Under the pieces are notes generated by a model. The model was not told where the DNA came from, ran no database searches, and was given only the letters and a program-made list of their open reading frames with translations. Source: Gracilibacillus ureilyticus (GTDB lineage Bacteria; Bacillota; Bacilli; Bacillales; Amphibacillaceae). From it: 64,000 bases of DNA. The stretch spans positions 102,510-166,509 of the forward strand of contig NZ_FOGL01000006.1 of assembly GCF_900111195.1 (NCBI RefSeq), in the 5' to 3' direction. This document shows positions 1-64,000 of the stretch, one piece after another (positions within the stretch are counted from its first letter, which is position 1; each line of letters starts with the position of its first letter). Made by a program: the position numbers and the translations under genes.

Positions 1-64
1 CGAAGGAGTTCGGAAGGGTTCTGAAAGCCATGGCGTCAGGAAAACCGAGAGCGAAGGAGTTCGG
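1..64. repeat. Pair of 13-bp direct repeats at the left edge
   Basis: The 13-mer CGAAGGAGTTCGG occurs at 1-13 and again at 52-64. The stretch around it (to about 75) is more GC-rich than the flanks and carries no reading frame with a ribosome binding site. It looks like the end of an interspersed intergenic repeat whose other part lies outside the window. From about 75 to 170 I see nothing else that I can name. Confidence 0.4.
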
Positions 65-170
65 CGAGACCACAAAGTTAAAAATTAAAGTTGGAACCGT
101 AAACTCTTGAATAGGGAGTGTCTAATAAGAAAGTCTCCTCACGCCCTGTCTAACTTAATCCCTGAAAACG

Positions 171-566
171 CTAATCATTCTTCCAATAGTTAATATCGAT
201 TGATAGTTCTCCGCTGATATCATGCTTACCAATAACATCCTCAGGAAAAATGAACGTCCATGGCATGCTTGTCTTTGCATCCAGTTGAAGGCGGTTCTCT
301 TCAAATAAGTGACTTGCAAGTATCTCGTCATTTTTTCTTATATTAATTTCCACTTTTGTCAAATCCACATTTGTTTCAGCATAGTTATGTATCAGTGTAA
401 TACACAACAGATCTTTTCTGTGATTTACAGCAAAGCGTATAGGTACAATACGGATTTGCTCATTTTCTTCTGCTGTTTTTGTTTGATTAAAAACTTTCTC
501 AATGATATCTAAATCCTGGTTGCTTATTGTTTTTTTCCATTTATCTTCAAGCAGTAATCTTTGCAT
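171..566 (-). CDS. SLAP domain-containing protein
   Basis: This 131-residue protein has no signal peptide or membrane segment. Its central and C-terminal part (about residues 35-128) is a beta-rich module with the pattern IRIVPIRFAVNHRKDLLCITLIHN followed in parts by VDLTKVEINIR and WTFIFPED. That pattern is what I know from the SLAP domain, found in Bacillales and associated with accessory SecA2/S-layer export. A single domain makes up nearly the whole protein. The start is supported by GGAG eight bases before the ATG. It is monocistronic as far as can be seen, with no accessory Sec gene in the window, so its role in S-layer or secretion functions is only inferred from the family. Confidence 0.6.
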   Translation of the reverse strand: MQRLLLEDKWKKTISNQDLDIIEKVFNQTKTAEENEQIRIVPIRFAVNHRKDLLCITLIHNYAETNVDLTKVEINIRKNDEILASHLFEENRLQLDAKTSMPWTFIFPEDVIGKHDISGELSIDINYWKND

Positions 567-695
567 TTTTCATTCTCCGTTCTTTTGCTCAATTTTTTAT
601 TGAAGCAGAACACTTAGTAAATAATTGATTCATTATCTTTATCATAACATTCTGAGAAGCATTAGGAAATAATTTGCCGTTTTACTGTGAATTCC

Positions 696-726
696 AAAAA
701 AGGCAGGTGAACTGTTCACCTGCCTT
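696..726 (-). terminator. Terminator of the metNIQ operon
   Basis: A perfect 12-bp stem (700-711 with 715-726, 3-nt loop) lies just beyond the metQ stop codon on the minus strand and is followed by a T run on that strand. It closes the metNIQ transcription unit. Confidence 0.85.
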
Positions 727-733
727 GGCTTTT

Positions 734-1627
734 TTATTCAGATACAGGTACTACTGCACCTTCGTATTTTTCATTAATAAAGTTTTGGATTTCTTCTGAA
801 CGTAATACTTCTACCAACTTTTGAAGTGCTTCATTATTTTCATCTTCACTGCGGGCAGCGATCACATTAACATATGGAGTGTCTGAACCTTCAATGACTA
901 AAGAATCTTCTGAAGGAGTTAGACCTGCTTCAATCGCATAATTTGTGTTGATGGCAACTAACGAATCAGCTTCACGTTCATAGAACTCTGGAAGAAAACC
1001 AGCATCAATATCTGTATCGAACTCTAAATTCAATGGGTTTTCTACTACATCATTTACTGTAGCATCTACAATATCGACATTCTCGTCAAGTTTGATTAAA
1101 CCTTCACTTTCAAGCAGAGCAAGAACACGACCATGATCTGAGACAGAGTTACTCATTATCACCACTGTTCCTTCTTGTACATCCTCAAGGTTTTCGATAT
1201 TTTTAGAGTAAATTCCCATTGGTTCAAAGTGGATGCCGCCAAGATTGACAAAGTCAAATCCTTTTTCCTCCATTTGTGTTTCGAGATAAGGAATATGCTG
1301 GAAGTAATTAGCATCTAGAGTTCCATTTTCTAAATCATCATTAGGAAAAACATAATCTTGATATGTTTCAATCTGTAATTCAATTCCTTCTTCTTCAAGT
1401 AATGGAACTGCTTCTTCTAAAATCTCTGCATGGGGGACGCTGGATGCACCAACAACAATTGTTTCTTTTTCTGTGCTCGCTTCCTCTTCATTGTTTTCTT
1501 CTGCAGTTTCCTCTGTTTCATTTTCTGTGTTGCTGTTTTCAGCTTCTTCCTCATTATCTGTCGTTCCGCAAGCTGCTAAAACGGTAAGCAACAAGGCTGT
1601 AAGTAAAAAAACTAAATACTTCTTCAT
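734..1627 (-). CDS. metQ: Methionine ABC transporter substrate-binding lipoprotein MetQ
   Basis: This is the extracytoplasmic binding lipoprotein of the D/L-methionine importer (NlpA/MetQ family). The N-terminus is a lipoprotein signal peptide with lysines and a hydrophobic stretch, and the lipobox LAAC gives a lipidated Cys at residue 20. An acidic, E/N/T-rich linker of about 25 residues then precedes the binding domain (for example VVGASSVPHAEILE and LDANYFQHIPYLE). I place the start at the ATG preceded by GAAGGG at workable distance (297 aa); an ATG four codons upstream sits directly on the Shine-Dalgarno sequence and is unlikely. It is the last gene of the SAM-riboswitch-controlled metNIQ operon, so methionine limitation should switch it on. 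Confidence 0.93.
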   Translation of the reverse strand: MKKYLVFLLTALLLTVLAACGTTDNEEEAENSNTENETEETAEENNEEEASTEKETIVVGASSVPHAEILEEAVPLLEEEGIELQIETYQDYVFPNDDLENGTLDANYFQHIPYLETQMEEKGFDFVNLGGIHFEPMGIYSKNIENLEDVQEGTVVIMSNSVSDHGRVLALLESEGLIKLDENVDIVDATVNDVVENPLNLEFDTDIDAGFLPEFYEREADSLVAINTNYAIEAGLTPSEDSLVIEGSDTPYVNVIAARSEDENNEALQKLVEVLRSEEIQNFINEKYEGAVVPVSE

Positions 1628-1701
1628 AAAATAAATCATCCCTTCATTTTTATTTATATATTAAGTTTTTGGTTTTTTAAAAAAGTTAATCCAAAAACTT
1701 A

Positions 1702-2370
1702 TCATCTTTTGTCAATTGCTTTTGTCAGTAAATCTCCGATGACCTGGAGAATAAATACAATAATAATTATTAAAATGGTACAAGCTAACACCACATCAAA
1801 GTCTCTACGCTGGAATCCCTGTAAATATGCAAGGTTTCCAAGTCCTCCGGCACCAATTACGCCGGCCATTGCGGTATATCCTATCAGAGCAATGGCGGTA
1901 ACCGTAATACCGGAAATTAATGCAGGCATTGATTCGGGTAACAATACTTTCATAATAATCGTATGTGTTCTCGCCCCCATTGATTTAGCAGCCTCTATAA
2001 CCCCTTTATCAACTTCTTTTAATCCTATTTCAACAAGCCGGGCGTAAAATGGCGCTGCACCAATAATCAGGGCCGGCAGTGCAGCTTTCCAGCCTCTAAT
2101 TGTTCCAAGTAAAAAATCTGTAAAAGGGAACAATAATAAAATTAATATTATAAATGGGATAGCACGAAAGACGTTAACCACTATAGCGGTGATTCCGTAT
2201 ATCACACGATTCTCCCAAAGATTTCCCCGGTCGGTTAAAAATAATAATAATCCTAATATTATACCTAGTATTAGCGTTCCTATTACAGCAATCGACGTCA
2301 TGTACAGTGTTTCCTGAGTAGCTATCCACAAATCTTCCGGAATAACATTAGGGAACCATTCCTTAAGCAT
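1702..2370 (-). CDS. metI: Methionine ABC transporter permease MetI
   Basis: This 222-residue integral membrane protein has about five hydrophobic segments and a BPD_transp_1 EAA loop (EAAKSMGARTHTIIMKVLLPE, about residues 127-147) that docks on the MetN ATPase. The length is normal for MetI. The ATG follows GAGGTG and overlaps the end of metN by 8 bases, indicating translational coupling. It forms the translocation channel for methionine between MetN and the lipoprotein MetQ. Confidence 0.93.
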   Translation of the reverse strand: MLKEWFPNVIPEDLWIATQETLYMTSIAVIGTLILGIILGLLLFLTDRGNLWENRVIYGITAIVVNVFRAIPFIILILLLFPFTDFLLGTIRGWKAALPALIIGAAPFYARLVEIGLKEVDKGVIEAAKSMGARTHTIIMKVLLPESMPALISGITVTAIALIGYTAMAGVIGAGGLGNLAYLQGFQRRDFDVVLACTILIIIIVFILQVIGDLLTKAIDKR

Positions 2371-3388
2371 GTTTTAACACCTCGACTTCTACTCCTGCCT
2401 TCTGGATATAATGAATGGTGTCTGTTAAAACATTACTATTACCATTTAACTGAATATATAATGTCCCGTAAGACCCTTCCTGTGTAGGGGCAATGGAACC
2501 CTGCAGGATGTTTACTTCCACTTCGAAATTCTTCGCTATTTCACTAATTAACGCACGTTTTGCATTATTTCCGATAAAATGGAGCTTTATTACTTCGCTA
2601 TCGTCATGCTGATTAATAAATTCCTTCAATTTATCCTGTTCATGCTCTAAAGGATTAAGCTGTTGAACAAAACGTTTCGTTGTTTTTGACTGTGGCCGAA
2701 CAAATACATCAAGCACTTCACCAGTTTCTACTACCTTACCATTCTCCATTACGGCAACACGATGGCAAATTTTTTGAATGACATGCATTTCATGGGTGAT
2801 GAGAATAATCGTAAGACCCAGTTTTTTATTAATGGAAACAAGGAGATCGAGAATATCATCAGTTGTTTCCGGGTCCAGTGCTGAAGTGGCCTCATCACAT
2901 AATAAAACCTCCGGATCATTCGCTAACGCTCTAGCAATACCTACTCTCTGTTTTTGACCTCCGCTAAGCTGGGAAGGGTAGTTACTTTCTTTACCAGATA
3001 GGCCAACTAAATGAATGAGTTCTTTTACCTTTTCTTTTATTTTGGCCTTTGGTGCTCCTGCAATTTCAAGCGGAAATGCAATATTATCAAAAACCGTTCT
3101 CGACCATAACAGGTTGAAATGCTGAAAGATCATTCCAATCTTTTGCCGTTTTAAACGAAGTTCACTCGCTGACATTTTGGTAATATCTTTATCATGTATT
3201 TCTATTGAACCTGAAGTCGGTTCTTCCAAACGATTAATAAGTCTGATAAAGGTACTTTTACCGGCACCACTGTATCCTATAACACCGAAGATTTCACCTT
3301 GTTCTATCTCTAAAGAAACGTCATCAACGGCTTGAACTTTTTGTTTTTTTGTTTCAAATACCTTTTTCAAATTTTTTATTTGAATCAA
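2363..3388 (-). CDS. metN: Methionine ABC transporter ATP-binding protein MetN
   Basis: This is the 341-residue ATPase of the methionine importer. Walker A is GYSGAGKST (about residues 38-46), the signature is LSGGQKQR (about 141), and Walker B is [13 protein letters not shown]. The C-terminal 75 residues form the ACT-like NIL domain that senses methionine in this family. The only start compatible with the GGAG site is a TTG at 3388 (spacing 9), as no ATG is available. It is the first gene of the operon and lies directly downstream of the S-box leader. Confidence 0.93.
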   Translation of the reverse strand: MIQIKNLKKVFETKKQKVQAVDDVSLEIEQGEIFGVIGYSGAGKSTFIRLINRLEEPTSGSIEIHDKDITKMSASELRLKRQKIGMIFQHFNLLWSRTVFDNIAFPLEIAGAPKAKIKEKVKELIHLVGLSGKESNYPSQLSGGQKQRVGIARALANDPEVLLCDEATSALDPETTDDILDLLVSINKKLGLTIILITHEMHVIQKICHRVAVMENGKVVETGEVLDVFVRPQSKTTKRFVQQLNPLEHEQDKLKEFINQHDDSEVIKLHFIGNNAKRALISEIAKNFEVEVNILQGSIAPTQEGSYGTLYIQLNGNSNVLTDTIHYIQKAGVEVEVLKHA

Positions 3389-3435
3389 TAAAATTTGCTC
3401 CTTTCTTTACAGAGTCATATAAGTTCAGAAAAATA

Positions 3436-3472
3436 TAAAAAGCCCTTTCTGTAAAAGAGGACAGAAAGGGCT
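3436..3472 (-). terminator. SAM-dependent attenuator terminator of metNIQ
   Basis: A 12-bp stem (AGCCCTTTCTGT paired with its complement at 3461-3472) is followed on the minus strand by a T run. Its loop-proximal part contains GTCCTCTT, complementary to AAGAGGAC in the 3' strand of riboswitch helix P1. Termination and antitermination are therefore mutually exclusive, as expected for a transcriptional S-box. Confidence 0.88.
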
Positions 3473-3490
3473 GCATTTTTCCCGTAAGTC

Positions 3491-3598
3491 CTCTTATCTC
3501 TCAAAGCATCTGCTTTGTTGGAATTAGCACCTTTCAGATATAATCTGACGGTTGCCGGGTTTCATAGGGCCAGTCCCTCCACCTCTCTTGATAAGAGT
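3491..3598 (-). promoter_or_regulatory. SAM riboswitch (S-box, SAM-I) leader of metNIQ
   Basis: On the minus strand this region carries the SAM-I core: a P1 helix (CTCTTATC with GATAAGAG), the GGTGGAGGGACTGGCCC element, ATGAAACCCGGCAACC and GGTGCTAATTCC. This order and these conserved strings are diagnostic of the S-box. With SAM bound, P1 is held closed and the terminator at 3436-3472 forms; without SAM, the P1 3' strand AAGAGGAC is free to pair with GTCCTCTT inside the terminator. Confidence 0.97.
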
Positions 3599-3619
3599 CT
3601 ATTCATTTCATTAGTCGAT

Positions 3620-3648
3620 ATCATAGCATCTTTCTATATACTAGTCAA
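3620..3648 (-). promoter_or_regulatory. Sigma-A promoter of the met operon
   Basis: On the minus strand there is TTGACT (3643-3648), a 17-bp spacer and TATGAT (3620-3625). This places the transcription start about 15 bases upstream of riboswitch helix P1. The rest of the 3600-3713 gap holds nothing else that I can identify. Confidence 0.8.
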
Positions 3649-3713
3649 TAATCTAATGAAATGTTGGAATTATCAAATAATTCTGATCCTTCAGACAATC
3701 CTTTGATTATTCA

Positions 3714-5075
3714 TTAATTGGTTAATGCCTGAATTGGGGCAGGAATTCTGCCGCCTCTTTGAATCAGTTTATTTGAACTGAATTTATTTACTCCAATAAT
3801 CGGTGCTCTTCCTAATAGTCCTCCAAACTCTACAATCTCTCCGGCATTTTTCCCGATAACAGGAATAACTCTTACAGCAGTTGTTTTCTTATTAATCATC
3901 CCAATTGCAGCTTCATCTGCAATGATAGCGCCTAGAGTTTCCGGACTTGCATCGCCTTCTAATGCAATCATATCTAAACCGACAGAGCAAACACAAGTCA
4001 TTGCCTCAAGTTTAGGAAGGGTCAGAGCATTGTCTTCGATTCCGCGAATCATTCCATTGTCCTCACTAACTGGAATAAATGCACCACTTAATCCCCCTAC
4101 ATAGGAACTAGCCATTGCCCCGCCTTTCTTTACAGCGTCATTCATTAAGGCAAGAGCAGCGATAGTACCATGGGTTCCCACTCGTTCTAGCCCAATTTCC
4201 TCCAGGATTTCGGCAACACTGTCATTCATTGCGTTGGTCGGTGCCAGGGATAAATCCATGATGCCAAAAGGAACTTTTAATCGTTCAGCAACAACCCGGC
4301 CAATTAATTCTCCTGCCCGAGTAATTTTAAAGGCAGTCTTCTTTATCACATCAGAAACTTCTCCGAGATCCGCATCAGGGTATTTTTTCAGAGCATTAAG
4401 CACAACTCCAGGACCGCTTACTCCGACGCTAAGCACAGCTTCGCCTTCTCCTGCTCCGTGAAAAGCACCTGCCATAAATGGATTGTCTTCGACCGGATTA
4501 CAGAAGACAACTAACTTCGCACAGCCGATGCTGTTCTGATCTTTCGTCAATTCTGCTGTTTTCTTTATTATTTTTCCCATTTGTGCCACAGCATCCATAT
4601 TAATTCCCGTTCTCGTAGTTGCTACTGAGATCGATGAACATACCCTTTCAGTCTGACTTAAAGCTTCAGGCAATGCATCTAGTAAAATTTGTTCGCCTTT
4701 TGAAATACCTTTATGTACTAAAGCGGAATATCCACCTATGAAATCAATATTTAGCTGTTTTGCAGCCAGGTCCAGCGTTTTTGCAAGTTCGATTGCTTGT
4801 TCTTTTGTAGCATTTCCGAGTAGATCAGCAACAGGTGATATAGCAATTCGCTTATTAATAATAGGTACACCATATTCTTCTGCGACTTGATTTGCTGTTA
4901 CTTGCAGATCTTTTGCATATGTCGTAATTTTGTTAAATACTTTCTGTTTCAATTTGTCAAAATCAGGGTCAGCACAATCCTTCAGACTAATTCCCATTGT
5001 CACTGTTCTAATATCCAAATGTTCCATCTCAACCATACGTATCGTTTCTTGTATTTCAGTAAACGCTATTGCCAT
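3714..5075 (-). CDS. PFL family protein (DUF711/UPF0210)
   Basis: This 453-residue soluble protein belongs to the DUF711 'PFL' family, remotely related to pyruvate formate-lyase folds. The whole length is conserved-looking, with glycine-rich segments ([54 protein letters not shown]). It starts at an ATG behind AAGGGGGAGAG. It follows the ACT-domain gene at 5092-5364 by 16 bases; the two families are commonly adjacent and probably cotranscribed, which suggests an amino-acid-sensing partnership. The biochemical function is not established to my knowledge. Confidence 0.85.
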
Positions 5076-5091
5076 TTATCTCTCCCCCTTA

Positions 5092-5364
5092 CTAGACCCG
5101 ATGCATTGCCTGAAACACATCTTCTAATTGAATACTAATCTTAAGCCCAAGTTCCTGCTCAGCTGGTTTGAATTTTTCCTTCAGCTCACTTAATTTGGTA
5201 GGATCATTGATATCAATCAACATTATCATTGTAAAAAAATCCTGCAAAATGGTTTGGCTTATATCAGATATATTTACACTATTTTCTGCAAGAATGGTGG
5301 TAACTTTGGCAATAATACCAACCTGGTCTTTCCCGACAACACTTACAACTGCACGTTTTTGCAT
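5092..5364 (-). CDS. ACT domain-containing protein (UPF0237)
   Basis: This 90-residue protein consists of a single ACT domain with the opening AVVSVVGKDQVGIIAKVTTILAENSVNISDISQ, the ligand-binding betaalphabeta pattern of stand-alone ACT regulators. I chose the second of two tandem ATGs because GAGGTG lies six bases upstream; a longer frame to 5421 has no ribosome binding site. It precedes the DUF711/PFL gene with a 16-base gap and probably forms an operon with it. An amino-acid-binding regulatory role is inferred from the domain; the ligand is unknown. Confidence 0.85.
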   Translation of the reverse strand: MQKRAVVSVVGKDQVGIIAKVTTILAENSVNISDISQTILQDFFTMIMLIDINDPTKLSELKEKFKPAEQELGLKISIQLEDVFQAMHRV

Positions 5365-5524
5365 CATAATCACCTCATTATTTTCCTTAAAGGACGATTT
5401 AATAGTTATAGTATCATCCAAGTTTTGCTAATATACACATTATAACATGATTATTCCAAATAAGTATTTTTGCTAATTTTCAATATATCACATAAAATGA
5501 TAATGAAAATAAGGGGGGTATTTC

Positions 5525-6253
5525 ATGAAAGACATTCGATTAATTGCTTTAGACATGGATGGAACTCTATTAAATTCGAAGCACGAAGTATCAGAAGAGA
5601 ACAAAAAAGCGATAATTAAGGCAAGGGAAAAGGGTGTAGAAGTTATTATTTCTACAGGGAGGCACTACCAGACAAGCTCACTGATTGCAAAGGAACTGGA
5701 TATTCATTATTTGATAACAGTGAATGGCAGTGAAATCTGGACAATGACAGGTGACTTGATTGCAAGACAGACACTAGATGCTGAAATTATAGAGAAACTT
5801 GTAGCAATTAAGGAGGAGCACAAAACTTGGGCGTGGCTTTCGTCAATTGATAAAATTTGGCGCGGCGAGGTGCCGGAAGATATAAGTGCACATCAATGGC
5901 TGAAGTTTGGGTTTGACACAGATACTCCTGAAAAGAAAGAAAAGATAATGCAGACACTGGGAAAATGGGAAGAGATTGAAATAAGTAATTCAAGCCCAAC
6001 GAATATTGAAGTGAATGCTATCGGGGTAAATAAAGCGGCAGCTATTGAGATTGTTTGTGAGAGACTTGGAATTACTATGGAACAAGTAATGGCAGCTGGA
6101 GATAGCTTAAATGATATTAAAATGATTGAAAAGGCTGGTACTGGGATTGCAATGGGCAATGCACAGGAGAACGTCAAAAAGGTGGCAGACTGGATAACTG
6201 CAACTAATGATGAAGACGGGGTAGCAAAGGCAATTGAAAAATTTGTCTTATAA
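5525..6253 (+). CDS. Cof-type HAD family hydrolase
   Basis: This 242-residue cytoplasmic phosphatase belongs to the HAD superfamily, subclass IIB. Motif I is DMDGTLLNS (residues 10-18), motif II is STGRHY (about 45), and motifs III/IV are near the C-terminus in AAGDSLNDIKMIEKAG with the acidic DxxND pattern intact. The ATG follows AAGGGGGG. Family members dephosphorylate sugar phosphates, FMN or pyridoxal phosphate; the substrate cannot be read from sequence. It stands alone between the divergent ACT gene and gnd. Confidence 0.85.
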   Translation: MKDIRLIALDMDGTLLNSKHEVSEENKKAIIKAREKGVEVIISTGRHYQTSSLIAKELDIHYLITVNGSEIWTMTGDLIARQTLDAEIIEKLVAIKEEHKTWAWLSSIDKIWRGEVPEDISAHQWLKFGFDTDTPEKKEKIMQTLGKWEEIEISNSSPTNIEVNAIGVNKAAAIEIVCERLGITMEQVMAAGDSLNDIKMIEKAGTGIAMGNAQENVKKVADWITATNDEDGVAKAIEKFVL

Positions 6254-6344
6254 ATTGCAGAAATTTCTGAAAATGGGACATAAATACTTGCAGTGATGAA
6301 GAGTATATAATAACTTTATATATGGAATGATTTTTCTATCGTGA

Positions 6345-6374
6345 TTTACGCATTAATCTATTTCATGCTAGAAT
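6345..6374 (+). promoter_or_regulatory. Probable sigma-A promoter of gnd
   Basis: TTTACG (6345-6350), an 18-bp spacer and TAGAAT (6369-6374) lie about 55 bases before the gnd start codon. The match is reasonable but not perfect. Confidence 0.5.
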
Positions 6375-6429
6375 AGTGGAGTAGAATGATACATATGCAG
6401 TTATTTATTAAAAAGGAGCGAATAAAAAA

Positions 6430-7851
6430 ATGGCAAAACAACAATTTGGTGTGGTAGGTCTTGCTGTTATGGGTAAAAACCTCGCTTTAAATGTTGAAAG
6501 CAGAGGATATTCTGTAGCAGTCTATAATAGAACTTATCAAAAAACAGAAGATTTCTTAAACAATGAAGCGAAAGGAAAAAACTTCGTTGGAACAGAGTCT
6601 ATCGAAGAATTCGTAGATTCTCTTGAAAAACCACGTAAAATCATGCTAATGGTACAAGCGGGTCCAGCAACTGATGCTACGATTGCTTCATTAAAACCAC
6701 TTCTTGACAAAGGTGACATTTTAATTGATGGCGGGAACACATTCTTCAAAGATACCATGCGTCGTAATGCAGAACTTGATGAATCCGGTATTCACTTTAT
6801 TGGTACAGGAGTATCAGGCGGGGAAGAAGGTGCACTTAAAGGACCTTCCATCATGCCTGGAGGACAAGAAGAAGCTTATAAATTAGTTGCACCTATCTTC
6901 GAAGCAATCTCTGCAAAAGTGGAAGGGGACCCATGTGTTACATATATCGGGCCGAACGGGGCTGGTCACTATGTGAAAATGGTCCATAATGGTATCGAAT
7001 ATGGTGATATGCAGCTAATCTGTGAGGCATATTTCATTTTGAAAAATGTGTTAGGATTAGGTGCAGATGAATTGCACGAAGTATTCGGTGAATGGAACAA
7101 AGGCGAGTTAGACAGTTATTTAATCGAAATCACTACAGATATCTTTAAGAAGAAAGATAAAGAAACTGGTAAACCAATGGTTGATGTTATCCTTGATACT
7201 GCCGGCCAAAAGGGTACAGGTAAGTGGACTAGCCAAAGCTCTCTTGATCTAGGTGTGCCATTACCAGTAATCACAGAATCTGTATTTGCACGTTTTATCT
7301 CTGCAATGAAAGAAGAACGGGTTGCAGCAAGTAAGGTACTGCAAGGTCCGTCTGCTGCTGAAAAGCCATATGATGGAGATAAAGATGAGTTGATTGAAGC
7401 AATACGTAAAGCATTATATATGAGTAAAATTGTTTCATATGCCCAAGGATTTGCACAAATGCGTGCAGCATCTGAAGAAAATGACTGGAACTTGCGTTAT
7501 GGTGATATCGCAATGATTTTCCGCGGTGGATGTATCATTCGTGCACAATTCCTTCAAAAAATTAAAGAAGCTTATGACAAAGAGCCTGGTCTTAAAAACT
7601 TACTGCTTGACCCTTACTTCAAAGGTATTGTAGAAAGCTACCAGGATTCATTGCGTAAAGTGTTATCTGTTGCAATGGAACGCGGTATTCCAGTTCCAGG
7701 TTTTGCTAGTGCTTTAGCTTACTATGACAGTTATCGTACAGAAACATTACCGGCTAACCTTCTGCAAGCACAACGTGACTACTTCGGTGCTCACACATAT
7801 CAGCGTGTGGACAAAGAAGGCGTGTTCCATACGGAATGGCTGGAAGATTAA
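6430..7851 (+). CDS. gnd: 6-phosphogluconate dehydrogenase (NADP+, decarboxylating)
   Basis: This 473-residue protein converts 6-phosphogluconate to ribulose 5-phosphate plus CO2 and NADPH in the oxidative pentose phosphate pathway. The N-terminal nucleotide-binding motif is [15 protein letters not shown], the substrate region contains [19 protein letters not shown], and the family signature [13 protein letters not shown] is complete. Length and C-terminal tail (YFGAHTYQR) match the GndA type. GGAG lies 11 bases before the ATG. The upstream pathway enzyme, glucose-6-phosphate dehydrogenase (zwf), lies 0.75 kb away on the opposite strand. Confidence 0.97.
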
Positions 7852-7856
7852 TAAAT

Positions 7857-7889
7857 AAAAAGATCCCTCTTAATATGAGGGATCTTTTT
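7857..7889. terminator. Bidirectional terminator between gnd and the cyclase gene
   Basis: A 13-bp perfect stem AAAAAGATCCCTC/GAGGGATCTTTTT with a 7-nt loop lies between two converging genes and has T runs on both strands. Confidence 0.9.
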
Positions 7890-7914
7890 ATTGGGTGCAA
7901 AATATAAGAGGTTA

Positions 7915-8538
7915 TTATAAATTCTTCTCAAATAAAAGTACTCTTGCCGGAGATGCTTCTGTACCTGTTAATTTTAGGGGAGCAGCAACCATAAAATATT
8001 CTCCTGGGTCAATTTCAGCTAATCTAATTCCTTCTAGAATAATAATATTCGCACCTAATAGTTTTATATGTGTCGGAAAATTCTCCTGGCTTCGTTCTAC
8101 CCCAAGTGTATCGATCCCGACACCGTCAATTTCCTTTTCTGCTAAGTAATCCGCACCATCTTCTTTTAAATACACGAATTGAAAGTCAAATGAATTACTT
8201 TCATATACTGAATTTTTTGTTTTTAATAATACAAAATCACCTTTCTTAATCGAATGCGCTTCCAAATCGGATTTTGTTATGCCATCCTTTACATGTTCTA
8301 AATCTATTACTTTGACATTCCTTACTAACCTTTCCAGTGAAATGGTTTCAAATGCAGCAGCATTATTGATCATGTGAAGAGGTGCATCAATATGTGTCCC
8401 GGTATGAGCGTTCAGTTTCATTGTTGTATCAGTTATATGACCAAATGACTTTGTATCAAACCTCGGTTTTTTGCTATCCATATCTTCCCATACTTGCATA
8501 TCTGGGTGAATATTCATGGAAATATCATAAAATTTCAT
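7915..8538 (-). CDS. Cyclase family protein (kynurenine formamidase-like metal hydrolase)
   Basis: This 207-residue protein has the metal-binding motif of the cyclase/KynB family (PF04199), HTGTHIDAPLHM at about residues 45-56, preceded by the typical opening YDISMNIHPDMQVWEDM. Family members hydrolyse arylformamides, cyclic imides or isatin. No tryptophan-degradation gene is nearby, so the substrate is open. The start follows AAAGGAG. It lies downstream of zwf on the same strand but behind a strong terminator, so its expression is probably separate or dependent on read-through. Confidence 0.85.
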   Translation of the reverse strand: MKFYDISMNIHPDMQVWEDMDSKKPRFDTKSFGHITDTTMKLNAHTGTHIDAPLHMINNAAAFETISLERLVRNVKVIDLEHVKDGITKSDLEAHSIKKGDFVLLKTKNSVYESNSFDFQFVYLKEDGADYLAEKEIDGVGIDTLGVERSQENFPTHIKLLGANIIILEGIRLAEIDPGEYFMVAAPLKLTGTEASPARVLLFEKNL

Positions 8539-8560
8539 CAGAACTACTCCTTTTATGAAG

Positions 8561-8593
8561 AAAAAGCAATCAATAACTCATTGATTGCTTTTT
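8561..8593 (-). terminator. Terminator downstream of zwf
   Basis: A 13-bp perfect inverted repeat AAAAAGCAATCAA/TTGATTGCTTTTT with a 7-nt loop lies 12 bases after the zwf stop and has a T-rich 3' arm on the minus strand. Confidence 0.85.
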
Positions 8594-8604
8594 CAAATTT
8601 AGTC

Positions 8605-10086
8605 TTATTTAGGGGTGATATCCCACCATTTGAATCCATCTCTTGCCAGAAGCTGGTCTGCTTCTTTAGGCCCGTTCGTACCTGACTCATAATTAGGGAA
8701 ATCAGCTTTTTTATTATCCCACGCGTTTGCAATAACATCGATAAACTTCCAGGAAAGCGCAACTTCATCCCAGTGTGTGAAGTTTGTAGAATCACCGCGC
8801 ATACAATCATGTAGCAAAATTTCATAAGCTTCCGGTGTGTTCATTTTGTCTCCAGAGTTATTGTCATAGCTGAGAGTGATAGGAGTAGACGCAGCACTGT
8901 AATCGCCTTTTTTCGCATTCACATGCAGCGTAATACCCTCATCAGGCTGGACATGAATCACTAACAGATTAGACTTTGTTTCATGTTCTTCCCCGTAGTA
9001 TAAATTCATCGGTAAGTCTTTAAATTCTACCACGATTTCTGTAGACTTTTTCTTCATACGTTTTCCGGTACGGATGTAGAATGGAACACCGGCCCAACGG
9101 AAATTATCAATAACTAATTTTGCTGCAACAAAAGTGTCCGTATTGGATTCCGGATCTACGCCATTACCTTCGCGATATGCTGGTAATTCTTCCCCATTAA
9201 CGATTCCACGATCATATTGTCCGCGAACAAAGTATTCATCTACATTGTCTTCGTTTAAGACACGCAATGCACGCAGTACTTTCACCTTTTCACTTCGAAT
9301 CTCTTCAGGTGTCAGTTTAATCGGAGGGTCCATGGCTATAAGTGCAAGCATTTGAAGCATATGATTTTGCATCATATCTTTTAAAGCTCCGGCACTGTCA
9401 TAATAACGGCCACGCTCTTCCACTCCTAAAACTTCACTTGATGTGATCTGAATATTTGATATATGCTGATTGTTCCATAATGGCTCAAACAATGCATTGG
9501 CAAAACGGATCACTTCGATATTCTGAACCATTTCTTTTCCTAAATAGTGGTCAATCCGGTAAATTTGATCCTCTGAAAATGCTTCACGAATCTGGTTATT
9601 TAACTTCTCTGCAGACTCATAGTCATGACCAAATGGTTTTTCAATTACTAATCGTGTCCAACCCTTAGTCGTAGTTAAACCTTCCGACTTAAGATTGGCT
9701 GCTAATGTTCCGAAGAAATTCGGAGCCATCGAGAAGTAGAATAAACGATTTCCATCTGTTTGATGCTTTTCATCTAATTCGGTAATTAAGTTCTCTAATT
9801 TTCCATAATGGTCTAAATCCTGTATATCAAATGGATTGTAATGAAAATGGCTTGCGAATTCATCTGGATCGATATTTGGATCATTTAATCCATTTATTGA
9901 TTTTTTAACATTGTTACGGAAATCTTCGTTAGTAAGCGGGCGTCTGGCTACACCAATTACCGCAAAATTTTCGGATAATTTTCCATTTCGATAAAGTCGA
10001 TAAATCGATGGATACAGTTTTCTGTTTGCAAGGTCACCAGTGGCACCAAAAATAACAATAACAGCTTTCGGGTTATTCGTTGTCAT
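8605..10086 (-). CDS. zwf: Glucose-6-phosphate 1-dehydrogenase
   Basis: This protein catalyses NADP+-dependent oxidation of glucose 6-phosphate, the entry step of the oxidative pentose phosphate pathway. The N-terminal Rossmann motif IFGATGDLANRKLYPS and the active-site signature RIDHYLGKE (about residue 175) are both present. Length is 493 aa from MTTNNPKAV, close to the usual 490. I prefer this ATG over in-frame ATGs up to 63 bases upstream because the upstream residues resemble no Zwf extension, although its GAAAGG site is rather far (about 14 bases). It pairs functionally with gnd at 6430-7851. Confidence 0.95.
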   Translation of the reverse strand: MTTNNPKAVIVIFGATGDLANRKLYPSIYRLYRNGKLSENFAVIGVARRPLTNEDFRNNVKKSINGLNDPNIDPDEFASHFHYNPFDIQDLDHYGKLENLITELDEKHQTDGNRLFYFSMAPNFFGTLAANLKSEGLTTTKGWTRLVIEKPFGHDYESAEKLNNQIREAFSEDQIYRIDHYLGKEMVQNIEVIRFANALFEPLWNNQHISNIQITSSEVLGVEERGRYYDSAGALKDMMQNHMLQMLALIAMDPPIKLTPEEIRSEKVKVLRALRVLNEDNVDEYFVRGQYDRGIVNGEELPAYREGNGVDPESNTDTFVAAKLVIDNFRWAGVPFYIRTGKRMKKKSTEIVVEFKDLPMNLYYGEEHETKSNLLVIHVQPDEGITLHVNAKKGDYSAASTPITLSYDNNSGDKMNTPEAYEILLHDCMRGDSTNFTHWDEVALSWKFIDVIANAWDNKKADFPNYESGTNGPKEADQLLARDGFKWWDITPK

Positions 10087-10323
10087 ATTAACTAAAACTA
10101 CCTTTCTACATTTGATTATTAATAAATGAATGCTATGCATATGTGTCACGATATGCTATATCATAAAAAATGTGGCATATATAAGATATGTTTTCTTTAA
10201 TAATTATACATGATAACATATAATAAGTCACAATGACGAAAATGTCATAAATATATACTATCATTTATTGAAAAAATGACAAATGAAATACATAGAATTT
10301 TCAAAAAATTTAGGAGGGAAATT

Positions 10324-11094
10324 GTGAAAGCATATCGTGGTTTCTTAATAGACTTAGATGGAACAGTATATAAAGGTACAGAAAAAATTGCGGAAGCAAT
10401 CGATTTTGTTAAAGAGCTGGAAAGAAGAGGGTTACCCTATTTATTTCTAACCAATAATTCGACAAAACATCCAAGTGATGTATCAGATAAGCTGGTCAGT
10501 ATGGGGGTACCGAGTACAGCCGAGCATGTTTTCACTACAAGTATGGCAACAGCAAATTATATTAAGGAACAACAAGCTGATGCAAAGGTTTATGCGATTG
10601 GTGAAGAAGGCTTGCATATGGCGATAGAGGAATGTGGACTCAAGGAAGTGGAAGAAGGTGCAGATGTAGTAGTAATGGGTCTGGATCGTGACATTAGCTA
10701 TGAAAAGTTAACGAAAGGTGCTTTAAATATTCGGGCAGGAGCGAGATTTATCGCAACAAACGGGGATGTAGCACTACCGACAGAAAGAGGTTTTTTACCA
10801 GGTGCCGGGTCACTTATATCTGTACTATCTGTCACAACAGGAGTTCAGCCGAAATTTATTGGTAAACCTGAGTCAATTATTGTGGAACAAGCACTGGAAG
10901 TGTTAGGTACTTCCAAAGAAGAAACATTAATGATCGGTGATAATTATGCAACAGACATTTTAGCAGGGATCAATGCAGGAATTGATTCACTTCTTGTTCA
11001 TACAGGGGTCACCACAAAGGCAGATCTTGACTTAATTGAAGTAAAGCCAACATTCACGATCAACAGCTTAGCTGAATGGACATTTGGTGAATAA
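10324..11094 (+). CDS. yutF: HAD-IIA family hydrolase, YutF-like
   Basis: This 256-residue phosphatase belongs to the NagD/AraL group of the HAD superfamily. Motif I is LIDLDGTVYKG (residues 8-18), motif II is LFLTNNSTKHP, and motif III/IV is FIGKPESIIVEQALE...MIGDNYATDI. It matches the B. subtilis YutF pattern and length. The start is a GTG at 10324 with an ideal AGGAGGG five bases upstream; the longer ATG-initiated frame has no ribosome binding site. Family members hydrolyse small sugar or nucleotide phosphates; the physiological substrate here is unknown. It is divergent from zwf. Confidence 0.88.
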   Translation: MKAYRGFLIDLDGTVYKGTEKIAEAIDFVKELERRGLPYLFLTNNSTKHPSDVSDKLVSMGVPSTAEHVFTTSMATANYIKEQQADAKVYAIGEEGLHMAIEECGLKEVEEGADVVVMGLDRDISYEKLTKGALNIRAGARFIATNGDVALPTERGFLPGAGSLISVLSVTTGVQPKFIGKPESIIVEQALEVLGTSKEETLMIGDNYATDILAGINAGIDSLLVHTGVTTKADLDLIEVKPTFTINSLAEWTFGE

Positions 11095-11100
11095 TATTAG

Positions 11101-11545
11101 AAAATGAGTCTGAGACAAAAGCATATTGGTTATAATAAAATCCGAACAATGACGTGAATTCTGTATATAGAATTCATTGCTCAGAAATCTATCTTTCAAT
11201 TTTACTGCACATTATAGGGATACTGTGCAGTAAAGGTGTATTTATGCTGAGTGCCATACTTACGCTACAGCCGGCCACTTCGCTTTCACCCAAGGGCACA
11301 AGTGCGTATGAAGAATTAATTTATCTTCTTTTACTTAAAAAAATTAAAAATTCTTCCCTTTCTTACAACCATTGGAGAGTATTATTCCAGCGTAGGCCGA
11401 TTGCGGAGAGTCCTATGGGAACAGGACGAGCTGAAGATCCACTTGGTGAAGCGGGTTTCTTCAACAAGTTAGCTGAAGCCGTCCCCATGGAAAGCGAAGC
11501 AATCGGACGGAGTGGCAGCATTGCACACTAAATAATTCAAGTATT
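11101..11545. repeat. Composite block of Bacillaceae-type intergenic repeats
   Basis: The 525-bp gene-free gap after yutF holds three structured parts. First, 11201-11211 (TTTACTGCACA) and 11224-11234 form a perfect 11-bp hairpin, and just before it lies GAATTC-8 nt-GAATTC. Second, 11397-11506 is a long imperfect inverted repeat with CCGATTGC at one end and GCAATCGG at the other, enclosing GGGAACAGGACGAGCTGAAG. That core closely resembles a high-copy intergenic repeat I remember from many Bacillaceae genomes. Third, ACTAAATA/TATTTAGT makes a small hairpin near 11528-11550. A 125-codon frame across the block (11154-11531) has no ribosome binding site and is not called as a gene. Confidence 0.6.
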
Positions 11546-11619
11546 TAGTATGATTGCATATAATCCATATAATGCGCATTAATTTTTTTCTAACATTAGT
11601 GTTTTGTGCGGAACGATCG

Positions 11620-12504
11620 TTATGTCCCACCGTTTTTCGTACGGTTGGTAACAATAACACCGGCTATTACACATATTACTCCTGCAATTTGTACAAAGGT
11701 GACCATTTCACCCAGAAAAATAACTGCCCCTATCATTGTAAATACAGGCACTAAATTTAAGAATATCGATGCCCGACTTGGGCCAATTTCCTGCACACCT
11801 TTATTATAGGCAATTAGGGCAATTAATGATGGGAAAATTCCAAGATAAAATAATCCGCCAATGATGGCACCTGACCACTCGATTTGTTTTATTCCTTCAA
11901 TTTCAATAAGCATAAGCGGAAGGAATACGATAAGCGCAACAACAGACATAACGAGTAATACACCATATGTAGGAAATTTCCACACATGTTTTTGGATCAA
12001 AATAGAATAAACTGCCCATGTTACCATTGCAAGCAGCATAATTAAATCTCCGCTATTAAATTGCAATCCCATAATTACTTCCCATGAACCTTTTGTTATT
12101 ACAAAGAATACTCCGAACAGTGAGATAAAAACTCCCAATATCTGTTTACGGTTGAATTTCTCCCCAAATAACAGAAGAGCCAGTAATAACGTAAAGATCG
12201 GTGTGGATGCTTCTACAATCCCTGCGTTAATTGATGTAGTATAATTTAAAGCTAAATAAACAAAAATATTGAAAAATACAAGGCCTGTCACCGAAAGTGA
12301 TAGTATGGCTTTCCACTCTTTTTTCCATAGTGTTTTATTGTTTCTCCACTCCTTGTATCCAAGTGGCAAAATCACAATAGCTGCAATAAAATAGCGGAAA
12401 AATGAGAGTGTTACAGGTGGAATTTCGGCAGTTACAGGTTTACCAACAATTAAATTTCCTGCATAAAAAACAGCAGTCAGAATTAAAAGAAAGTATGCTT
12501 TCAT
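11620..12504 (-). CDS. DMT family transporter (EamA domain)
   Basis: This 294-residue protein has ten predicted hydrophobic segments arranged as two EamA repeats (about residues 3-135 and 145-285), typical of drug/metabolite exporters of the RhaT/YdcZ-like DMT superfamily. The start MKAYFLLIL is preceded by GGGGGTGAG; an ATG eight codons upstream lacks a site. It is monocistronic and ends beside the repeat block. The substrate (amino acid, metabolite or drug) cannot be inferred. Confidence 0.85.
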   Translation of the reverse strand: MKAYFLLILTAVFYAGNLIVGKPVTAEIPPVTLSFFRYFIAAIVILPLGYKEWRNNKTLWKKEWKAILSLSVTGLVFFNIFVYLALNYTTSINAGIVEASTPIFTLLLALLLFGEKFNRKQILGVFISLFGVFFVITKGSWEVIMGLQFNSGDLIMLLAMVTWAVYSILIQKHVWKFPTYGVLLVMSVVALIVFLPLMLIEIEGIKQIEWSGAIIGGLFYLGIFPSLIALIAYNKGVQEIGPSRASIFLNLVPVFTMIGAVIFLGEMVTFVQIAGVICVIAGVIVTNRTKNGGT

Positions 12505-12661
12505 GATCTCACCCCCTAAGTTATGCATATTAACACGAATCGTTTGAATAGGGAAGAAGTCTGATTAATTAATACAGAAGAAATGATAATAAGCATGTTT
12601 TTTATAGAAGGAAATTGTATATTAGTTATTGTTAATAAATACCTTTTGGGAGATGATGATA

Positions 12662-13024
12662 ATGAGTGAGCAGGTGCTTGAGAAATTTGTTGAGAGAATT
12701 GACGCAGTTTTCCTTCCGGTAAAAAATCTGGAGGAGTCACTATCTTGGTATCAGGAAATATTCGGATTCGGTTTACGTTGGAAAAATGAGAGAATGTGCG
12801 GTCTTGCTATCGCACCAAACTGCGGATTCCACCTTGTACAGATCTCTGATTTCCAGCCGATTGATAAATACACACCTTTTAATTACGTTGTAAAAGATGT
12901 GGAAGAAGTAAGAAACAGACTGATAGAGAAAAAGGTGACAGTTTCAGAATTGCGACCTGGGGAGCCTAAACGATTTGATTTGACGGACATTAACGGAAAT
13001 ATGATAAGTGTGATTCAACTGTAA
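12662..13024 (+). CDS. VOC family (glyoxalase/bleomycin-resistance fold) protein
   Basis: This 120-residue single-domain protein has the betaalphabetabetabeta pattern of the vicinal oxygen chelate fold: AVFLPVKNLEESLSWYQEIFGFGLRWKNERMCGLAI at the start and RFDLTDINGNMISVIQL at the end. The final NGN-x-I motif with preceding D is typical. GGGAG nine bases upstream selects the fourth in-frame ATG. The family includes glyoxalases, dioxygenases and binding proteins; no specific role can be assigned. Confidence 0.8.
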   Translation: MSEQVLEKFVERIDAVFLPVKNLEESLSWYQEIFGFGLRWKNERMCGLAIAPNCGFHLVQISDFQPIDKYTPFNYVVKDVEEVRNRLIEKKVTVSELRPGEPKRFDLTDINGNMISVIQL

Positions 13025-13046
13025 CTTTATAGATTTGGAGTTGAAG

Positions 13047-13081
13047 ATCGAGCATCAATAAATTTGCCTTTGATGCTCGAT
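13047..13081. terminator. Bidirectional terminator
   Basis: ATCGAGCATCAA (13047-13058) and its perfect complement (13070-13081) form a 12-bp stem between the VOC gene (+) and the ABC permease gene (-), which converge here. The T tracts are moderate. Confidence 0.7.
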
Positions 13082-13086
13082 TATTA

Positions 13087-14124
13087 TTATTTAGACCGGA
13101 TTTCCTGACGCATAAAGATTGTATAAGATACAGCGAAACAAATCAATGTCGCAGCAATTAACCCTGTCAGCTGTGGCCAAATGAGTAATAAACTTTGACT
13201 TAGCGGAAGTGGACCGGCAATAGCCCCGGTTGATTGTTCCACTGTATATGGTCCTAATGTCCTTACAGAAGGGGACAATAAAGTTGTTGTTGATTCAGTG
13301 TACAAATAGTTTGGAGATAACCGCATTAAATTCAGTACAAATTCCTGTTTGTTTAAAGCCTCTTCGGTGCTTGAAATATTTTCAGGATTTAAGATGGTTT
13401 GTGATAATACCTTCACAATCATATTATAAAACATTGTAAAGAACAGCCAAATCGCAATAGAAGCAAGGGCTGAAGTAGCGGCCTGTTTGAAACGGACAGA
13501 GAACAAAATGCCTAAATTGAGCCAGAAGGCAGTATAAGCAATACACAGTACTAGGAAACATGACATTCGGAAGAACTCTTCCAGTGTTGGAGGTATACCC
13601 AGTATCAGGGTACCTAGAGCCATTACTAATAAACCGAGTGCAACAAATAATAGACTATTTAAAATTAAAGCAGCTGTGAATTTGGCATTCAATACATAGT
13701 CTCTTGGAATTGGCTGTGCCATTAACCTGCTTAGAGTCCCTTTATTCCGTTCAGTATTGATTGCATCAAATCCTAATGCAATTCCAAGTAATGGACCTAA
13801 AAAAGTGACAAATGAAATAAAGGAAGGTAAGGTGCCATCAGAAATAGTAAATAATTTAAGAAATAAGAAAGAACTCCGGGCAATATTTTTCGCCTCCTCA
13901 TCGACATTAAGGGCATCCTGTATCGTAGTGATAGCAGTGTACAATGAGCCTGCGCATGTCAGAACTATTAACAAAAGTAAGATGATAATCCGCCAGCTTG
14001 TAAGATAGTCAGTGAATTCTTTTCTGACAATAGCTTTAAAGGCAGGAATGTAGTCTCTGTTGTTATTTTCGGAAGAATAAATCCATTTAGAGAAAATCCC
14101 TTTAAGACTTTGTATTCTTTGCAC
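13087..14124 (-). CDS. ABC transporter permease (ABC-2 type)
   Basis: This roughly 345-residue membrane protein has six hydrophobic segments and a cytoplasmic N-terminus (IPAFKAIVRKEFTDYLTSWRIIILLLLIV), a large extracytoplasmic loop after TM1, and the ERNKGTLSRLMAQPIPRDYVLNAK segment characteristic of ABC-2/NosY-like permeases. I choose the GTG at 14124 because AAGGGG lies nine bases upstream; an ATG at 14163 would overlap the ATPase gene by 62 bases. It is the last gene of the NEW3-ATPase-permease operon. The substrate is unknown. Confidence 0.82.
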   Translation of the reverse strand: MQRIQSLKGIFSKWIYSSENNNRDYIPAFKAIVRKEFTDYLTSWRIIILLLLIVLTCAGSLYTAITTIQDALNVDEEAKNIARSSFLFLKLFTISDGTLPSFISFVTFLGPLLGIALGFDAINTERNKGTLSRLMAQPIPRDYVLNAKFTAALILNSLLFVALGLLVMALGTLILGIPPTLEEFFRMSCFLVLCIAYTAFWLNLGILFSVRFKQAATSALASIAIWLFFTMFYNMIVKVLSQTILNPENISSTEEALNKQEFVLNLMRLSPNYLYTESTTTLLSPSVRTLGPYTVEQSTGAIAGPLPLSQSLLLIWPQLTGLIAATLICFAVSYTIFMRQEIRSK

Positions 14125-15067
14125 TATGATCAGCCCCTTCAAAATACCGGTGATAAATTTCATCTAACCCATAGTTTCTTTGCTGAATGTATTGTAAACC
14201 GGTATTTGTCTGAATAATTATGTTAGCAATATCTGTTGTTATGTTACTTTCTCCGTATACTGCCATTTCTTTATCACTAATTTGAGCTACTCTGTTAACG
14301 CCTTTAACCTCATTTAATTGTTTGATTAATTGCTGGTCTATATGGTCTACTCTTACATCGATAACAAATAGATCTTCAAAATACAGTTTTTCTGCTAATT
14401 CTTCCAAATTTCCTTCTGCTAATAATTTCCCTTGCACAAAGATCCCTACACGATCACAGATTTGCTGAACTTGATGCAAATGATGGGAAGAGAGCAATAC
14501 AGTGATTCCTTCCACCTGATTAAGGTGTCTGATTAATTGTAATAATTCTCTGACTCCCTCCGGGTCAATCCCTAATGTAGGTTCATCTAAAATAATCAAT
14601 TCAGGTTTTTTCATTAAAACATCAGCAAGACCTAATCGTTGTCGCATTCCTCGGGAGTATTTTCCAGATTTCTTGTGAGCTGCATCCAACAATCCAACTC
14701 TTTTTAGTAATTGAAGTGCTCTCTCTTCAGCGGTTTTTCTATCTATCCCATTAAGTCTGGCGGTGTAAATTAAGTTCTCAAATCCGGTCATATCATCATA
14801 GAATCCCAGATCGTCAGGAAGATAACCCACTCGCTGTTTTACAGCTAATGGTTCGGAAGTGGAGTTCAATCCGCAAACTTTAACAGATCCAGCAGAAGGT
14901 TCACTTAATCCAAGCATCATAAGAATCGTTGTTGATTTACCGGCACCATTTGGTCCAAGCAAACCAAATATTTCTCCTTTATTAATCGTTAAGGAGAGGT
15001 GATCGACTGCATATTGATCATCATATTTTTTGGTTAATTGGTCTAATTCGATGATCGGTGCTGTCAT
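14102..15067 (-). CDS. ABC transporter ATP-binding protein
   Basis: This 321-residue ATPase has Walker A GPNGAGKST (about residues 39-47), the signature SRGMRQRLGLADVL (the C-loop reads YSRGMRQR rather than LSGGQ, common in ABC-2 exporters), Walker B LIILDEPTLGIDPEG and the H-loop LSSHHLHQ. A C-terminal domain of about 90 residues follows. It begins 2 bases after the NEW3 gene and overlaps the permease start, so the three genes are one operon. Confidence 0.9.
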   Translation of the reverse strand: MTAPIIELDQLTKKYDDQYAVDHLSLTINKGEIFGLLGPNGAGKSTTILMMLGLSEPSAGSVKVCGLNSTSEPLAVKQRVGYLPDDLGFYDDMTGFENLIYTARLNGIDRKTAEERALQLLKRVGLLDAAHKKSGKYSRGMRQRLGLADVLMKKPELIILDEPTLGIDPEGVRELLQLIRHLNQVEGITVLLSSHHLHQVQQICDRVGIFVQGKLLAEGNLEELAEKLYFEDLFVIDVRVDHIDQQLIKQLNEVKGVNRVAQISDKEMAVYGESNITTDIANIIIQTNTGLQYIQQRNYGLDEIYHRYFEGADHSAKNTKS

Positions 15068-15069
15068 AG

Positions 15070-16230
15070 TTATCTCCTCCCATATTTTCTGAAAATAAAG
15101 TATAAGCCGGCAATTACTGTTAAAATAATCAGAATGCTAACAATTCCCCAAAGAGTGGATGTCTTAACAGAGAGACGGAAGTCAGCTTCCGAACTGGTTT
15201 CCCCGCTGTCTGCTGTAAATGTTGTTACATAATCTCCCGCTATTGCATCATCTGGTGCGGTTAAAGTTGCTTTAATTGTTTTAGATTTTCCTGCCTCCAA
15301 TACAGCGATAGAACTTTCATCAAACTCTGACTCCCAATTAGGCGGTGTACTTGCACTAATCGATATATCATTTAATGTTGTGGTCCCCGTGTTCTCAACA
15401 ACTAAATCAATGGTTCGTGATCTGCCTGCAGTAATATCTGTGCTTAGGTTCCCGTTAGGAGTACTAATACTTAAACTGTAGGAACCTGTTATTACCGCCT
15501 CTAATGTAGTTTCAGCAGATGTTGTACTGGTTGCAGCTTTAATAGGGATCTGATAAGTATCTGCCTGAATATTTGTTGGCGGGGTAACGTCAACCGTAAT
15601 ATCCTTTGATCCGTTAGGTTCTAATGTTACGGAGGTCACATTGTTACCGTCTGCTTTAAACTGCACCCCCCAGCCATCCTGTATTGCAGCACTTAAACCA
15701 TATGTTTGCTGTTCTGCTGTCCGGTTTTTCAAAGTAGCTGTATAAGTAAATGTCGCATCAGCATGTCCTTCCATATTCGGTTGTTCTGATGATAACTCTG
15801 TTTCAAAAGTTCCCTGTTCTGTTACTGTTGTTTTAAATGGTAGTTCTGCATATTGGTCACCATTACCATTTGCGACAAGACGGAAATTATAGTCAGCTTT
15901 TTCAATTTCTAAAGGGACTGTTACCTCGAACTGGACATTTTCTTCGGAGTTCTCTCGTATAGATAGTTGACTTATATCTTTTCCCCCTGCAGTTATTGAA
16001 TATTTCCAGTTTTCTGGTAATCCTTCTACATCAAAGCTGACATTGGCAATAGAAGAATTACTGTTAATTACCGTGACACTATAGGTCAATGTTTCTCCAG
16101 GTGTTACGGATAATCCGCTATAAGGTGTAAAGAGTGTAAGTCCACCGGCTGCTTTTAGACCTATCCCTGAGAAAAATAATGAAAGTACAATAAATGTTGA
16201 AGTGAAAACTGTAATGAATAATCTCTTCAT
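15070..16230 (-). CDS. NEW3-domain cell-surface protein with C-terminal membrane anchor
   Basis: This 386-residue exported protein starts with a signal peptide (MKRLFITVFTSTFIVLSLFFSGIG), continues with three Ig-like beta modules of the alpha-galactosidase NEW3 type (repeated PENWKYSI, PPTNIQADTYQIPIKA and PPNWESEFDESSIAVLEAGKSKTI), and ends in a transmembrane helix plus KYGRR. COG1470-like proteins of this kind sit beside ABC-2 exporters. The ATG is preceded by GGGGGAGG; a TTG one codon earlier is also in frame. It heads the operon with the ATPase and permease and is divergent from the sigma factor. A role as the surface component of the exporter or an envelope stress sensor is inference. 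Confidence 0.82.
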   Translation of the reverse strand: MKRLFITVFTSTFIVLSLFFSGIGLKAAGGLTLFTPYSGLSVTPGETLTYSVTVINSNSSIANVSFDVEGLPENWKYSITAGGKDISQLSIRENSEENVQFEVTVPLEIEKADYNFRLVANGNGDQYAELPFKTTVTEQGTFETELSSEQPNMEGHADATFTYTATLKNRTAEQQTYGLSAAIQDGWGVQFKADGNNVTSVTLEPNGSKDITVDVTPPTNIQADTYQIPIKAATSTTSAETTLEAVITGSYSLSISTPNGNLSTDITAGRSRTIDLVVENTGTTTLNDISISASTPPNWESEFDESSIAVLEAGKSKTIKATLTAPDDAIAGDYVTTFTADSGETSSEADFRLSVKTSTLWGIVSILIILTVIAGLYFIFRKYGRR

Positions 16231-16295
16231 CAAAAATCCTCCCCCAATATATTTATCATTAAGTAATACGGAAGAATTTTGATTTTGGATTTGTC

Positions 16296-16317
16296 TTTTA
16301 CAAAAAAATTTGTAAAA
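16296..16317. promoter_or_regulatory. 22-bp palindromic operator candidate in the sigma/ABC divergent region
   Basis: TTTTACAAA (16296-16304) and TTTGTAAAA (16309-16317) form perfect 9-bp arms around four A residues. The palindrome abuts a TATAAT at 16318-16323 that would serve the sigma factor gene, so a dimeric repressor bound here would block that promoter. No regulator of obvious fit is encoded next to it. Confidence 0.5.
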
Positions 16318-16362
16318 TATAATTTAAGAGACGCTCTTATCCATAAAAGAAGAAAGAGGGCG

Positions 16363-16929
16363 ATGATTTTGGATGATCATTTGTTAATTAAGCAGATGGC
16401 TGAAAATCAGAAGAATGCTTTTGATCTTTTTTATGAGAAATATCACCGGTATATTTTCCAGATTGCCTATAATATTATAAAAAACCGCTTAGAGGCAGAA
16501 GATATTTGCCATGATGTACTAATTGAAATCTACCAAAAAGCAAATCAATACAGCACAGACAGAGGTAGTGTTAAAGCATGGATTGCAATCAGAACAAGGT
16601 CAAGGGCATTAGATCGGCTGAGAAAAAAGACCGAACTTTTGGCGAATAAGATGGAAGATATATTAACAAAGGTAAGCCCTGCTGCAGATCAGTATGTTAT
16701 AGAAAATATGGAAAAGGAAGTGTTGCAGAGAGCATTAAACCGTTTACCACTTGAACAACGACAGGCGATTTACTATATGTATTTTGATCAGTTTACACAA
16801 AAAGAGATCGCGCTGGAACTGGGCCGTCCTCTTGGATCAGTTAAATCATCTGTGAGGTATGGACTTCAAAACCTTCGCAAACAGAAATCATTGCTAAGAT
16901 GGATCAGCTCAAGTGGAGGTGACAAGTGA
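16363..16929 (+). CDS. ECF-type RNA polymerase sigma factor
   Basis: This protein of about 188 residues has the two-domain layout of ECF sigma factors: region 2 (AFDLFYEKYHRYIFQIAYNII...EDICHDVLIEIYQKA...KAWIAIRTRSRALDRLR, about residues 17-90) and region 4 (RLPLEQRQAIYYMYFDQFTQKEIALELGRPLGSVKSSVRYGLQNLRK, about 125-175). GAGGG lies two bases before this ATG and eight before a TTG at 16369, so the true start may be the TTG. It is followed after one base by the anti-sigma gene and is divergent from the NEW3/ABC operon, a plausible but unproven target. Confidence 0.9.
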   Translation: MILDDHLLIKQMAENQKNAFDLFYEKYHRYIFQIAYNIIKNRLEAEDICHDVLIEIYQKANQYSTDRGSVKAWIAIRTRSRALDRLRKKTELLANKMEDILTKVSPAADQYVIENMEKEVLQRALNRLPLEQRQAIYYMYFDQFTQKEIALELGRPLGSVKSSVRYGLQNLRKQKSLLRWISSSGGDK

Positions 16930-16930
16930 G

Positions 16931-17638
16931 ATGAATAAGAAACATGTCAGAGAAGAGGAAATAATCGACTTTCTTAATGGAGATACAGAGGAATCAGAGA
17001 ATTTTAAAATAGAAGAACATATATCAGAATGTGAGCAGTGTAAACAGTTATACTTATTTTGGCAGGAGGCATTGCCAACTGGTAATGAAACGATTCCATC
17101 ACCATTTCTGAAGATAAGAGTTGATAAACGACTAAAAAGAGGATGGCTTCAAAAACGGCAAATTCAAAAACCATTTGCTGTTGCCGCAGGTATGATGATA
17201 ATTATGATAGTATGCCTGTCACTGCCTGATTTATTAAGACAATCAGTAACAACAGAACCAAAGTATGAAATATTCCAAAATAGTGAAATTAAGGATCAGG
17301 AGATCTTTGTGAGTAATCCGCAAGTGGAAAAACAGGAAATTGTGCCGATTGCAAATAATGAGGTCAATGGAGAAGTGTGGGTTAACAATGAAACCTCGGA
17401 GATATTATTGGAATTATACGGATTATCAGGTTTGGATCAAAACGATCATCAACTATGGATAGTAGATCATCAAAACCGGGCAAAAGGTGAAATTTTAATG
17501 GTGGAAAACGGAACGACAAGAGTTTTGTACAGGCTGGATGATTTATCTCATTATAAATTTCTGAAAGGAAGCCTTGAACCATTAGGGGGGAGTCATCAAC
17601 CGACAGGTCCTGAAACCTTTTTTGTTACCTTTGAATAA
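16931..17638 (+). CDS. Anti-sigma factor, RskA-like
   Basis: This 235-residue membrane protein has an N-terminal zinc-binding anti-sigma fold with HISECEQC (about residues 29-36, the HxxxCxxC motif), one transmembrane segment (AVAAGMMIIMIVCLSLP, about 79-95) and an extracytoplasmic C-terminal RskA-type domain (GEVWVNNETSEILLELYGL...LEPLGGSHQPTGPETFFVTFE). GGAGGTG nine bases upstream fixes the start one base after the sigma stop codon. It should hold the cognate sigma factor inactive until an envelope signal triggers release. Confidence 0.88.
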   Translation: MNKKHVREEEIIDFLNGDTEESENFKIEEHISECEQCKQLYLFWQEALPTGNETIPSPFLKIRVDKRLKRGWLQKRQIQKPFAVAAGMMIIMIVCLSLPDLLRQSVTTEPKYEIFQNSEIKDQEIFVSNPQVEKQEIVPIANNEVNGEVWVNNETSEILLELYGLSGLDQNDHQLWIVDHQNRAKGEILMVENGTTRVLYRLDDLSHYKFLKGSLEPLGGSHQPTGPETFFVTFE

Positions 17639-17663
17639 TGGAAGGAAAGATCAGTTAAATAAA

Positions 17664-17699
17664 GCAGCAAAAATCGAGCAGACTGCCCGGTTTTTGCTG
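17664..17699. terminator. Hairpin between the anti-sigma gene and mreBH
   Basis: CAGCAAAAA (17664-17672) and TTTTTGCTG (17691-17699) pair perfectly around an 18-nt interior that is only partly paired. It lies between converging genes and could terminate on either strand. Confidence 0.55.
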
Positions 17700-17713
17700 A
17701 GGTTTCATAAAAG

Positions 17714-18721
17714 CTATTTAGCGGCTTTTTGCAGTTTCTGGATCATTTTTAAGGAACGTCCTGTGCCGATAGCAACAGATTCCAGTGGATTTGGAGCGAT
17801 ATGCACTGGTACCATAATTTCACTGGACAACCATTCTTGCATGCCTTGTAATAAAGCACCACCGCCTGTAATAGTTATCCCCTGGTCTACAATATCTCCA
17901 CTAAGCTCTGGCGGACAATTTTCCAGTGTATCATGGATCGCATGAAGAATTGTTTCCAACACTTCTTTGATTGCAGATTGCACTTCTGTGGAACGAATGG
18001 TAATCACCTTTGGCAAACCTGTTACAAGATCTCGGCCACGAACTTCCATTGTTTGCTCAGGGTGATCTATCAATGCATAACCAATTTCAATCTTAATATT
18101 CTCAGCAGTACTTTCTCCAATTAATACATTGTAGTTCTTTTTAATATATTGAATAATCTCTTCATCGATGTGATCACCGCCGACACGAACAGATCGACTT
18201 GTAACAACACCACCAAATGAGATTATCCCAACCTCACTCGTACCGCCACCAATATCAACAATCATACTAGCTTGTGGCTCCGAAACAGGTAAATCTGCTC
18301 CAATTGCTGCTGCGATTGGTTCTTCAATTAAATGTACTTCTTTCGCTCCAAAACTTTTGATAGCATTATCAATCGCTCTTCTTTCTACAGCAGTACTTCC
18401 TGTTGGTGTACAAACAACTACACTAGGTTTACGCATTGATAAACCTGATTTTTTGCCAACTTTTCTTAAAAAAGCTGTCAGCATTTGTGTAGTTGAATCA
18501 AAGTCTGCAATTACTCCATTTTTTAGCGGTCTGACTGGTATAATATGTCTAGGTGTTTTACCTATCATACTTTTTGCTTCATTTCCGACAGCTACAACGG
18601 CATTCGTCCGTGTGTCCAGTGCCACCACTGCCGGTTCATTTAAAATAATTCCTTTTGACTTTGTATATATTAAGATATTAGCAGTACCTAAATCTATACC
18701 GATTTCTGTATTTGAAAACAT
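17714..18721 (-). CDS. mreBH: MreB-family actin-like cell-shape protein MreBH
   Basis: This 335-residue actin homologue shows [29 protein letters not shown] at the N-terminus (phosphate 1), [16 protein letters not shown] in the middle (phosphate 2), and [36 protein letters not shown] near the end (adenosine motif). The length and the start [17 protein letters not shown] match B. subtilis MreBH rather than MreB or Mbl, and the gene stands alone, not in an mreBCD operon. MreBH guides lateral wall hydrolase LytE in B. subtilis. A good GGAGG site precedes the ATG. I did not find a convincing SigI promoter. Confidence 0.9.
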
Positions 18722-18935
18722 TAATAGTAACCTCCATGTTGTAGCATAATTTATCCTCTTCTATAATTGTTCTAGTTTAAAGAAGAAATTATGACCGTAC
18801 TTGGAGTGGAATTTAATGTTAGTTGTTTGTTTCTTTCATACTATTTCGACTTTATATGATAATTTTCTTATAATGTTAAATTTTTCTGAAATATCCGGTA
18901 TAATATAGATATGAGGATCAGGAAGGAGCTCGTCA

Positions 18936-19583
18936 ATGAACTATGAAATTGTTTCCTTAAATGTTGGACAGCCTCAATTACATCAGTTTGGAGGCCAGGA
19001 AATACATACCGGATTTGTCAAACGGCCTACAACTGAAGTGTGCTATTTGACAATGACCGGATTTTGCGAAGATGGACAAGCCGACCTGAAAAACCATGGC
19101 GGGGAAGAAAAAGCGTTACTAATGTACGCAGAAGACCATTATACATACTGGGAAAGTTTATATAAACTTAACTTTACTTATCCATCTTTTGGTGAGAATA
19201 TAACTGTTAAAGGATTAACGGAAAAAGACTTATATATAGGGGATATCTTCCAGCTTGGGGAAGCATTTATTCAGGTTTCCCAGCCCCGTCAGCCATGTTA
19301 TAAAATTGCCGCATATCATCAGATAAGAAACATACCTGCTGAGGTTACAAGAACTGGATTCAGTGGATATTATTTTCGAGTATTGAAGGAAGGTAAAGCT
19401 TCTTCACGTGATAAACTGATAAAGGTGGAAGAATCAGAATCGAGAGTAACACCATATGACATATTTGACTGTCTGTTTCACCAAAGGGAAAATAAAGAAA
19501 AAATGAAACAATATGTAGATATCAGTACATTATCGGCTAATGTAAAAAGTACTTTTAAGAAGAGACTGATGAAGTTAGGGTGA
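18936..19583 (+). CDS. MOSC domain-containing protein
   Basis: This 215-residue protein has a MOSC domain (about residues 30-160) with PRQPCYKIA containing the conserved cysteine that defines the molybdenum-cofactor sulfurase C-terminal fold, and GGEEKALLMYAEDHYTYWE and FGENITVKGL typical of the YiiM/YflK group. The ATG follows AAGGAG. It heads a likely operon with the DUF1992 gene (6-base gap) and the GGDEF-EAL gene (13-base gap). YiiM-type proteins act in 6-N-hydroxylaminopurine detoxification in E. coli; that role here is inference. Confidence 0.85.
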   Translation: MNYEIVSLNVGQPQLHQFGGQEIHTGFVKRPTTEVCYLTMTGFCEDGQADLKNHGGEEKALLMYAEDHYTYWESLYKLNFTYPSFGENITVKGLTEKDLYIGDIFQLGEAFIQVSQPRQPCYKIAAYHQIRNIPAEVTRTGFSGYYFRVLKEGKASSRDKLIKVEESESRVTPYDIFDCLFHQRENKEKMKQYVDISTLSANVKSTFKKRLMKLG

Positions 19584-19589
19584 GAAGTC

Positions 19590-19958
19590 TTGGACATTTT
19601 TACACAGTTAGCAGAGGAAAAAATTAAGCAAGCTATTAGGAATGGGGACTTTGACCATTTAGATGGAAAGGGAAAACCTCTTAAATCTGATCTGTTGTCA
19701 CATGTACCTGAAGATTTGAGAATGTCTTACCGTATTATGAAAAATAGTGGCTATTTACCTGAAGAAGTGGTATTAAAGAAAGAGATAGTTTCTCTGTGTG
19801 ATTTGTTAAAATTATGCCGGGATGCAGCTGAAAAGAAACAGTTAGAAAAACGATTGTCTGAGAAACAACTTAGATTTCAGATGCTTATGGAAAAACACCA
19901 GTTTAAGAAAACTTCGGGGTACAAAAAATATCAACATAAATTGAATCGTTTATTCTAG
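19590..19958 (+). CDS. DUF1992 (DnaJ-subfamily C28-like) protein
   Basis: This small cytoplasmic protein of 122 residues has the DUF1992 pattern: IKQAIRNGDFDHLDGKGKPLK near the N-terminus, then VPEDLRMSYRIMKNSGYLPEEVVLKKEI, and a charged helical tail. The start is a TTG with AGGGTGAG a few bases upstream. Despite its name in databases it lacks a J domain with HPD. It is cotranscribed with the MOSC gene; its function is unknown. Confidence 0.8.
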   Translation: MDIFTQLAEEKIKQAIRNGDFDHLDGKGKPLKSDLLSHVPEDLRMSYRIMKNSGYLPEEVVLKKEIVSLCDLLKLCRDAAEKKQLEKRLSEKQLRFQMLMEKHQFKKTSGYKKYQHKLNRLF

Positions 19959-19971
19959 AGGAGAAAATATC

Positions 19972-22089
19972 ATGATAAATGGAAAAGGTATGAAGTTAAC
20001 TTCGATAAATCATTTATTTAATAACGAGCAATTAACAGACAAATTAAATAAATTAATGAATGAAGACACTGAAACTAAAAGAGAAGTGATTCATGGAGAA
20101 ATTCAGGAACAATTCAACAGTGTAAGCAAACTGTTCCATATAATTGAACAAGTTGTTTCCTATGCTATTTTTGATAGTGAATACCGGCTGGTTTATTCAG
20201 AGAAGGATTTAAACAAACAGGCAATTTCCACTTTATTTCACTCAACAAACTCTTTTTTAAATATTACTAAGGAAGTTATTGAAAACGGAAAATGGCAAGG
20301 TAAGGTTTATCTAAATAACTCAAATAATGAGAAAACGTGGTATAACGCCCATGTTTTCCCGTTTGCGCAAAATGAAGACAAGCCGGATTTATTTGTTATG
20401 GTCCTGATGGAAGTTTCAGAAAATGAATCGATTATGGAGAAAGATGCAGGGGTAATTCAATCTAGTTATACGAAAATGCTACAAGAGGTCATGAATCTTA
20501 TCTTCAAATTAAAAAAGATAGATGGTCAAATGATTTTTACATTTATGGAAGGTAAGTTATCCCAAAAGTTAAATATTTCTAAAAATCTTAATGAAATAAT
20601 TGAGCAACTAGATCAGGATACATGCCTGCTGCTGAAAGATAAAGTAGATAGCGCATTCCATGGTGAAGAGGAAGTATTTAAGTTTCAATTTAAAGGATTA
20701 CATCTAAAAGCAATGTTATCTCCTCTACTTGAAGACGGGTTTGTTACCGAAATAGTTGGAACAGTGATTGATATTTCGTCCTTTGATTACTCTATCAAGC
20801 AAATAGAACATATAGTAAACCATGATTCGTTAACAGATTTACCAAACAGACAGAAGTTAATGAAAGACATGGAGTTATTTATACATAATGATGCGGAAAA
20901 TAAACCAAAAGCAGTAGTATTCTGTGACTTAGACAGGTTAAAAAATATCAATGATACGATAGGCCAGTTTGCAGGTGATCAGGTTATTACTATGATTGCT
21001 GAGAGAATTGATGCGATGATCCCTGATGGCAGTTATCTCTATCGTTTAGATGGGGATGAATTTGTAATAGTATTTGGCCGTCTTACAGAGGATGTGAATC
21101 ATTTAACCAAACAGATCTTGCAAAAAATAAGGCAGCCAATCGTTATTGCCAATCATGAGTTTTATATAACGGCAACAATGGGCATAAGCTATATTGAGGA
21201 ATTTGCGAATGAAGCTGAAGAATATATTAACAGAGCTAGCATTGCCCTTCATTATGGAAAGGTACATGGTGGTAACCAGGTGTATGAATACAATAAACAA
21301 ATGAGCCAAACCTATAATGAATTACTATTATTAGAATCTGATATAAGAAAAGCTTTTAAATTGAACGAATTTAAACTCGCTTATCAGCCGAAGGTAGATG
21401 TTCAAACAAATCGTATTGTTGGTGTGGAGGCGTTAATAAGATGGGAACATGGGAAAAAAGGGAAGATCCCCCCATCAACCTTCATACCGATTGCTGAAGA
21501 AATTGGTATGATACATGCAATTGGTGAATGGGTACTTTATGAAGCATGCCGCCAATTCATGCGTTGGAAAGAAGCAGGAGCGGAACCCGTAATAATTGCA
21601 GTCAATGTATCAGCGATTGAGTTGCAGCAGGCTGACTTCCTCTGTAAAGTAAAAAATGCTATTAATGAGACAGGTATGGATCCAAATTACTTAGAAATAG
21701 AAATTACAGAAAACAGTGTGATGCAAAATACAGATGCATGTATTAGAACGATGAAAGAGTTAAGGAAAATGGGTATTTCTTTATCTATTGATGACTTCGG
21801 GACAGGGTATTCGTCAATGGGTTATTTACAAAAATTCCCAATAAACTTTTTGAAAATCGATCAATCATTTATTAAAGATTTATTTACAGAGTCAGGTAGT
21901 GCGGAGATCATCAAAGCAATGATACAGTTAGGTCATACATTTGGTTTAAAAGTAGTAGCAGAAGGTGTGGAAGGTGAGCAAATTTTAAGCTTTATCCGTG
22001 ATGAAGACTGTGATTATTATCAGGGGTATTTTTACAGTAAGCCGCTGGATGCCAATGAAATAGGCATGAAACTAAACAGTTTACACTAA
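19972..22089 (+). CDS. GGDEF-EAL domain protein (cyclic-di-GMP turnover)
   Basis: This 705-residue cytoplasmic protein has an N-terminal region of about 280 residues without membrane segments (probably PAS-like, with WYNAHVFPFAQ and LLEDGFVTEIVGTVIDIS). A GGDEF domain follows from HDSLTDLPNRQKL, but its active-site loop reads RLDGDEF, so the first glycine of GGDEF is Asp. The EAL domain is complete (EALIRWEH, NVSAIEL, EITENSV, DDFGTGYSSMGYL, LKIDQSFI, AEGVEGE, YYQGYFYSKPL). The protein is therefore probably an active c-di-GMP phosphodiesterase with a doubtful or regulatory cyclase. An AGAGGAG site precedes the ATG. It is third in a likely operon with the MOSC and DUF1992 genes. Confidence 0.9.
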   Translation: MINGKGMKLTSINHLFNNEQLTDKLNKLMNEDTETKREVIHGEIQEQFNSVSKLFHIIEQVVSYAIFDSEYRLVYSEKDLNKQAISTLFHSTNSFLNITKEVIENGKWQGKVYLNNSNNEKTWYNAHVFPFAQNEDKPDLFVMVLMEVSENESIMEKDAGVIQSSYTKMLQEVMNLIFKLKKIDGQMIFTFMEGKLSQKLNISKNLNEIIEQLDQDTCLLLKDKVDSAFHGEEEVFKFQFKGLHLKAMLSPLLEDGFVTEIVGTVIDISSFDYSIKQIEHIVNHDSLTDLPNRQKLMKDMELFIHNDAENKPKAVVFCDLDRLKNINDTIGQFAGDQVITMIAERIDAMIPDGSYLYRLDGDEFVIVFGRLTEDVNHLTKQILQKIRQPIVIANHEFYITATMGISYIEEFANEAEEYINRASIALHYGKVHGGNQVYEYNKQMSQTYNELLLLESDIRKAFKLNEFKLAYQPKVDVQTNRIVGVEALIRWEHGKKGKIPPSTFIPIAEEIGMIHAIGEWVLYEACRQFMRWKEAGAEPVIIAVNVSAIELQQADFLCKVKNAINETGMDPNYLEIEITENSVMQNTDACIRTMKELRKMGISLSIDDFGTGYSSMGYLQKFPINFLKIDQSFIKDLFTESGSAEIIKAMIQLGHTFGLKVVAEGVEGEQILSFIRDEDCDYYQGYFYSKPLDANEIGMKLNSLH

Positions 22090-22144
22090 CGAAACGTGCA
22101 AATTATGAATATTAGGATTAACCAGAAGGAATAGGTGGTAGTAT

Positions 22145-22609
22145 ATGATTAAAGTATTATTTGTATGCTTAGGGAATATTTGTCGCTCCCCAATGGCAGA
22201 AGCAGTGTTTCGACAAATTATACACAGAGAAGGGATGGAAGATCAATTTTATATTGATTCAGCTGGAATGGGTGATTGGCACATTGGGAAACCTCCGCAC
22301 CATGGAACACGCGCAAAGTTAGATGAAATGAATATCTCTTATAAAGGACAAAAAGCGAGGCAGATTGAATTAAAGGACTTAAATGAGTTTGATTACATTA
22401 TTGCTATGGACGAACAGAATATGAATGATTTATCTAGTTTAGGGAAACATTCAGAAAATACCGTGGTTAAAAAATTAATGGATTTTGTTAAAGATGCAAA
22501 AGAAAAGGATGTTCCCGATCCGTATTTTACGAAGAATTTTGATTACACATACGAACTAGTAAAAGAAGGATGCGAACAATTATATTCATTTATATTAAAA
22601 AAACAGTAA
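22145..22609 (+). CDS. yfkJ: Low-molecular-weight protein-tyrosine phosphatase
   Basis: This 154-residue enzyme has the P-loop CLGNICRSP at residues 8-16 (nucleophile Cys8, Arg14, Ser15) and the general-acid loop VPDPYF near residue 121. It hydrolyses phosphotyrosine in proteins. The size and the following two genes match B. subtilis yfkJ-yfkI-yfkH, whose phosphatase was linked to ethanol stress resistance. An AGGTGG site precedes the ATG. Confidence 0.92.
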   Translation: MIKVLFVCLGNICRSPMAEAVFRQIIHREGMEDQFYIDSAGMGDWHIGKPPHHGTRAKLDEMNISYKGQKARQIELKDLNEFDYIIAMDEQNMNDLSSLGKHSENTVVKKLMDFVKDAKEKDVPDPYFTKNFDYTYELVKEGCEQLYSFILKKQ

Positions 22610-22640
22610 CATAGCAGTGAAAAGAAGGGGTGGATAATCA

Positions 22641-22913
22641 ATGGGTAAACAACTGTTAATAAAAGGAATGATAGCAGGAGCGGTAGTAGGTGGATTATTA
22701 ACACTTTTCGATCGCGATACAAGGAGTTTTGTGAATAAAAAGTGCCTCCAATCTAAAGATAATTTGAAGTATTATGCTAAGCATCCCGCTGATTTTGTCC
22801 ATCAGATAAATGAAAATTATCAAAAATGTTCTAAACAGCTAACTAGCGGATTATCAACAGCAATGGATATGCTCCAGCAATTAGAAGATGTGACCAGGAA
22901 TAAAGAAAAATGA
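22641..22913 (+). CDS. yfkI: YtxH-like small protein, YfkI position
   Basis: This 90-residue protein opens with a glycine-rich hydrophobic stretch (LIKGMIAGAVVGGLLTLFD, residues 5-23) followed by a charged helical tail, resembling YtxH-type gas-vesicle-like or membrane-associated stress proteins. It lies between the phosphatase and the YihY-family gene exactly where B. subtilis has yfkI, and its end overlaps yfkH by 4 bases. Its function is unknown. Confidence 0.75.
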   Translation: MGKQLLIKGMIAGAVVGGLLTLFDRDTRSFVNKKCLQSKDNLKYYAKHPADFVHQINENYQKCSKQLTSGLSTAMDMLQQLEDVTRNKEK

Positions 22914-23752
22914 AAAAGCAGAAATGGCTGGATAATCCGTTCATTGTATTCCTGAAGCAATTATTTAAAAGAATTAATGATGATGATGTTCCAGGCCTTG
23001 CTGCACAATTATCCTATTTCTTTCTATTGTCTTTATTCCCTTTCATGATCTTTCTCGTAACATTGATTGGATACCTGCCATATAGTGATATTGATGTAAT
23101 CAATTTTATTTCTAACTATGCACCAGAGGAAATTAACAAATTGCTGAATGACAACATTACTCAGGTAATGAATAACCGTAACGGCGGTTTGTTATCTGTC
23201 GGGATAATTGGTACACTCTGGTCCGCATCAAACGGGGTTAATGCCTTAATGCGCGCATTTAATGAGGCGTATAATATCGACGAAGAGAGATCATTTATCG
23301 TAGTGCGCGGGATTTCTATTATTTTAACAATTGCAATGGTATTTGTTATTTTAATTGCATTCGCGCTTCCGGTGTTTGGGCGTATGATAGGGGAGTATAT
23401 CTTCTCGTTCGTCGGTCTGTCCGATGACTTTATTTCCCTGTGGGAGACCTTGAGATGGGTTATTTCATCTGTCATCTTTTTCATCGTTTTAACTGCATTA
23501 TATTTACTAGCTCCAAGTAAACGTGTAAAATTTAAACATGTCGTAATAGGTGCGGTTTTTTCAACGATTTGCTGGCAGTTAACATCATTAGCATTCTCTT
23601 ATTATGTATCATCAATTGGTAATTATTCTGCAACATATGGCAGTCTTGGTGGTGTAATTATTTTAATGCTATGGTTCTATTTATCAGCAATGGTTATTAT
23701 AGCTGGTGGAGAGATCAATGCGCTTTACGAGAAAAAGAAACTTGCAAAATAA
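22910..23752 (+). CDS. yfkH: YihY/BrkB-family inner membrane protein YfkH
   Basis: This 280-residue protein has six hydrophobic segments and the family opening DDVPGLAAQLSYFFLLSLFPFMIFLVTLIGYLP; RSFIVVRGISI and the C-terminal YGSLGGVIILMLWFYLSAMVIIAGGEINA are also typical (PF03631). The family was once mis-annotated as ribonuclease BN; transport is suspected. ATGA overlap with yfkI implies coupled translation. It is the last gene of the yfkJIH unit. Confidence 0.9.
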   Translation: MKKQKWLDNPFIVFLKQLFKRINDDDVPGLAAQLSYFFLLSLFPFMIFLVTLIGYLPYSDIDVINFISNYAPEEINKLLNDNITQVMNNRNGGLLSVGIIGTLWSASNGVNALMRAFNEAYNIDEERSFIVVRGISIILTIAMVFVILIAFALPVFGRMIGEYIFSFVGLSDDFISLWETLRWVISSVIFFIVLTALYLLAPSKRVKFKHVVIGAVFSTICWQLTSLAFSYYVSSIGNYSATYGSLGGVIILMLWFYLSAMVIIAGGEINALYEKKKLAK

Positions 23753-23760
23753 TATGAAGA

Positions 23761-23799
23761 TAACAGGACACAGATGCAATTGACATCTGTGTCCTGTTA
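23761..23799. terminator. 16-bp hairpin between yfkH and zosA
   Basis: TAACAGGACACAGATG (23761-23776) pairs perfectly with 23784-23799 around a 7-nt loop. It lies between converging genes. There is no strong T run on either strand, so it may act as a processing or mRNA-end structure as much as an intrinsic terminator. Confidence 0.65.
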
Positions 23800-23857
23800 G
23801 TTTAAGTGAATCTCACATCACAACTTAGGAAAACTATCATTTATAAAATCTCATCAT

Positions 23858-25795
23858 TTAGTTGCGCAATAATCTTAATCCATTAAGAATCACAGCGATA
23901 GTACTTCCTTCGTGTCCGATGACACCCAATGGTAAGTCAATAACCTGCATAAAGTTAGAAGCAATTAAACCTGAAATGATAATAATAGAAAAGATAATAT
24001 TCTGCTTTATAATCCGGTTCATTTTACGAGATATTTTCACGGCATCCACAATCTTAAGGAGATCATTTTTTACCAATACGATATCTGAAGTTTCCAATGC
24101 AACATCCGTACCTGCCCCCATAGCAATTCCGATATCAGCTGTAGCTAATGCAGGAGCATCGTTAATACCATCACCTATCATTGCAGTTGTATTGGAAGAG
24201 TGGGACAGTTTCTTGATTTCTTTCACCTTGTCAGCTGGTAAGCAATTTGCTTTATAATAATCTATCCCGATTTTAGAAGTAACAGACATTGCGGTGTCCT
24301 CATTATCACCAGTTAACATAACCGTTTTAATACCTAAATCGTTAAGAGCATCTATTGCTCGAATCGCGTCATCTCTTATTGGATCTTCCAAGGCAAATAA
24401 TGCACAAATTTCTCTATTTTTAGCAACATAGACTACTGTTTTACCCTGCACTTTAGCTTGGCAGTTGGGAAATGTGTGTAAAAAATGCTCTGCTTTTTCT
24501 TTGCCGATTAATTCAGCATTTCCTATCTGCCAAAAGTTCTGATCATCATTTGCTTCCATTCCTTTGCCTTCAATATGAACCATTTTCCGGATATCGGGAG
24601 TATACATGGTATTCTCATTTTTACACCAGGTGGTTAATGCTGTTGCTAATGGATGGTTTGATTGATTCTCCATCTCGCTGACAACTGAAATTAACTCTTC
24701 CCTGTCTGTATATGGCAGGATGAAAACATCAGTGATAGCAGGTTTTCCCTTTGTTAATGTCCCTGTTTTATCGAAGGCTGCCACTTCGATTTTTCCTAGT
24801 GCTTCAACATGTACCCCACCTTTAAAAAGTACACCTTTTCTTGCGCTATTTGAAATGGCTGACAATGTTGCTGGCATAATAGAAGCAACTAAAGCACATG
24901 GGGATGCGACTACTAATAATATCATTGCCCTGTAAATAGTATCCTGCCATGACCAGCCAAACAGGAAGTGTGGCAGAAACATCATCATCCCGACAGTTAC
25001 CAGTACAACTTTCACATAGGTACTTTCGAATTTCTCAATAAAAGCTTGAGAGGGTGATTTTTCACTTTGGGCTTGTTGAACAAGGTGAATAATTTTTTGA
25101 AATAATGTTTCATTTGCCAACTCATTGATTTCCACAGTAATACTGCCATTTAAATTAATCGTTCCAGCGAAAACTTGCTGATTTATTGATTTGCCTATTG
25201 GCATCGATTCCCCTGTTAGTGTACTCTCATCAATTGATGTGCGCCCATGCCGTATAATTCCGTCTGCCGGAATCCTTTCCCCAGCTTTTATAAATATTTG
25301 GTCACCGATTTTAAGGTCTAAAACGTGCACAGTTTTGGATCCGTCCGGTGAAATAAGCAGTGCTGTTTCTGGCTGCAGTTCCATCAGTGATTTTAATTCT
25401 TTTTGGCTGTTTTCTTCTGTGTAACTTTCAAGGGCTCCTGATAAAGCAAATATGAAAATTAGAATAGCTCCCTCAGTCCAGTATCCAATAGAAGCAGCAC
25501 CAATAGCAGCGATAATCATCAGGAGTTCAACGTTTAAGGTGTGATCTCGCATTGTCTCGGTAATACCTTCTTTTGCTTTAGCGAATCCCCCGATCAAGAA
25601 AGCACTGATTAATACGGTGTAAAAAACCCAATCATTCACTTTATCGTGTAAAAGCCATGAAATGAGGATTAAGATCCCGCTGAATATTGCGGCAATTAGC
25701 TCACGGTGTTTAGTTAAAGTTATGATTATTTCCTTTCTGCTTTTTCTGGACTTAAATGGCATATTGTTTATAATCATTCTAATATAATTACTCAT
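23858..25795 (-). CDS. zosA: Heavy-metal P1B-type ATPase, ZosA-like zinc transporter
   Basis: This 645-residue P-type ATPase lacks an N-terminal CxxC metal-binding domain. The transport motif is ASPCALVASIMPATLSAISN (SPC in TM6), phosphorylation is at DKTGTLTKG, the HP motif is NQSNHPLATAL, and the nucleotide-domain hinge is MLTGDNEDTA...MIGDGINDAPAL. The SPCALVASIMPA segment and overall length match B. subtilis ZosA (YkvW), a PerR-controlled zinc uptake ATPase induced by peroxide. AAGGAGG precedes the ATG. Two Fur-family boxes lie just upstream (25848-25887), supporting metal or peroxide control. A cadmium/cobalt exporter is the alternative reading. Confidence 0.85.
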   Translation of the reverse strand: MSNYIRMIINNMPFKSRKSRKEIIITLTKHRELIAAIFSGILILISWLLHDKVNDWVFYTVLISAFLIGGFAKAKEGITETMRDHTLNVELLMIIAAIGAASIGYWTEGAILIFIFALSGALESYTEENSQKELKSLMELQPETALLISPDGSKTVHVLDLKIGDQIFIKAGERIPADGIIRHGRTSIDESTLTGESMPIGKSINQQVFAGTINLNGSITVEINELANETLFQKIIHLVQQAQSEKSPSQAFIEKFESTYVKVVLVTVGMMMFLPHFLFGWSWQDTIYRAMILLVVASPCALVASIMPATLSAISNSARKGVLFKGGVHVEALGKIEVAAFDKTGTLTKGKPAITDVFILPYTDREELISVVSEMENQSNHPLATALTTWCKNENTMYTPDIRKMVHIEGKGMEANDDQNFWQIGNAELIGKEKAEHFLHTFPNCQAKVQGKTVVYVAKNREICALFALEDPIRDDAIRAIDALNDLGIKTVMLTGDNEDTAMSVTSKIGIDYYKANCLPADKVKEIKKLSHSSNTTAMIGDGINDAPALATADIGIAMGAGTDVALETSDIVLVKNDLLKIVDAVKISRKMNRIIKQNIIFSIIIISGLIASNFMQVIDLPLGVIGHEGSTIAVILNGLRLLRN

Positions 25796-25847
25796 TATTC
25801 ATCCTCCTTATAGTTTATTGAGAACCAATATCAAAGAATTGGGCTGT

Positions 25848-25867
25848 TGATAATAATAATCATTTTC
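25848..25867. promoter_or_regulatory. Fur-family box upstream of zosA
   Basis: GATAATAATAATCATTTTC (25849-25867) matches the 19-bp Fur box GATAATGATAATCATTATC at 17 positions. Read as a 7-1-7 operator (25848-25862) it matches TGATAAT-N-ATTATCA with one mismatch. Fur, Zur or PerR could bind; sequence alone does not decide. Confidence 0.6.
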
Positions 25868-25872
25868 GTTAT

Positions 25873-25887
25873 TAATAATTATTATAA
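25873..25887 (-). promoter_or_regulatory. PerR-type box upstream of zosA
   Basis: On the minus strand TTATAATAATTATTA matches the Per box TTATAATNATTATAA at all but one position. It lies about 80 bases before the zosA start, as expected for PerR control. The remainder of the 25796-26099 gap is AT-rich and holds the substrate-binding gene's upstream region with no clear further motif. Confidence 0.65.
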
Positions 25888-26099
25888 ACTAATAATTAAT
25901 TTAATTATAAGTGTTTCAGGTGAAAAGTCAACATGGGCAGATAGGAATTTCTTTTCCGTTTTGTTAAAGGAAGAAACAAGTATTATAACAGGGTAGGTAA
26001 ATATATAGTTACAGAATCCAAAAAGGTTGAAAAGCAAAGGATAAACTGTTATCTTTTATTTGTTAGAATATATATAACAATTTAAAGGGGTGGACAGTT

Positions 26100-27002
26100 T
26101 TGAAAAAAATATTTTTAATTTTCATATTCTTGCTTACAGGTTTGTTAGTGGCATGTGGAACAGCAAACGAAGAAAGTAAAAATACGGAGGATAACAAAGC
26201 AAACTCAGAAAGCTCAGACGAAAATACATCTGAGAATGTTGATAAGAAATGGAAGGAAATTGAGGACAGAGGTGAGCTTATTGTTGGTACTTCCGGCACA
26301 TTAATCGGAGCCTCCACCTATAAAGAAGGTACAGAAGAATTGACCGGCTATGATGTGGAGATAATGAAAGAGGTTGCTAAAAGATTAGGGCTGGAAGTGA
26401 AATTTGAAATTATGGGCATTGACAGTATGCTCCCAGCTATTCAGAGCGGAAGGATTGATGTCGCAGCAAATGACATTGAAGCAACAGACAACCGGAAAGA
26501 ACAGTTTATCTTTTCGGATCCCTATAAGTATTCGTACACCACAATGGTTGTAAGAAAAGACGATTATTCCGGCATAAACAGTTTAGAAGATTTAGAAGGA
26601 AAACGAGCTGGTGGAGGAGCAACAACTATTTACAGTCAAATAGCTGAACATTTTGGTGCGGAAGTTGTTACATATGGAAATGCTCCAAATGAAGCATACT
26701 TAAGAGATGTCGATAATGGTAATACTGACGTCATTGTGAATGACTATTATCTGTCGAAATTCGGTGTCGCTGCTTTTCCGGAATTTAATATTATGTTACA
26801 TCCTGAATTGAAATTCCATCCAACAGAACAAGCTGCAGTTATGGCTAAAGATGCGACTGTTTTGCAGACGAAAATTAATGAAAAGCTTGCTGAAATGCGT
26901 GAAGATGGTACATTGTCTGAACTGGCAATTGAATTTTATCAAGAAGATGCTTCTCAAAAACCCGAAGAGGAAATTGAGGAGATTGAAGGTCTTGATTTAT
27001 AA
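26100..27002 (+). CDS. Amino-acid ABC transporter substrate-binding lipoprotein
   Basis: This 300-residue lipoprotein has a signal peptide ending in lipobox LLVAC (Cys19), an acidic linker, then a family-3 solute-binding domain (GELIVGTSGTLIGASTYKEGTEELTGYDVEIMKEVAKRLGLEVKFEIMGIDSMLPAIQSGRIDVAANDI). The pattern is closest to cystine/polar amino-acid binders such as TcyA. The start is a TTG preceded by AAGGGGTGG. It is followed after 14 bases by a permease, but no ATPase gene follows, so the transporter must borrow a nucleotide-binding subunit encoded elsewhere. Confidence 0.88.
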   Translation: MKKIFLIFIFLLTGLLVACGTANEESKNTEDNKANSESSDENTSENVDKKWKEIEDRGELIVGTSGTLIGASTYKEGTEELTGYDVEIMKEVAKRLGLEVKFEIMGIDSMLPAIQSGRIDVAANDIEATDNRKEQFIFSDPYKYSYTTMVVRKDDYSGINSLEDLEGKRAGGGATTIYSQIAEHFGAEVVTYGNAPNEAYLRDVDNGNTDVIVNDYYLSKFGVAAFPEFNIMLHPELKFHPTEQAAVMAKDATVLQTKINEKLAEMREDGTLSELAIEFYQEDASQKPEEEIEEIEGLDL

Positions 27003-27016
27003 GGTGTGAGATACCG

Positions 27017-27682
27017 ATGCAGGATTTTTTTGATGTAAAGCTAGCCCTGGAAAATTTACCTTTTATATTAAGCGGTTTGCCGATGACGATTGCTGTATCC
27101 TTCGCATCAATGGTATTAGGGCTTATTCTTGGGTTGTTTATTTCCCTTGCAAGAAGCTCTGACTTAATACTTTTAAGGTATCCGGCAAGAATTTATATTT
27201 CTTTTATGAGAGGTACACCAATTTTAGTATTTTTATTTATTTTATATTATGGTTTACCGATGATTGAAATTCGAATGTCAGCATATATGGCTGCAGTAAT
27301 AGGATTCGGTCTGAATAGTGCTGCTTATATTGCAGAAGTGATTCGTTCCTCACTCAATAGTGTCCCAAATGGTCAATGGGAATCTGCGAAGGCTCTAGGA
27401 TTTAACTATTGGCAGACATTGAGAAAGATAATCTTACCGCAAGGTGTAAGAATTGCAATGCCGCCACTAACCAATGTATTTTTAGACCTTGTTAAAGCTA
27501 CATCTCTTGCAGCTGTTATTACTGTTCCGGAGTTGTTTCAGAAGGCACAGATTGCGGGAGGAAGGGAATTTGACTCGCTAACAATGTATATTTTAGTAGC
27601 GCTAATTTACTGGCCGCTATGTATCATTATTGCATTTTTTCAGGAAAGAATGGAAAATCGATTCAGTCGGTATGTTAAGTGA
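27017..27682 (+). CDS. Amino-acid ABC transporter permease
   Basis: This 221-residue HEQRo/His-Glu-Gln-type permease has about five hydrophobic segments, the MRGTPILVFLFILYYGLP motif (about residue 62) and the EAA loop ESAKALGFNYWQTLRKIILPQG (about 121-142). It forms the channel for the lipoprotein encoded upstream, probably cystine or another polar amino acid. AAGGTG precedes the ATG. No ATP-binding gene lies downstream: the next gene is a convergent methyltransferase. Confidence 0.9.
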   Translation: MQDFFDVKLALENLPFILSGLPMTIAVSFASMVLGLILGLFISLARSSDLILLRYPARIYISFMRGTPILVFLFILYYGLPMIEIRMSAYMAAVIGFGLNSAAYIAEVIRSSLNSVPNGQWESAKALGFNYWQTLRKIILPQGVRIAMPPLTNVFLDLVKATSLAAVITVPELFQKAQIAGGREFDSLTMYILVALIYWPLCIIIAFFQERMENRFSRYVK

Positions 27683-27720
27683 AAAACACTCTAGCAACTG
27701 AACTTTCATTAATCATAAAA

Positions 27721-27748
27721 GAGGGTGGGACATACCAATTATGTCCCA
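27721..27748. repeat. Copy 1 of the GAGNGTGGGACATA hairpin repeat
   Basis: GAGGGTGGGACATA starts a 9-bp hairpin (TGGGACATA 27726-27734 with TATGTCCCA 27740-27748). Nearly the same 14 bases begin the intergenic element at 54182, there closed by a distant complementary arm. It could also serve as the first terminator after the permease. Confidence 0.55.
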
Positions 27749-27782
27749 TCTAAAAAAGAATATTAAATTGAATAAAACAGAT

Positions 27783-27819
27783 AAAAACTACTCAAGGGAT
27801 GATCCCCTGAGTAGTTTTT
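27783..27819. terminator. Bidirectional terminator
   Basis: AAAAACTACTCA (27783-27794) pairs perfectly with TGAGTAGTTTTT (27808-27819), and an inner GGGA/TCCC extends the stem. T runs flank it on both strands, so it serves both the permease gene (+) and the methyltransferase gene (-). Confidence 0.88.
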
Positions 27820-27903
27820 TGCCATGACTTTTCATCAGTACCGTACCCCAAAAAGCCTTCGCTCGAGATTTTCCGGTCGCCAAGGTGTTCAGCTCACCTC
27901 CGA

Positions 27904-28665
27904 TTATCTTGAAGTCTCCTTTATCCCTATTACACGGATTCTCTTATAATCTGCAATCCATTTACCATCTATATACATCTGCTCTTTTAAATTTGATTCA
28001 ATATTTACTAAAATTTGGTCTTTCTCCTTTTCACTCGTTTGGTTGAATAAATGGGAAGCGAACATTTCAATCCATTTTCGTAATCCATCTTCTCCTTCTA
28101 AAGGTGTTGGGCGATCAAAATGCTGTGCAAAAACAACCCTGAATCCGGCATTTTCCATTAATGAACTGTATTCACCTATAGTTGGGAAATACCATGGGAA
28201 AAGCTCCGAATCTTCACTGATGTTAAATTGTTTCTTCAATTGATCTGCAATCAAATGAATATTACCTTTACCACCAAACTCAGCAACAAACCTTCCATCA
28301 GGTTTCAATGCTGAATAAATATTGCTTATTGCCACTTCCGGCTGTTTTACCCAATGAAGTGTAGCGTTTGAAAAAACAGCATCAAAATCTCTATCAAAGT
28401 TCATTTGTAAAATGTCTGCCACTCTAAAATCAATGTGAGGGTATTTTGCATTTGCCTGGTCTATCATATTTTCTGATTGATCAATACCAATTACTTCTAC
28501 TCCCCTTTCTGTTAACTGGTTTGCCAAATCCCCTGTTCCACAACCAATATCAAGAATTTTTTCAGAGCTTTTTGGTGCTAAAATTTCGATAATATCACCG
28601 CCAAATTCTGAGACAAACGCATGCTGTTGATCATATAAATTTGCGTTCCATAAATCTTTTTTCAT
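27904..28665 (-). CDS. Class I SAM-dependent methyltransferase
   Basis: This 253-residue enzyme has the Rossmann-fold methyltransferase motifs: motif I ILDIGCGTGDLANQL (about residues 36-50), acidic loop VIGIDQSENMI, and FDAVFSNATLHWVKQPEVAI. The layout resembles trans-aconitate 2-methyltransferase-like and UbiE-like enzymes. I choose the ATG of MKKDLW because the ATG four codons upstream abuts the AAAGG site; this is not certain. The acceptor substrate cannot be inferred. It is divergent from the LysR gene. Confidence 0.85.
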   Translation of the reverse strand: MKKDLWNANLYDQQHAFVSEFGGDIIEILAPKSSEKILDIGCGTGDLANQLTERGVEVIGIDQSENMIDQANAKYPHIDFRVADILQMNFDRDFDAVFSNATLHWVKQPEVAISNIYSALKPDGRFVAEFGGKGNIHLIADQLKKQFNISEDSELFPWYFPTIGEYSSLMENAGFRVVFAQHFDRPTPLEGEDGLRKWIEMFASHLFNQTSEKEKDQILVNIESNLKEQMYIDGKWIADYKRIRVIGIKETSR

Positions 28666-28783
28666 AGAGCTACACATCCTTTTTAAGAAGTTAGTGTAAT
28701 TATATGGGAATATGTATATAATGAAAATTAATTAAAAATTCGATTTTTGATAACATACTGTTATTGATAAGGTGGAACTAATA

Positions 28784-29638
28784 ATGGATATGAAGTGGAT
28801 AAAAACTTTTGTTGTTGCAGCAAAATATGAAAATTTCAGAAAATCATCAGAAGAGTTATTTTTATCACAGCCTGCTGTTACTAAACATGTGAAGAGATTA
28901 GAGGAACATCTTCATAGTGATTTGTTTGACAGAACAGGAAAAATAGTCAAGTTAACAGCAGCTGGTAAACAATTTCTTCCATATGCTAAAGAGCTATTAG
29001 CAGCCTATGAAAAGGGGATAACAAACTTCGAATCATGGAAACAAGGGTATTCAAGGAAACTAATCATCGCTGCGGCACCGCAAATTGCATCATCTTTCCT
29101 CCCTGAACTATTGAGTAAATTTATGAATATCCATCCTGATATAGAAGTCCTCGTCAATGTGAAGAGTTCCTTCGAAATTGGTGAGGAAATCTATAGAGGA
29201 GATGCTGATATTGGGCTCTCCAGAATCGAACCCCTTCAAAATGAATTAATGATGCAAATTATCCAGAATGAGCCTGTTATATTAGTTGGACCTGCGAAGA
29301 GACAACTTACTGAAGCAGAAGCATTGAACAATTACAGACTAATTACACACAATCATCCAGAGTATTGGGATACTTTATTAATTGATATTAAAAGATATTT
29401 TCCTGGATTACAAACAATGGTAGTAAATCAAATGGAAGTAACAAAAAGATTCATTGAAAGTGGTTTGGGTGTCTCTTATTTACCTGTATCCATCGTTAGA
29501 AACGAAATGGAGCAGAATAAATTGCTTGAAATTAAATCGAAAATAATCACACCGCCGATTTCCAGGACATATATTTTGACAAAAATAGAGACAAGTGAAG
29601 CAAAGGAGTTTATCAGCTTCTTGAGAAAATCCATTTAA
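28784..29638 (+). CDS. LysR family transcriptional regulator
   Basis: This 284-residue regulator has an N-terminal winged helix-turn-helix (MKWIKTFVVAAKYENFRKSSEELFLSQPAVTKHVKRLEEHLHSDLFDRTGKIVKLTAAG) and a C-terminal periplasmic-binding-like effector domain. AAGGTGG lies eight bases before the chosen ATG. LysR regulators often control the divergent neighbour, here the methyltransferase gene, or the following gene at 29717; neither is proven. Confidence 0.9.
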   Translation: MDMKWIKTFVVAAKYENFRKSSEELFLSQPAVTKHVKRLEEHLHSDLFDRTGKIVKLTAAGKQFLPYAKELLAAYEKGITNFESWKQGYSRKLIIAAAPQIASSFLPELLSKFMNIHPDIEVLVNVKSSFEIGEEIYRGDADIGLSRIEPLQNELMMQIIQNEPVILVGPAKRQLTEAEALNNYRLITHNHPEYWDTLLIDIKRYFPGLQTMVVNQMEVTKRFIESGLGVSYLPVSIVRNEMEQNKLLEIKSKIITPPISRTYILTKIETSEAKEFISFLRKSI

Positions 29639-29716
29639 AATTAAAAAGTACAAAAGTGAAGGGATTAACGCTTTTTTAGAGAATAGTAAATATATCAAAT
29701 AAGTTGAGGTGATTAT

Positions 29717-30652
29717 ATGAAAATATCAAGGGAAACTTTTGAGAAAACAAGTAGATGGCTAAAACGGAATGCGAGGCCATTAGAGGTTGCGAGATGGAAT
29801 CATTTATTCAAAGGGAATAACAAGAACAAAGTGATCGAAATATTAGAAGCATATCAAAATGAGGATGGGGGATTTGGTCACGGGATAGAGCCTGACTTCT
29901 GGCTGCCTCAGTCTTCTCCTATGGCCTCCTGGTATGCAGGTCAAATTCTGGCAGAGAATGGAGCAGATAACGATGATGGAATAGTAGGAAGATTAATCGG
30001 CTATCTAATAAAAGAATACGATCCTGATAAAAGATTATGGTCATCTGTTCTTCCAGAAAATAATGTATATCCTCATGCTCCCTGGTGGCACTGGGAGGAA
30101 AAGGTTCAAGATAACTGGATGTTTAATCCTAGTGCTGAACTGGCTGCATTCATCTTGAATTGGTCCTCACAAGCAAGAAACCGCGAAATCGCAACAAAAG
30201 TAATCAATGAAGCTTTAAAACGGCTGATGGTGGCAGAGAAAATGGATTTCCATGAAATTAATAATTATCAACAATTATATTATAGTCTGAAAATGAAGGA
30301 AGACGAAATGGAAACCCAACTATCATTCACTATCGATCAAATTTATCATAAATTAAAAAACCTTATAGAGCAAAGTGCTGAGGTGGATGTAAATGCTTGG
30401 TCAACAGGCTATAAACCACTCCCATTAAATTTTGTTGTAAGTGCAGATGACCCTTTCTGTCAGATCTTTGGTGACTTGATTGAAGATAATTTGAATTTCT
30501 ATATAGAGCAATTAACAGAAGAAGGTATATGGAAAATTCCATGGAGCTGGGAACAATATCCTGACGCATTCCCTGTCGCAAGAAGGTATTGGGAAGGTAT
30601 TATAGTTGTGAACAGATACAAGGTTCTTCATGCCTTTAACCATGTAATTTAA
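29717..30652 (+). CDS. Uncharacterised protein with alpha/alpha-toroid-like features
   Basis: I cannot assign a function to this 311-residue cytoplasmic protein. It opens with helices rich in Trp/Arg (TSRWLKRNARPLEVARWNHLF) and contains AYQNEDGGFGHGIEPDFWLPQ at about residue 46, resembling the QxxDGGFG element of terpenoid-cyclase/prenyltransferase alpha-alpha barrels. An aromatic segment, YPHAPWWHWEEKVQDNWMFNPSAELAAFIL, follows. There is no signal peptide or membrane helix. GAGGTG precedes the ATG. It is downstream of the LysR gene on the same strand with a 78-base gap. Confidence 0.65.
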   Translation: MKISRETFEKTSRWLKRNARPLEVARWNHLFKGNNKNKVIEILEAYQNEDGGFGHGIEPDFWLPQSSPMASWYAGQILAENGADNDDGIVGRLIGYLIKEYDPDKRLWSSVLPENNVYPHAPWWHWEEKVQDNWMFNPSAELAAFILNWSSQARNREIATKVINEALKRLMVAEKMDFHEINNYQQLYYSLKMKEDEMETQLSFTIDQIYHKLKNLIEQSAEVDVNAWSTGYKPLPLNFVVSADDPFCQIFGDLIEDNLNFYIEQLTEEGIWKIPWSWEQYPDAFPVARRYWEGIIVVNRYKVLHAFNHVI

Positions 30653-30723
30653 TTTGGGAACAATGTATTGCCTAAGCTAAGTGTACTTTAAAATTGTGTA
30701 AATATTCAGATTATAATTTTTAA

Positions 30724-31947
<1,224 letters not shown>

Positions 31948-31982
31948 TCATAATAACAATACACCATTAAGGATGGTTTTCT

Positions 31983-33134
31983 ATGAAGATATTAGTGATC
32001 ACAGAGACATTCCTGCCATCAACCGATGGGGTTGTGACACGCTTAACCAACAGTATCCGTTATTTTTTAAAATCAGGTCATCAGGTGCAGATTATTGCAC
32101 CTGATCTTGGTGTATATGAGTTTGAAGGAGCAAAAGTCATTGGAGCAAAAGCAACAAGACTTTTTTTCTATCGGTCGAAAAAATTTGCCATGCCAACAAA
32201 GAAAATAAAAAAGATGATTCAGGAATATGATCCAGATATAATTCATGTGGTTAATCCCGCTTTGCTAGGAGCTTCTGGAATACATTATGCTAAAAAACTG
32301 GGTTACCCTTTGCTGGCATCTTACCATACTCAGGTACCTAAATATGCTGATTACTACCATTTGTCGATCTTTAAAGGGTTACTATGGTGGTATTTTCGTA
32401 AACTTCACAACATGGCAGACATTAATTTATGTACTTCGCAGGTGGTGCATCAGGAATTAATCGACCAGGGTTTTAAAAATGTCCATGTATGGAAACGAGG
32501 TGTTGACACCTCCATGTATCACCCTCGTAACTATAAAGAAGCTATGCGTAAAAGGCTTACAAATGGACAAACTAGTAAGAAACTGCTCCTGTATGTAGGA
32601 AGGTTAGCGCCGGAAAAAGAAATTGAAAAAATAAAACATGTACTTAAAGCATCTGATCAATTCGTTTTGGCAATCGTGGGGGATGGTCCGTACCGTGATG
32701 TGCTGGAAAGACACTTTCAAGGAACAAATACTGTGTTTACAGGATTTATTTACAAGGAAGAGTTAGCTAGCGCATACGCTTCTTCTGACGTTTTTGTTTT
32801 TCCATCAACAACAGAAACATTAGGATTGGTAATTACAGAAGCAATGGCATCAGGTTTACCAATTGTAGCGGCAAAGAGTGGACCAACTTGTGAGCAGATC
32901 GAGGATGGACAAACTGGTCTTTTGTATGATCAGCATGTGGAAGGTGATTTTACCAGAACCGTTCTCCAGTTTGAAGATGAAACGTTGAGAAAAAGACTTG
33001 CGAAGAGGGCACGGGAGGAAATAGCAGATATGGGGTGGGATACTCAATCTAAACAAATCCTTGATATATATCAAAATTTAACAGGCGGTAAACGGACAAG
33101 TTATGGAGAAATGGATAAAGGTAATGAGCAATAG
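31983..33134 (+). CDS. sqdX: GT4 glycosyltransferase, SqdX-like sulfoquinovosyltransferase
   Basis: This 383-residue GT-B glycosyltransferase follows sqdB by 35 bases. Its sequence parallels cyanobacterial SqdX: ITETFLPSTDGVVTRLTNSIRYFL at the N-terminus, IIHVVNPALLGASGIHYAKK, LASYHTQVPKYADYY, LCTSQVVHQEL, VWKRGVDTSMYHPR, and the nucleotide-sugar-binding E(x)7E region STTETLGLVITEAMASGLPIV. It should transfer sulfoquinovose from UDP-sulfoquinovose to diacylglycerol at the membrane, completing SQDG. Another sugar acceptor remains possible in a non-photosynthetic host. No other lipid gene lies adjacent. Confidence 0.88.
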   Translation: MKILVITETFLPSTDGVVTRLTNSIRYFLKSGHQVQIIAPDLGVYEFEGAKVIGAKATRLFFYRSKKFAMPTKKIKKMIQEYDPDIIHVVNPALLGASGIHYAKKLGYPLLASYHTQVPKYADYYHLSIFKGLLWWYFRKLHNMADINLCTSQVVHQELIDQGFKNVHVWKRGVDTSMYHPRNYKEAMRKRLTNGQTSKKLLLYVGRLAPEKEIEKIKHVLKASDQFVLAIVGDGPYRDVLERHFQGTNTVFTGFIYKEELASAYASSDVFVFPSTTETLGLVITEAMASGLPIVAAKSGPTCEQIEDGQTGLLYDQHVEGDFTRTVLQFEDETLRKRLAKRAREEIADMGWDTQSKQILDIYQNLTGGKRTSYGEMDKGNEQ

Positions 33135-33164
33135 TGAATAAACTGGCATCACTGGAGTGGCTTT

Positions 33165-33614
33165 ATGGATAGAGAGAAAAGAAAAAGTGGAGGTTTTCAG
33201 TTTTTACAATTTGGAATTATCGGGGTTGGGAATGCATTAATAGATATCGGAATGCTCAACCTTCTGCTAATACTTTTCTATACGGAAGATCGAATGCTGT
33301 TACTAGGATATAATACAATTTCTTATCTTTTAGCTGTTTCCAACAGTTACTTCTGGAATGCAAGTGTGACATTTAACCGAACTTCAAAAGGGAGCGGTTA
33401 TCAGAGGATCGGTTTTGTAGTTCAAGCGCTTATCAGTCTGGGGATAAGCAATATTGTGTTTATTGGACTGAACAGCTTCATGGAATGGTTAGGGGTACTC
33501 AACTGGTTGAGGTACAATATAGCGAAAGGTCTGGCGATGCTCCTGTCTTCACTTGCCAGTTTTTTTATGGTGAAATATTTTGTATTCAAGGATTATAAGA
33601 AAAAGAAATGTTAA
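33165..33614 (+). CDS. GtrA family membrane protein
   Basis: This 149-residue protein has four transmembrane segments (about residues 13-38, 46-60, 84-104 and 118-138) and the GtrA/PF04138 signature QFGIIGVGNALIDIGMLNLLL...SYLLAVSNSYFWNASVTFNR...SSLASFFMVKYFVFKDY. Family members are thought to move lipid-linked sugars across the membrane. The ATG follows GGAG and lies 30 bases after sqdX, suggesting a role in handling the sulfolipid or another glycolipid; that link is inference. Confidence 0.9.
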   Translation: MDREKRKSGGFQFLQFGIIGVGNALIDIGMLNLLLILFYTEDRMLLLGYNTISYLLAVSNSYFWNASVTFNRTSKGSGYQRIGFVVQALISLGISNIVFIGLNSFMEWLGVLNWLRYNIAKGLAMLLSSLASFFMVKYFVFKDYKKKKC

Positions 33615-33684
33615 GCACATTATCCCGCTAATTTCCTCCCGGTATGCTACACTAACATTAAATATACAGAAGGAGGTATAATGC

Positions 33685-34077
33685 GTGGACTTTTATCTTA
33701 AAGAGGGTGGCATAAGAACAAGGTTGCCATATGGAGAACTGGACATTTCAGGTAATGAAAACTGTGGATACAGACCATTTCAATTAATGGTAGCTTCAGT
33801 TGCAGGATGTAGTGCATCTGTTTTTCGCAAAGTTCTGGAAAAGAAAAGAATAGTGATAGAAGATTTACACATCAGTGCAGAAGTGACACGCAATCCGGAA
33901 GAGGCTAATCGAATAGAGTCTATTGAATTACATTATGCGGTGAAAGGCGCTCACTTAGATCGAGAAAAACTCGAAAAAACATTGGAAATTGCCAGGAAAA
34001 ATTGCTCGATGATCAGAACAATTGAAAATGCTGTAAAAATAACGGAAACCCTCGAAATAATTAAAATAAGTGACTAA
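33685..34077 (+). CDS. OsmC family protein
   Basis: This 130-residue protein has the OsmC/Ohr fold with GYRPFQLMVASVAGCSASVFRKVLEKKR (residues 30-57, containing one conserved Cys at 44) and CSMIRTIENAV with the second Cys at 112. Such proteins reduce organic hydroperoxides or bind thiols. The start is a GTG at 33685 with AGGAGG eight bases upstream. An ATG four bases earlier in another frame would encode only six codons (MRGLLS) across the same site. Confidence 0.88.
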   Translation: MDFYLKEGGIRTRLPYGELDISGNENCGYRPFQLMVASVAGCSASVFRKVLEKKRIVIEDLHISAEVTRNPEEANRIESIELHYAVKGAHLDREKLEKTLEIARKNCSMIRTIENAVKITETLEIIKISD

Positions 34078-34137
34078 AACTGACGAATAATTCTTCCTTT
34101 CTTCCTCAAACTAAGCAAAAAAGGAAGGAACGAAGTA

Positions 34138-34902
34138 ATGAAAAAAATTGGACTCTCTATTATATTGGTGTTTTTTTTAGGCATGAATTCGTTATCTGCA
34201 GAAAAGCTTGAGATACCTAATCATGTTGTTTCAATCGAAAAGGAAAATACTTCACAGCAAATGAAAGAAGAAGAGGCAATAGTTGAGCCGAGTAAATTCG
34301 TTAAAGAGCTGATTGACAATATTGATATTAAAATAGAAAATCCTGATTTAATCAAAATGCTGAATGAAACAGACATAAACCCTTCACCAATTGCCATAGG
34401 CTACCGCGGTAATGTCTACTTAGGTCATTGGCCTTTAAGGTATGACTCATCTGATTCAAAGGTGAACTGGGAATTTCAATTGATTAATACCAATGAAGCA
34501 AATAATTATAATGGTGAAAAAAATATTGCAATTAATTATGAACAGTTAGAAGAAAAACATATTAAAGGCGGACTTACATCAAAAGTTAGCCATCCAGAGC
34601 AAATAATGAAGATGATAATTAATTCAGTTGAGAAGAAGCATGCTTTTCCTTTAACTTTCCATGCGGTGTTTGGAAAAGGTACCAGACTGAGTCAAACGTA
34701 TGATGTTCCGCTAAATAAGGTTGGTGCATTAAAAGCTTACGCATCAGCATTGCAGGAAAGAGGACAGATTACATTTGGCGAAGTTTATATTGAACTAAAA
34801 GGCTCCAAGAGAAATCTTGTGATAAAAAATGTAACAAAACAAGATATCGGGGCATTTATTCCTGTAGAAAATCATGTAGCATTTTCATATAAGACATACT
34901 AA
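34138..34902 (+). CDS. yfkD: YfkD-like exported protein
   Basis: This 254-residue protein has a signal peptide (MKKIGLSIILVFFLGMNSLSA) and matches what I recall of the YfkD family (PF14167): IPNHVVSIEKENT, KIENPDLIKMLNETDINPSPIAIGYRGNVYLGHWPL and IKGGLTSKV. Its function is unknown. It lies in the yfj/yfk-like neighbourhood with the SE1561-type gene and pdaA downstream. AAGGAAGGAACGAAGTA precedes the ATG. Confidence 0.8.
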   Translation: MKKIGLSIILVFFLGMNSLSAEKLEIPNHVVSIEKENTSQQMKEEEAIVEPSKFVKELIDNIDIKIENPDLIKMLNETDINPSPIAIGYRGNVYLGHWPLRYDSSDSKVNWEFQLINTNEANNYNGEKNIAINYEQLEEKHIKGGLTSKVSHPEQIMKMIINSVEKKHAFPLTFHAVFGKGTRLSQTYDVPLNKVGALKAYASALQERGQITFGEVYIELKGSKRNLVIKNVTKQDIGAFIPVENHVAFSYKTY

Positions 34903-34931
34903 GACGCAATCCATTTGATTGTGTCTTTTTT
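34902..34931 (+). terminator. Terminator after yfkD
   Basis: AGACGCAATC (34902-34911) pairs with GATTGTGTCT (34917-34926, one G-T pair), followed by a run of six T residues. Confidence 0.85.
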
Positions 34932-35054
34932 GGATCTTCCGGATAAAGACCCTCTATTTGTGAAATAACAGAGGAGGGTGGACAATACAGGGAAAATACA
35001 TTAGTATTGTCAAGGGATTTGAAAAAAACATTAGAATAAAAAGGGGTAACAGCG

Positions 35055-35213
35055 ATGTCGGAAAATAATGAAAAAATACTTCAGCTAAGACAGCAGTTGG
35101 AACGTTTTATTGAGCAACTGGATCAATTGGATCCTGAGGAGACATCTGTGGAAGATGTCGATAACTTAATTCAGTTAGTTGAAAAGATTGAGCAGAACTT
35201 AGACAGAAAATAA
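35055..35213 (+). CDS. SE1561 family small protein
   Basis: A 52-residue acidic coiled-coil-like protein (MSENNEKILQLRQQLERF..., then DPEETSVEDVDNLIQLVEKIEQ) is encoded here. It resembles the SE1561 family (PRK/DUF small proteins of Bacillales) and sits where B. subtilis has yfjT beside pdaA. AAGGGG lies before the ATG. It starts 15 bases before the antiporter gene and is probably cotranscribed with it. Its function is unknown. Confidence 0.75.
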   Translation: MSENNEKILQLRQQLERFIEQLDQLDPEETSVEDVDNLIQLVEKIEQNLDRK

Positions 35214-35228
35214 GAGAGGGTAATTTGA

Positions 35229-36536
35229 ATGGAATGGATCGTAGCGGCATCTGTATTGACGATGCTCGTCCTTAGTTTACTTCGTGTCCATGTTATATTT
35301 GCTATTATTATTTCAGCAATTATTGCAGGTCTTATGGCTGGAATGAATATGCAGGACACTGTTGACATGCTTATTGAGGGAATGGGTGAACAAGCAAATA
35401 CTGCTTTAAGCTATATTTTATTAGGTGTTTTTGCTGTAATGATTAGCTATACCGGCATTACAACAATATTAGTTCGGGGATTGATACGTGTATTAACTGG
35501 CAAAAAAACAATGCTCGTCTTAGCGATTGCGGGTATTGCGTGTTTATCACAGAATTTAATACCAGTTCATATCGCTTTTATACCAATATTAATACCGCCA
35601 TTATTAAGTATTTTTGATCAAATGAAGCTAGATCGCCGGGCGGTTGCTACTGCATTAACTTTTGGTTTAAAAGCTCCGTATGTAATGATTCCGGTCGGGT
35701 TTGGGCTGATTTTTCATGAAACAATTCAAAAAGGCATGAGTACAAATGGAATAGAGCTATCTGTAAAGGAAATTGCCGGATCCTTGTTAATTCCTGGATC
35801 CGGAATGATTGTAGGATTGTTGATCGCTGTTTTTATATCTTACCGAAAAGACAGAGAACCGGCACAGTTGCTCCATACGACTTGGAATGATCAAAAAGAG
35901 CATGAAGATAAAGTGATTTTCACTCGCCAGCATGCTTTTACTATTATAGCCATTGTAATTGCGCTAGTAGTTCAAATTATAACAGGAAGTCTTGTAATTG
36001 GGGCACTGGCAGGAATAACGGGAATGGTGTTATTCTTTGCTGTTCCATTGAAGGAAGGTGATACCTTCGTTCAGAAAGGTATCGGCATGATGGGTACAAT
36101 AGCATTCGTAATGTTAGTTGCTTCAGGCTTTGCTGAGATTCTGAAAAACACGGGTGCTGTCGACGCCCTTGTATCAGCATCATCATCCATGCTTGGTGAA
36201 AATAAGGCAATCATTGCATTTATTTTATTACTTGTTGGATTACTAATTACATTGGGAATTGGTTCCTCATTCGGAACAATTCCAATCATAGCTGCATTGT
36301 ATGTTCCTATCTGTGCTGCAGCCGGCTTCTCTCCAATGGCAATTGCTACATTAATAGGTACAGCGGCTGCATTGGGAGATGCCGGTTCTCCAGCTTCTGA
36401 CAGTACTTTAGGCCCTACTTCCGGATTAAGTGCTGATGGGAAACATCACCACATATGGGATACTTGTGTACCAACATTTTTGCATTTTAATATTCCTTTG
36501 TTTATTTTTGGCTGGATTGCCAGCATTATTTTGTAA
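35229..36536 (+). CDS. Na+/H+ antiporter family protein (YuiF-like)
   Basis: This 435-residue polytopic protein has about 11-12 hydrophobic segments and the NhaC-type central core (Na_H_antiporter N-domain; SQNLIPVHIAFIPILIPPLL, KAPYVMIPVGFGLIFHETIQKG, GSSFGTIPIIAALYVPICAAAGFSPMAIATLIGTAAALGDAGSPASDSTLG). It is close to B. subtilis YuiF in layout. GAGAGGG precedes the ATG. It probably exchanges cations or organic acids against protons or sodium; the substrate cannot be proven from sequence. Confidence 0.85.
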   Translation: MEWIVAASVLTMLVLSLLRVHVIFAIIISAIIAGLMAGMNMQDTVDMLIEGMGEQANTALSYILLGVFAVMISYTGITTILVRGLIRVLTGKKTMLVLAIAGIACLSQNLIPVHIAFIPILIPPLLSIFDQMKLDRRAVATALTFGLKAPYVMIPVGFGLIFHETIQKGMSTNGIELSVKEIAGSLLIPGSGMIVGLLIAVFISYRKDREPAQLLHTTWNDQKEHEDKVIFTRQHAFTIIAIVIALVVQIITGSLVIGALAGITGMVLFFAVPLKEGDTFVQKGIGMMGTIAFVMLVASGFAEILKNTGAVDALVSASSSMLGENKAIIAFILLLVGLLITLGIGSSFGTIPIIAALYVPICAAAGFSPMAIATLIGTAAALGDAGSPASDSTLGPTSGLSADGKHHHIWDTCVPTFLHFNIPLFIFGWIASIIL

Positions 36537-36594
36537 AATATAAGCATAAGATCACCATATTTCATGGAAAATAGAAATAAAAAAGGTGATGTTA

Positions 36595-37380
36595 ATGCGA
36601 AAATTATATTTACTTCTAATGATGGGCATTTTATTTACGGTCATGCCATTAGAAATGGCTGCTGAAGGCTATGGCTGGGGATATAAGAAAGCGACAGACA
36701 ACCAGCCTCCCGATGTAGGAAAGTATAAAGCGATACTCGATAAATATAACAGTTTTTATATCGACCCATCTGGTGAAAAAAATGTTTATCTTACATTTGA
36801 CAATGGGTATGAAGCTGGTTTTACAGAACAGATATTAGACGTGCTGAAAGAGAAAAAGGTCCCTGCAACTTTCTTTCTAACAGGTCACTATGTTGATGAC
36901 AAGCCGGATTTAGTAAAGCGCATGTTAAGAGAAGGACATATAATCGGAAACCATTCTGATACGCATAGAGACTTTACTAAATTATCTAAAGAGGAATTAA
37001 AAGAAGATATAGAAATATTAACAAACAAATTAAAGAAGGTTTCGGAAAATGCGGTAGTCCAATATGTAAGACCTCCAAAAGGTACCTTTAACGAGCAGTC
37101 TTTACAATGGGCGAATGAATTGGGTTATACCCATGTATTCTGGTCATTAGCTTTTGTGGATTGGAATGAAGGTCAGGAGAAAGGCTGGGAATATGCTTAT
37201 AACCAGGTGATTGATCAAATACACCCAGGCGCCATTATTCTGATGCATACTGTATCAAAAGATAATGCAGATGCACTGGCACCAATTATTGATGAATTAA
37301 AAAAGAAAGGCTATAAATTTAAAAGTCTGGATGATTTAATGATGAAAGAACTGCTTCCGGAAGCGGTAATAGGGCTGTAA
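36595..37380 (+). CDS. pdaA: Delta-lactam-biosynthetic de-N-acetylase PdaA
   Basis: This 261-residue exported polysaccharide deacetylase of the CE4 family removes the N-acetyl group from muramic acid of spore peptidoglycan, needed for muramic delta-lactam formation in the cortex. It has a signal peptide (residues 1-23), the NodB domain with VYLTFDNGYE (catalytic D, with TFDN as in PdaA rather than TFDD), GNHSDTH metal-binding motif, RPPKGTFNE and HPGAIILMHT. AAAGGTG six bases upstream selects the third in-frame start. A sporulation gene in this window fits the sspE gene at 58200. Confidence 0.93.
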   Translation: MRKLYLLLMMGILFTVMPLEMAAEGYGWGYKKATDNQPPDVGKYKAILDKYNSFYIDPSGEKNVYLTFDNGYEAGFTEQILDVLKEKKVPATFFLTGHYVDDKPDLVKRMLREGHIIGNHSDTHRDFTKLSKEELKEDIEILTNKLKKVSENAVVQYVRPPKGTFNEQSLQWANELGYTHVFWSLAFVDWNEGQEKGWEYAYNQVIDQIHPGAIILMHTVSKDNADALAPIIDELKKKGYKFKSLDDLMMKELLPEAVIGL

Positions 37381-37382
37381 GA

Positions 37383-37414
37383 AAAAACTTGGCTTAACTT
37401 TTAGCCAAGTTTTT
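37383..37414. terminator. Bidirectional terminator between pdaA and ppk
   Basis: AAAAACTTGGCT (37383-37394) pairs perfectly with AGCCAAGTTTTT (37403-37414) between the converging genes. Confidence 0.9.
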
Positions 37415-37417
37415 CTG

Positions 37418-39514
37418 TTATTCTTCATCATCCAATACACGGTAGGCCATATCAAAAAGGACAAGCTGGCTGTCAACTAAAGGATCAGTTGTGGTATCTT
37501 TAACATGTGTATAGCTTCCATCACTGTGCTGAATTCTCATTTTAGCTGTATCATTTAACATAATGTTTAACATCTCTAACACCCGTGATTTTATTCTGCC
37601 TTCAAATATAGGAAACATCAGTTCCACCCGTTTTACCATATTACGTGTCATTAAATCAGCCGAAGACAGGAACAGTTTTTCTTCCCCATTATGATGGAAA
37701 AAGTATATTCGGCTATGTTCCAGAAATCTGCCTACTATGCTGCATACTTTTATATTATCACTGATTCCTTTAATACCCGGCTTTAGGCAGCATATTCCGC
37801 GAATAATAAGCGTAATTTGGACTCCAGCCTGAGATGCTTCATAAAATTTCTGTATTAATGGTTTGTCTGTTAAAGAATTCATTTTAGCAATAATTCTGCC
37901 ATTCCCATACTTTCTGTGATAAGTAATTTCGGCTTCTATATACTGGATAATGTCATTTCGGATATCAAAAGGTGACATGGATAAATGGTGGAAGTCAGGT
38001 TTCTCTGTATAACCACTTAAATAATTGAAAAAATTAGTGGCATCAATTCCAAATTTCCTTTTTGTTGTGAGGTAGGACATATCTGTATAGAATTTTGCAG
38101 TCTGGTCATTATAATTCCCTGTGCCTAAATGAACTACACGTTCAATTTTCCCATTAGTTCTTCTTACAACTAAAGTTATTTTACTGTGTGTTTTTAATGA
38201 AATCATCCCGTAAATCACATGGCAGCCAGCTTTTTCTAACATTTTGGCCCATTGGACATTATTTTCTTCATCAAACCTTGCTTTTAATTCAACCAGTACA
38301 GTTACTTGCTTGCCGTTCTCAGCAGCTCTTTTTAACCCTTCAATGATAGGGGAATCACCGCTCACCCTGTATAAGGTTTGCTTAATTGCCAAGACTTCCG
38401 GATCATTTGCTGCTTCGCTAATTAAATCAATAATCGGTCCAAATGATTCATATGGATGATGTAAGAAAATATCCCGTTTGCGTACCGCTTCATATATATT
38501 CTCTTCTTCATGAATATCCTGTGGGGGCTGTGGAATCAATGTTTGAAAAACGAGATGTTCATACTCCTTTTTCAGCGTGCTGTAAAAGTCGGCGAGAAAG
38601 GTTAAATCCAATGGACCATGAATAATATAAAGATCTTTCCGATGGATTTCCAGTACGTGTAAGAGAAATTCAATCATTTGAGGATTTTCTTCTCTGGCGT
38701 CTACTTCCAGTCTTACTGCCGCACCCCATTTACGCTTTTTTAATTCTTTCTCGATTTCTTTTAATAAATCCCGTGCACCTTCTTCATGAATGGTCATATC
38801 AGCATTCCTTGTAATACGGAAGGTTGTAGTTGACTTAACCTTATACCCTTTAAAGAACTTGCCAATAAAATAACTAATCAAATCCTCAAGCAGTATATAT
38901 TGATGATTTTCACCAAGGCGTATAAATCTGTCTAGTAATACAGGGACCTGTACTATTGCTGTTTTTAGCTGTTCAGCGTCTAAATCATACAGATCCTCTA
39001 ATTGTACAGCTAAGTTAATGGACTTGTTTAACAGCATAGGGAAAGTACGGTATGCATCAATAGCCATTGGTGTTAATACAGGAAATATATGCTCATCAAA
39101 GTAATTCTCTAAATCGTTTAACTGGCTGCTTGTTAAGTCACTCACCTTCATAATCTCTATACCCGCTTCATCAAGCGGTATGCTTAGCTGCCGATAAATA
39201 TCATATTGTTCTTCTACTAATTGATGATTAAATTTTGATATTTGGGATAACTGCTCCTTAGGCGTCAGACCAGATTTATTATCTTTACGATTAAAGCCAG
39301 CTTTTACCTGATCTTTTAAACCCGCTACCCGTACCATAAAGAACTCATCTAAATTAGAAGAAAATATAGCAAGAAAACGAAGTCTCTCCAATAAAGGATT
39401 ACTGTCATCATCCGCTTCACCAAGTACTCTTTTATTAAAAGATAACCAGCTTATCTCTCTGTTATTGTAATAGGATGGCAATCCCAGCTCTTTCTCTAAT
39501 TCAGCAGTTGTCAT
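37418..39514 (-). CDS. ppk: Polyphosphate kinase PPK1
   Basis: This 698-residue enzyme reversibly makes inorganic polyphosphate from ATP. The N-terminal domain opens with YYNNREISWLSFNKRVLGEADD; the catalytic domains carry two PLD-like motifs: KTHSKITLVVR with the autophosphorylated His, and HSRIYFFHHNG with the second His. The first catalytic segment also shows IKQTLYRVSGDSPI. The length is standard for PPK1. It lies downstream of ppx on the same strand (136-base gap), so synthesis and degradation of polyphosphate are co-located. Confidence 0.96.
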   Translation of the reverse strand: MTTAELEKELGLPSYYNNREISWLSFNKRVLGEADDDSNPLLERLRFLAIFSSNLDEFFMVRVAGLKDQVKAGFNRKDNKSGLTPKEQLSQISKFNHQLVEEQYDIYRQLSIPLDEAGIEIMKVSDLTSSQLNDLENYFDEHIFPVLTPMAIDAYRTFPMLLNKSINLAVQLEDLYDLDAEQLKTAIVQVPVLLDRFIRLGENHQYILLEDLISYFIGKFFKGYKVKSTTTFRITRNADMTIHEEGARDLLKEIEKELKKRKWGAAVRLEVDAREENPQMIEFLLHVLEIHRKDLYIIHGPLDLTFLADFYSTLKKEYEHLVFQTLIPQPPQDIHEEENIYEAVRKRDIFLHHPYESFGPIIDLISEAANDPEVLAIKQTLYRVSGDSPIIEGLKRAAENGKQVTVLVELKARFDEENNVQWAKMLEKAGCHVIYGMISLKTHSKITLVVRRTNGKIERVVHLGTGNYNDQTAKFYTDMSYLTTKRKFGIDATNFFNYLSGYTEKPDFHHLSMSPFDIRNDIIQYIEAEITYHRKYGNGRIIAKMNSLTDKPLIQKFYEASQAGVQITLIIRGICCLKPGIKGISDNIKVCSIVGRFLEHSRIYFFHHNGEEKLFLSSADLMTRNMVKRVELMFPIFEGRIKSRVLEMLNIMLNDTAKMRIQHSDGSYTHVKDTTTDPLVDSQLVLFDMAYRVLDDEE

Positions 39515-39649
39515 TGTTAATCATTCCTTTTTACAGTTTATGAAAGTATAAAAATAAATAGAGTAATTATATTAATTTAAAATTATTACTACTCTATCAT
39601 AACGCTATTAAAAGGAAGTTTTGTTAAATTAGTGTAAATTTAATGTGAA

Positions 39650-41188
39650 TTACTCCTTTACATTAGCTTGAAGAAAATGAAGATCCACGTCCATTTTTGC
39701 TAATTTTTCTAAGTGTTTCTTTTGTTTTTCTGCCTGGTATTCTTCGGGAGTACAGTCACCATCACAGTAAATGGAAAAGGTTAATTTCTGCTGCCTTTTT
39801 TTGATATGGATATCCTTTACTACTTGTCTTTTAGTAGCATCAAGACAGTATGTGAATTTAAGCAATGCCCCAAGATGAAGAATTTTTTTTCGTTCTTCTT
39901 TTAAGAACCAGTTTTTATATGGCTGGATAAATTGTTTAAATACAGTTTTATTTTTATACGAAGCGATTAGAGCAATCATTAGGCGCTCTCTGTGCATCAG
40001 CCCGTCGATTGTTCTGTTTGCAAGTAAATAAAATGTATGTTGGGCACTCGATTCTGCATCAATGTATTCACCAAGATGACAAAGATAACTGGCACGTTTC
40101 ACAAGACTCCAATCATTTTTATCCAGATGGATAATGCCATTTTGTTTCAGATAGTCAAATACCTTTCTTGTCAGGTACTGGACATGCATAATTTGTTTCG
40201 GTTCCAAATTAAAGTCATTAATTAATTCCTGAATACTATCCTCCAACACATTAGGAAAAAGGATAGAACCCATCTCCTTTGATAATTGTTCATAGAATAC
40301 CCCATCACGTAAACCTTTTCGGCTTAGTATAAAACAATCTGCCTGGACGGTTTGGTAAAGGGTATGAAAAACTTGAATAGCTGGAATGATGATATCGGCA
40401 CGGTCTTTTGACAGTCCCTCGACTTTTGGCAATTTATCGGGACTTAAGGATGTTAAGTAATTACTGACCATCTGTATATCTTTATCGAACATTTTATACT
40501 GATGAAGACCGGCGAGTGAATATTTTTTTAAATTCTGTTCTATCTGAACTAAGTTTCGGGCACTACCGCCGATTGCGATAAGTGGAATTTCCCGGCCTGC
40601 CAACCATGGTAATGTATGAAATTGTTTACTCAGGTAGTGGTGTAATTGAACAAGTTCCTCATCTGTCGGGATTTCTTCTGTGAAGAATTCTTTTAAAGTA
40701 AGTGCCCCGAATGGGAAACTGTGGGAGTGAATTAATTCTCTGTTCTTAAAATAGGTGACCTCTGTACTGCCCCCGCCTATATCTACTGTGATCCCTTCTT
40801 CAATGGAAGTCGAATTAACGACAGCCAGGTACCCGTAATATGCTTCTTCTTCTTCTGAAAGTATTCTCATTGGAAGTCCGGTTTCCTTTTCAGCAATGGT
40901 TATAATTTCTTCTTTGTTATTAGCTTGTCTGATAGTAGCAGTTGCCACACACACAACTTCTTTCAATTGATAAACACCTAATACATCCTGGAAACTGCTT
41001 AAAGTGGAAACTAGCTTGTTGATTCCATCCATTGAAAGATTATTTGCCGGATCAAGAAAAGTGCGTAACCTTGCGACCGCTTTTACATTTTCTACTTCTT
41101 TTAGACGTCCGCCTTTTTCCTGTAGGTATATAACAAGACGCATTGTATTTGAGCCGATATCGATTATAGCGTAGTACTCTTTCTTCAT
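39650..41188 (-). CDS. ppx: Exopolyphosphatase/pppGpp phosphatase (Ppx/GppA family)
   Basis: This 512-residue protein has the N-terminal actin-like ASKHA domains (YYAIIDIGSNTMRLVIY, LSEEEEAYYGYLAVVNS, TVDIGGGSTEVTYF, PLIAIGGSARNLVQIE) and an HD-like C-terminal helical region with SYLCHLGEYIDAESSAQHTFYLLAN. It hydrolyses terminal phosphates of polyphosphate or the pentaphosphate of pppGpp. It is transcribed ahead of ppk. The ATG lies behind AGGTGATATGG. Confidence 0.93.
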   Translation of the reverse strand: MKKEYYAIIDIGSNTMRLVIYLQEKGGRLKEVENVKAVARLRTFLDPANNLSMDGINKLVSTLSSFQDVLGVYQLKEVVCVATATIRQANNKEEIITIAEKETGLPMRILSEEEEAYYGYLAVVNSTSIEEGITVDIGGGSTEVTYFKNRELIHSHSFPFGALTLKEFFTEEIPTDEELVQLHHYLSKQFHTLPWLAGREIPLIAIGGSARNLVQIEQNLKKYSLAGLHQYKMFDKDIQMVSNYLTSLSPDKLPKVEGLSKDRADIIIPAIQVFHTLYQTVQADCFILSRKGLRDGVFYEQLSKEMGSILFPNVLEDSIQELINDFNLEPKQIMHVQYLTRKVFDYLKQNGIIHLDKNDWSLVKRASYLCHLGEYIDAESSAQHTFYLLANRTIDGLMHRERLMIALIASYKNKTVFKQFIQPYKNWFLKEERKKILHLGALLKFTYCLDATKRQVVKDIHIKKRQQKLTFSIYCDGDCTPEEYQAEKQKKHLEKLAKMDVDLHFLQANVKE

Positions 41189-41336
41189 TCCATATCACCT
41201 GATCTCTTTGTTGGGATTTAGCAATATTATATCATAGACAAAGAATGATGAAGTAGCGCAAACGGCAAAAAAAGTATACGATTACATTCATGGTATGATA
41301 AAGATTAACCCTTTATGCTGCATGAAACAGAATAGT

Positions 41337-41372
41337 TACCAGAACATCTGATGCTTCTAAGATGTTCTGGTA
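41337..41372 (-). terminator. Hairpin at the end of the TPR-protein gene
   Basis: TACCAGAACATCT (41337-41349) and its perfect complement (41360-41372) form a 13-bp stem; one arm lies in the last codons of the TPR gene. A T run is missing, so the terminator call is tentative. Confidence 0.5.
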
Positions 41373-42730
41373 CGTGATGACATATTAACTAATAACTCCT
41401 GATAATCTTTTGCTGAGTTTAAATCACCAATGGCATAATAACTTTTCTGCAGATATTGTAACGGTTTAGGATCATCCGGAGATAATTCCATCTCCCATTC
41501 AAAACATTGAATAGCTTTGTCATATTGTTCTAAATGATAGTAGATCTCACCAAGTGCATATTGCTCGTCAGGGTTTTGTTCAAGTTGTTTCATATTTTTT
41601 AGTTTCGTTATTACAGGCAATTCAACGGCGCTAAGATGTTCAAGTATTTCAGTGATTGAAATATGCGGTAACAGCTTTCTTGTACAATAATGAATAAGTT
41701 TCTCCATCTTTGTCTGGTCACTTTTATAATGGCTTGTAATATAAGGGAAAAGTTGACTTTTATACTGCTTTAATAACTCTCCTTCAGCTGTTAGCAGTGC
41801 TTTCTCAAAAACCTCTAAATCCATTTTTTCACCTGTAACAAGTGCATGAGAAACAATCGTTTCATTTGAATCGTTCTCTGATAATATTCGAATAATCCTG
41901 TCAGACGCGGGGTCTAATTTTAATAACTCTCTCCAGAATGACTCAGTAATATCTTTATTATTCAATTTCTTTAATTCTGTTTCGAATTGTTCAAGATCAG
42001 TTGATGAAAAAGGGGGATGAGAAGTTTGGAACAACTGGTACCTCAATGAAAGGGAGTCAAACCATCTCTCTTCTTTTTGATAAAATTGGAGTAACTGATT
42101 AATAACAGCATTTGAGGTAAGGTAATCTGCTGAGACAGCTTCAATATATAACGAATCTGTCCAATTGGATACTAATTGATTGTATTTTGAGTATGTTTCC
42201 TGATATTTCTGAAAATCCATATGATGAAGCATATCTGTCGCGAAGCGGTCGTGTGGACGAACAAGGGCATAGTTAACAATTGTCCGGAAAGCCAGTTTCA
42301 TCTGACCATTACGACGGTACTGGTAGAAGATTTTTTTACAGAGAGCGCTTATTTTCTTTTGATCCAGAAAATTATCAAACATTGACAGAACATACAGCAT
42401 TTCAATATCCGTGTATTTATCTTTTAAGTTTTGAAACATTTGATTAGACGTCGTGATCCGGTATTTTTTATCCGGACTAAGAAATGCTCGTGTTAGAGGA
42501 TGCTTGGAAGGGTACTGGATACCATTGGTAAGAGCTCTTTTAAGAAAAGAATGGAGTTTAATTGCATTTAGTTTTTTTGCATTGATAAATTTATCCTTAT
42601 AGAAGATAGCAGTATAACATTGGTTGTTTTTATCGGTTAACTCTACTATTTTAGCTTGTTTAAATAAAGTAAGTTGCATTACATTCATTTTCAATGGCTT
42701 TTTATGGTGTAGAAACGTAATGGTCGTCAT
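41357..42730 (-). CDS. TPR-like helical repeat protein of unknown function
   Basis: This protein of about 457 residues is mostly helical and rich in Lys/Glu/Tyr/Leu. The C-terminal 75 residues contain a clear tetratricopeptide repeat (DEQYALGEIYYHLEQYDKAIQCFEWEMELSPDDPKPLQYLQKSYYAIGDLNSAKDYQEL). I recognise no catalytic motif and no signal peptide. The start is uncertain: AAGGAG is 12 bases before this ATG and three before an in-frame TTG, while the ATG at 42769 has no site. Divergent from the small gene at 42892. Protein-protein interaction is the only role the repeats suggest. Confidence 0.65.
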   Translation of the reverse strand: MTTITFLHHKKPLKMNVMQLTLFKQAKIVELTDKNNQCYTAIFYKDKFINAKKLNAIKLHSFLKRALTNGIQYPSKHPLTRAFLSPDKKYRITTSNQMFQNLKDKYTDIEMLYVLSMFDNFLDQKKISALCKKIFYQYRRNGQMKLAFRTIVNYALVRPHDRFATDMLHHMDFQKYQETYSKYNQLVSNWTDSLYIEAVSADYLTSNAVINQLLQFYQKEERWFDSLSLRYQLFQTSHPPFSSTDLEQFETELKKLNNKDITESFWRELLKLDPASDRIIRILSENDSNETIVSHALVTGEKMDLEVFEKALLTAEGELLKQYKSQLFPYITSHYKSDQTKMEKLIHYCTRKLLPHISITEILEHLSAVELPVITKLKNMKQLEQNPDEQYALGEIYYHLEQYDKAIQCFEWEMELSPDDPKPLQYLQKSYYAIGDLNSAKDYQELLVNMSSRTRTS

Positions 42731-42831
42731 TATTTGCAACAACTCCTTTTTCCTTATTGTTTTTATCATATCATATTAGATTAAGTCGTGAAAGGCTATA
42801 GCAATGTAAATTGTATGTTAAGATTATTACA

Positions 42832-42860
42832 TTTAAATTCGGAAGATTTATTCTTATGAT
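42832..42860 (+). promoter_or_regulatory. Candidate promoter of the 24-residue gene
   Basis: TTTAAA (42832-42837), a 17-bp spacer and TATGAT (42855-42860) lie about 30 bases upstream of the small frame at 42892. Confidence 0.45.
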
Positions 42861-42891
42861 AAACTGTAAGAAAAAATGGGGGGATACTAAG

Positions 42892-42966
42892 TTGTTAAAA
42901 GAACTTTTCTGGTCTTTATTAATAGCTGTATTACTGTTGTTTATCCCGTTCGGTGCAGTTTTATAA
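42892..42966 (+). CDS. Candidate 24-residue hydrophobic membrane peptide
   Basis: A TTG-initiated frame with GGGGGG eight bases upstream encodes MLKELFWSLLIAVLLLFIPF plus GAVL: a short charged head and one membrane helix covering almost the whole peptide. It is bracketed by a plausible promoter (42832-42860) and a strong terminator (42982-43016), so this is a complete small transcription unit in the 400-bp gap before clpE. I do not recognise the peptide. Its resemblance to single-helix regulatory peptides is inference. Confidence 0.5.
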   Translation: MLKELFWSLLIAVLLLFIPFGAVL

Positions 42967-42981
42967 AAAATATAGAATTAT

Positions 42982-43016
42982 AGAACCCAATCTGCTAAAC
43001 AGATTGGGTTCTTTTA
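42982..43016 (+). terminator. Terminator of the small unit upstream of clpE
   Basis: AGAACCCAATCTG (42982-42994) pairs perfectly with CAGATTGGGTTCT (43000-43012) around a 5-nt loop, followed by TTTT. Confidence 0.88.
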
Positions 43017-43059
43017 TGTTTATATATGAAAAAATTAATGCAAATCATGAGCAAAGCAC

Positions 43060-43118
43060 TTGAAAGTCAAAAAAGGTCAAAGTATAATATGAAATAGAAA
43101 AGGTCAAATATAGTCAAA
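43060..43118 (+). promoter_or_regulatory. clpE promoter with two CtsR operators
   Basis: A sigma-A promoter, TTGAAA (43060-43065), 17-bp spacer, TATAAT (43083-43088), is overlapped by the CtsR site AGTCAAA-AAA-GGTCAAA (43065-43081). A second site, GGTCAAA-TAT-AGTCAAA, lies at 43102-43118, and another half-site follows. Both match the heptad direct-repeat consensus (A/GGTCAAA-3-A/GGTCAAA). CtsR repression relieved by heat or protein damage is therefore expected. Confidence 0.93.
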
Positions 43119-43168
43119 GTCAAATGTATGACCTTCTCATTAAAAGAAATTGAAGGAGGAATAAAAAG

Positions 43169-45274
43169 ATGAAATGTCAACATTGTGGAGAACGTCAAGC
43201 CAACATTAATGTTAGCCTTCGATTTAATGATCAAACACAAAATATTCAAGTTTGTGACACATGCTTTCAAGATATAAAAAATGAAATGAATCAGCCGTCC
43301 AATATGTTTGGTGGACAAGGCTTTGAATCTTTTTTTACAGGAAATGGCCAGTCCAATACCAAAACTTATTCTAAAAATAAAAAAGGAAATGGATTGATTG
43401 ACCAGCTTGGTAAAAACTTAACCGATGCTGCAAGTGCAGGTTTAATTGACCCGGTTATTGGGCGCGATAATGAAGTGAAACGTGTGATTGAAACATTAAA
43501 TCGCCGTAATAAGAACAATCCGGTTCTTATTGGGGAACCCGGTGTCGGTAAAACAGCCATAGCGGAAGGACTTGCACTGAAAGTAGCAGAAGGTAATGTT
43601 CCTTCAAAATTATTAAATAAACAAATCTATATATTGGATGTAGCATCATTAGTTGCAAATACTGGTGTGAGAGGCCAGTTTGAAGAGCGCATGAAACAAT
43701 TGATTAATGAGTTGCAGGAACGCCAGAATGTGATTCTTTTTGTAGATGAGATTCATTTACTTGTAGGGGCCGGTTCTGCGGAAGGTTCTCAAATGGACGC
43801 AGGTAATATCCTGAAACCTGCCCTGGCTAGAGGGGAATTACAATTAATTGGTGCTACGACATTAAAAGAATATCGTCAAATTGAGAAGGACGCTGCATTG
43901 GAACGCCGCTTCCAGCCGATTATGGTAAAAGAGCCAAGTGTGGAAGAAGCAGAGAAAATATTACAAGGTCTGAGAGAACGGTACGAAAATTATCATAAAG
44001 TAACTTATTCTGAAGAAGTAATTCGAGCAGCAGTTACTCTTTCTAAACGATACATTCAGGATCGCTTTTTACCTGATAAGGCAATTGATTTAATTGACGA
44101 AGCTGGTGCAAGGCTGAATTTGGAAGTTTCCGATACAGATCAGGATACATTACAAAAACGCCTTGACGAAATCTCGAAGGAAAAGACAGAGGCTGCAGAA
44201 CAAGAGGATTATGAAAGAGCAGCAAATTTGAGACACCAGGAAATTAAATTAGAAAAGAAATTAGCTGAAACGAAAGAAGTACCAAAAGCAGAAGTAAGTG
44301 TAGAAGATATTCAGTTAATAATTGAAGAAAAAACTGGTATTCCAGTACGTAAACTCCAAGCAGATGAGCAATCCAGAATGAAGAAATTAGCAGAAAACTT
44401 AGCTGCAAAAGTAATTGGTCAGCAAGTAGCTGTTGATAAAGTAGCAAAAGCTGTACGCCGGAGTCGTGCAGGTTTGAAAGCGAAGCAGCGTCCGATTGGT
44501 TCATTCTTATTTGTAGGTCCGACTGGTGTAGGGAAAACGGAATTAACTAAGGCATTAGCAGAGGAGTTATTCGGTACGAAAGAAGCGATGATCAGACTGG
44601 ATATGAGTGAATATATGGAGAAACATACCGTATCCAAGATTATCGGCTCACCACCAGGATACGTTGGACATGAAGAAGCTGGGCAGCTTACAGAAAAAGT
44701 CCGCCGCAATCCGTACAGTCTGATCTTGTTAGATGAAATTGAAAAAGCGCACCCTGATGTGCAAAATATGTTTTTGCAGATAATGGAAGATGGCCATTTA
44801 ACAGACAGTCACGGCCGGACAGTAAGTTTTAAAGATACAGTAATTATTATGACAAGCAATGCAGGAACAGGTGCGAAGAAAATTACAGTTGGGTTTAACA
44901 GTAATAACAATGAAGCTGTTTCGATAATGGAAAACTTAGGCGGTTATTTCAAACCGGAATTTCTGAATCGGTTTGATGCCATTATTCCATTCAATGAGCT
45001 TACTCAGGCTGATCTGTTACAGATTGTTGACTTAATGCTGGCAGAGCTTAAGGGACAATTAGCTGAGGAAGGATTAAATATTGAAATTAGTGAAGAAGCG
45101 AAACAATTCCTTGCAAATAAAGGATATGACCCGCGGTTTGGTGCTCGTCCATTGCGCCGGGTAATCCAGGATAAAGTAGAAGATGGCATTACAGATATTC
45201 TGCTGGAAGAAGAAAGTATAACTCGAATTAATATTGCACTTGAGAATGAAGACATCGTTATAACAAAAGCATAA
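43169..45274 (+). CDS. clpE: ATP-dependent Clp protease ATP-binding subunit ClpE
   Basis: This 701-residue Hsp100 unfoldase feeds substrates to ClpP. The N-terminal zinc finger (Cys3, Cys6, Cys29, Cys32) is diagnostic of ClpE. Two AAA+ domains follow: GEPGVGKTA with ILFVDEIHLLVGAG, and GPTGVGKTE with LILLDEIEKAHPDVQN, separated by a UVR-type coiled-coil (QEDYERAANLRHQEIKLEKKL). The promoter carries two CtsR operators. A terminator follows at 45289. The gene stands alone, as in B. subtilis. Confidence 0.97.
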   Translation: MKCQHCGERQANINVSLRFNDQTQNIQVCDTCFQDIKNEMNQPSNMFGGQGFESFFTGNGQSNTKTYSKNKKGNGLIDQLGKNLTDAASAGLIDPVIGRDNEVKRVIETLNRRNKNNPVLIGEPGVGKTAIAEGLALKVAEGNVPSKLLNKQIYILDVASLVANTGVRGQFEERMKQLINELQERQNVILFVDEIHLLVGAGSAEGSQMDAGNILKPALARGELQLIGATTLKEYRQIEKDAALERRFQPIMVKEPSVEEAEKILQGLRERYENYHKVTYSEEVIRAAVTLSKRYIQDRFLPDKAIDLIDEAGARLNLEVSDTDQDTLQKRLDEISKEKTEAAEQEDYERAANLRHQEIKLEKKLAETKEVPKAEVSVEDIQLIIEEKTGIPVRKLQADEQSRMKKLAENLAAKVIGQQVAVDKVAKAVRRSRAGLKAKQRPIGSFLFVGPTGVGKTELTKALAEELFGTKEAMIRLDMSEYMEKHTVSKIIGSPPGYVGHEEAGQLTEKVRRNPYSLILLDEIEKAHPDVQNMFLQIMEDGHLTDSHGRTVSFKDTVIIMTSNAGTGAKKITVGFNSNNNEAVSIMENLGGYFKPEFLNRFDAIIPFNELTQADLLQIVDLMLAELKGQLAEEGLNIEISEEAKQFLANKGYDPRFGARPLRRVIQDKVEDGITDILLEEESITRINIALENEDIVITKA

Positions 45275-45288
45275 AAGTAAAATAAAAT

Positions 45289-45323
45289 TCTGGCTGTGAG
45301 ATTCTTTCAGCCAGAGTTTTTTT
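45289..45323 (+). terminator. clpE terminator
   Basis: TCTGGCTG (45289-45296) pairs with CAGCCAGA (45308-45315), followed by seven T residues. Confidence 0.88.
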
Positions 45324-45340
45324 ATTGGCGGTATGTGTTG

Positions 45341-45392
45341 AAAAGAATAAAGAAGCACAGACCTGCTACGCTTTTATAGCAAGTCCGTGCTT
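45341..45392 (-). terminator. Minus-strand terminator of the small gene at 45437
   Basis: Two 16-base arms (45353-45368 and 45377-45392) pair throughout with two wobble pairs around an 8-nt loop, and on the minus strand CTTTATTCTTTT follows. This ends the transcript of the small minus-strand frame. Confidence 0.72.
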
Positions 45393-45436
45393 ATATGGAT
45401 CGAATTATTCTATTATATGAATTATCTCTAAAAAAA

Positions 45437-45511
45437 TTACTGAAACATTACTCTAAATGTCAAAATTAAAAATGACAGGAAGTTAGGGTTTTTCATTCTT
45501 TTGCGATTCAT
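45437..45511 (-). CDS. Candidate 24-residue basic peptide
   Basis: An ATG frame with a very strong site (GGGAGGGG, six bases upstream) encodes MNRKRMKNPNFLSFLILTFR followed by VMFQ: a basic head and a hydrophobic tail. Its terminator is at 45341-45392. It lies in the 395-bp gap between clpE and the arginine-deiminase-family gene. No promoter is convincing; I do not recognise the peptide. The rest of this gap, 45512-45668, is AT-rich with no other clear element. Confidence 0.45.
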   Translation of the reverse strand: MNRKRMKNPNFLSFLILTFRVMFQ

Positions 45512-45668
45512 TTAATTCCCCTCCCTTTTTCAAATGATTTAATGTAATTTAAGAATAACATGACATAATTAGGTGCAAAATTAACATGTCAGAAAATGTA
45601 ACGCTGTTTTTTTAAATAAGGTGGATTCTTTTTTTGTTATAATAAAAAATTAGAGGAGGGCTGATAGA

Positions 45669-46496
45669 ATGATTAGTCAAAAAACTGAGTATGGCCGACT
45701 GGAGAGAGTAGTTGTATGCCCGCCAACTTATATGGAGATAAGAGAGATTATTAATACAACCCAAAGAGTATATGAAGATGATAATATTGATGTAGATCGT
45801 GCACTTGCCCAGCATGATAATTTTGTGAAAACACTAAAACAAAATGGTGTAGATGTAATTTCTTTACAGCCTTATAAAGCGTTTAATGAACAGGTGTTTA
45901 CACGGGATATTGGTTTTACTATTGATGATACGATTTTTATCGCAAAGATGGGAAGAGATATCCGCGAAGAAGAAGTGGAGATATTAAAAGCGTACCTGGA
46001 TAAAGAAGAAATTTCCTATGAGATGCTGACAACCCCGTCAATCGAAGGTGGCGATGTTATTGTTTCACCGGAGTATGTATTTGTTGGTGTCAGTACCAGA
46101 ACAACCCTTGAGGCAATAAACTCACTACAAAGTAAGCTGCCGCAAAAAAAAGTGATACCATTACCGATTAGAAATGATATTTTACATTTAGACTGCACTT
46201 TTAATTTGATCAGTGAAAATGAAGCATTGATCTATTCACCTGGTTTCACTAAAGAAGATGTTCAGTGGTTAAGGGAAAGGTTTGAACTTATAGAAGTGTC
46301 TGAAAAAGAACAATTTACTTTAGGTACCAATGTCCTCTCAATAGGTAATAAAAATATAATTTCACTAACAGAGAATAGCGAAGTAAATGAAGAACTGACA
46401 AAAAGAGGTTATCAGATCATTGATGTTCCCTTTTCTGAGATCATTAAGTCAGGTGGATCTTTTCGATGCTGTTCCATGCCGATTGAGCGAGAATAG
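45669..46496 (+). CDS. Arginine deiminase/DDAH-family amidinohydrolase
   Basis: This 275-residue protein has the pentein fold of dimethylarginine dimethylaminohydrolases: N-terminal TEYGRLERVVVCPPTY, VFTRDIGFTI, EGGDVIV, the catalytic HLDCTFNLI (His) and C-terminal GGSFRCCSMPI with the nucleophilic Cys. It should hydrolyse methylated arginine or a related guanidino compound to citrulline-type products. AGAGGAGGGC precedes the ATG. Monocistronic; no arginine-catabolism gene is adjacent. Confidence 0.85.
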   Translation: MISQKTEYGRLERVVVCPPTYMEIREIINTTQRVYEDDNIDVDRALAQHDNFVKTLKQNGVDVISLQPYKAFNEQVFTRDIGFTIDDTIFIAKMGRDIREEEVEILKAYLDKEEISYEMLTTPSIEGGDVIVSPEYVFVGVSTRTTLEAINSLQSKLPQKKVIPLPIRNDILHLDCTFNLISENEALIYSPGFTKEDVQWLRERFELIEVSEKEQFTLGTNVLSIGNKNIISLTENSEVNEELTKRGYQIIDVPFSEIIKSGGSFRCCSMPIERE

Positions 46497-46600
46497 TGAG
46501 TTATACAGGCGTGGGATAATCCAGAACGAAGTCTGTACAATCGTCCAGGCTTAAATGATACTCTACAATTTTAATTGGAAGTTACTAATTTTAGACATAA

Positions 46601-46650
46601 GAAAATTCTCATGAACATTATGCATATTTTGTTTATGAGAATTTTCTTTT
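46601..46650 (+). terminator. Terminator after the amidinohydrolase gene
   Basis: GAAAATTCTCATGAAC (46601-46616) pairs with GTTTATGAGAATTTTC (46631-46646, one wobble), followed by TTTT. The preceding 100 bases after the stop codon contain nothing that I recognise. Confidence 0.75.
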
Positions 46651-46783
46651 AAATGGGTACCTAAATTGGAGGATAGGTCAAACAGTATTTTTCTTGATGC
46701 TGAATATAAGAACTGCTGCATTCTTTTCTCTATATGAAACTTAACAGCCGGGACATCCGTATTGTTAAGAGGAGGTGAGTTTT

Positions 46784-46990
46784 ATGGATGAACTTCAGCA
46801 GCTTATAGATATATTACCAATAATTGCACCGGTAATTGTCATTCAATTGATTCTCATGTTAGTTGCACTTGTATCTTTAATCAGGGCAGATGATACAAAT
46901 GGTCCAAAATGGTTATGGGCAATATTAATTTTATTTTTTAGCTTAATTGGTCCGATCTTATATTTTATTGTTGGGAGGAGGCAGTCCTAG
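46784..46990 (+). CDS. yxlE: PLDc_N-domain two-helix membrane protein (YxlE-like)
   Basis: This 68-residue protein has two transmembrane helices (about residues 10-32 and 44-63) and the PLDc_N motif (PKWLWAILILFFSLIGPILYFIVGRR). In B. subtilis, YxlE of this kind lies next to the ABC genes yxlF-yxlG in the sigY operon; the same order follows here. GGAGGTG selects the ATG at 46784 over a GTG nine bases earlier. It abuts the ATPase gene without a gap. No sigY gene lies nearby. Confidence 0.82.
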   Translation: MDELQQLIDILPIIAPVIVIQLILMLVALVSLIRADDTNGPKWLWAILILFFSLIGPILYFIVGRRQS

Positions 46991-47899
46991 ATGGCTGTAA
47001 TAAAAGTGCAAGGCTTGAAGAAAAAGTTTAAAGGAGCAGAAATAATTAAAGGGTTGGACTTTCAACTGGAGACGGGGCGCTGTGTTGCATTACTTGGACC
47101 GAATGGGGCAGGTAAAACAACTACACTTCGCATACTTTCAGGTTTATTAAAGCCAACTGATGGAACAGTCCTGTTTGAAGGCAGAGAAAAAAATAGGGAC
47201 ATCAGGCATTTTATTGGCTATTTGCCTCAATATCCTGTCTTTCATTCCTGGATGAGCGGGAAAGAGTTTTTGGTATACGTGGGGATGCTTGCACATCTGC
47301 CGAAAAAAGAAGCTGGTGAGCGTGCAGAGAAGTTATTGAAGAAAGTAGATATCTATGAAGCTGGAAATAGAAAAATTGCAAGTTATTCTGGCGGGATGCG
47401 ACAGAGACTCGGAATTGCACAGGCAATGATTCATCAGCCGCAATTATTATTATTGGATGAACCCGTCTCAGCATTAGATCCGATTGGAAGGCGGGAAGTA
47501 TTAACATTGATGGAAGAATTAAAAGAACAGACAACTATTTTGTTCTCCACACATATTTTAGGTGATGCAGAGGAAATTTGTGATGATCTACTATTACTTC
47601 ACAAAGGTAAAATAGTAGAAAAAGGCGCGATAGAAGAGTTGAGAAATAAGAACCAGTCTGCAAAATTTGAACTGAAATTCTCAAGTAATTCCCTTACATA
47701 TTTTGAACGGATTAAATCAATGGACATAGTACAGGATTGCCTGATGGTCAAGAGTGAAATCCATGTACAAGTAAAAGATATCGAAAAGGCACGTCAGCAA
47801 ATTCTGGCTGCATCTATTAAAAATAACTGGCCCCTGGTAAAATTTGAATTAAGCCGAACTTCCCTGGAAGATCTTTTTATGAAAGTGGTGAAAAACTAA
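46991..47899 (+). CDS. yxlF: ABC transporter ATP-binding protein (YxlF-like)
   Basis: This 302-residue ATPase has Walker A GPNGAGKTT (about residues 36-44), signature YSGGMRQRLGIAQAM, Walker B LLLLDEPVSALDPIGRRE and H-loop FSTHILGDAEEICDD. It begins directly after yxlE and overlaps yxlG by one base. Together they form a small ABC-2-type exporter. In B. subtilis the yxlEFG homologues are part of the SigY system; here only the transporter part is present. Confidence 0.88.
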   Translation: MAVIKVQGLKKKFKGAEIIKGLDFQLETGRCVALLGPNGAGKTTTLRILSGLLKPTDGTVLFEGREKNRDIRHFIGYLPQYPVFHSWMSGKEFLVYVGMLAHLPKKEAGERAEKLLKKVDIYEAGNRKIASYSGGMRQRLGIAQAMIHQPQLLLLDEPVSALDPIGRREVLTLMEELKEQTTILFSTHILGDAEEICDDLLLLHKGKIVEKGAIEELRNKNQSAKFELKFSSNSLTYFERIKSMDIVQDCLMVKSEIHVQVKDIEKARQQILAASIKNNWPLVKFELSRTSLEDLFMKVVKN

Positions 47900-48675
47900 T
47901 GCAGTGGATGACAGTATTTTCTAAAGAATTGCTGGAGGACTGGCGTAGTTATAAATGGATTTGGGTACCATTAGTTTTTATTTTATTATGTATTATGGAT
48001 CCGCTATCAAGCTACTATTTACCCCAAATTCTCGAAGCTGTCGGCGGATTGCCGGATGGTACTGTAATAGAAATGCCGGAAACTCTGCCGGAAGAAGCAT
48101 TAATGATGAGTCTTGCACAACTAAGTATGATAGGTGTAATGATTATTGCAGCAATAACCATGGGGGTCATTGCGGGAGAACGCAAAAGTGGTGTTGCTGA
48201 ACTGGTATTAGTAAAACCAATTCCTTATTTGACCTATATCACAGCAAAATGGGCTGCAAAATTGCTGTTGATATTTAGTTCCTATTTACTTGGAATGTTA
48301 GCAAGCTGGTATTATGTAAACTTACTGTTCGGGGAAATATCCTTTTTAAAGTTTATGGGAGTGTTTTTCTTTTACTTCATTTGGCTTGCATTTGTGACGA
48401 CTTTATCCGTATTTTATAATACAACAGTAAAAGTACCCGGCCTAGTAATTTCATATACATTACTGACTCTTATTGTAATGTCGGTTTTATATAAAATTTT
48501 TGCACATATAATGCCATGGTTCCCTAACAGCATAAGCACTCACCTTATGAGATTTGTAATGGAGAATAATATTCCGGGTGAGTTATGGGGGGCAGCTGGA
48601 ATTACTGCTGTCTTGTCTGTAATTCTTCTTGTTTTATCTAACTATGTTTTTAAAACTAAAGAAATGGCTGATTAA
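47899..48675 (+). CDS. yxlG: ABC-2 type permease (YxlG-like)
   Basis: This 258-residue membrane protein has six hydrophobic segments: cytoplasmic start VFSKELLEDWRSYKWIWVPLVFILLC, then TMGVIAGERKSGVAELVLVKPIPYLTYITAKWAAKL with the ABC-2 hallmark GERKSG. The ATG overlaps the ATPase stop by one base. It is the channel for YxlF. A weak hairpin (about 48684-48709, followed by TTTTTA) ends the unit. Confidence 0.87.
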   Translation: MQWMTVFSKELLEDWRSYKWIWVPLVFILLCIMDPLSSYYLPQILEAVGGLPDGTVIEMPETLPEEALMMSLAQLSMIGVMIIAAITMGVIAGERKSGVAELVLVKPIPYLTYITAKWAAKLLLIFSSYLLGMLASWYYVNLLFGEISFLKFMGVFFFYFIWLAFVTTLSVFYNTTVKVPGLVISYTLLTLIVMSVLYKIFAHIMPWFPNSISTHLMRFVMENNIPGELWGAAGITAVLSVILLVLSNYVFKTKEMAD

Positions 48676-48833
48676 AAAGTAAAAGTCACGATGCCCGCTG
48701 TGGCTTTTTATGTCAAAGAAAGACTTTTGCTCATTAGTGTATCAATAAAAATCGGTTATCTTTTCCGTAAAAGAGGGAAAACAAATAGTAAGTAAAAGAC
48801 ATAATATGCTAAAAAAGAAAGCGGGTGGATTGG

Positions 48834-49949
48834 ATGAAAATTGGTGTCCCAAAAGAAGTAAAGCAAAATGAGAACAGAGTTGCACTGACTCCGGCTGGTG
48901 TATTGACATTAACTAAATCAGGGCATCAGGTCTTTGTAGAGACTGAAGCAGGTGAAGGAAGCGGTATTTCGGATCACCATTATCAGGAAGCTGGAGCAGT
49001 CATCGTTCCAACGGCTGAACAAGCATGGGGACAGGAATTAGTTGTGAAAGTAAAAGAACCTCAGAAAGAGGAGTTTGCCTATTTTAGTGAAGGACAATTA
49101 TTGTTTACTTATTTGCACTTAGCAGCAGAACAGGAAGTTGCAGAAGCGTTAATTGCGAAAAAAGTGACAGGAATTGCATATGAAACGATCCAATCTGACT
49201 CTGGTGAGTTACCATTATTAACCCCAATGAGCGAGATTGCCGGCCGAATGGCGGTACAATCTGGCGTACACTTCCTTGAGAAGATCAATGGCGGGAAAGG
49301 AGTACTGGTTGGTGGAGTGCCAGGCGTAGAACCTGCTAGGATTGTAATTATTGGTGGAGGTATTGTTGGAACAAATGCAGCTATGGTGGCAGCTGGTCTC
49401 GGGGCTGATGTGACACTACTGGATATAAACATAAGTCGTTTACGTCAACTGGAAGGAATTTTTCAAGGAAAAATTAAGACTCTTGCCTCGAATGAATATA
49501 ATATCCGAACACAAGTAAAGAATGCGGATCTTTTAATTGGAGCTGTGCTCATTCCGGGGGCAAAAGCTCCGAAACTGGTTACGGATGATATGATACAAAC
49601 AATGGAAGCTGGATCAGTAGTTGTGGATGTAGCTGTTGATCAAGGAGGATCCATTGAGACAGTTGATCAGATTACTACACATGATAATCCGGTATTTATA
49701 AAACATGGCGTCACTCATTATGCTGTAGCGAATATTCCCGGCGCTGTCCCTAAGACAGCAACATACGCATTAACGAATGTAACGACACCATACGTTATAA
49801 AACTTGCTAACCTTGGTCTCAATGAATTTGTCAAAGAAGACCCTTCCTTTGCAAAGGGATTAAATACGTACAAAGGGAAAATAGTCCATGAAGCGATAGC
49901 GCAGGGACTTGACAGAAGGTATGTAGAACTTCATACATTATTCCAGTAA
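48834..49949 (+). CDS. ald: Alanine dehydrogenase
   Basis: This 371-residue NAD+-dependent enzyme interconverts L-alanine and pyruvate plus ammonia. N-terminal MKIGVPKEVKQNENRVALTPAG and catalytic KVKEPQ, FTYLHLA are present; the Rossmann motif is VIIGGGIVGTNAAMVAAGLGADVTLLD and the signature VAVDQGGSIET. The ATG at 48834 follows GGGTGG; a GTG three codons upstream is also in frame. In sporulating bacilli Ald is needed for normal sporulation. The last three codons form part of a long palindrome (49937-49981). Confidence 0.96.
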   Translation: MKIGVPKEVKQNENRVALTPAGVLTLTKSGHQVFVETEAGEGSGISDHHYQEAGAVIVPTAEQAWGQELVVKVKEPQKEEFAYFSEGQLLFTYLHLAAEQEVAEALIAKKVTGIAYETIQSDSGELPLLTPMSEIAGRMAVQSGVHFLEKINGGKGVLVGGVPGVEPARIVIIGGGIVGTNAAMVAAGLGADVTLLDINISRLRQLEGIFQGKIKTLASNEYNIRTQVKNADLLIGAVLIPGAKAPKLVTDDMIQTMEAGSVVVDVAVDQGGSIETVDQITTHDNPVFIKHGVTHYAVANIPGAVPKTATYALTNVTTPYVIKLANLGLNEFVKEDPSFAKGLNTYKGKIVHEAIAQGLDRRYVELHTLFQ

Positions 49950-49981
49950 AAAACGGAAGCTCCGCTTTTTACTGGAATAAT
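49937..49981. terminator. 45-bp palindromic bidirectional terminator in two coding ends
   Basis: ATTATTCCAGTAAAAA (49937-49952) and its exact complement (49966-49981) form 16-bp arms, extended inside by CGGA/TCCG. The arms contain the end of ald (+) and of the DUF1450 gene (-), so both proteins end in Leu-Phe-Gln-stop. T runs occur on both strands. Confidence 0.9.
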
Positions 49982-50220
49982 GCTAATTCTTCTTCAATTG
50001 TTTTCCGTATTTTGTCTAAGGTTTCTTCAGGGGTTTTTCCATGAATCCTTTTTCCGTTAACCATTGCGTACGGCTTTAAGCGGCACAAACCGCAAAAATT
50101 CAGGCAATCATTGATTAATACAGCAACTTCAGGGTACTCTGATTCAATAATTCCTTCTATATCAAATGTATTCATTAAATTACTGTCACATATTTCCACA
50201 ACTACGATCCCGATAGTCAT
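49969..50220 (-). CDS. DUF1450 (YuzB-like) small protein
   Basis: An 83-residue protein with the DUF1450 pattern: EICDSNL near the start, INDCLNFCGLCRLKPYAMVNGKRIHGKTPEETLDKI with the three cysteines (CLNFCGLC) that suggest a thioredoxin-like or Fe-S-binding fold. B. subtilis YuzB has the same architecture. An ATG at 50220 or GTG at 50223 could start translation; AAGG lies close. It converges with ald on the shared palindrome. Function unknown. Confidence 0.8.
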   Translation of the reverse strand: MTIGIVVVEICDSNLMNTFDIEGIIESEYPEVAVLINDCLNFCGLCRLKPYAMVNGKRIHGKTPEETLDKIRKTIEEELALFQ

Positions 50221-50326
50221 CACCTTCCATCATTGATAATACAAGAATCAATCTCTTAAATTAACAAGATATGAACCGCTTTGTCAAACAAGAAGTTTAC
50301 TTCCAGACTGACTAATGTTCACAAAT

Positions 50327-51016
50327 TTAAAATAAAATTTTGAGTACAAGGGGTGCAATTAATGATACGAGAACTGCACTAATTGTCATTGATAGAGCAC
50401 TCACTGCACCAGCCAGTTCACTGTCTTCCAGTGCTTTCGCTGTCCCTATAGCGTGTGAGGCTGTTCCAATTCCTAATCCTTTTGCAACAGGGTGATTCAC
50501 ACGGCCTGCCCTCCACATCATGGGAGCAAACATGGCCCCACTTATTCCGGCGATCATTACAAATATAGCTGCCAAAGACATACTGCCGCCAGTTGCATCA
50601 GTAATGCTTAATGCAACAGGTGTTGTCACAGATTTTGGTGCCACTGCAGCAATAACTGATTCCCCAAAACCTAATGATAATGTAAGCAGCACCCCGCTCA
50701 GGACGCCGATAAATGATCCGGTAAGAATGCCGGTAAAGATTACAAGCGCATATTTTTTAATTAAATATCTCTGCCTGTATAGTGGCAAAGCAAGAGCAAC
50801 AACTAGTGGGCCTAAGAAGTGATTTATCCATTGACCGCCATACATATATACAGAATAGGGAATATCAAATAAATATAAAAAGATAATAATACTAAGTGAT
50901 GTGATAATAATTGGTAAAGTAAATGGAGATGGGATTATACTGTATAATTTTTTGCTAATAAAATAAAAAAATACTGTCAGGATAAGAAACCCAATACCAT
51001 AAAGATATGGAACCAT
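50327..51016 (-). CDS. LrgB/CidB family membrane protein
   Basis: This 229-residue polytopic protein of the LrgB family (PF04172) has about eight hydrophobic segments and the signature VIAAVAPKSVTTPVALSI with GLGIGTASHAIGTAKA. Its start overlaps the LrgA stop by one base (TAATG), indicating coupling. LrgAB/CidAB-type pairs act as holin/antiholin-like proteins or pyruvate transporters (YsbAB/PftAB in B. subtilis). Which of these applies here cannot be told. Confidence 0.88.
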   Translation of the reverse strand: MVPYLYGIGFLILTVFFYFISKKLYSIIPSPFTLPIIITSLSIIIFLYLFDIPYSVYMYGGQWINHFLGPLVVALALPLYRQRYLIKKYALVIFTGILTGSFIGVLSGVLLTLSLGFGESVIAAVAPKSVTTPVALSITDATGGSMSLAAIFVMIAGISGAMFAPMMWRAGRVNHPVAKGLGIGTASHAIGTAKALEDSELAGAVSALSMTISAVLVSLIAPLVLKILF

Positions 51017-51381
51017 TATATATCCGCCTCTTTCTCAAGCAGTTTTCCTGCTATAAAGCTAGTCGTAAATATGACGAGCAAAGTACTTAGAAAAGCCGCC
51101 AGCAAAATCAAACTCCCTTTTCCTCTGAAAAAATCAAAAAATTCTATAACCCCGACAGTCACTGGAACAAAAAATAATGGCATATCTTTTATTAACAGAT
51201 CAATGCCATTACTAATTATCCTTTCAGGTATTATGTTAGTTAGTAACAAAACAAAAAACAGCAGCATTCCAATGATGCTGCCGGGAATCGTTAAGTTTAA
51301 TACTGACTGAATATATTCCCCTAAATGATAAAAAATAAAAAGCAGCGAAATCTGTAACAAGATGTAAATAATTTTTTTCAT
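51016..51381 (-). CDS. LrgA/CidA family membrane protein
   Basis: This 121-residue protein has four hydrophobic segments and the CidA/LrgA signature PGSIIGMLLFFVLLLTN with IKDMPLFFVPVTVGVIEF. GGAGG eight bases upstream selects the ATG at 51381. It is cotranscribed with the downstream lrgB-like gene. No LytTR or LysR regulator is adjacent. Confidence 0.88.
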   Translation of the reverse strand: MKKIIYILLQISLLFIFYHLGEYIQSVLNLTIPGSIIGMLLFFVLLLTNIIPERIISNGIDLLIKDMPLFFVPVTVGVIEFFDFFRGKGSLILLAAFLSTLLVIFTTSFIAGKLLEKEADI

Positions 51382-51466
51382 TGATAAAGCCTCCAAAATA
51401 AGAAAAACCTAAACGATTCTTAGCACTATACAATAGTACAACAAATTCGTTTAGGTGACAAAGTAT

Positions 51467-52018
51467 TCAGATTGCTTCTTCGCCTTCTTTTAATGTTTCC
51501 TGATGAGCGAAGTAACAATCGCGTGTAATCACATAAAGATCATAAATCGGATCTTCTAATGAACATTGATTTACTTTATCATATATTTGTGGATAACTCT
51601 CATTAGCGTACATAACATAAGGTACTTTAAGAATAGCCTTGGAAGAACGGTAATTAGTTTTCCTTATTTTAATAAAAATCGCTTCAATAGAGTGTTCATA
51701 GAACAGTTCACTAAAGAACGCATCTTTTGCCAGTTTGTTGTAACCTTTACCGAAATACGGCTGACCAATCCATGTAGCAAGAAAACCTGCCCCGTTTTCA
51801 ATATCAAAAAGGTTGATTGTTCCTATCGGATTATACCATTCATCCAGGATTGTACGAGAGATCAGTTCCCCATTATCTTCCGCTTCCATCGTTTTCCTTG
51901 TAAGAAAGTAAAATTCATCACTTGAATTTGCCTTATGTCTTACATATGGGAAAACTTCAGGATGTATCATCAATTCATATAAAGCCGGTGCGTCTTGTAA
52001 TTCTCTTTTTTTAAGCAT
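51467..52018 (-). CDS. GNAT family N-acetyltransferase with structured leader
   Basis: This 183-residue protein has the RimJ/RimL-like GNAT layout: RELQDAPALYELMIHPEVFPYVR at the start, ISRTILDEWYNPIGTINLFD, the acetyl-CoA loop in WIGQPYFGKGYNKLAKDAFF (QxxxGKG) and KIRKTNYRSSKAILK. The substrate is unknown. The ATG lies directly after a run of T residues that follows GGAGGG; that Shine-Dalgarno sequence is the 3' arm of a terminator hairpin. The gene is therefore switched by the leader at 52019-52222. Its C-terminus is acidic (KEGEEAI). Confidence 0.85.
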   Translation of the reverse strand: MLKKRELQDAPALYELMIHPEVFPYVRHKANSSDEFYFLTRKTMEAEDNGELISRTILDEWYNPIGTINLFDIENGAGFLATWIGQPYFGKGYNKLAKDAFFSELFYEHSIEAIFIKIRKTNYRSSKAILKVPYVMYANESYPQIYDKVNQCSLEDPIYDLYVITRDCYFAHQETLKEGEEAI

Positions 52019-52045
52019 AAAAAATCCCTCCTAAATGATGGAGGG
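52019..52045 (-). terminator. Terminator hairpin that sequesters the GNAT ribosome binding site
   Basis: On the minus strand CCCTCC (52040-52045), an 8-nt loop and GGAGGG (52026-52031) are followed by six T residues and then the start codon at 52018. The hairpin can stop transcription, and it hides the Shine-Dalgarno sequence if transcribed through. Confidence 0.75.
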
Positions 52046-52222
52046 TGTCATGGAAGAAGACAGGGTAACCCCTAGTAGTATGTTCCATCCACCCTCGAAT
52101 TTTTATCAAAAAGCCACAAAAATTCGGGGTGGGAATCGAACCCACTAGAACCAGCTCTTACAGCTGGTGGCGCACCATTTGCCTTCCCTCCATGTCGACA
52201 ACTTATCGTCTCGAAAAAATCT
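52046..52222 (-). ncRNA. tRNA-like switching leader RNA of the GNAT gene
   Basis: Minus strand. A small hairpin (GACGA/TTGTC, 52210-52197) is followed by a tRNA-like cloverleaf. Its parts are three acceptor pairs (GGG 52188-52186 with CCC 52128-52126), a D arm (GGC, 9-nt loop with GG, GCC; 52183-52169), an anticodon-like arm (CCAGC, TGTAAGA, GCTGG; 52167-52151), a 5-nt variable loop and a T arm (GTGGG, TTCGATT, CCCAC; 52145-52129). The T-arm 3' strand can instead pair with 52104-52089 in a 15-bp helix. That partner can in turn pair with 52055-52041 (GAGGGTG-ATGGAA with TTCCAT-CACCCTC), which would free the ribosome binding site. I do not recognise this RNA class. Confidence 0.6.
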
Positions 52223-52228
52223 ATTCTT

Positions 52229-52258
52229 ATCTTACACAATTAATGTATATGTTGTAAA
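52229..52258 (-). promoter_or_regulatory. Candidate promoter of the tRNA-like leader
   Basis: TTTACA (52253-52258), an 18-bp spacer and TAAGAT (52229-52234) on the minus strand would start transcription near 52222, just before the leader's first hairpin. The remaining gap up to 52394 is AT-rich without further features. Confidence 0.5.
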
Positions 52259-52394
52259 TAGATTTTTGTTAAAAAATAAGAAAAAAATCAACGTAACTGG
52301 AAGAAATATTAAGAAAAATTAATATATACTTGATTAAATTAACAATACGTTATAATTTGATTGAAAATGAGCTATTATGACATAATATTCGTAA

Positions 52395-53294
52395 TTATTT
52401 GAAAATTTTGCTCAATGCATCTTTCACATCAGGATGATTAAAATTGTATCCCGATAATGCTGCTTTTTCTGGTAACACTTTTTGTCCTTTTACGACAAGA
52501 ATACTCATTTCACCTAATAAAATTTTTAGTAATATTCTTGGAACAGGTAACCAGTTGGGTTTGCCAAGTACTTCCGCTAACTTTTTCGACATTTCCCTGT
52601 TAGTAACAGGATTTGGGGAAGTTACGTGTAATGGCCCCTCAATATGGGGATGTTCAATAGAAAAGATAATCATATCCACTACATCTTTAATATGGACCCA
52701 GGAAATCCATTGATCCCCTGTACCAATCCGGCCGCCGATATAGAATTTAAATGGAAGTGCCATTAAGGGAAGTGCTCCTTCCGTTCCTAATATGACCCCA
52801 AAACGTGTAATAACTGTCCGTACTCCTTCAGCTTTCGCCTGTTGAGCTGTATCCTCCCAAGCTTCTGTTACCTCTGCTAGAAAGTCATTACCGGATTCGT
52901 TATCGCTTTCTGTATAGGTATGATATGTAGATGTGCCAAAGTAACCTATAGCAGAAGCGTTAACTAACACTTCAGGTTTTTCATTCATATTTCTGATCAA
53001 TTCATTAATTTCATATGTCGCATTTATTCTGCTTTGGTATATTCGGTCTTTTTTTGATTTCGTCCAGTATCCGAAGAGTGAGTCACCCGCAAGGTTAATG
53101 ATAGCATCGAGTTTCGGCAGCTGTTTGTCTGGCTGCTTTCCTTTCTTTAACCAGCCGATATAACGAACTTTATCTGTATCATGGTATCTTTCAGGGTGTC
53201 TCGTTAAGATGTATATCGTATCTCCACGTTCTGTCAGTTTTCTCGTTAAGTGCTTTCCGACAAAACCAGTACCCCCAGCTATTGCTATTTTCAT
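52395..53294 (-). CDS. yfhF: TIGR01777-family NAD(P)-binding epimerase-like protein YfhF
   Basis: This 299-residue protein has the extended SDR pattern with IAGGTGFVGKHLTRKL (residues 4-19), INLAGDSLFGYWTKSKKDRIYQSRI, VNASAIGYFG and the C-terminal DUF1731 segment (GQKVLPEKAALSGYNFNHPDVKDALSKIF). It matches YfhF of B. subtilis, which likewise is divergent from recX. AGGAGG precedes the ATG. The enzymatic substrate is unknown. Confidence 0.88.
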   Translation of the reverse strand: MKIAIAGGTGFVGKHLTRKLTERGDTIYILTRHPERYHDTDKVRYIGWLKKGKQPDKQLPKLDAIINLAGDSLFGYWTKSKKDRIYQSRINATYEINELIRNMNEKPEVLVNASAIGYFGTSTYHTYTESDNESGNDFLAEVTEAWEDTAQQAKAEGVRTVITRFGVILGTEGALPLMALPFKFYIGGRIGTGDQWISWVHIKDVVDMIIFSIEHPHIEGPLHVTSPNPVTNREMSKKLAEVLGKPNWLPVPRILLKILLGEMSILVVKGQKVLPEKAALSGYNFNHPDVKDALSKIFK

Positions 53295-53364
53295 GCTGAT
53301 AACCTCCTGTATATTAATTGAAGAACAAATGTTTGTATGTTAAAATGATATAGAGGTGACAATA

Positions 53365-54183
53365 ATGCCTGTTATTTCGAAAATTACAGTCCAAAAAAAG
53401 TTGAAGCATAGGTATAATGTTTTTCTTAAAGACAAAGACTCTGACTATTATGCGTTTAGTGTTGATGAAGACTTACTTATCTCTTATCATCTCCACAAAG
53501 GCCAGGAATTAACGCAGGAGCAAATAGATCAGATTCAGGAGAAGGATGCCTCTTATAAAGTGTATACCCTTTCTTTAAAGTTTTTAAGTTACAGAATGCG
53601 TTCTGAACAGGAATTAATCAATTATTTACAGAATAAAGATATAGAAATTACATTTATTGATGAAGTGATTAACCGGTTGAAGCGAGAAGGGTTGCTGGAT
53701 GATCTTGCATTTAGTGAGGCATTGGTCAGGACAAGGATGGAAACCTCTTCAAAAGGCCCGTTGTTAATTAAAAAGGAATTACTCGAAAAAGGGATAAATC
53801 AATTAATTGCAGAGAAAGCTTTACGACAATTTCCTTATACAAAACAATATGAAAAAGCAGAACAATTAATTAGAAAAAAATTGGAACGTCCCTCAAGAAA
53901 ATCCTATAAACAACAAGTGGATAGCGCCAAACAGTCGTTATTGCAAAAAGGCTATTCTTTGGGTGTCATCAGTGAAGTCATTCAACAAATAAAAACAACG
54001 TCAAACAATGAGGAAGAATATGAAGCGATTATCTATCAGGGAGAAAAGGCGCTGCAGAAATACCGGAAGAAAGACTCTGGCTTCCAACTAGAGCACAAAA
54101 TTAGAGCAAACTTATTTCGTAAAGGTTTTGACTCAGAATTAATTCAGCAGTTTATCGATGAATTTGTGGTGGAAAGAGAGTGA
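53365..54183 (+). CDS. recX: Recombination regulator RecX
   Basis: This 272-residue protein contains three helical repeats typical of RecX (LSYRMRSEQELINYLQNKDIEITFIDEVINRLKREGLLDDLAFSEALVRTRM..., SKGPLLIKKELLEKGI...), and is of the long Bacillales type. It binds RecA filaments and modulates strand exchange. AGAGGTG selects the ATG at 53365 over a GTG at 53356. It is divergent from yfhF as in B. subtilis. Confidence 0.9.
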   Translation: MPVISKITVQKKLKHRYNVFLKDKDSDYYAFSVDEDLLISYHLHKGQELTQEQIDQIQEKDASYKVYTLSLKFLSYRMRSEQELINYLQNKDIEITFIDEVINRLKREGLLDDLAFSEALVRTRMETSSKGPLLIKKELLEKGINQLIAEKALRQFPYTKQYEKAEQLIRKKLERPSRKSYKQQVDSAKQSLLQKGYSLGVISEVIQQIKTTSNNEEEYEAIIYQGEKALQKYRKKDSGFQLEHKIRANLFRKGFDSELIQQFIDEFVVERE

Positions 54184-54275
54184 GAGTGGGACATAACGGT
54201 CAGGTTGCGCACAAAACCCGACTATTAGAAAAAATCGGATTTTTTTATAGCTAATATGCGTTTGTCCCATACCCT
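54182..54275. repeat. Copy 2 of the GAGNGTGGGACATA element, with terminator
   Basis: GAGAGTGGGACATA (54182-54195) begins right at the recX stop. GTGGGACA-AACG (54186-54198) pairs with CGTT-TGTCCCAT (54259-54270) with one bulged base, and a T run at 54240-54247 lies inside. The first 14 bases differ from the 27721 copy at one position. Confidence 0.55.
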
Positions 54276-54306
54276 TTCTCACAACTCTAAATGTGCGAAA
54301 ACATTA

Positions 54307-55098
54307 TTAATTTTTCACAAGGTTTGTAATTTGCTCGATAGCTTCACACACATCTGATACTACATATGAAGCTTTCTGTTGTACAGCAGCAGGTGCTGAA
54401 GACATAGCAAAACTGTTTGGTGTCATTTCGAACATAGGAATGTCATTATAGGCATCACCAATAACTGCTATTTCTTCAGGTTTGATTTGCAAGTGAGCTG
54501 CCAGAGCTTTCAGCCCCTCTGCTTTGCTGACACCTTCAGGAACAATGTCCAGACAACGGGGGTCTGATAAATACGATTCCATCTTGTCAGCAAATTGATC
54601 AGTTAATTCCTTTTGAATACCTGTTAATTCTTTTTCCTCACCAATCAGCATATATTTGCTTGCATGGATACTCTTCCCGTATTGTTCAATAAAATCAATT
54701 CCTTCTACTAATGGAAAGTAGAGGAAATTTTCCAGTGCTTTCATTTCATCGGTGATTTCTGAGATATAAATCTCATCACACGTTGATATACATAGGACAT
54801 TTTCATATGCAGTTACTTTTTCATGAATGGCAATACTGTTAGAAACATCAAAAGTTTTAGAATAAATAGATTCACTGTCCTTTGTCTTAACAAATGTTCC
54901 ATTCTGACTTACTCGATGCGCAGGCTGTTTCAGTTCCTTGCAAATTTCTAAAATGTCTCTGTCTAATCTGCCCGTCGCAATGGCAAAATCTATATGATGC
55001 TTACTTAATAATTGTATTGCACGTTTATCCTCATCTTTAATGATATTTCCGCTTTTCAGTAACGTTCCATCTAAATCTGTTGCGAACAATTTTATCAT
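54307..55098 (-). CDS. Cof-type HAD family hydrolase
   Basis: This 263-residue phosphatase has HAD-IIB motifs: LFATDLDGTLLKSGN (motif I, residues 4-18), IATGRLDRDI (motif II) and VIGDAYNDIPMFEMTPNSFAM (motif III/IV). It resembles YkrA/YwpJ-type sugar-phosphate or FMN phosphatases; the substrate is not readable. It is a second member of this family in the window, about 49 kb from 5525-6253, and interrupts the recX-yfhH order known from B. subtilis. Confidence 0.85.
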   Translation of the reverse strand: MIKLFATDLDGTLLKSGNIIKDEDKRAIQLLSKHHIDFAIATGRLDRDILEICKELKQPAHRVSQNGTFVKTKDSESIYSKTFDVSNSIAIHEKVTAYENVLCISTCDEIYISEITDEMKALENFLYFPLVEGIDFIEQYGKSIHASKYMLIGEEKELTGIQKELTDQFADKMESYLSDPRCLDIVPEGVSKAEGLKALAAHLQIKPEEIAVIGDAYNDIPMFEMTPNSFAMSSAPAAVQQKASYVVSDVCEAIEQITNLVKN

Positions 55099-55223
55099 GC
55101 GTTATCCCCCTTTATACCAACCATTATAAACGTTATAACAAGTGATTACGATTGATTTGTTTAATTGTGCATTACTTTACTCCGTGCTAAAATAAGAGGT
55201 AATTAAGTATTGGTGGTGGGAAA

Positions 55224-55556
55224 GTGGAAAGAAGATACAGTACGTACACAGTGGAAGAATTGCGTGCAGAGATTGCGATGTTAAAGGAAAAGGTGCAAAA
55301 AGCAGAACAATTAGGAAATATAAGCGAATTTGAGATATTAGAGCGAAAAATGCAAATGGCGGCAGCTTATCTTGTCAATCCAAAAGATTTTCAGAAAGGG
55401 GAACGTTATGAGTTAGCAGGCGACCCTGGACAGACTTTTGAGATTACCTACATTAATGGTGTATTTGCATGGGGACACCGAATTAATTTACTTGGTCAAA
55501 AATTTGAAAAAGAAGAAGCGGTACCTCTTTCTATTTTACAACTCAGCAAACCGTAA
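55224..55556 (+). CDS. yfhH: YfhH family protein
   Basis: This 110-residue protein has a helical N-terminus (YSTYTVEELRAEIAMLKEKVQKAEQLGNISEFEILERKMQMAAAYL) and a C-terminal SH3-like beta domain (FQKGERYELAGDPGQTFEITYINGVFAWGHRI), the DUF1811/YfhH architecture. The start is a GTG behind GGTGGTGGG. It is followed by yfhJ after 13 bases. Function unknown. Confidence 0.85.
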   Translation: MERRYSTYTVEELRAEIAMLKEKVQKAEQLGNISEFEILERKMQMAAAYLVNPKDFQKGERYELAGDPGQTFEITYINGVFAWGHRINLLGQKFEKEEAVPLSILQLSKP

Positions 55557-55569
55557 GGCAGGTGATAGG

Positions 55570-55842
55570 ATGAATGATGCTATCGAAAGTTTAGCGAAAG
55601 AGTTACAGGAAAGTAATCCAGACTTATCATTAATTGAAGCAAGAAGCTGGGTGGAATTATTATGGGAAGACTTTGAAGCTACACGTGCGAAAGCAGGCAG
55701 AAAATATGAAGGTGCAGAAACGACGCTGAGGATTGTCAGACACTGGATCCAACAGTATGGAACACATTTGAATGAATTTGCGGAAAGATATCCAAAATAT
55801 AAAAAACTGATATACAATAATGAAGATAAGCCACTTCATTAA
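55570..55842 (+). CDS. yfhJ: YfhJ family protein (WVELL domain)
   Basis: This 90-residue helical protein contains SLIEARSWVELLWEDFEATRAKAGRKYEG, the WVELL motif that names the family. An AGGTGATAGG site precedes the ATG; a longer frame beginning at 55438 overlaps yfhH and has no site. It is probably cotranscribed with yfhH. Function unknown. Confidence 0.87.
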   Translation: MNDAIESLAKELQESNPDLSLIEARSWVELLWEDFEATRAKAGRKYEGAETTLRIVRHWIQQYGTHLNEFAERYPKYKKLIYNNEDKPLH

Positions 55843-55877
55843 AAAAGTAGAAGGTTTGGTATGCCTTCTACTTTTTT
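55841..55877. terminator. Bidirectional terminator between yfhJ and yfhP
   Basis: AAAAAAGTAGAAGG (55841-55854) pairs perfectly with CCTTCTACTTTTTT (55864-55877); it separates converging genes. Confidence 0.92.
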
Positions 55878-55887
55878 AAATTTTGCT

Positions 55888-56877
55888 TTAAGTTGTTATT
55901 TGCTTGATTGGGTTTAATTTGTTTTGTAATTTTTCTTCGGAGAAAACCCAGCCGGTGTATGAATTCATAATCCTCATATTATCATCAATCTGTACGACTG
56001 CAACAAATGGATAATGACCTTCATTACGATAACGCAGGTCATAAAAGCGAACTTCACTGAAATCATCATAAACGTTCCATTCCCAGCGGTAGATCGGTGA
56101 AAATGAAAGAAAAGCTGCTATATTTTTGTCCTCTTTCGCAATCGCAAACAATTCCGTGTCAGGGACGGGTTCCTTTTCGAACTGATCATCTACTTTTATA
56201 TGGCCATCCTCCACTCTGCCTACATAGTAATAGTCTCTTGTAATTATAGCTATCCGCCATATATTTTGTTTAGTTGTAGGAGATGTAGTAACCTTCTCTG
56301 TATGCTCAAAATGGTGATGTATATATTTGACTATTTCCCGCTTGTCGAGATATCGCTTAATATAATACAATAGAATGATGAAATATATTATTAACCAAGT
56401 GTATCCGGGATTTGCACCAATAATCCATGCGATTATACCAATAATATGCAAACTGAAAATATAAGGATCGAAAGTGCTAATAAATCCATATGCTACCCAT
56501 TTTTTTGTAAAGGGACGGTAGGCTTGTGTTCCATATGCATTAAAAATATCCACAAATACATGAAGGATTACTGCTAGAAATGTCCATAACCATAAATGGA
56601 GGAAATCCACTCCAGGAACAAACAGATAGATTATGGAAGAGATCGCTATTCCCCAAAAAACTACTGCCGGAACTGAATGTGTAATTCCGCGATGATTCCG
56701 CAGATAAGCAGCATTATTCCGTAATTTTAATATCGTGTCAAAATCAGGAGCATGGGAGCCGATTATTGTCCCTGCCATGACTGCTGTAAAAAGGGATGGA
56801 TCATGCTGGACTACAGGATCAAGTGTTGCAAGACCGCCAAGAGCGATGCCCATTGTAATATGTGTTGCTGTATCCAT
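55888..56877 (-). CDS. yfhP: Membrane-bound metal-dependent hydrolase YfhP
   Basis: This 329-residue protein of the YdjM/DUF457 family has an N-terminal domain with several membrane segments and the family's metal-binding histidines and aspartates (ATHITMGIALGG, SHAPDFDTI, HRGITHSVPAVVFWG, HVFVDIFNAYGTQAYRP). The C-terminal half is soluble (about residues 185-329). GGGGGC eight bases upstream favours the ATG at 56877 over the TTG one codon earlier. YfhP of B. subtilis lies at the same place next to mutY; its function is poorly defined. Confidence 0.86.
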   Translation of the reverse strand: MDTATHITMGIALGGLATLDPVVQHDPSLFTAVMAGTIIGSHAPDFDTILKLRNNAAYLRNHRGITHSVPAVVFWGIAISSIIYLFVPGVDFLHLWLWTFLAVILHVFVDIFNAYGTQAYRPFTKKWVAYGFISTFDPYIFSLHIIGIIAWIIGANPGYTWLIIYFIILLYYIKRYLDKREIVKYIHHHFEHTEKVTTSPTTKQNIWRIAIITRDYYYVGRVEDGHIKVDDQFEKEPVPDTELFAIAKEDKNIAAFLSFSPIYRWEWNVYDDFSEVRFYDLRYRNEGHYPFVAVVQIDDNMRIMNSYTGWVFSEEKLQNKLNPIKQITT

Positions 56878-56981
56878 CAAAAGCTGCCCCCTTTTAAGTA
56901 ATCATATATATAGTAATTCATCAAAGTGTGAAACGTTAATCATTAATTAATAACATCATTGTATCACGAAGGATGAGCAAT

Positions 56982-58058
56982 ATGAAAAATAATCAATTAC
57001 CTGTCACAATTAATATACCCCAATTTCGCCATGATTTAATCACATGGTTTGAACAAGAGCAAAGAGACCTGCCATGGCGGGAAAATCAGGACCCTTATAG
57101 GGTATGGGTCTCTGAAATAATGCTCCAGCAGACAAAAGTAGAAACAGTTATTCCTTATTTTCACCGGTTTATCCAATCATTCCCTACCTTAGAGGCACTA
57201 GCTGAAGCGGATGAACAGCAAGTTTTAAAGGCATGGGAAGGTCTGGGTTATTATTCACGTGTAAGAAACCTGCAGGCAGCAGTTCGAGAGGTAGTTGCCG
57301 ATTATAATGCGAAAGTGCCCGAGGATGCCGAACAGTTTGGTAATTTAAAGGGTGTCGGTCCCTATACTCAAGGGGCTGTTTTAAGTATTGCATACGGGAA
57401 AGCAGAGCCTGCAGTTGATGGAAACGTGATGCGCGTCCTTTCAAGGATTTTATTAATACAGGAAGATATCGCAAAGGCGAAAACAAGGAAAATATTTGAA
57501 CAGGCAGTCAGACAGTTAATCTCTCATGAGAATCCATCTGCATTCAACCAGGGTTTAATGGAACTTGGTGCACTGATATGTACGCCGCGTAATCCCAGCT
57601 GTTTATTATGCCCTGTGCAGGTGCATTGTAAAGCGTACAGTGAAGGAATCCAGCATTCTCTGCCAGTCAAGACGAAAAAGACAAAACAGAAAGACGAAGC
57701 TTATTATGTGCTTGTAATGGAAGATAAAGATGGAAAATATATATTAGAACAGCGTCCAAATGAAGGATTACTTGCACAGATGTGGCAATTTCCAATGGTT
57801 GCAACGAAAGAAGTTAGCGAGAATCTTCTTGAGCCTTATATAATGGAACGTTATCAAATAAATTGTCAATCAATTGACCAGTTACAACCAGTTAAACATA
57901 TTTTCTCCCATATAAAGTGGGATTTGAATGTTATTAAATGCAGATGTGACAAATTACGGGTCAGTGGGCCTGCTCAGCAGATTCTGTCTCTTGATGAAAT
58001 AGAAAGTTATCCGTTACCTGTCTCACATCAGAAAATTTACAAACAATTGCTTCAATAG
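56982..58058 (+). CDS. mutY: A/G-specific adenine glycosylase MutY
   Basis: This 358-residue DNA repair enzyme removes adenine paired with 8-oxoguanine. It has the helix-hairpin-helix and catalytic Asp region (GNLKGVGPYTQGAVLSIAYGKAEPAVDGNVMRV), the iron-sulfur cluster cysteines (C-x6-C-x2-C-x5-C in ICTPRNPSCLLCPVQVHC) and a C-terminal Nudix-like 8-oxoG-recognition domain (YILEQRPNEGLLAQMWQFPMV). AAGG at workable distance selects the fourth-codon ATG. It is divergent from yfhP as in B. subtilis. Confidence 0.95.
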   Translation: MKNNQLPVTINIPQFRHDLITWFEQEQRDLPWRENQDPYRVWVSEIMLQQTKVETVIPYFHRFIQSFPTLEALAEADEQQVLKAWEGLGYYSRVRNLQAAVREVVADYNAKVPEDAEQFGNLKGVGPYTQGAVLSIAYGKAEPAVDGNVMRVLSRILLIQEDIAKAKTRKIFEQAVRQLISHENPSAFNQGLMELGALICTPRNPSCLLCPVQVHCKAYSEGIQHSLPVKTKKTKQKDEAYYVLVMEDKDGKYILEQRPNEGLLAQMWQFPMVATKEVSENLLEPYIMERYQINCQSIDQLQPVKHIFSHIKWDLNVIKCRCDKLRVSGPAQQILSLDEIESYPLPVSHQKIYKQLLQ

Positions 58059-58199
58059 AGTATTACAGGATTAACTGCCTCTAATACTCTTCTGTATTAA
58101 AATTATTACACCTCGCGAATATAATACGCAGCAATGTAAAAAGTTTGCCGAATAAAAAGCAGGTTGCTGGGTAAATTAATGTTCGTGGAGGTGATTATG

Positions 58200-58376
58200 A
58201 TGGCTAAAAGACAAAACCCGGCAAACCAGGCGAGCAAAACAAATGCTCAGGAAGTACAGCGTCAAAATCAGGCAGCAGCACAAGGTCAAGGACAATTTGG
58301 CACTGAGTTTGCTAGCGAAACAAACGCTCAAGAAGTAAGAGCACAAAACAGAAAGTCTGAAAATAACAAAAAATAA
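58200..58376 (+). CDS. sspE: Gamma-type small acid-soluble spore protein
   Basis: This 58-residue protein, rich in Gln, Asn and Ala, contains two related repeats (SKTNAQEVQRQN and SETNAQEVRAQN) and the GPR protease-type site TEFASE between them. This is the make-up of SspE, the gamma-type SASP that serves as an amino-acid reserve in the spore and is degraded at germination. GGAGG eight bases upstream selects MAKRQNPAN. Its presence shows that the host sporulates. I looked for a SigG promoter but found only weak matches. Confidence 0.93.
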   Translation: MAKRQNPANQASKTNAQEVQRQNQAAAQGQGQFGTEFASETNAQEVRAQNRKSENNKK

Positions 58377-58390
58377 ATAATGATAACGAA

Positions 58391-58430
58391 GACTCGGACC
58401 ATTAAAAAGTGTAATGGTCCGGGTCTTTTT
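58391..58430 (+). terminator. sspE terminator
   Basis: GACTCGGACCATTA (58391-58404) pairs with TAATGGTCCGGGTC (58412-58425, one wobble), followed by five T residues. Confidence 0.92.
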
Positions 58431-58543
58431 ATTGGACCAAAAAATAACAGTTTTAATTTTGACAAGTACGCGTATTCGCTTTTTTATTTTATTATCGTTA
58501 TAATAGTTAGTACTAATAAAATAAAGAAGGGGAGAAGATACGT

Positions 58544-59074
58544 ATGGATGGCCTGGAACCAGGTAATTCAATCCAGATACAAAGTTATAAACACAATGGT
58601 CAGCTCCATCGTGTCTGGGATACAACAACAGTATTAAAAGGAACAAATAATCGGGTAATAGGCGCGAATGATAAAACTTTAGTAACAGAAAGTGATGGCA
58701 GAACGTGGATTACCCGTGAACCCGCAATCTGTTTCTTTCATGTGAAGTATTGGTTCAATATCATTGGTATGCTTCGGGATGACGGGATATATTATTATTG
58801 TAATATTAGTTCACCATTTGTTTTTGAAGATGGTGCTGTCAAATATATAGATTATGATTTAGATGTAAAAGTATTTCCAGATATGACTTTTACACTGCTG
58901 GATGAAGATGAGTATGAACTGCATAAAGCACAGATGAATTATCCAAAAGTGTTAGATAAAATTTTAACAAATAATTTAGAGTATTTACTTCATTGGATCA
59001 GACAGAGAAAAGGCCCCTTTTCACCTGAATTTGTTGATCAGTGGTATGAGTTATTTTTAACTTACCGATCATGA
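58544..59074 (+). CDS. ntdP: Nucleoside tri-/diphosphatase (DUF402, YgaC/Ntdp)
   Basis: This 176-residue DUF402 protein has the pattern [27 protein letters not shown]-like [43 protein letters not shown] and [17 protein letters not shown]. The Staphylococcus homologue Ntdp hydrolyses nucleoside tri- and diphosphates using divalent metal bound by acidic residues. GAAGGGGAG precedes the ATG. The ABC exporter gene starts 25 bases downstream, as ygaC-ygaD in B. subtilis. Confidence 0.9.
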
Positions 59075-59099
59075 CAGAATTGAAAGAGGTGACGCTAAT

Positions 59100-60854
59100 T
59101 TGGACAGTATAAAAAGATACTTACAGTTCGTATATCCATATAAATGGAAAATACTAATAACCATATTGATTGGAATCGTAAAATTTGGTATCCCTTTACT
59201 GATTCCGCTTATTGTTAAATATGTAATTGACCATATTATAGGATCAGATGTTTTAACAACTTCTGAGAAATTATCTGAGCTATTCTGGTTAATGGGAATA
59301 TCGGCAGTTGTATTTGTTGTATTAAGACCACCGATTGAATATTACAGGCAATATCTCGCACAATGGACCGGAAATAAAGTATTATATGATATTCGCGAGA
59401 AATTATTTGATCATATCCAGCGTTTGAGTTTGCAATTTTACTCAAGAACAAAAACAGGGGAAATAATTTCAAGGGTAATTCATGATGTAGAACAAACGAA
59501 AAATTTTATAATGACAGGTTTAATGAATATCTGGTTAGATATGATAACCATATTAATTGCAATTGGCATCATGCTTTCTATGGATGTCTGGTTAACGATT
59601 GTTGCTATTGCATTGTTCCCGCTCTACGGAATTTCGGTGAAAATATTTTACGGTAAACTTCGTGCATTGACAAGGAACAGGTCACAGGCACTTGCACAGG
59701 TCCAGGGCCATCTGCATGAAAGAGTACAAGGGATCCCTGTAACGAGAAGCTTCGCACTCGAAGATTACGAGCAGGATCAGTTTGATAAGCAAAATAAAAA
59801 CTTTCTTGACAGAGCAATTGACCATACTGTATGGAATGCAAAAACTTTCTCGATTATGAATACAATAACTGATTTGGCACCACTCTTAGTAATTGGCTTT
59901 GCAGGATACTTTGCAATAACATCAGGGCTTTCTGTCGGGACAATTGCTGCATTTATCGGTTACATGGATCTGGTATACAACCCGCTGCGACGGCTGATCA
60001 GCTCATCGACTGTTCTTGTTCAATCAATTGCCTCGATGGACCGTGTATTCGAATTTATTGATGAGAAATATGACATTAAAGATAAACAAAATGCTCAGAA
60101 ACTAATTGAAGTAAGAGGGGAAGTAGAGTTTGACCACGTTTCTTTCCGCTATGAAGATGAGGAGGAAATAGTATTACAGGACATTTCATTGAAAGTTAAG
60201 CAGGGAGAAACGATTGCGCTTGTCGGAATGAGCGGTGGGGGAAAATCTACAATTATCAGTTTGATCCCGCGTTTTTATGATGTTACAGATGGGCGCATAT
60301 TAATAGATGGCATCGATATAAGAGATGTGCAGGCAAGGTCATTAAGGGATAAAATTGGTATGGTCCTGCAAGACAACATACTGTTTAGTGAATCAATTGC
60401 TGCAAATATCCGTATGGGAAAGCCGGATGCTTCGGATGAGGAAGTTATAGAGGCTGCAAAAGCAGCGAATGCTCACAGCTTTATATCTGAGTTAGCCAAT
60501 GGCTATGATACCCTTGTTGGTGAACGGGGAGTCAAATTATCCGGTGGCCAGAAACAAAGAATCGCTATTGCAAGAGTCTTTCTGAAAAATCCGCCACTTT
60601 TAATTCTTGATGAGGCTACGTCAGCTCTTGATTTAGAAAGTGAAAGTCTGATTCAGGATGCATTAGAGAAGCTGGCTTCAGACAGAACAACTTTTATAGT
60701 GGCACACAGGCTTTCAACGATTACACATGCCGACAGAATAGTTTTAGTGGAAAAAGGGTTAATAGTAGAAGAAGGAACACACCATGAATTAATGAAGAAG
60801 AAAGGCAATTATTATAACTTGTATCAAATTCAGGAACTGGAGGAAGGAGAGTAG
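59100..60854 (+). CDS. ygaD: ABC transporter, fused permease/ATPase (YgaD-like)
   Basis: This 584-residue half-transporter has six transmembrane helices in the first 320 residues and a C-terminal ATPase with Walker [10 protein letters not shown] (about residue 380), signature [14 protein letters not shown], Walker [16 protein letters not shown] and H-loop VAHRLST. It is an MsbA-type lipid/multidrug exporter acting as a homodimer; substrate unknown. The start is a TTG with GAGGTG upstream. The end overlaps the terminator hairpin at 60845-60890. Confidence 0.9.
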
Positions 60855-60890
60855 CACTTATGGTGCAATTCTCCTCCTTTTCTTTTTTTT
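60845..60890 (+). terminator. ygaD terminator overlapping two coding ends
   Basis: AGGAGA (60845-60850) pairs with TCTCCT (60870-60875) and inner GCAC with GTGC; a T-rich tract follows (TTTTCTTTTTTTT). The left arm is in the last codons of ygaD and the T tract in the end of the convergent gene. Confidence 0.7.
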
Positions 60891-61943
60891 GAAATTAAGA
60901 TTAAAACCGTCATGGAACTTCTGATAACTGTAGAGTAATTTCTGTAAATACAGTATTTCTTTATGATAGTCCATTAGTCGCGAAGCAAGCGGAAGCAAGA
61001 TATGACGATCTTTTTCATCTTTTTCATAAACACGGAATAAAGTATCAACTAAATGTGGAAGATTAGGAGTTGTAATATCTTCTACAGGCTTCGTTTGATT
61101 CTTTTTAATTTTGCCCATTGTACTTAACAGTAATCTTTCATGACCGTAAATGATTTTATCAAGCTCATCAACGAGTACTTTTTGGAACTCTTTTGGAATG
61201 GAATCGATTTTGTCATCGAATTGGTAGAACGCACGTAAGGTTTCTAAAGATTTCTTTGATGTCACAATCATTTGTCTGAATATAACCATTTTCCTCATTT
61301 TCGGAACTCTTGCTTTTCTCCGGTATATTCGTTCTTCATTATATAATGAGTATGTGTTATCGATATGGGCAATTTCAAGATCTAATCGGTCAATCTCCCC
61401 TTTTAGGGCAGGATCATCTGATAAATGCCTTGTTGATATTCTAAGCCACAGCAATATATCTGCGGTCATCTGATCAATTTGTTTAAATAAGCGCAATTCA
61501 TATTTTGGCGGGAAAAATAACAAATTAACAAAAAAGGCAGTCACAATACCTAAAGTTAATGAAAGAAACCGCAAACCAGCAAAGTTAACCAGCATCATTT
61601 CTGTTGTTTCCATGACAGCCAATACTGCAATAAGTGCAAGTGCAATTGTATTCTCATTCATTCTTAAATACATACAAAAACCTATCACTATTATCGTAGT
61701 AAACCCTATTATTATTGGGTCATTTCCTAATGTGAATACAATGACAGCTGCAATAGAGACACCGAAGATATTTGCGTAAATTTGCTCAAACATTGTTTGA
61801 AAAGAGCGGTAAATATTTGGCTGAATCGCAAAAGCTGCAGCAATTCCGGCATAGGTAGCTGAGGGAAGGCCGATTAAATTAGCTATATATAATGCAACAG
61901 TCACAGCAATTCCCGTTTTTAACATTCTTGCTCCCAGTTTCAA
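60858..61943 (-). CDS. ygaE: Aromatic acid exporter family (UPF0421/YgaE-like)
   Basis: This 361-residue protein has a membrane half with about six segments (ARMLKTGIAVTVALYIANLIGLPSATYAGIAAAFAIQPNIYRSFQTMFEQIYANIFG) and a basic cytoplasmic tail ending in KKKRRRIAP, the ArAE_1 layout. The start is a TTG (giving MKLGARMLKTG, as in the B. subtilis homologue) with AGTAGGTG six bases upstream; a GTG three codons earlier is also in frame. It converges with ygaD. The transported compound is unknown. Confidence 0.83.
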   Translation of the reverse strand: MKLGARMLKTGIAVTVALYIANLIGLPSATYAGIAAAFAIQPNIYRSFQTMFEQIYANIFGVSIAAVIVFTLGNDPIIIGFTTIIVIGFCMYLRMNENTIALALIAVLAVMETTEMMLVNFAGLRFLSLTLGIVTAFFVNLLFFPPKYELRLFKQIDQMTADILLWLRISTRHLSDDPALKGEIDRLDLEIAHIDNTYSLYNEERIYRRKARVPKMRKMVIFRQMIVTSKKSLETLRAFYQFDDKIDSIPKEFQKVLVDELDKIIYGHERLLLSTMGKIKKNQTKPVEDITTPNLPHLVDTLFRVYEKDEKDRHILLPLASRLMDYHKEILYLQKLLYSYQKFHDGFNLNFKKKKRRRIAP

Positions 61944-62079
61944 GATTATCACCTACTAAAATTGGTTATTATTAGTATAACACGTAGCTGGTATAATTTC
62001 TTTTCTAGAGTTAGATGCTCCAGTTCCAATAAATTGTTATAATGACTAATAGATTCTGCAATATAAAAGGATGGCAGCT

Positions 62080-64000
62080 ATGTTAAGAAAATATGCACTT
62101 CTCTTCATATTAATAACTTTAATGAGTTTAGTTTTTGTATTTCAGGATAAACAACACATTAATGAATTGGTCGCAGAAAATGGCAGTGTCGAAATTCCCG
62201 CTTTTGAATCTGCTTCCATTTATCAGTTAACGGGCGAATGGGGATTTTACCCTGATCAATGGACAGAACCAGCCGATATTTCGCTGCAAGAGCCTGTATA
62301 TGTATCCACCCCTAATTCCTGGAAGAACTTAAGTGAGGCGAAACAAAAAGGGATAGGAACATACCGGCTGGAGTATCAGATTTCTGAAAGAGATATAGGA
62401 AAAAGGCATTCCTTCTTTTTTCAATATATAGGTTCTGCCTATAAAGCATATGTTAACGGAGAATTAGTAGCAGAGGTAGGAGAATTAGGGAAATCATCAA
62501 AAACAGAAAAACCTTATTTACGTGATGAATTAATCTATTATGAACCAGATCAGGTAAATAATGAACTGATCATACATGTATCGAATTTTTCTTTTCGCGA
62601 AGGCGGGATCTTCCAAGAAGTCTATTATGGTGAAAGCAATAACACAATAGCCTTTCTCATTAAGCAACAGTTAGAGCCATTATTACTAATTGGCGGATTT
62701 TTAATTCTTGGTATCTATTATTTCCTGAAGTATATGATTAACCATTCTAATGACACTTTTCTCTATATTAGCTTAATTAGTTTTATGGCTATGGTCAGAA
62801 CCTTTCTACTCACTGAATACGTATTTTATACTCTCTTTCCTGCAATACCGTGGAATGTAATGACAAAGATTGAATATATGAGTATTCTACTTGGCATGAT
62901 ATTACTTATTCAATTTATGTACAAGCTTTATAAGCAGGATATTAATAATAAAATTTATACGATAGCTATTTCAGTTATGGCAGCTTTTCTAATATTTGTT
63001 CTTGTTACACCAACATTCATTTATACGAACCTTTTATGGGTACAGACTGCTTTTATTTATTTATTTCTTTTATATTTTGTTATTATTACAGGAATCAAAG
63101 CAATTATTAACAAAAGAGAAGGAAGTTATATCAATATACTCGGAATAGTAATTATGGCAGTAGCTGCTGTTATTGAAATAACCGTTGAACGGGATATATC
63201 TATTTTCCCTATGATATTAACTTATAGTGTCCTGTTATTTTTAGTTTTACAAGGTGTCATCATTTCCAAGAGATATGATAAAATTTCGGAAAGAAATCAG
63301 GAATTGGCTCAATCTCTGAAAGAATTAAATAATTCCCTGGAACATAAAGTTATTAAACGCACTTTGGAGCTGGAACGTAAAAATGGAGAGCTGATTCAAT
63401 TACAGAAAAGCAGATCTGATATGATGGAGAATATCGCCCACGATCTCGGTTCACCGATGAACGCATTTGAAAAACAGTTATTATTGATTAAACAAGGCTA
63501 TATTCAGCCATCTGAAGCCTTATTAGATACTTTAATCCAAAAAACCAGGTCCATTAAAAGATTAGCAAATGATTTATTTCAATTATCCCAATTACAGACA
63601 AGAAAATGGTCCATCCATAAAGAAACAGTCCGAATTAATGCATTTGTTCAGGAGATTGAAAAATTATTTGGTTACGAATTGAATCAGTTAGGTTTAAAAT
63701 TGGAAAGCATTTGTCCTGTTAATGAAAAATATCTTATTCAAATTGATAAGGAAAGAATTATTCAGGTTATTCGTAATTTTATTGACAATGCTTTAAAACA
63801 CGGGGAAGAAGAAAATATGATTCGAATTTCAGTAACAATTAACAATGAAGACAAGTTACGGATAGAAGTGAAGGATTTTGGCAGAGGGATCGATAAGGAG
63901 GAGCTTCCTTATATTTTTGACAGGTTTTACCGCAAATCAAACAAGCCAAATTCCGGTTCAGGACTAGGGTTAGCTATTGCAAAAGAAATTATTGAACAGC
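62080..64000 (+). CDS. 7TMR-DISM-type sensor histidine kinase (3' truncated by window edge)
   Basis: The frame is open for 640 codons and runs off the window. It has an N-terminal signal/TM segment, an extracytoplasmic sensory domain (about residues 25-195, jelly-roll-like DISMED2 pattern with YQLTGEWGFYPDQW and GIGTYRLEYQI), seven transmembrane helices (about 205-405), and a coiled coil. HisKA follows with H-box NIAHDLGSPMN (His about 454), then N-box NFIDNALKHGE and G-boxes DFGRGIDKEELPYIFDRFYR and SGSGLGLAIAKEI. A response regulator would be expected beyond the edge. AAAAGG nine bases upstream supports the ATG at 62080. Confidence 0.9.
   Translation, partial: MLRKYALLFILITLMSLVFVFQDKQHINELVAENGSVEIPAFESASIYQLTGEWGFYPDQWTEPADISLQEPVYVSTPNSWKNLSEAKQKGIGTYRLEYQISERDIGKRHSFFFQYIGSAYKAYVNGELVAEVGELGKSSKTEKPYLRDELIYYEPDQVNNELIIHVSNFSFREGGIFQEVYYGESNNTIAFLIKQQLEPLLLIGGFLILGIYYFLKYMINHSNDTFLYISLISFMAMVRTFLLTEYVFYTLFPAIPWNVMTKIEYMSILLGMILLIQFMYKLYKQDINNKIYTIAISVMAAFLIFVLVTPTFIYTNLLWVQTAFIYLFLLYFVIITGIKAIINKREGSYINILGIVIMAVAAVIEITVERDISIFPMILTYSVLLFLVLQGVIISKRYDKISERNQELAQSLKELNNSLEHKVIKRTLELERKNGELIQLQKSRSDMMENIAHDLGSPMNAFEKQLLLIKQGYIQPSEALLDTLIQKTRSIKRLANDLFQLSQLQTRKWSIHKETVRINAFVQEIEKLFGYELNQLGLKLESICPVNEKYLIQIDKERIIQVIRNFIDNALKHGEEENMIRISVTINNEDKLRIEVKDFGRGIDKEELPYIFDRFYRKSNKPNSGSGLGLAIAKEIIEQ

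Follow-up and report, generated by a model that had tools for sequence, protein, structure and literature searches.

A tRNA-like leader RNA with mutually exclusive helices upstream of a GNAT acetyltransferase gene in Bacillales

Introduction

Passages in PMC9142559 describe the yjdF riboswitch as an RNA that folds like a tRNA and whose elbow is stabilised by activating ligands, the regulator being a small molecule at the four-way junction. The T-arm side of this RNA otherwise pairs with the Shine-Dalgarno sequence (PMC9142559, same passages), and an ON logic was predicted for it in a passage of PMC4793209.

Here we describe a leader in a stretch of 64,000 nucleotides of Gracilibacillus ureilyticus (contig NZ_FOGL01000006.1, positions 102,510 to 166,509; hereafter the window), located directly upstream of a GNAT-family acetyltransferase gene. 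Sequence comparison argues that it is a real, widespread tRNA-like regulatory RNA without an entry in Rfam 15, and supports the mechanism proposed for it well. It is likely to be a cis-regulatory switch, in which a held cloverleaf would turn the GNAT gene ON through a relay of the helices P2, P3 and P4.

Materials and Methods

The covariance model R1 was built from 28 of 30 leaders, L009 and L029 being left out. The collection comprised 211 leader instances with 186 distinct sequences; wherever 182 or 210 leaders are counted, near-duplicates are included. Dereplication reduced 210 leaders to 65, while the 211th (L154) was too short; 36 of the 65 came from the protein or covariance search and 29 from a DNA pattern. 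The relay helices were scored in 182 leaders, 50 of them dereplicated, and 28 of the 210 could not be scored. Growing transcripts were folded stepwise for the window leader and at two lengths for 50 of the 65 dereplicated leaders.

Architecture of the Leader

The helices of the leader lie at 52188-52019 on the minus strand. The initial annotation had read a tRNA-like cloverleaf here, and all strands were found where it had placed them. The elements, in 5' to 3' order of the transcript where they do not overlap, are:

52229..52258, minus strand: promoter-like site TTTACA-18-TAAGAT, 5' of the leader, 9 of 12 consensus matches
52186..52188, minus strand: acceptor-like stem, 5' strand GGG, partner 52128-52126 (sequence, folding, alignment)
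52184..52185, minus strand: junction AA between acceptor and D stem, identical in 65/65 aligned leaders
52169..52183, minus strand: D-arm-like hairpin GGC-AAATGGTGC-GCC with GG in the loop (sequence, folding, alignment)
52150..52168, minus strand: anticodon-like arm, differing in sequence and length by species, with compensatory changes that keep the stem
52146..52149, minus strand: variable-loop-like segment TCTA, its final TA identical in 65/65 (alignment)
52129..52145, minus strand: T-arm GTGGG-TTCGATT-CCCAC with canonical T loop, the 3' strand being the switching strand
52126..52128, minus strand: acceptor-like stem, 3' strand CCC (sequence, alignment)
52097..52125, minus strand: lower hairpin of P2, GAATTTTT...AAAAATTC
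52089..52132, minus strand: extended P2, CCACCC (52132-52127) with GGGTGG (52094-52089), which excludes T-arm and acceptor
52089..52096, minus strand: G-arm GAGGGTGG, the relay strand common to extended P2 and P3 (comparison across leaders)
52041..52096, minus strand: P3, GAGGGTG (from 52096) with CACCCTC (52047-52041), putative anti-sequester or anti-terminator helix
52026..52045, minus strand: P4, CCCTCC-ATCATTTA-GGAGGG, predicted to sequester the Shine-Dalgarno sequence and, with T6, terminator-like
52026..52031, minus strand: Shine-Dalgarno sequence GGAGGG of the GNAT gene (sequence)
52019..52024, minus strand: T6, separating P4 from the start codon (sequence)
51467..52018, minus strand: gene of the GNAT-family acetyltransferase (183 aa; PF13302 in Pfam), no other gene being found behind the leader

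The promoter-like site is weak, since seven such sites occur in the stretch compared with 2.4 expected. Folded alone and unconstrained, 52204-52119 gives the cloverleaf: acceptor and D stem of 3 bp each, the anticodon-like arm, and a T arm of 5 bp. Also present are an alternative helix of 15 bp with a bulged A (52132-52118 with 52104-52089) and the pairing of 52096-52083 with 52055-52041. By energy alone the cloverleaf stretch 52204-52119 is no better than its shuffles (z -0.7; 46/200 as good). Taken as a whole, the window leader exceeds its shuffles in stability by far (z -7.0; 0/200 as good), but it then prefers the alternative helices. What decides that the leader is more than chance is its conservation.

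Conservation and Covariation

Across the 65 dereplicated leaders, standard pairs occupy 98.1% of the cells and 13 of 25 pairs show two-sided changes. Covariation amounts to 0.201, against 0.066 in shuffles (0/500 as high) and 0.045 for the best slid version, and all five pairing measures lie above the 500 shuffles and the slid versions of these leaders, the shuffles being controls that ignore how the leaders are related. The best-supported stem is the lower part of P2, with two-sided changes in 7 of 8 pairs, followed by the anticodon-like arm (4/6) and the T stem (2/5), where compensations such as GTAGG/CCTAC (L091, L095) and ATGGG/CCCAT (L004, L078) occur. The D stem and the acceptor hardly vary and therefore give no covariation support.

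The D-loop GG and the T-loop TTCGATT are identical in 65/65 leaders, 36 of which were found without a base-fixing pattern. More widely, all 65 agree wholly or almost wholly in the D-loop AA[A/T]TGGTG, the junction AA, the TA and the T loop. The anticodon-like arm ranges from 11 to 22 nt in this set. Its 5-bp stem, 7-nt loop and G at position 33 had been listed as features in the initial annotation, but stem and loop vary freely in homologues; position 33 therefore carries no information and the likeness is coincidental. Within the D-loop, the A/T position co-varies with a base of the variable loop (A with T in 44 and T with C in 9 of 65 leaders), to a degree that 0/200 shuffles reached with relatedness uncontrolled, and a tertiary contact between the two is possible.

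The Relay of Alternative Helices

The layout 3' of P2 consists of GAGGGUGG, a variable loop, a segment that reads CACCCUC, CUGCCCUC or similar, and, after a short spacer, GGAGGG. This allows a chain of exclusive choices: the 3' side of T-arm and acceptor pairs either within the cloverleaf or with GAGGGUGG, the latter pairs either with that 3' side or with YRCCCUC, and CCCUC pairs either with the relay arm or with the Shine-Dalgarno sequence GGAGGG. Such a chain had been claimed for the window, where it is indeed present. In 149 of the 182 scored leaders, and in 39 of the 50 dereplicated ones, the same C-rich strand (at least 3 nt overlap) is the best partner of both the G-arm and the Shine-Dalgarno sequence, so that P3 and P4 share it. 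This strict overlap is absent in 33/182. When the intervening sequence was dinucleotide-shuffled, the joint frequency of P3 and P4 was at most 0.05 for 153/182 leaders (41/50 dereplicated). Neither relay arm nor platform is recognisable in L085, L086, L088 and L131. Homologous leaders keep the D- and T-arm motifs and mostly also the alternative pairings, an outcome in favour of the initial annotation, which had named their absence as a refutation. By this comparison the helices, their mutual exclusion and the link to one gene are established.

A terminator before the ATG had also been proposed. In the window, P4 and T6 do form the arrangement of an intrinsic terminator attenuator, that is, a GC-rich hairpin with a T-run that an upstream helix excludes, but this is not universal, and a T-run directly 3' of P4 was found in 70/182 scored leaders. 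Most scored relatives are without it, and there P4 would therefore act on translation, by hiding the Shine-Dalgarno sequence only.

In minimum-energy folding of the growing window transcript, the cloverleaf appears first, is lost as the G-arm emerges, and P4 forms when the Shine-Dalgarno sequence emerges. Among the 50 leaders folded at two lengths, the T-stem is intact before the relay arm is transcribed in 45 and lost in the full-length form in 48, and the Shine-Dalgarno sequence is paired in the full-length fold in 47. Enforcing the cloverleaf brings P3 back in 45/50. At least four of the six Shine-Dalgarno bases are then still paired otherwise in 28/50, and the folding model therefore gives no clean release. 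In this energy model, which leaves tertiary contacts outside, the free fold is favoured over the cloverleaf by a median of 8.2 kcal/mol (0.8-19.3).

The GNAT Gene and Its Other Leaders

The GNAT gene lies within 1200 nt downstream in 210/211 leader copies, the sole exception being L154, whose locus ends 131 nt after the motif. The link between leader and GNAT gene, drawn in the initial annotation from a single locus, holds in 180/181 copies that came from searches independent of the protein (166 distinct sequences), and conversely all 30 loci taken from the protein search have the leader. In the family, 123/159 genomes have a GNAT protein match, which reaches E<=1e-40 in 100 (counted from the match list). 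At this threshold, RNA and GNAT occur together in 96 genomes, the RNA alone in one (G143) and GNAT alone in four (G017, G112, G115, G116). In G143 an apparent insertion-sequence end, recognised by eye, stands right after the Shine-Dalgarno sequence of the leader (L216) and the contig ends there; GNAT was not seen. Genes 3' of GNAT are not conserved: the next gene is on the same strand in 90/180 loci and at most 100 nt away in 32/180. In the window, an LrgA/LrgB-like pair (50327-51396, minus strand) lies directly downstream, and an LrgA-like gene follows GNAT in 18/180 loci. Upstream, the leader-GNAT pair stands behind a TIGR01777 gene, presumably yfhF-like, in the window and, by sequence, in B. 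paralicheniformis.

PF13302 was found in 51/51 GNAT members. The predicted structure (pLDDT 92.6, pTM 0.87) has the common RimL/SpeG/FdhC fold, with FdhC, SpeG, RimL and PseH within 1.1 Z units; as modelled, the fold is generic among the families in the fold-comparison list. A single-sequence search for solved relatives gave a best E of 0.38. By profile, MccE came first (E 9.7e-8), followed by RimJ/RimL-type and SpeG chains; MccE is the self-immunity acetyltransferase against microcin C. The model NF040702 (isoleucyl-tRNA synthetase with a GNAT domain) is weakly matched by 38/51 GNATs (best 6.5e-9), and a PADLOC defence search returned none. At the C-terminus, 132/194 proteins carry -EA after a variable linker (LKEA, LLEA etc.), which suggests a conserved C-terminal tail.

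In the class, the GNAT protein was found at E<=1e-30 in 76/299 genomes and the RNA in 22/299. Seventeen GNAT upstream regions from genomes without an R1 match, 16 from other groups of the class and one from the order, were searched again and lacked the leader up to E 5. The GNAT orthologues thus reach beyond the range of the RNA, which suggests an older gene that has either gained the leader or lost it. An M-box Mg2+ riboswitch (141.2 and 140 bits; L262 3478-3645, minus strand, and L263 2936-3102, plus strand) instead of the cloverleaf leader lies upstream of the GNAT homologue in G115 and G116, with a short ORF (about 35 codons by eye) between the two; a leader swap is possible. Other leaders precede GNAT elsewhere. 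In large genomes of family f48 (L239, L240, L241) the orthologues share a different short leader, approximately CCTTTTGTATACTTAGTTTGCTTGA...AGCGAA...AAAGGACTAGGTGG, just before the GNAT start codon, with no Rfam match up to E 0.5. Another, approximately CAGCCAAGGC...GTTCGAAC...GCTTTCGTTAC, is common to the orthologues of family f179 (L236-L238); neither Rfam (up to E 0.5) nor R1 matches it. Two leaders of family f49, genus g453 (L245, L252), contain GGGTTTGAATTCCTGCACGAATTTTAGTT or nearly so and were not found by R1; by eye, this looks like a decayed relic of T-arm and P2.

Distribution

R1 matches 97/159 genomes of the family at E<=1e-7 and, at E<=1e-6, 22/299 genomes of the class and 4/299 of the phylum. 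In the order it matches 333/397 genomes at E<=0.01, 304 of them at E<=1e-10 (counted by eye) and the remaining 29 (E 1e-4 to 0.01) presumed to be plain tRNAs. A scan of named genomes with the DNA pattern, which fixes many D- and T-arm bases, gave at least 120 stretches with the leader; among the matches listed are Gracilibacillus, Halobacillus, Oceanobacillus, Priestia megaterium, Geobacillus, Bacillus paralicheniformis, Neobacillus, Psychrobacillus and Paenisporosarcina. One copy was found in the source genome of the window. A mobile element was considered and rejected: the searched phages gave no match, the viral contigs scanned with the DNA pattern gave none, and the single plasmid copy, on the 690-kb plasmid of Cytobacillus spongiae (NZ_CP089998.1 647298-647402, L253), is again located before GNAT.

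No Rfam 15 family matches the leader at gathering score, in the window or in 20 homologous loci, so that this second refuting condition of the initial annotation, too, came out in its favour. The weak matches on the window leader up to E 10 include nse_sRNA and tRNA-Sec, both far below cutoff. Elsewhere in the window, a SAM (S-box) riboswitch (RF00162) lies at 3491-3597 on the minus strand (100 bits). The leader was not named in any of the open-access titles and abstracts searched, and a term search of PMC11109978 and PMC8632094 brought nothing on it. Going by Rfam 15 and these open-access text searches, on which any statement that it is not in print rests, the leader looks uncatalogued.

Proposed Mechanism

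We propose that the nascent leader folds first as a tRNA-like cloverleaf with a D-loop/T-loop elbow. With the trigger present the cloverleaf would be held, and the G-rich relay arm would stay out of the T-arm and pair with YRCCCUC downstream (P3). The Shine-Dalgarno sequence could then not pair with CCCUC (P4) and the GNAT gene would be ON. Without a held cloverleaf, the relay arm would invade the T-arm/acceptor strand (extended P2), P3 would be lost, P4 would form and the gene would be OFF. OFF would mean a hidden Shine-Dalgarno sequence and, where a T-run follows as in the window, probably also termination.

The initial annotation had reasoned that the formed fold means ON, and two natural minimal variants lead us to infer the same polarity, and with it the switching. 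L072 (G275) lacks P3 and P4, and its relay arm GAGGGGGG doubles as the Shine-Dalgarno sequence, 7 nt before the ATG, which fits only an ON state with the cloverleaf formed. L221 (G109) has no lower P2 stem; CCCACCC lies opposite GAGGGTG there, with a short loop between them, so that the exclusion is kept, and this variant fits the same polarity.

Candidate Triggers

The chance that the trigger is a small molecule seated in the four-way junction, on the pattern of yjdF, is nearly even. The conserved A-containing junction would then bind a compound that the GNAT acetylates, in the way yjdF binds azaaromatics, with an antimicrobial, an aminoacyl-nucleotide or a polyamine as candidates. The junction and D-loop bases AA, AA[A/T] and TA, which are atypical of tRNA, are invariant or nearly so in the 65 leaders, as a binding pocket would lead one to expect, and the yjdF RNA is described as having an A-rich junction pocket and the same ON logic (passages of PMC9142559). 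The leader stands before a single gene whose fold is prone to detoxification functions, MccE being the best solved profile match and SpeG structures standing high in the fold comparison. Tentatively, one may go further and see here another riboswitch class besides yjdF and independent of it. A near-complete tRNA cloverleaf would be its aptamer, a specific small molecule seated in the junction would lock the elbow, and the three-helix relay would pass this on. The ligand might then be a polyamine, or an aminoacyl-nucleotide-like or cationic antimicrobial, acetylated by the GNAT and so disposed of. If this holds, the relay turns on the sole gene that disposes of its ligand, across hundreds of Bacillales species.

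The initial annotation had named a tRNA-binding enzyme, the ribosome or the GNAT protein as the sensor. The analysis did not bear this out as more than one possible trigger, the more so as yjdF responds to a small molecule (passages of PMC9142559), and we regard a protein that binds the tRNA elbow (the GNAT itself or a tRNA-modifying enzyme) or the ribosome as a rather unlikely holder of the cloverleaf. It would agree with the elbow (D-loop GG, TTCGATT and T-stem) being the most tRNA-like and hardly varying part, with ARAGORN taking one of 51 leaders for a tRNA, and with the NF040702 matches, which may however reflect general GNAT similarity. In passages of PMC9142559, tRNA-like leaders raise translation and the liganded yjdF aptamer binds ribosomes in vitro. 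However, GNAT orthologues in other groups of the class manage without the RNA, and binding by the GNAT would imply positive feedback.

Ions, bulk polyamines, temperature and coupling to translation are, taken together, an unlikely trigger. A fold whose stability is set directly by Mg2+, bulk polyamines or temperature seems quite unlikely in itself. The folding of tRNA is cation dependent, and the GNAT homologue behind an M-box in G115 and G116 indicates that expression can be tied to Mg2+. But low Mg2+ is the condition under which an M-box activates genes, while the present cloverleaf would be favoured by Mg2+; moreover, M-box and GNAT are separated by a short ORF, and the junction bases are conserved beyond what mere stability needs. 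Very improbable is an attenuator in which ribosomes start at the D-loop [A/T]TG, after GGGAAGG, and disturb the cloverleaf. The triplet is ATG in 186/210 and TTG in 24/210 leaders, selected with a pattern that allowed A or T only, and the frame closes before the T-arm in 127/210, compared with 89 and 86 for the other two frames. This excess shrinks once relatives are thinned (36/65 vs 28 and 28), the frame passes the T-arm in changing frames in 29/65, and no peptide or stop position is kept. With a mild excess of early stops and no kept frame, an upstream ORF in the D-loop was rejected.

The factor that holds the cloverleaf should point to the substrate or cue of the enzyme, and the leader thus offers a handle on an uncharacterised, widely kept GNAT. 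The variants L072 and L221 are of value here as natural minimal forms that reveal the polarity of the switch. That a structured leader present in 97/159 genomes of the family is absent from Rfam 15 is perhaps because it resembles a damaged tRNA.

Comparison with Known RNAs

The leader shares with tRNA (RF00005) and tRNA-Sec (RF01852) the order of the cloverleaf, the T loop TTCGATT and the D-loop GG, and the tRNA elbow (D-loop GG, T-loop TTC-R-A) was found in 65/65 aligned leaders. It differs in having an acceptor of 3 bp instead of 7 bp, no CCA end, an anticodon arm of variable length and a junction unlike that of tRNA. At Rfam gathering score no tRNA was found in the window or in 20 loci (tRNA-Sec 21.6 bits, cutoff 47). 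ARAGORN called no tRNA in the window either and, over 51 homologous loci scanned whole, called one leader (L030 2119-2188, minus strand, tRNA-Tyr, anticodon gta) and left 50 uncalled, so automatic annotation may list some leaders as tRNAs. With only three acceptor pairs conserved, the earlier view that this is not a usable tRNA stands. An ordinary tRNA or tRNA pseudogene was rejected on these searches, the compensatory changes and the one gene downstream.

Like the T-box (RF00230), this is a Firmicute leader that ends in a choice of helices, but here the mRNA itself is the tRNA-like part. A T-box was rejected, as RF00230 had no match at gathering score in the window, nor up to E 10 on the leader. 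With the tRNA-like domain of tmRNA the likeness concerns the T-arm: the source genome's own tmRNA (L212) has the identical T-arm GTGGGTTCGATTCCCAC; probably both RNAs simply use the canonical T-arm.

The closest known system is the azaaromatic (yjdF) riboswitch (RF01764), which the leader resembles in its way of working without being a member. RF01764 (gathering score 45 bits) was unlisted up to E 10 on 51980-52300 and matched 0/20 homologous loci at gathering score, and R1, run with filters off up to E 10 on eight yjdF loci, had no match on the aptamer strand, the only overlap being on the opposite strand (L259, 6.4 bits). Both RNAs occur in six of the eight genomes with RF01764 (G197, G215, G216, G236, G261, G266). 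Since neither model matches the other RNA and six genomes carry both, we propose to classify the leader as a new RNA class, for which yjdF is the precedent of a tRNA-like mRNA switch as such. Common to both are the four-way junction, the D-loop/T-loop elbow, an A-rich junction and an ON state when folded; in both, a pairing that masks the Shine-Dalgarno sequence is in competition with the T-arm, here as judged from comparison and folding and by way of the relay. Unlike yjdF, whose P1 has 8 bp in the Rfam model and whose J1/2 is long and purine-rich, the leader has an acceptor of 3 bp, a junction AA and a different sequence, and the direct pairing of T-arm and Shine-Dalgarno sequence in yjdF is replaced by P2, P3 and P4. 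It would therefore be a second use of the tRNA fold as an mRNA switch, with a clean strand-relay design.
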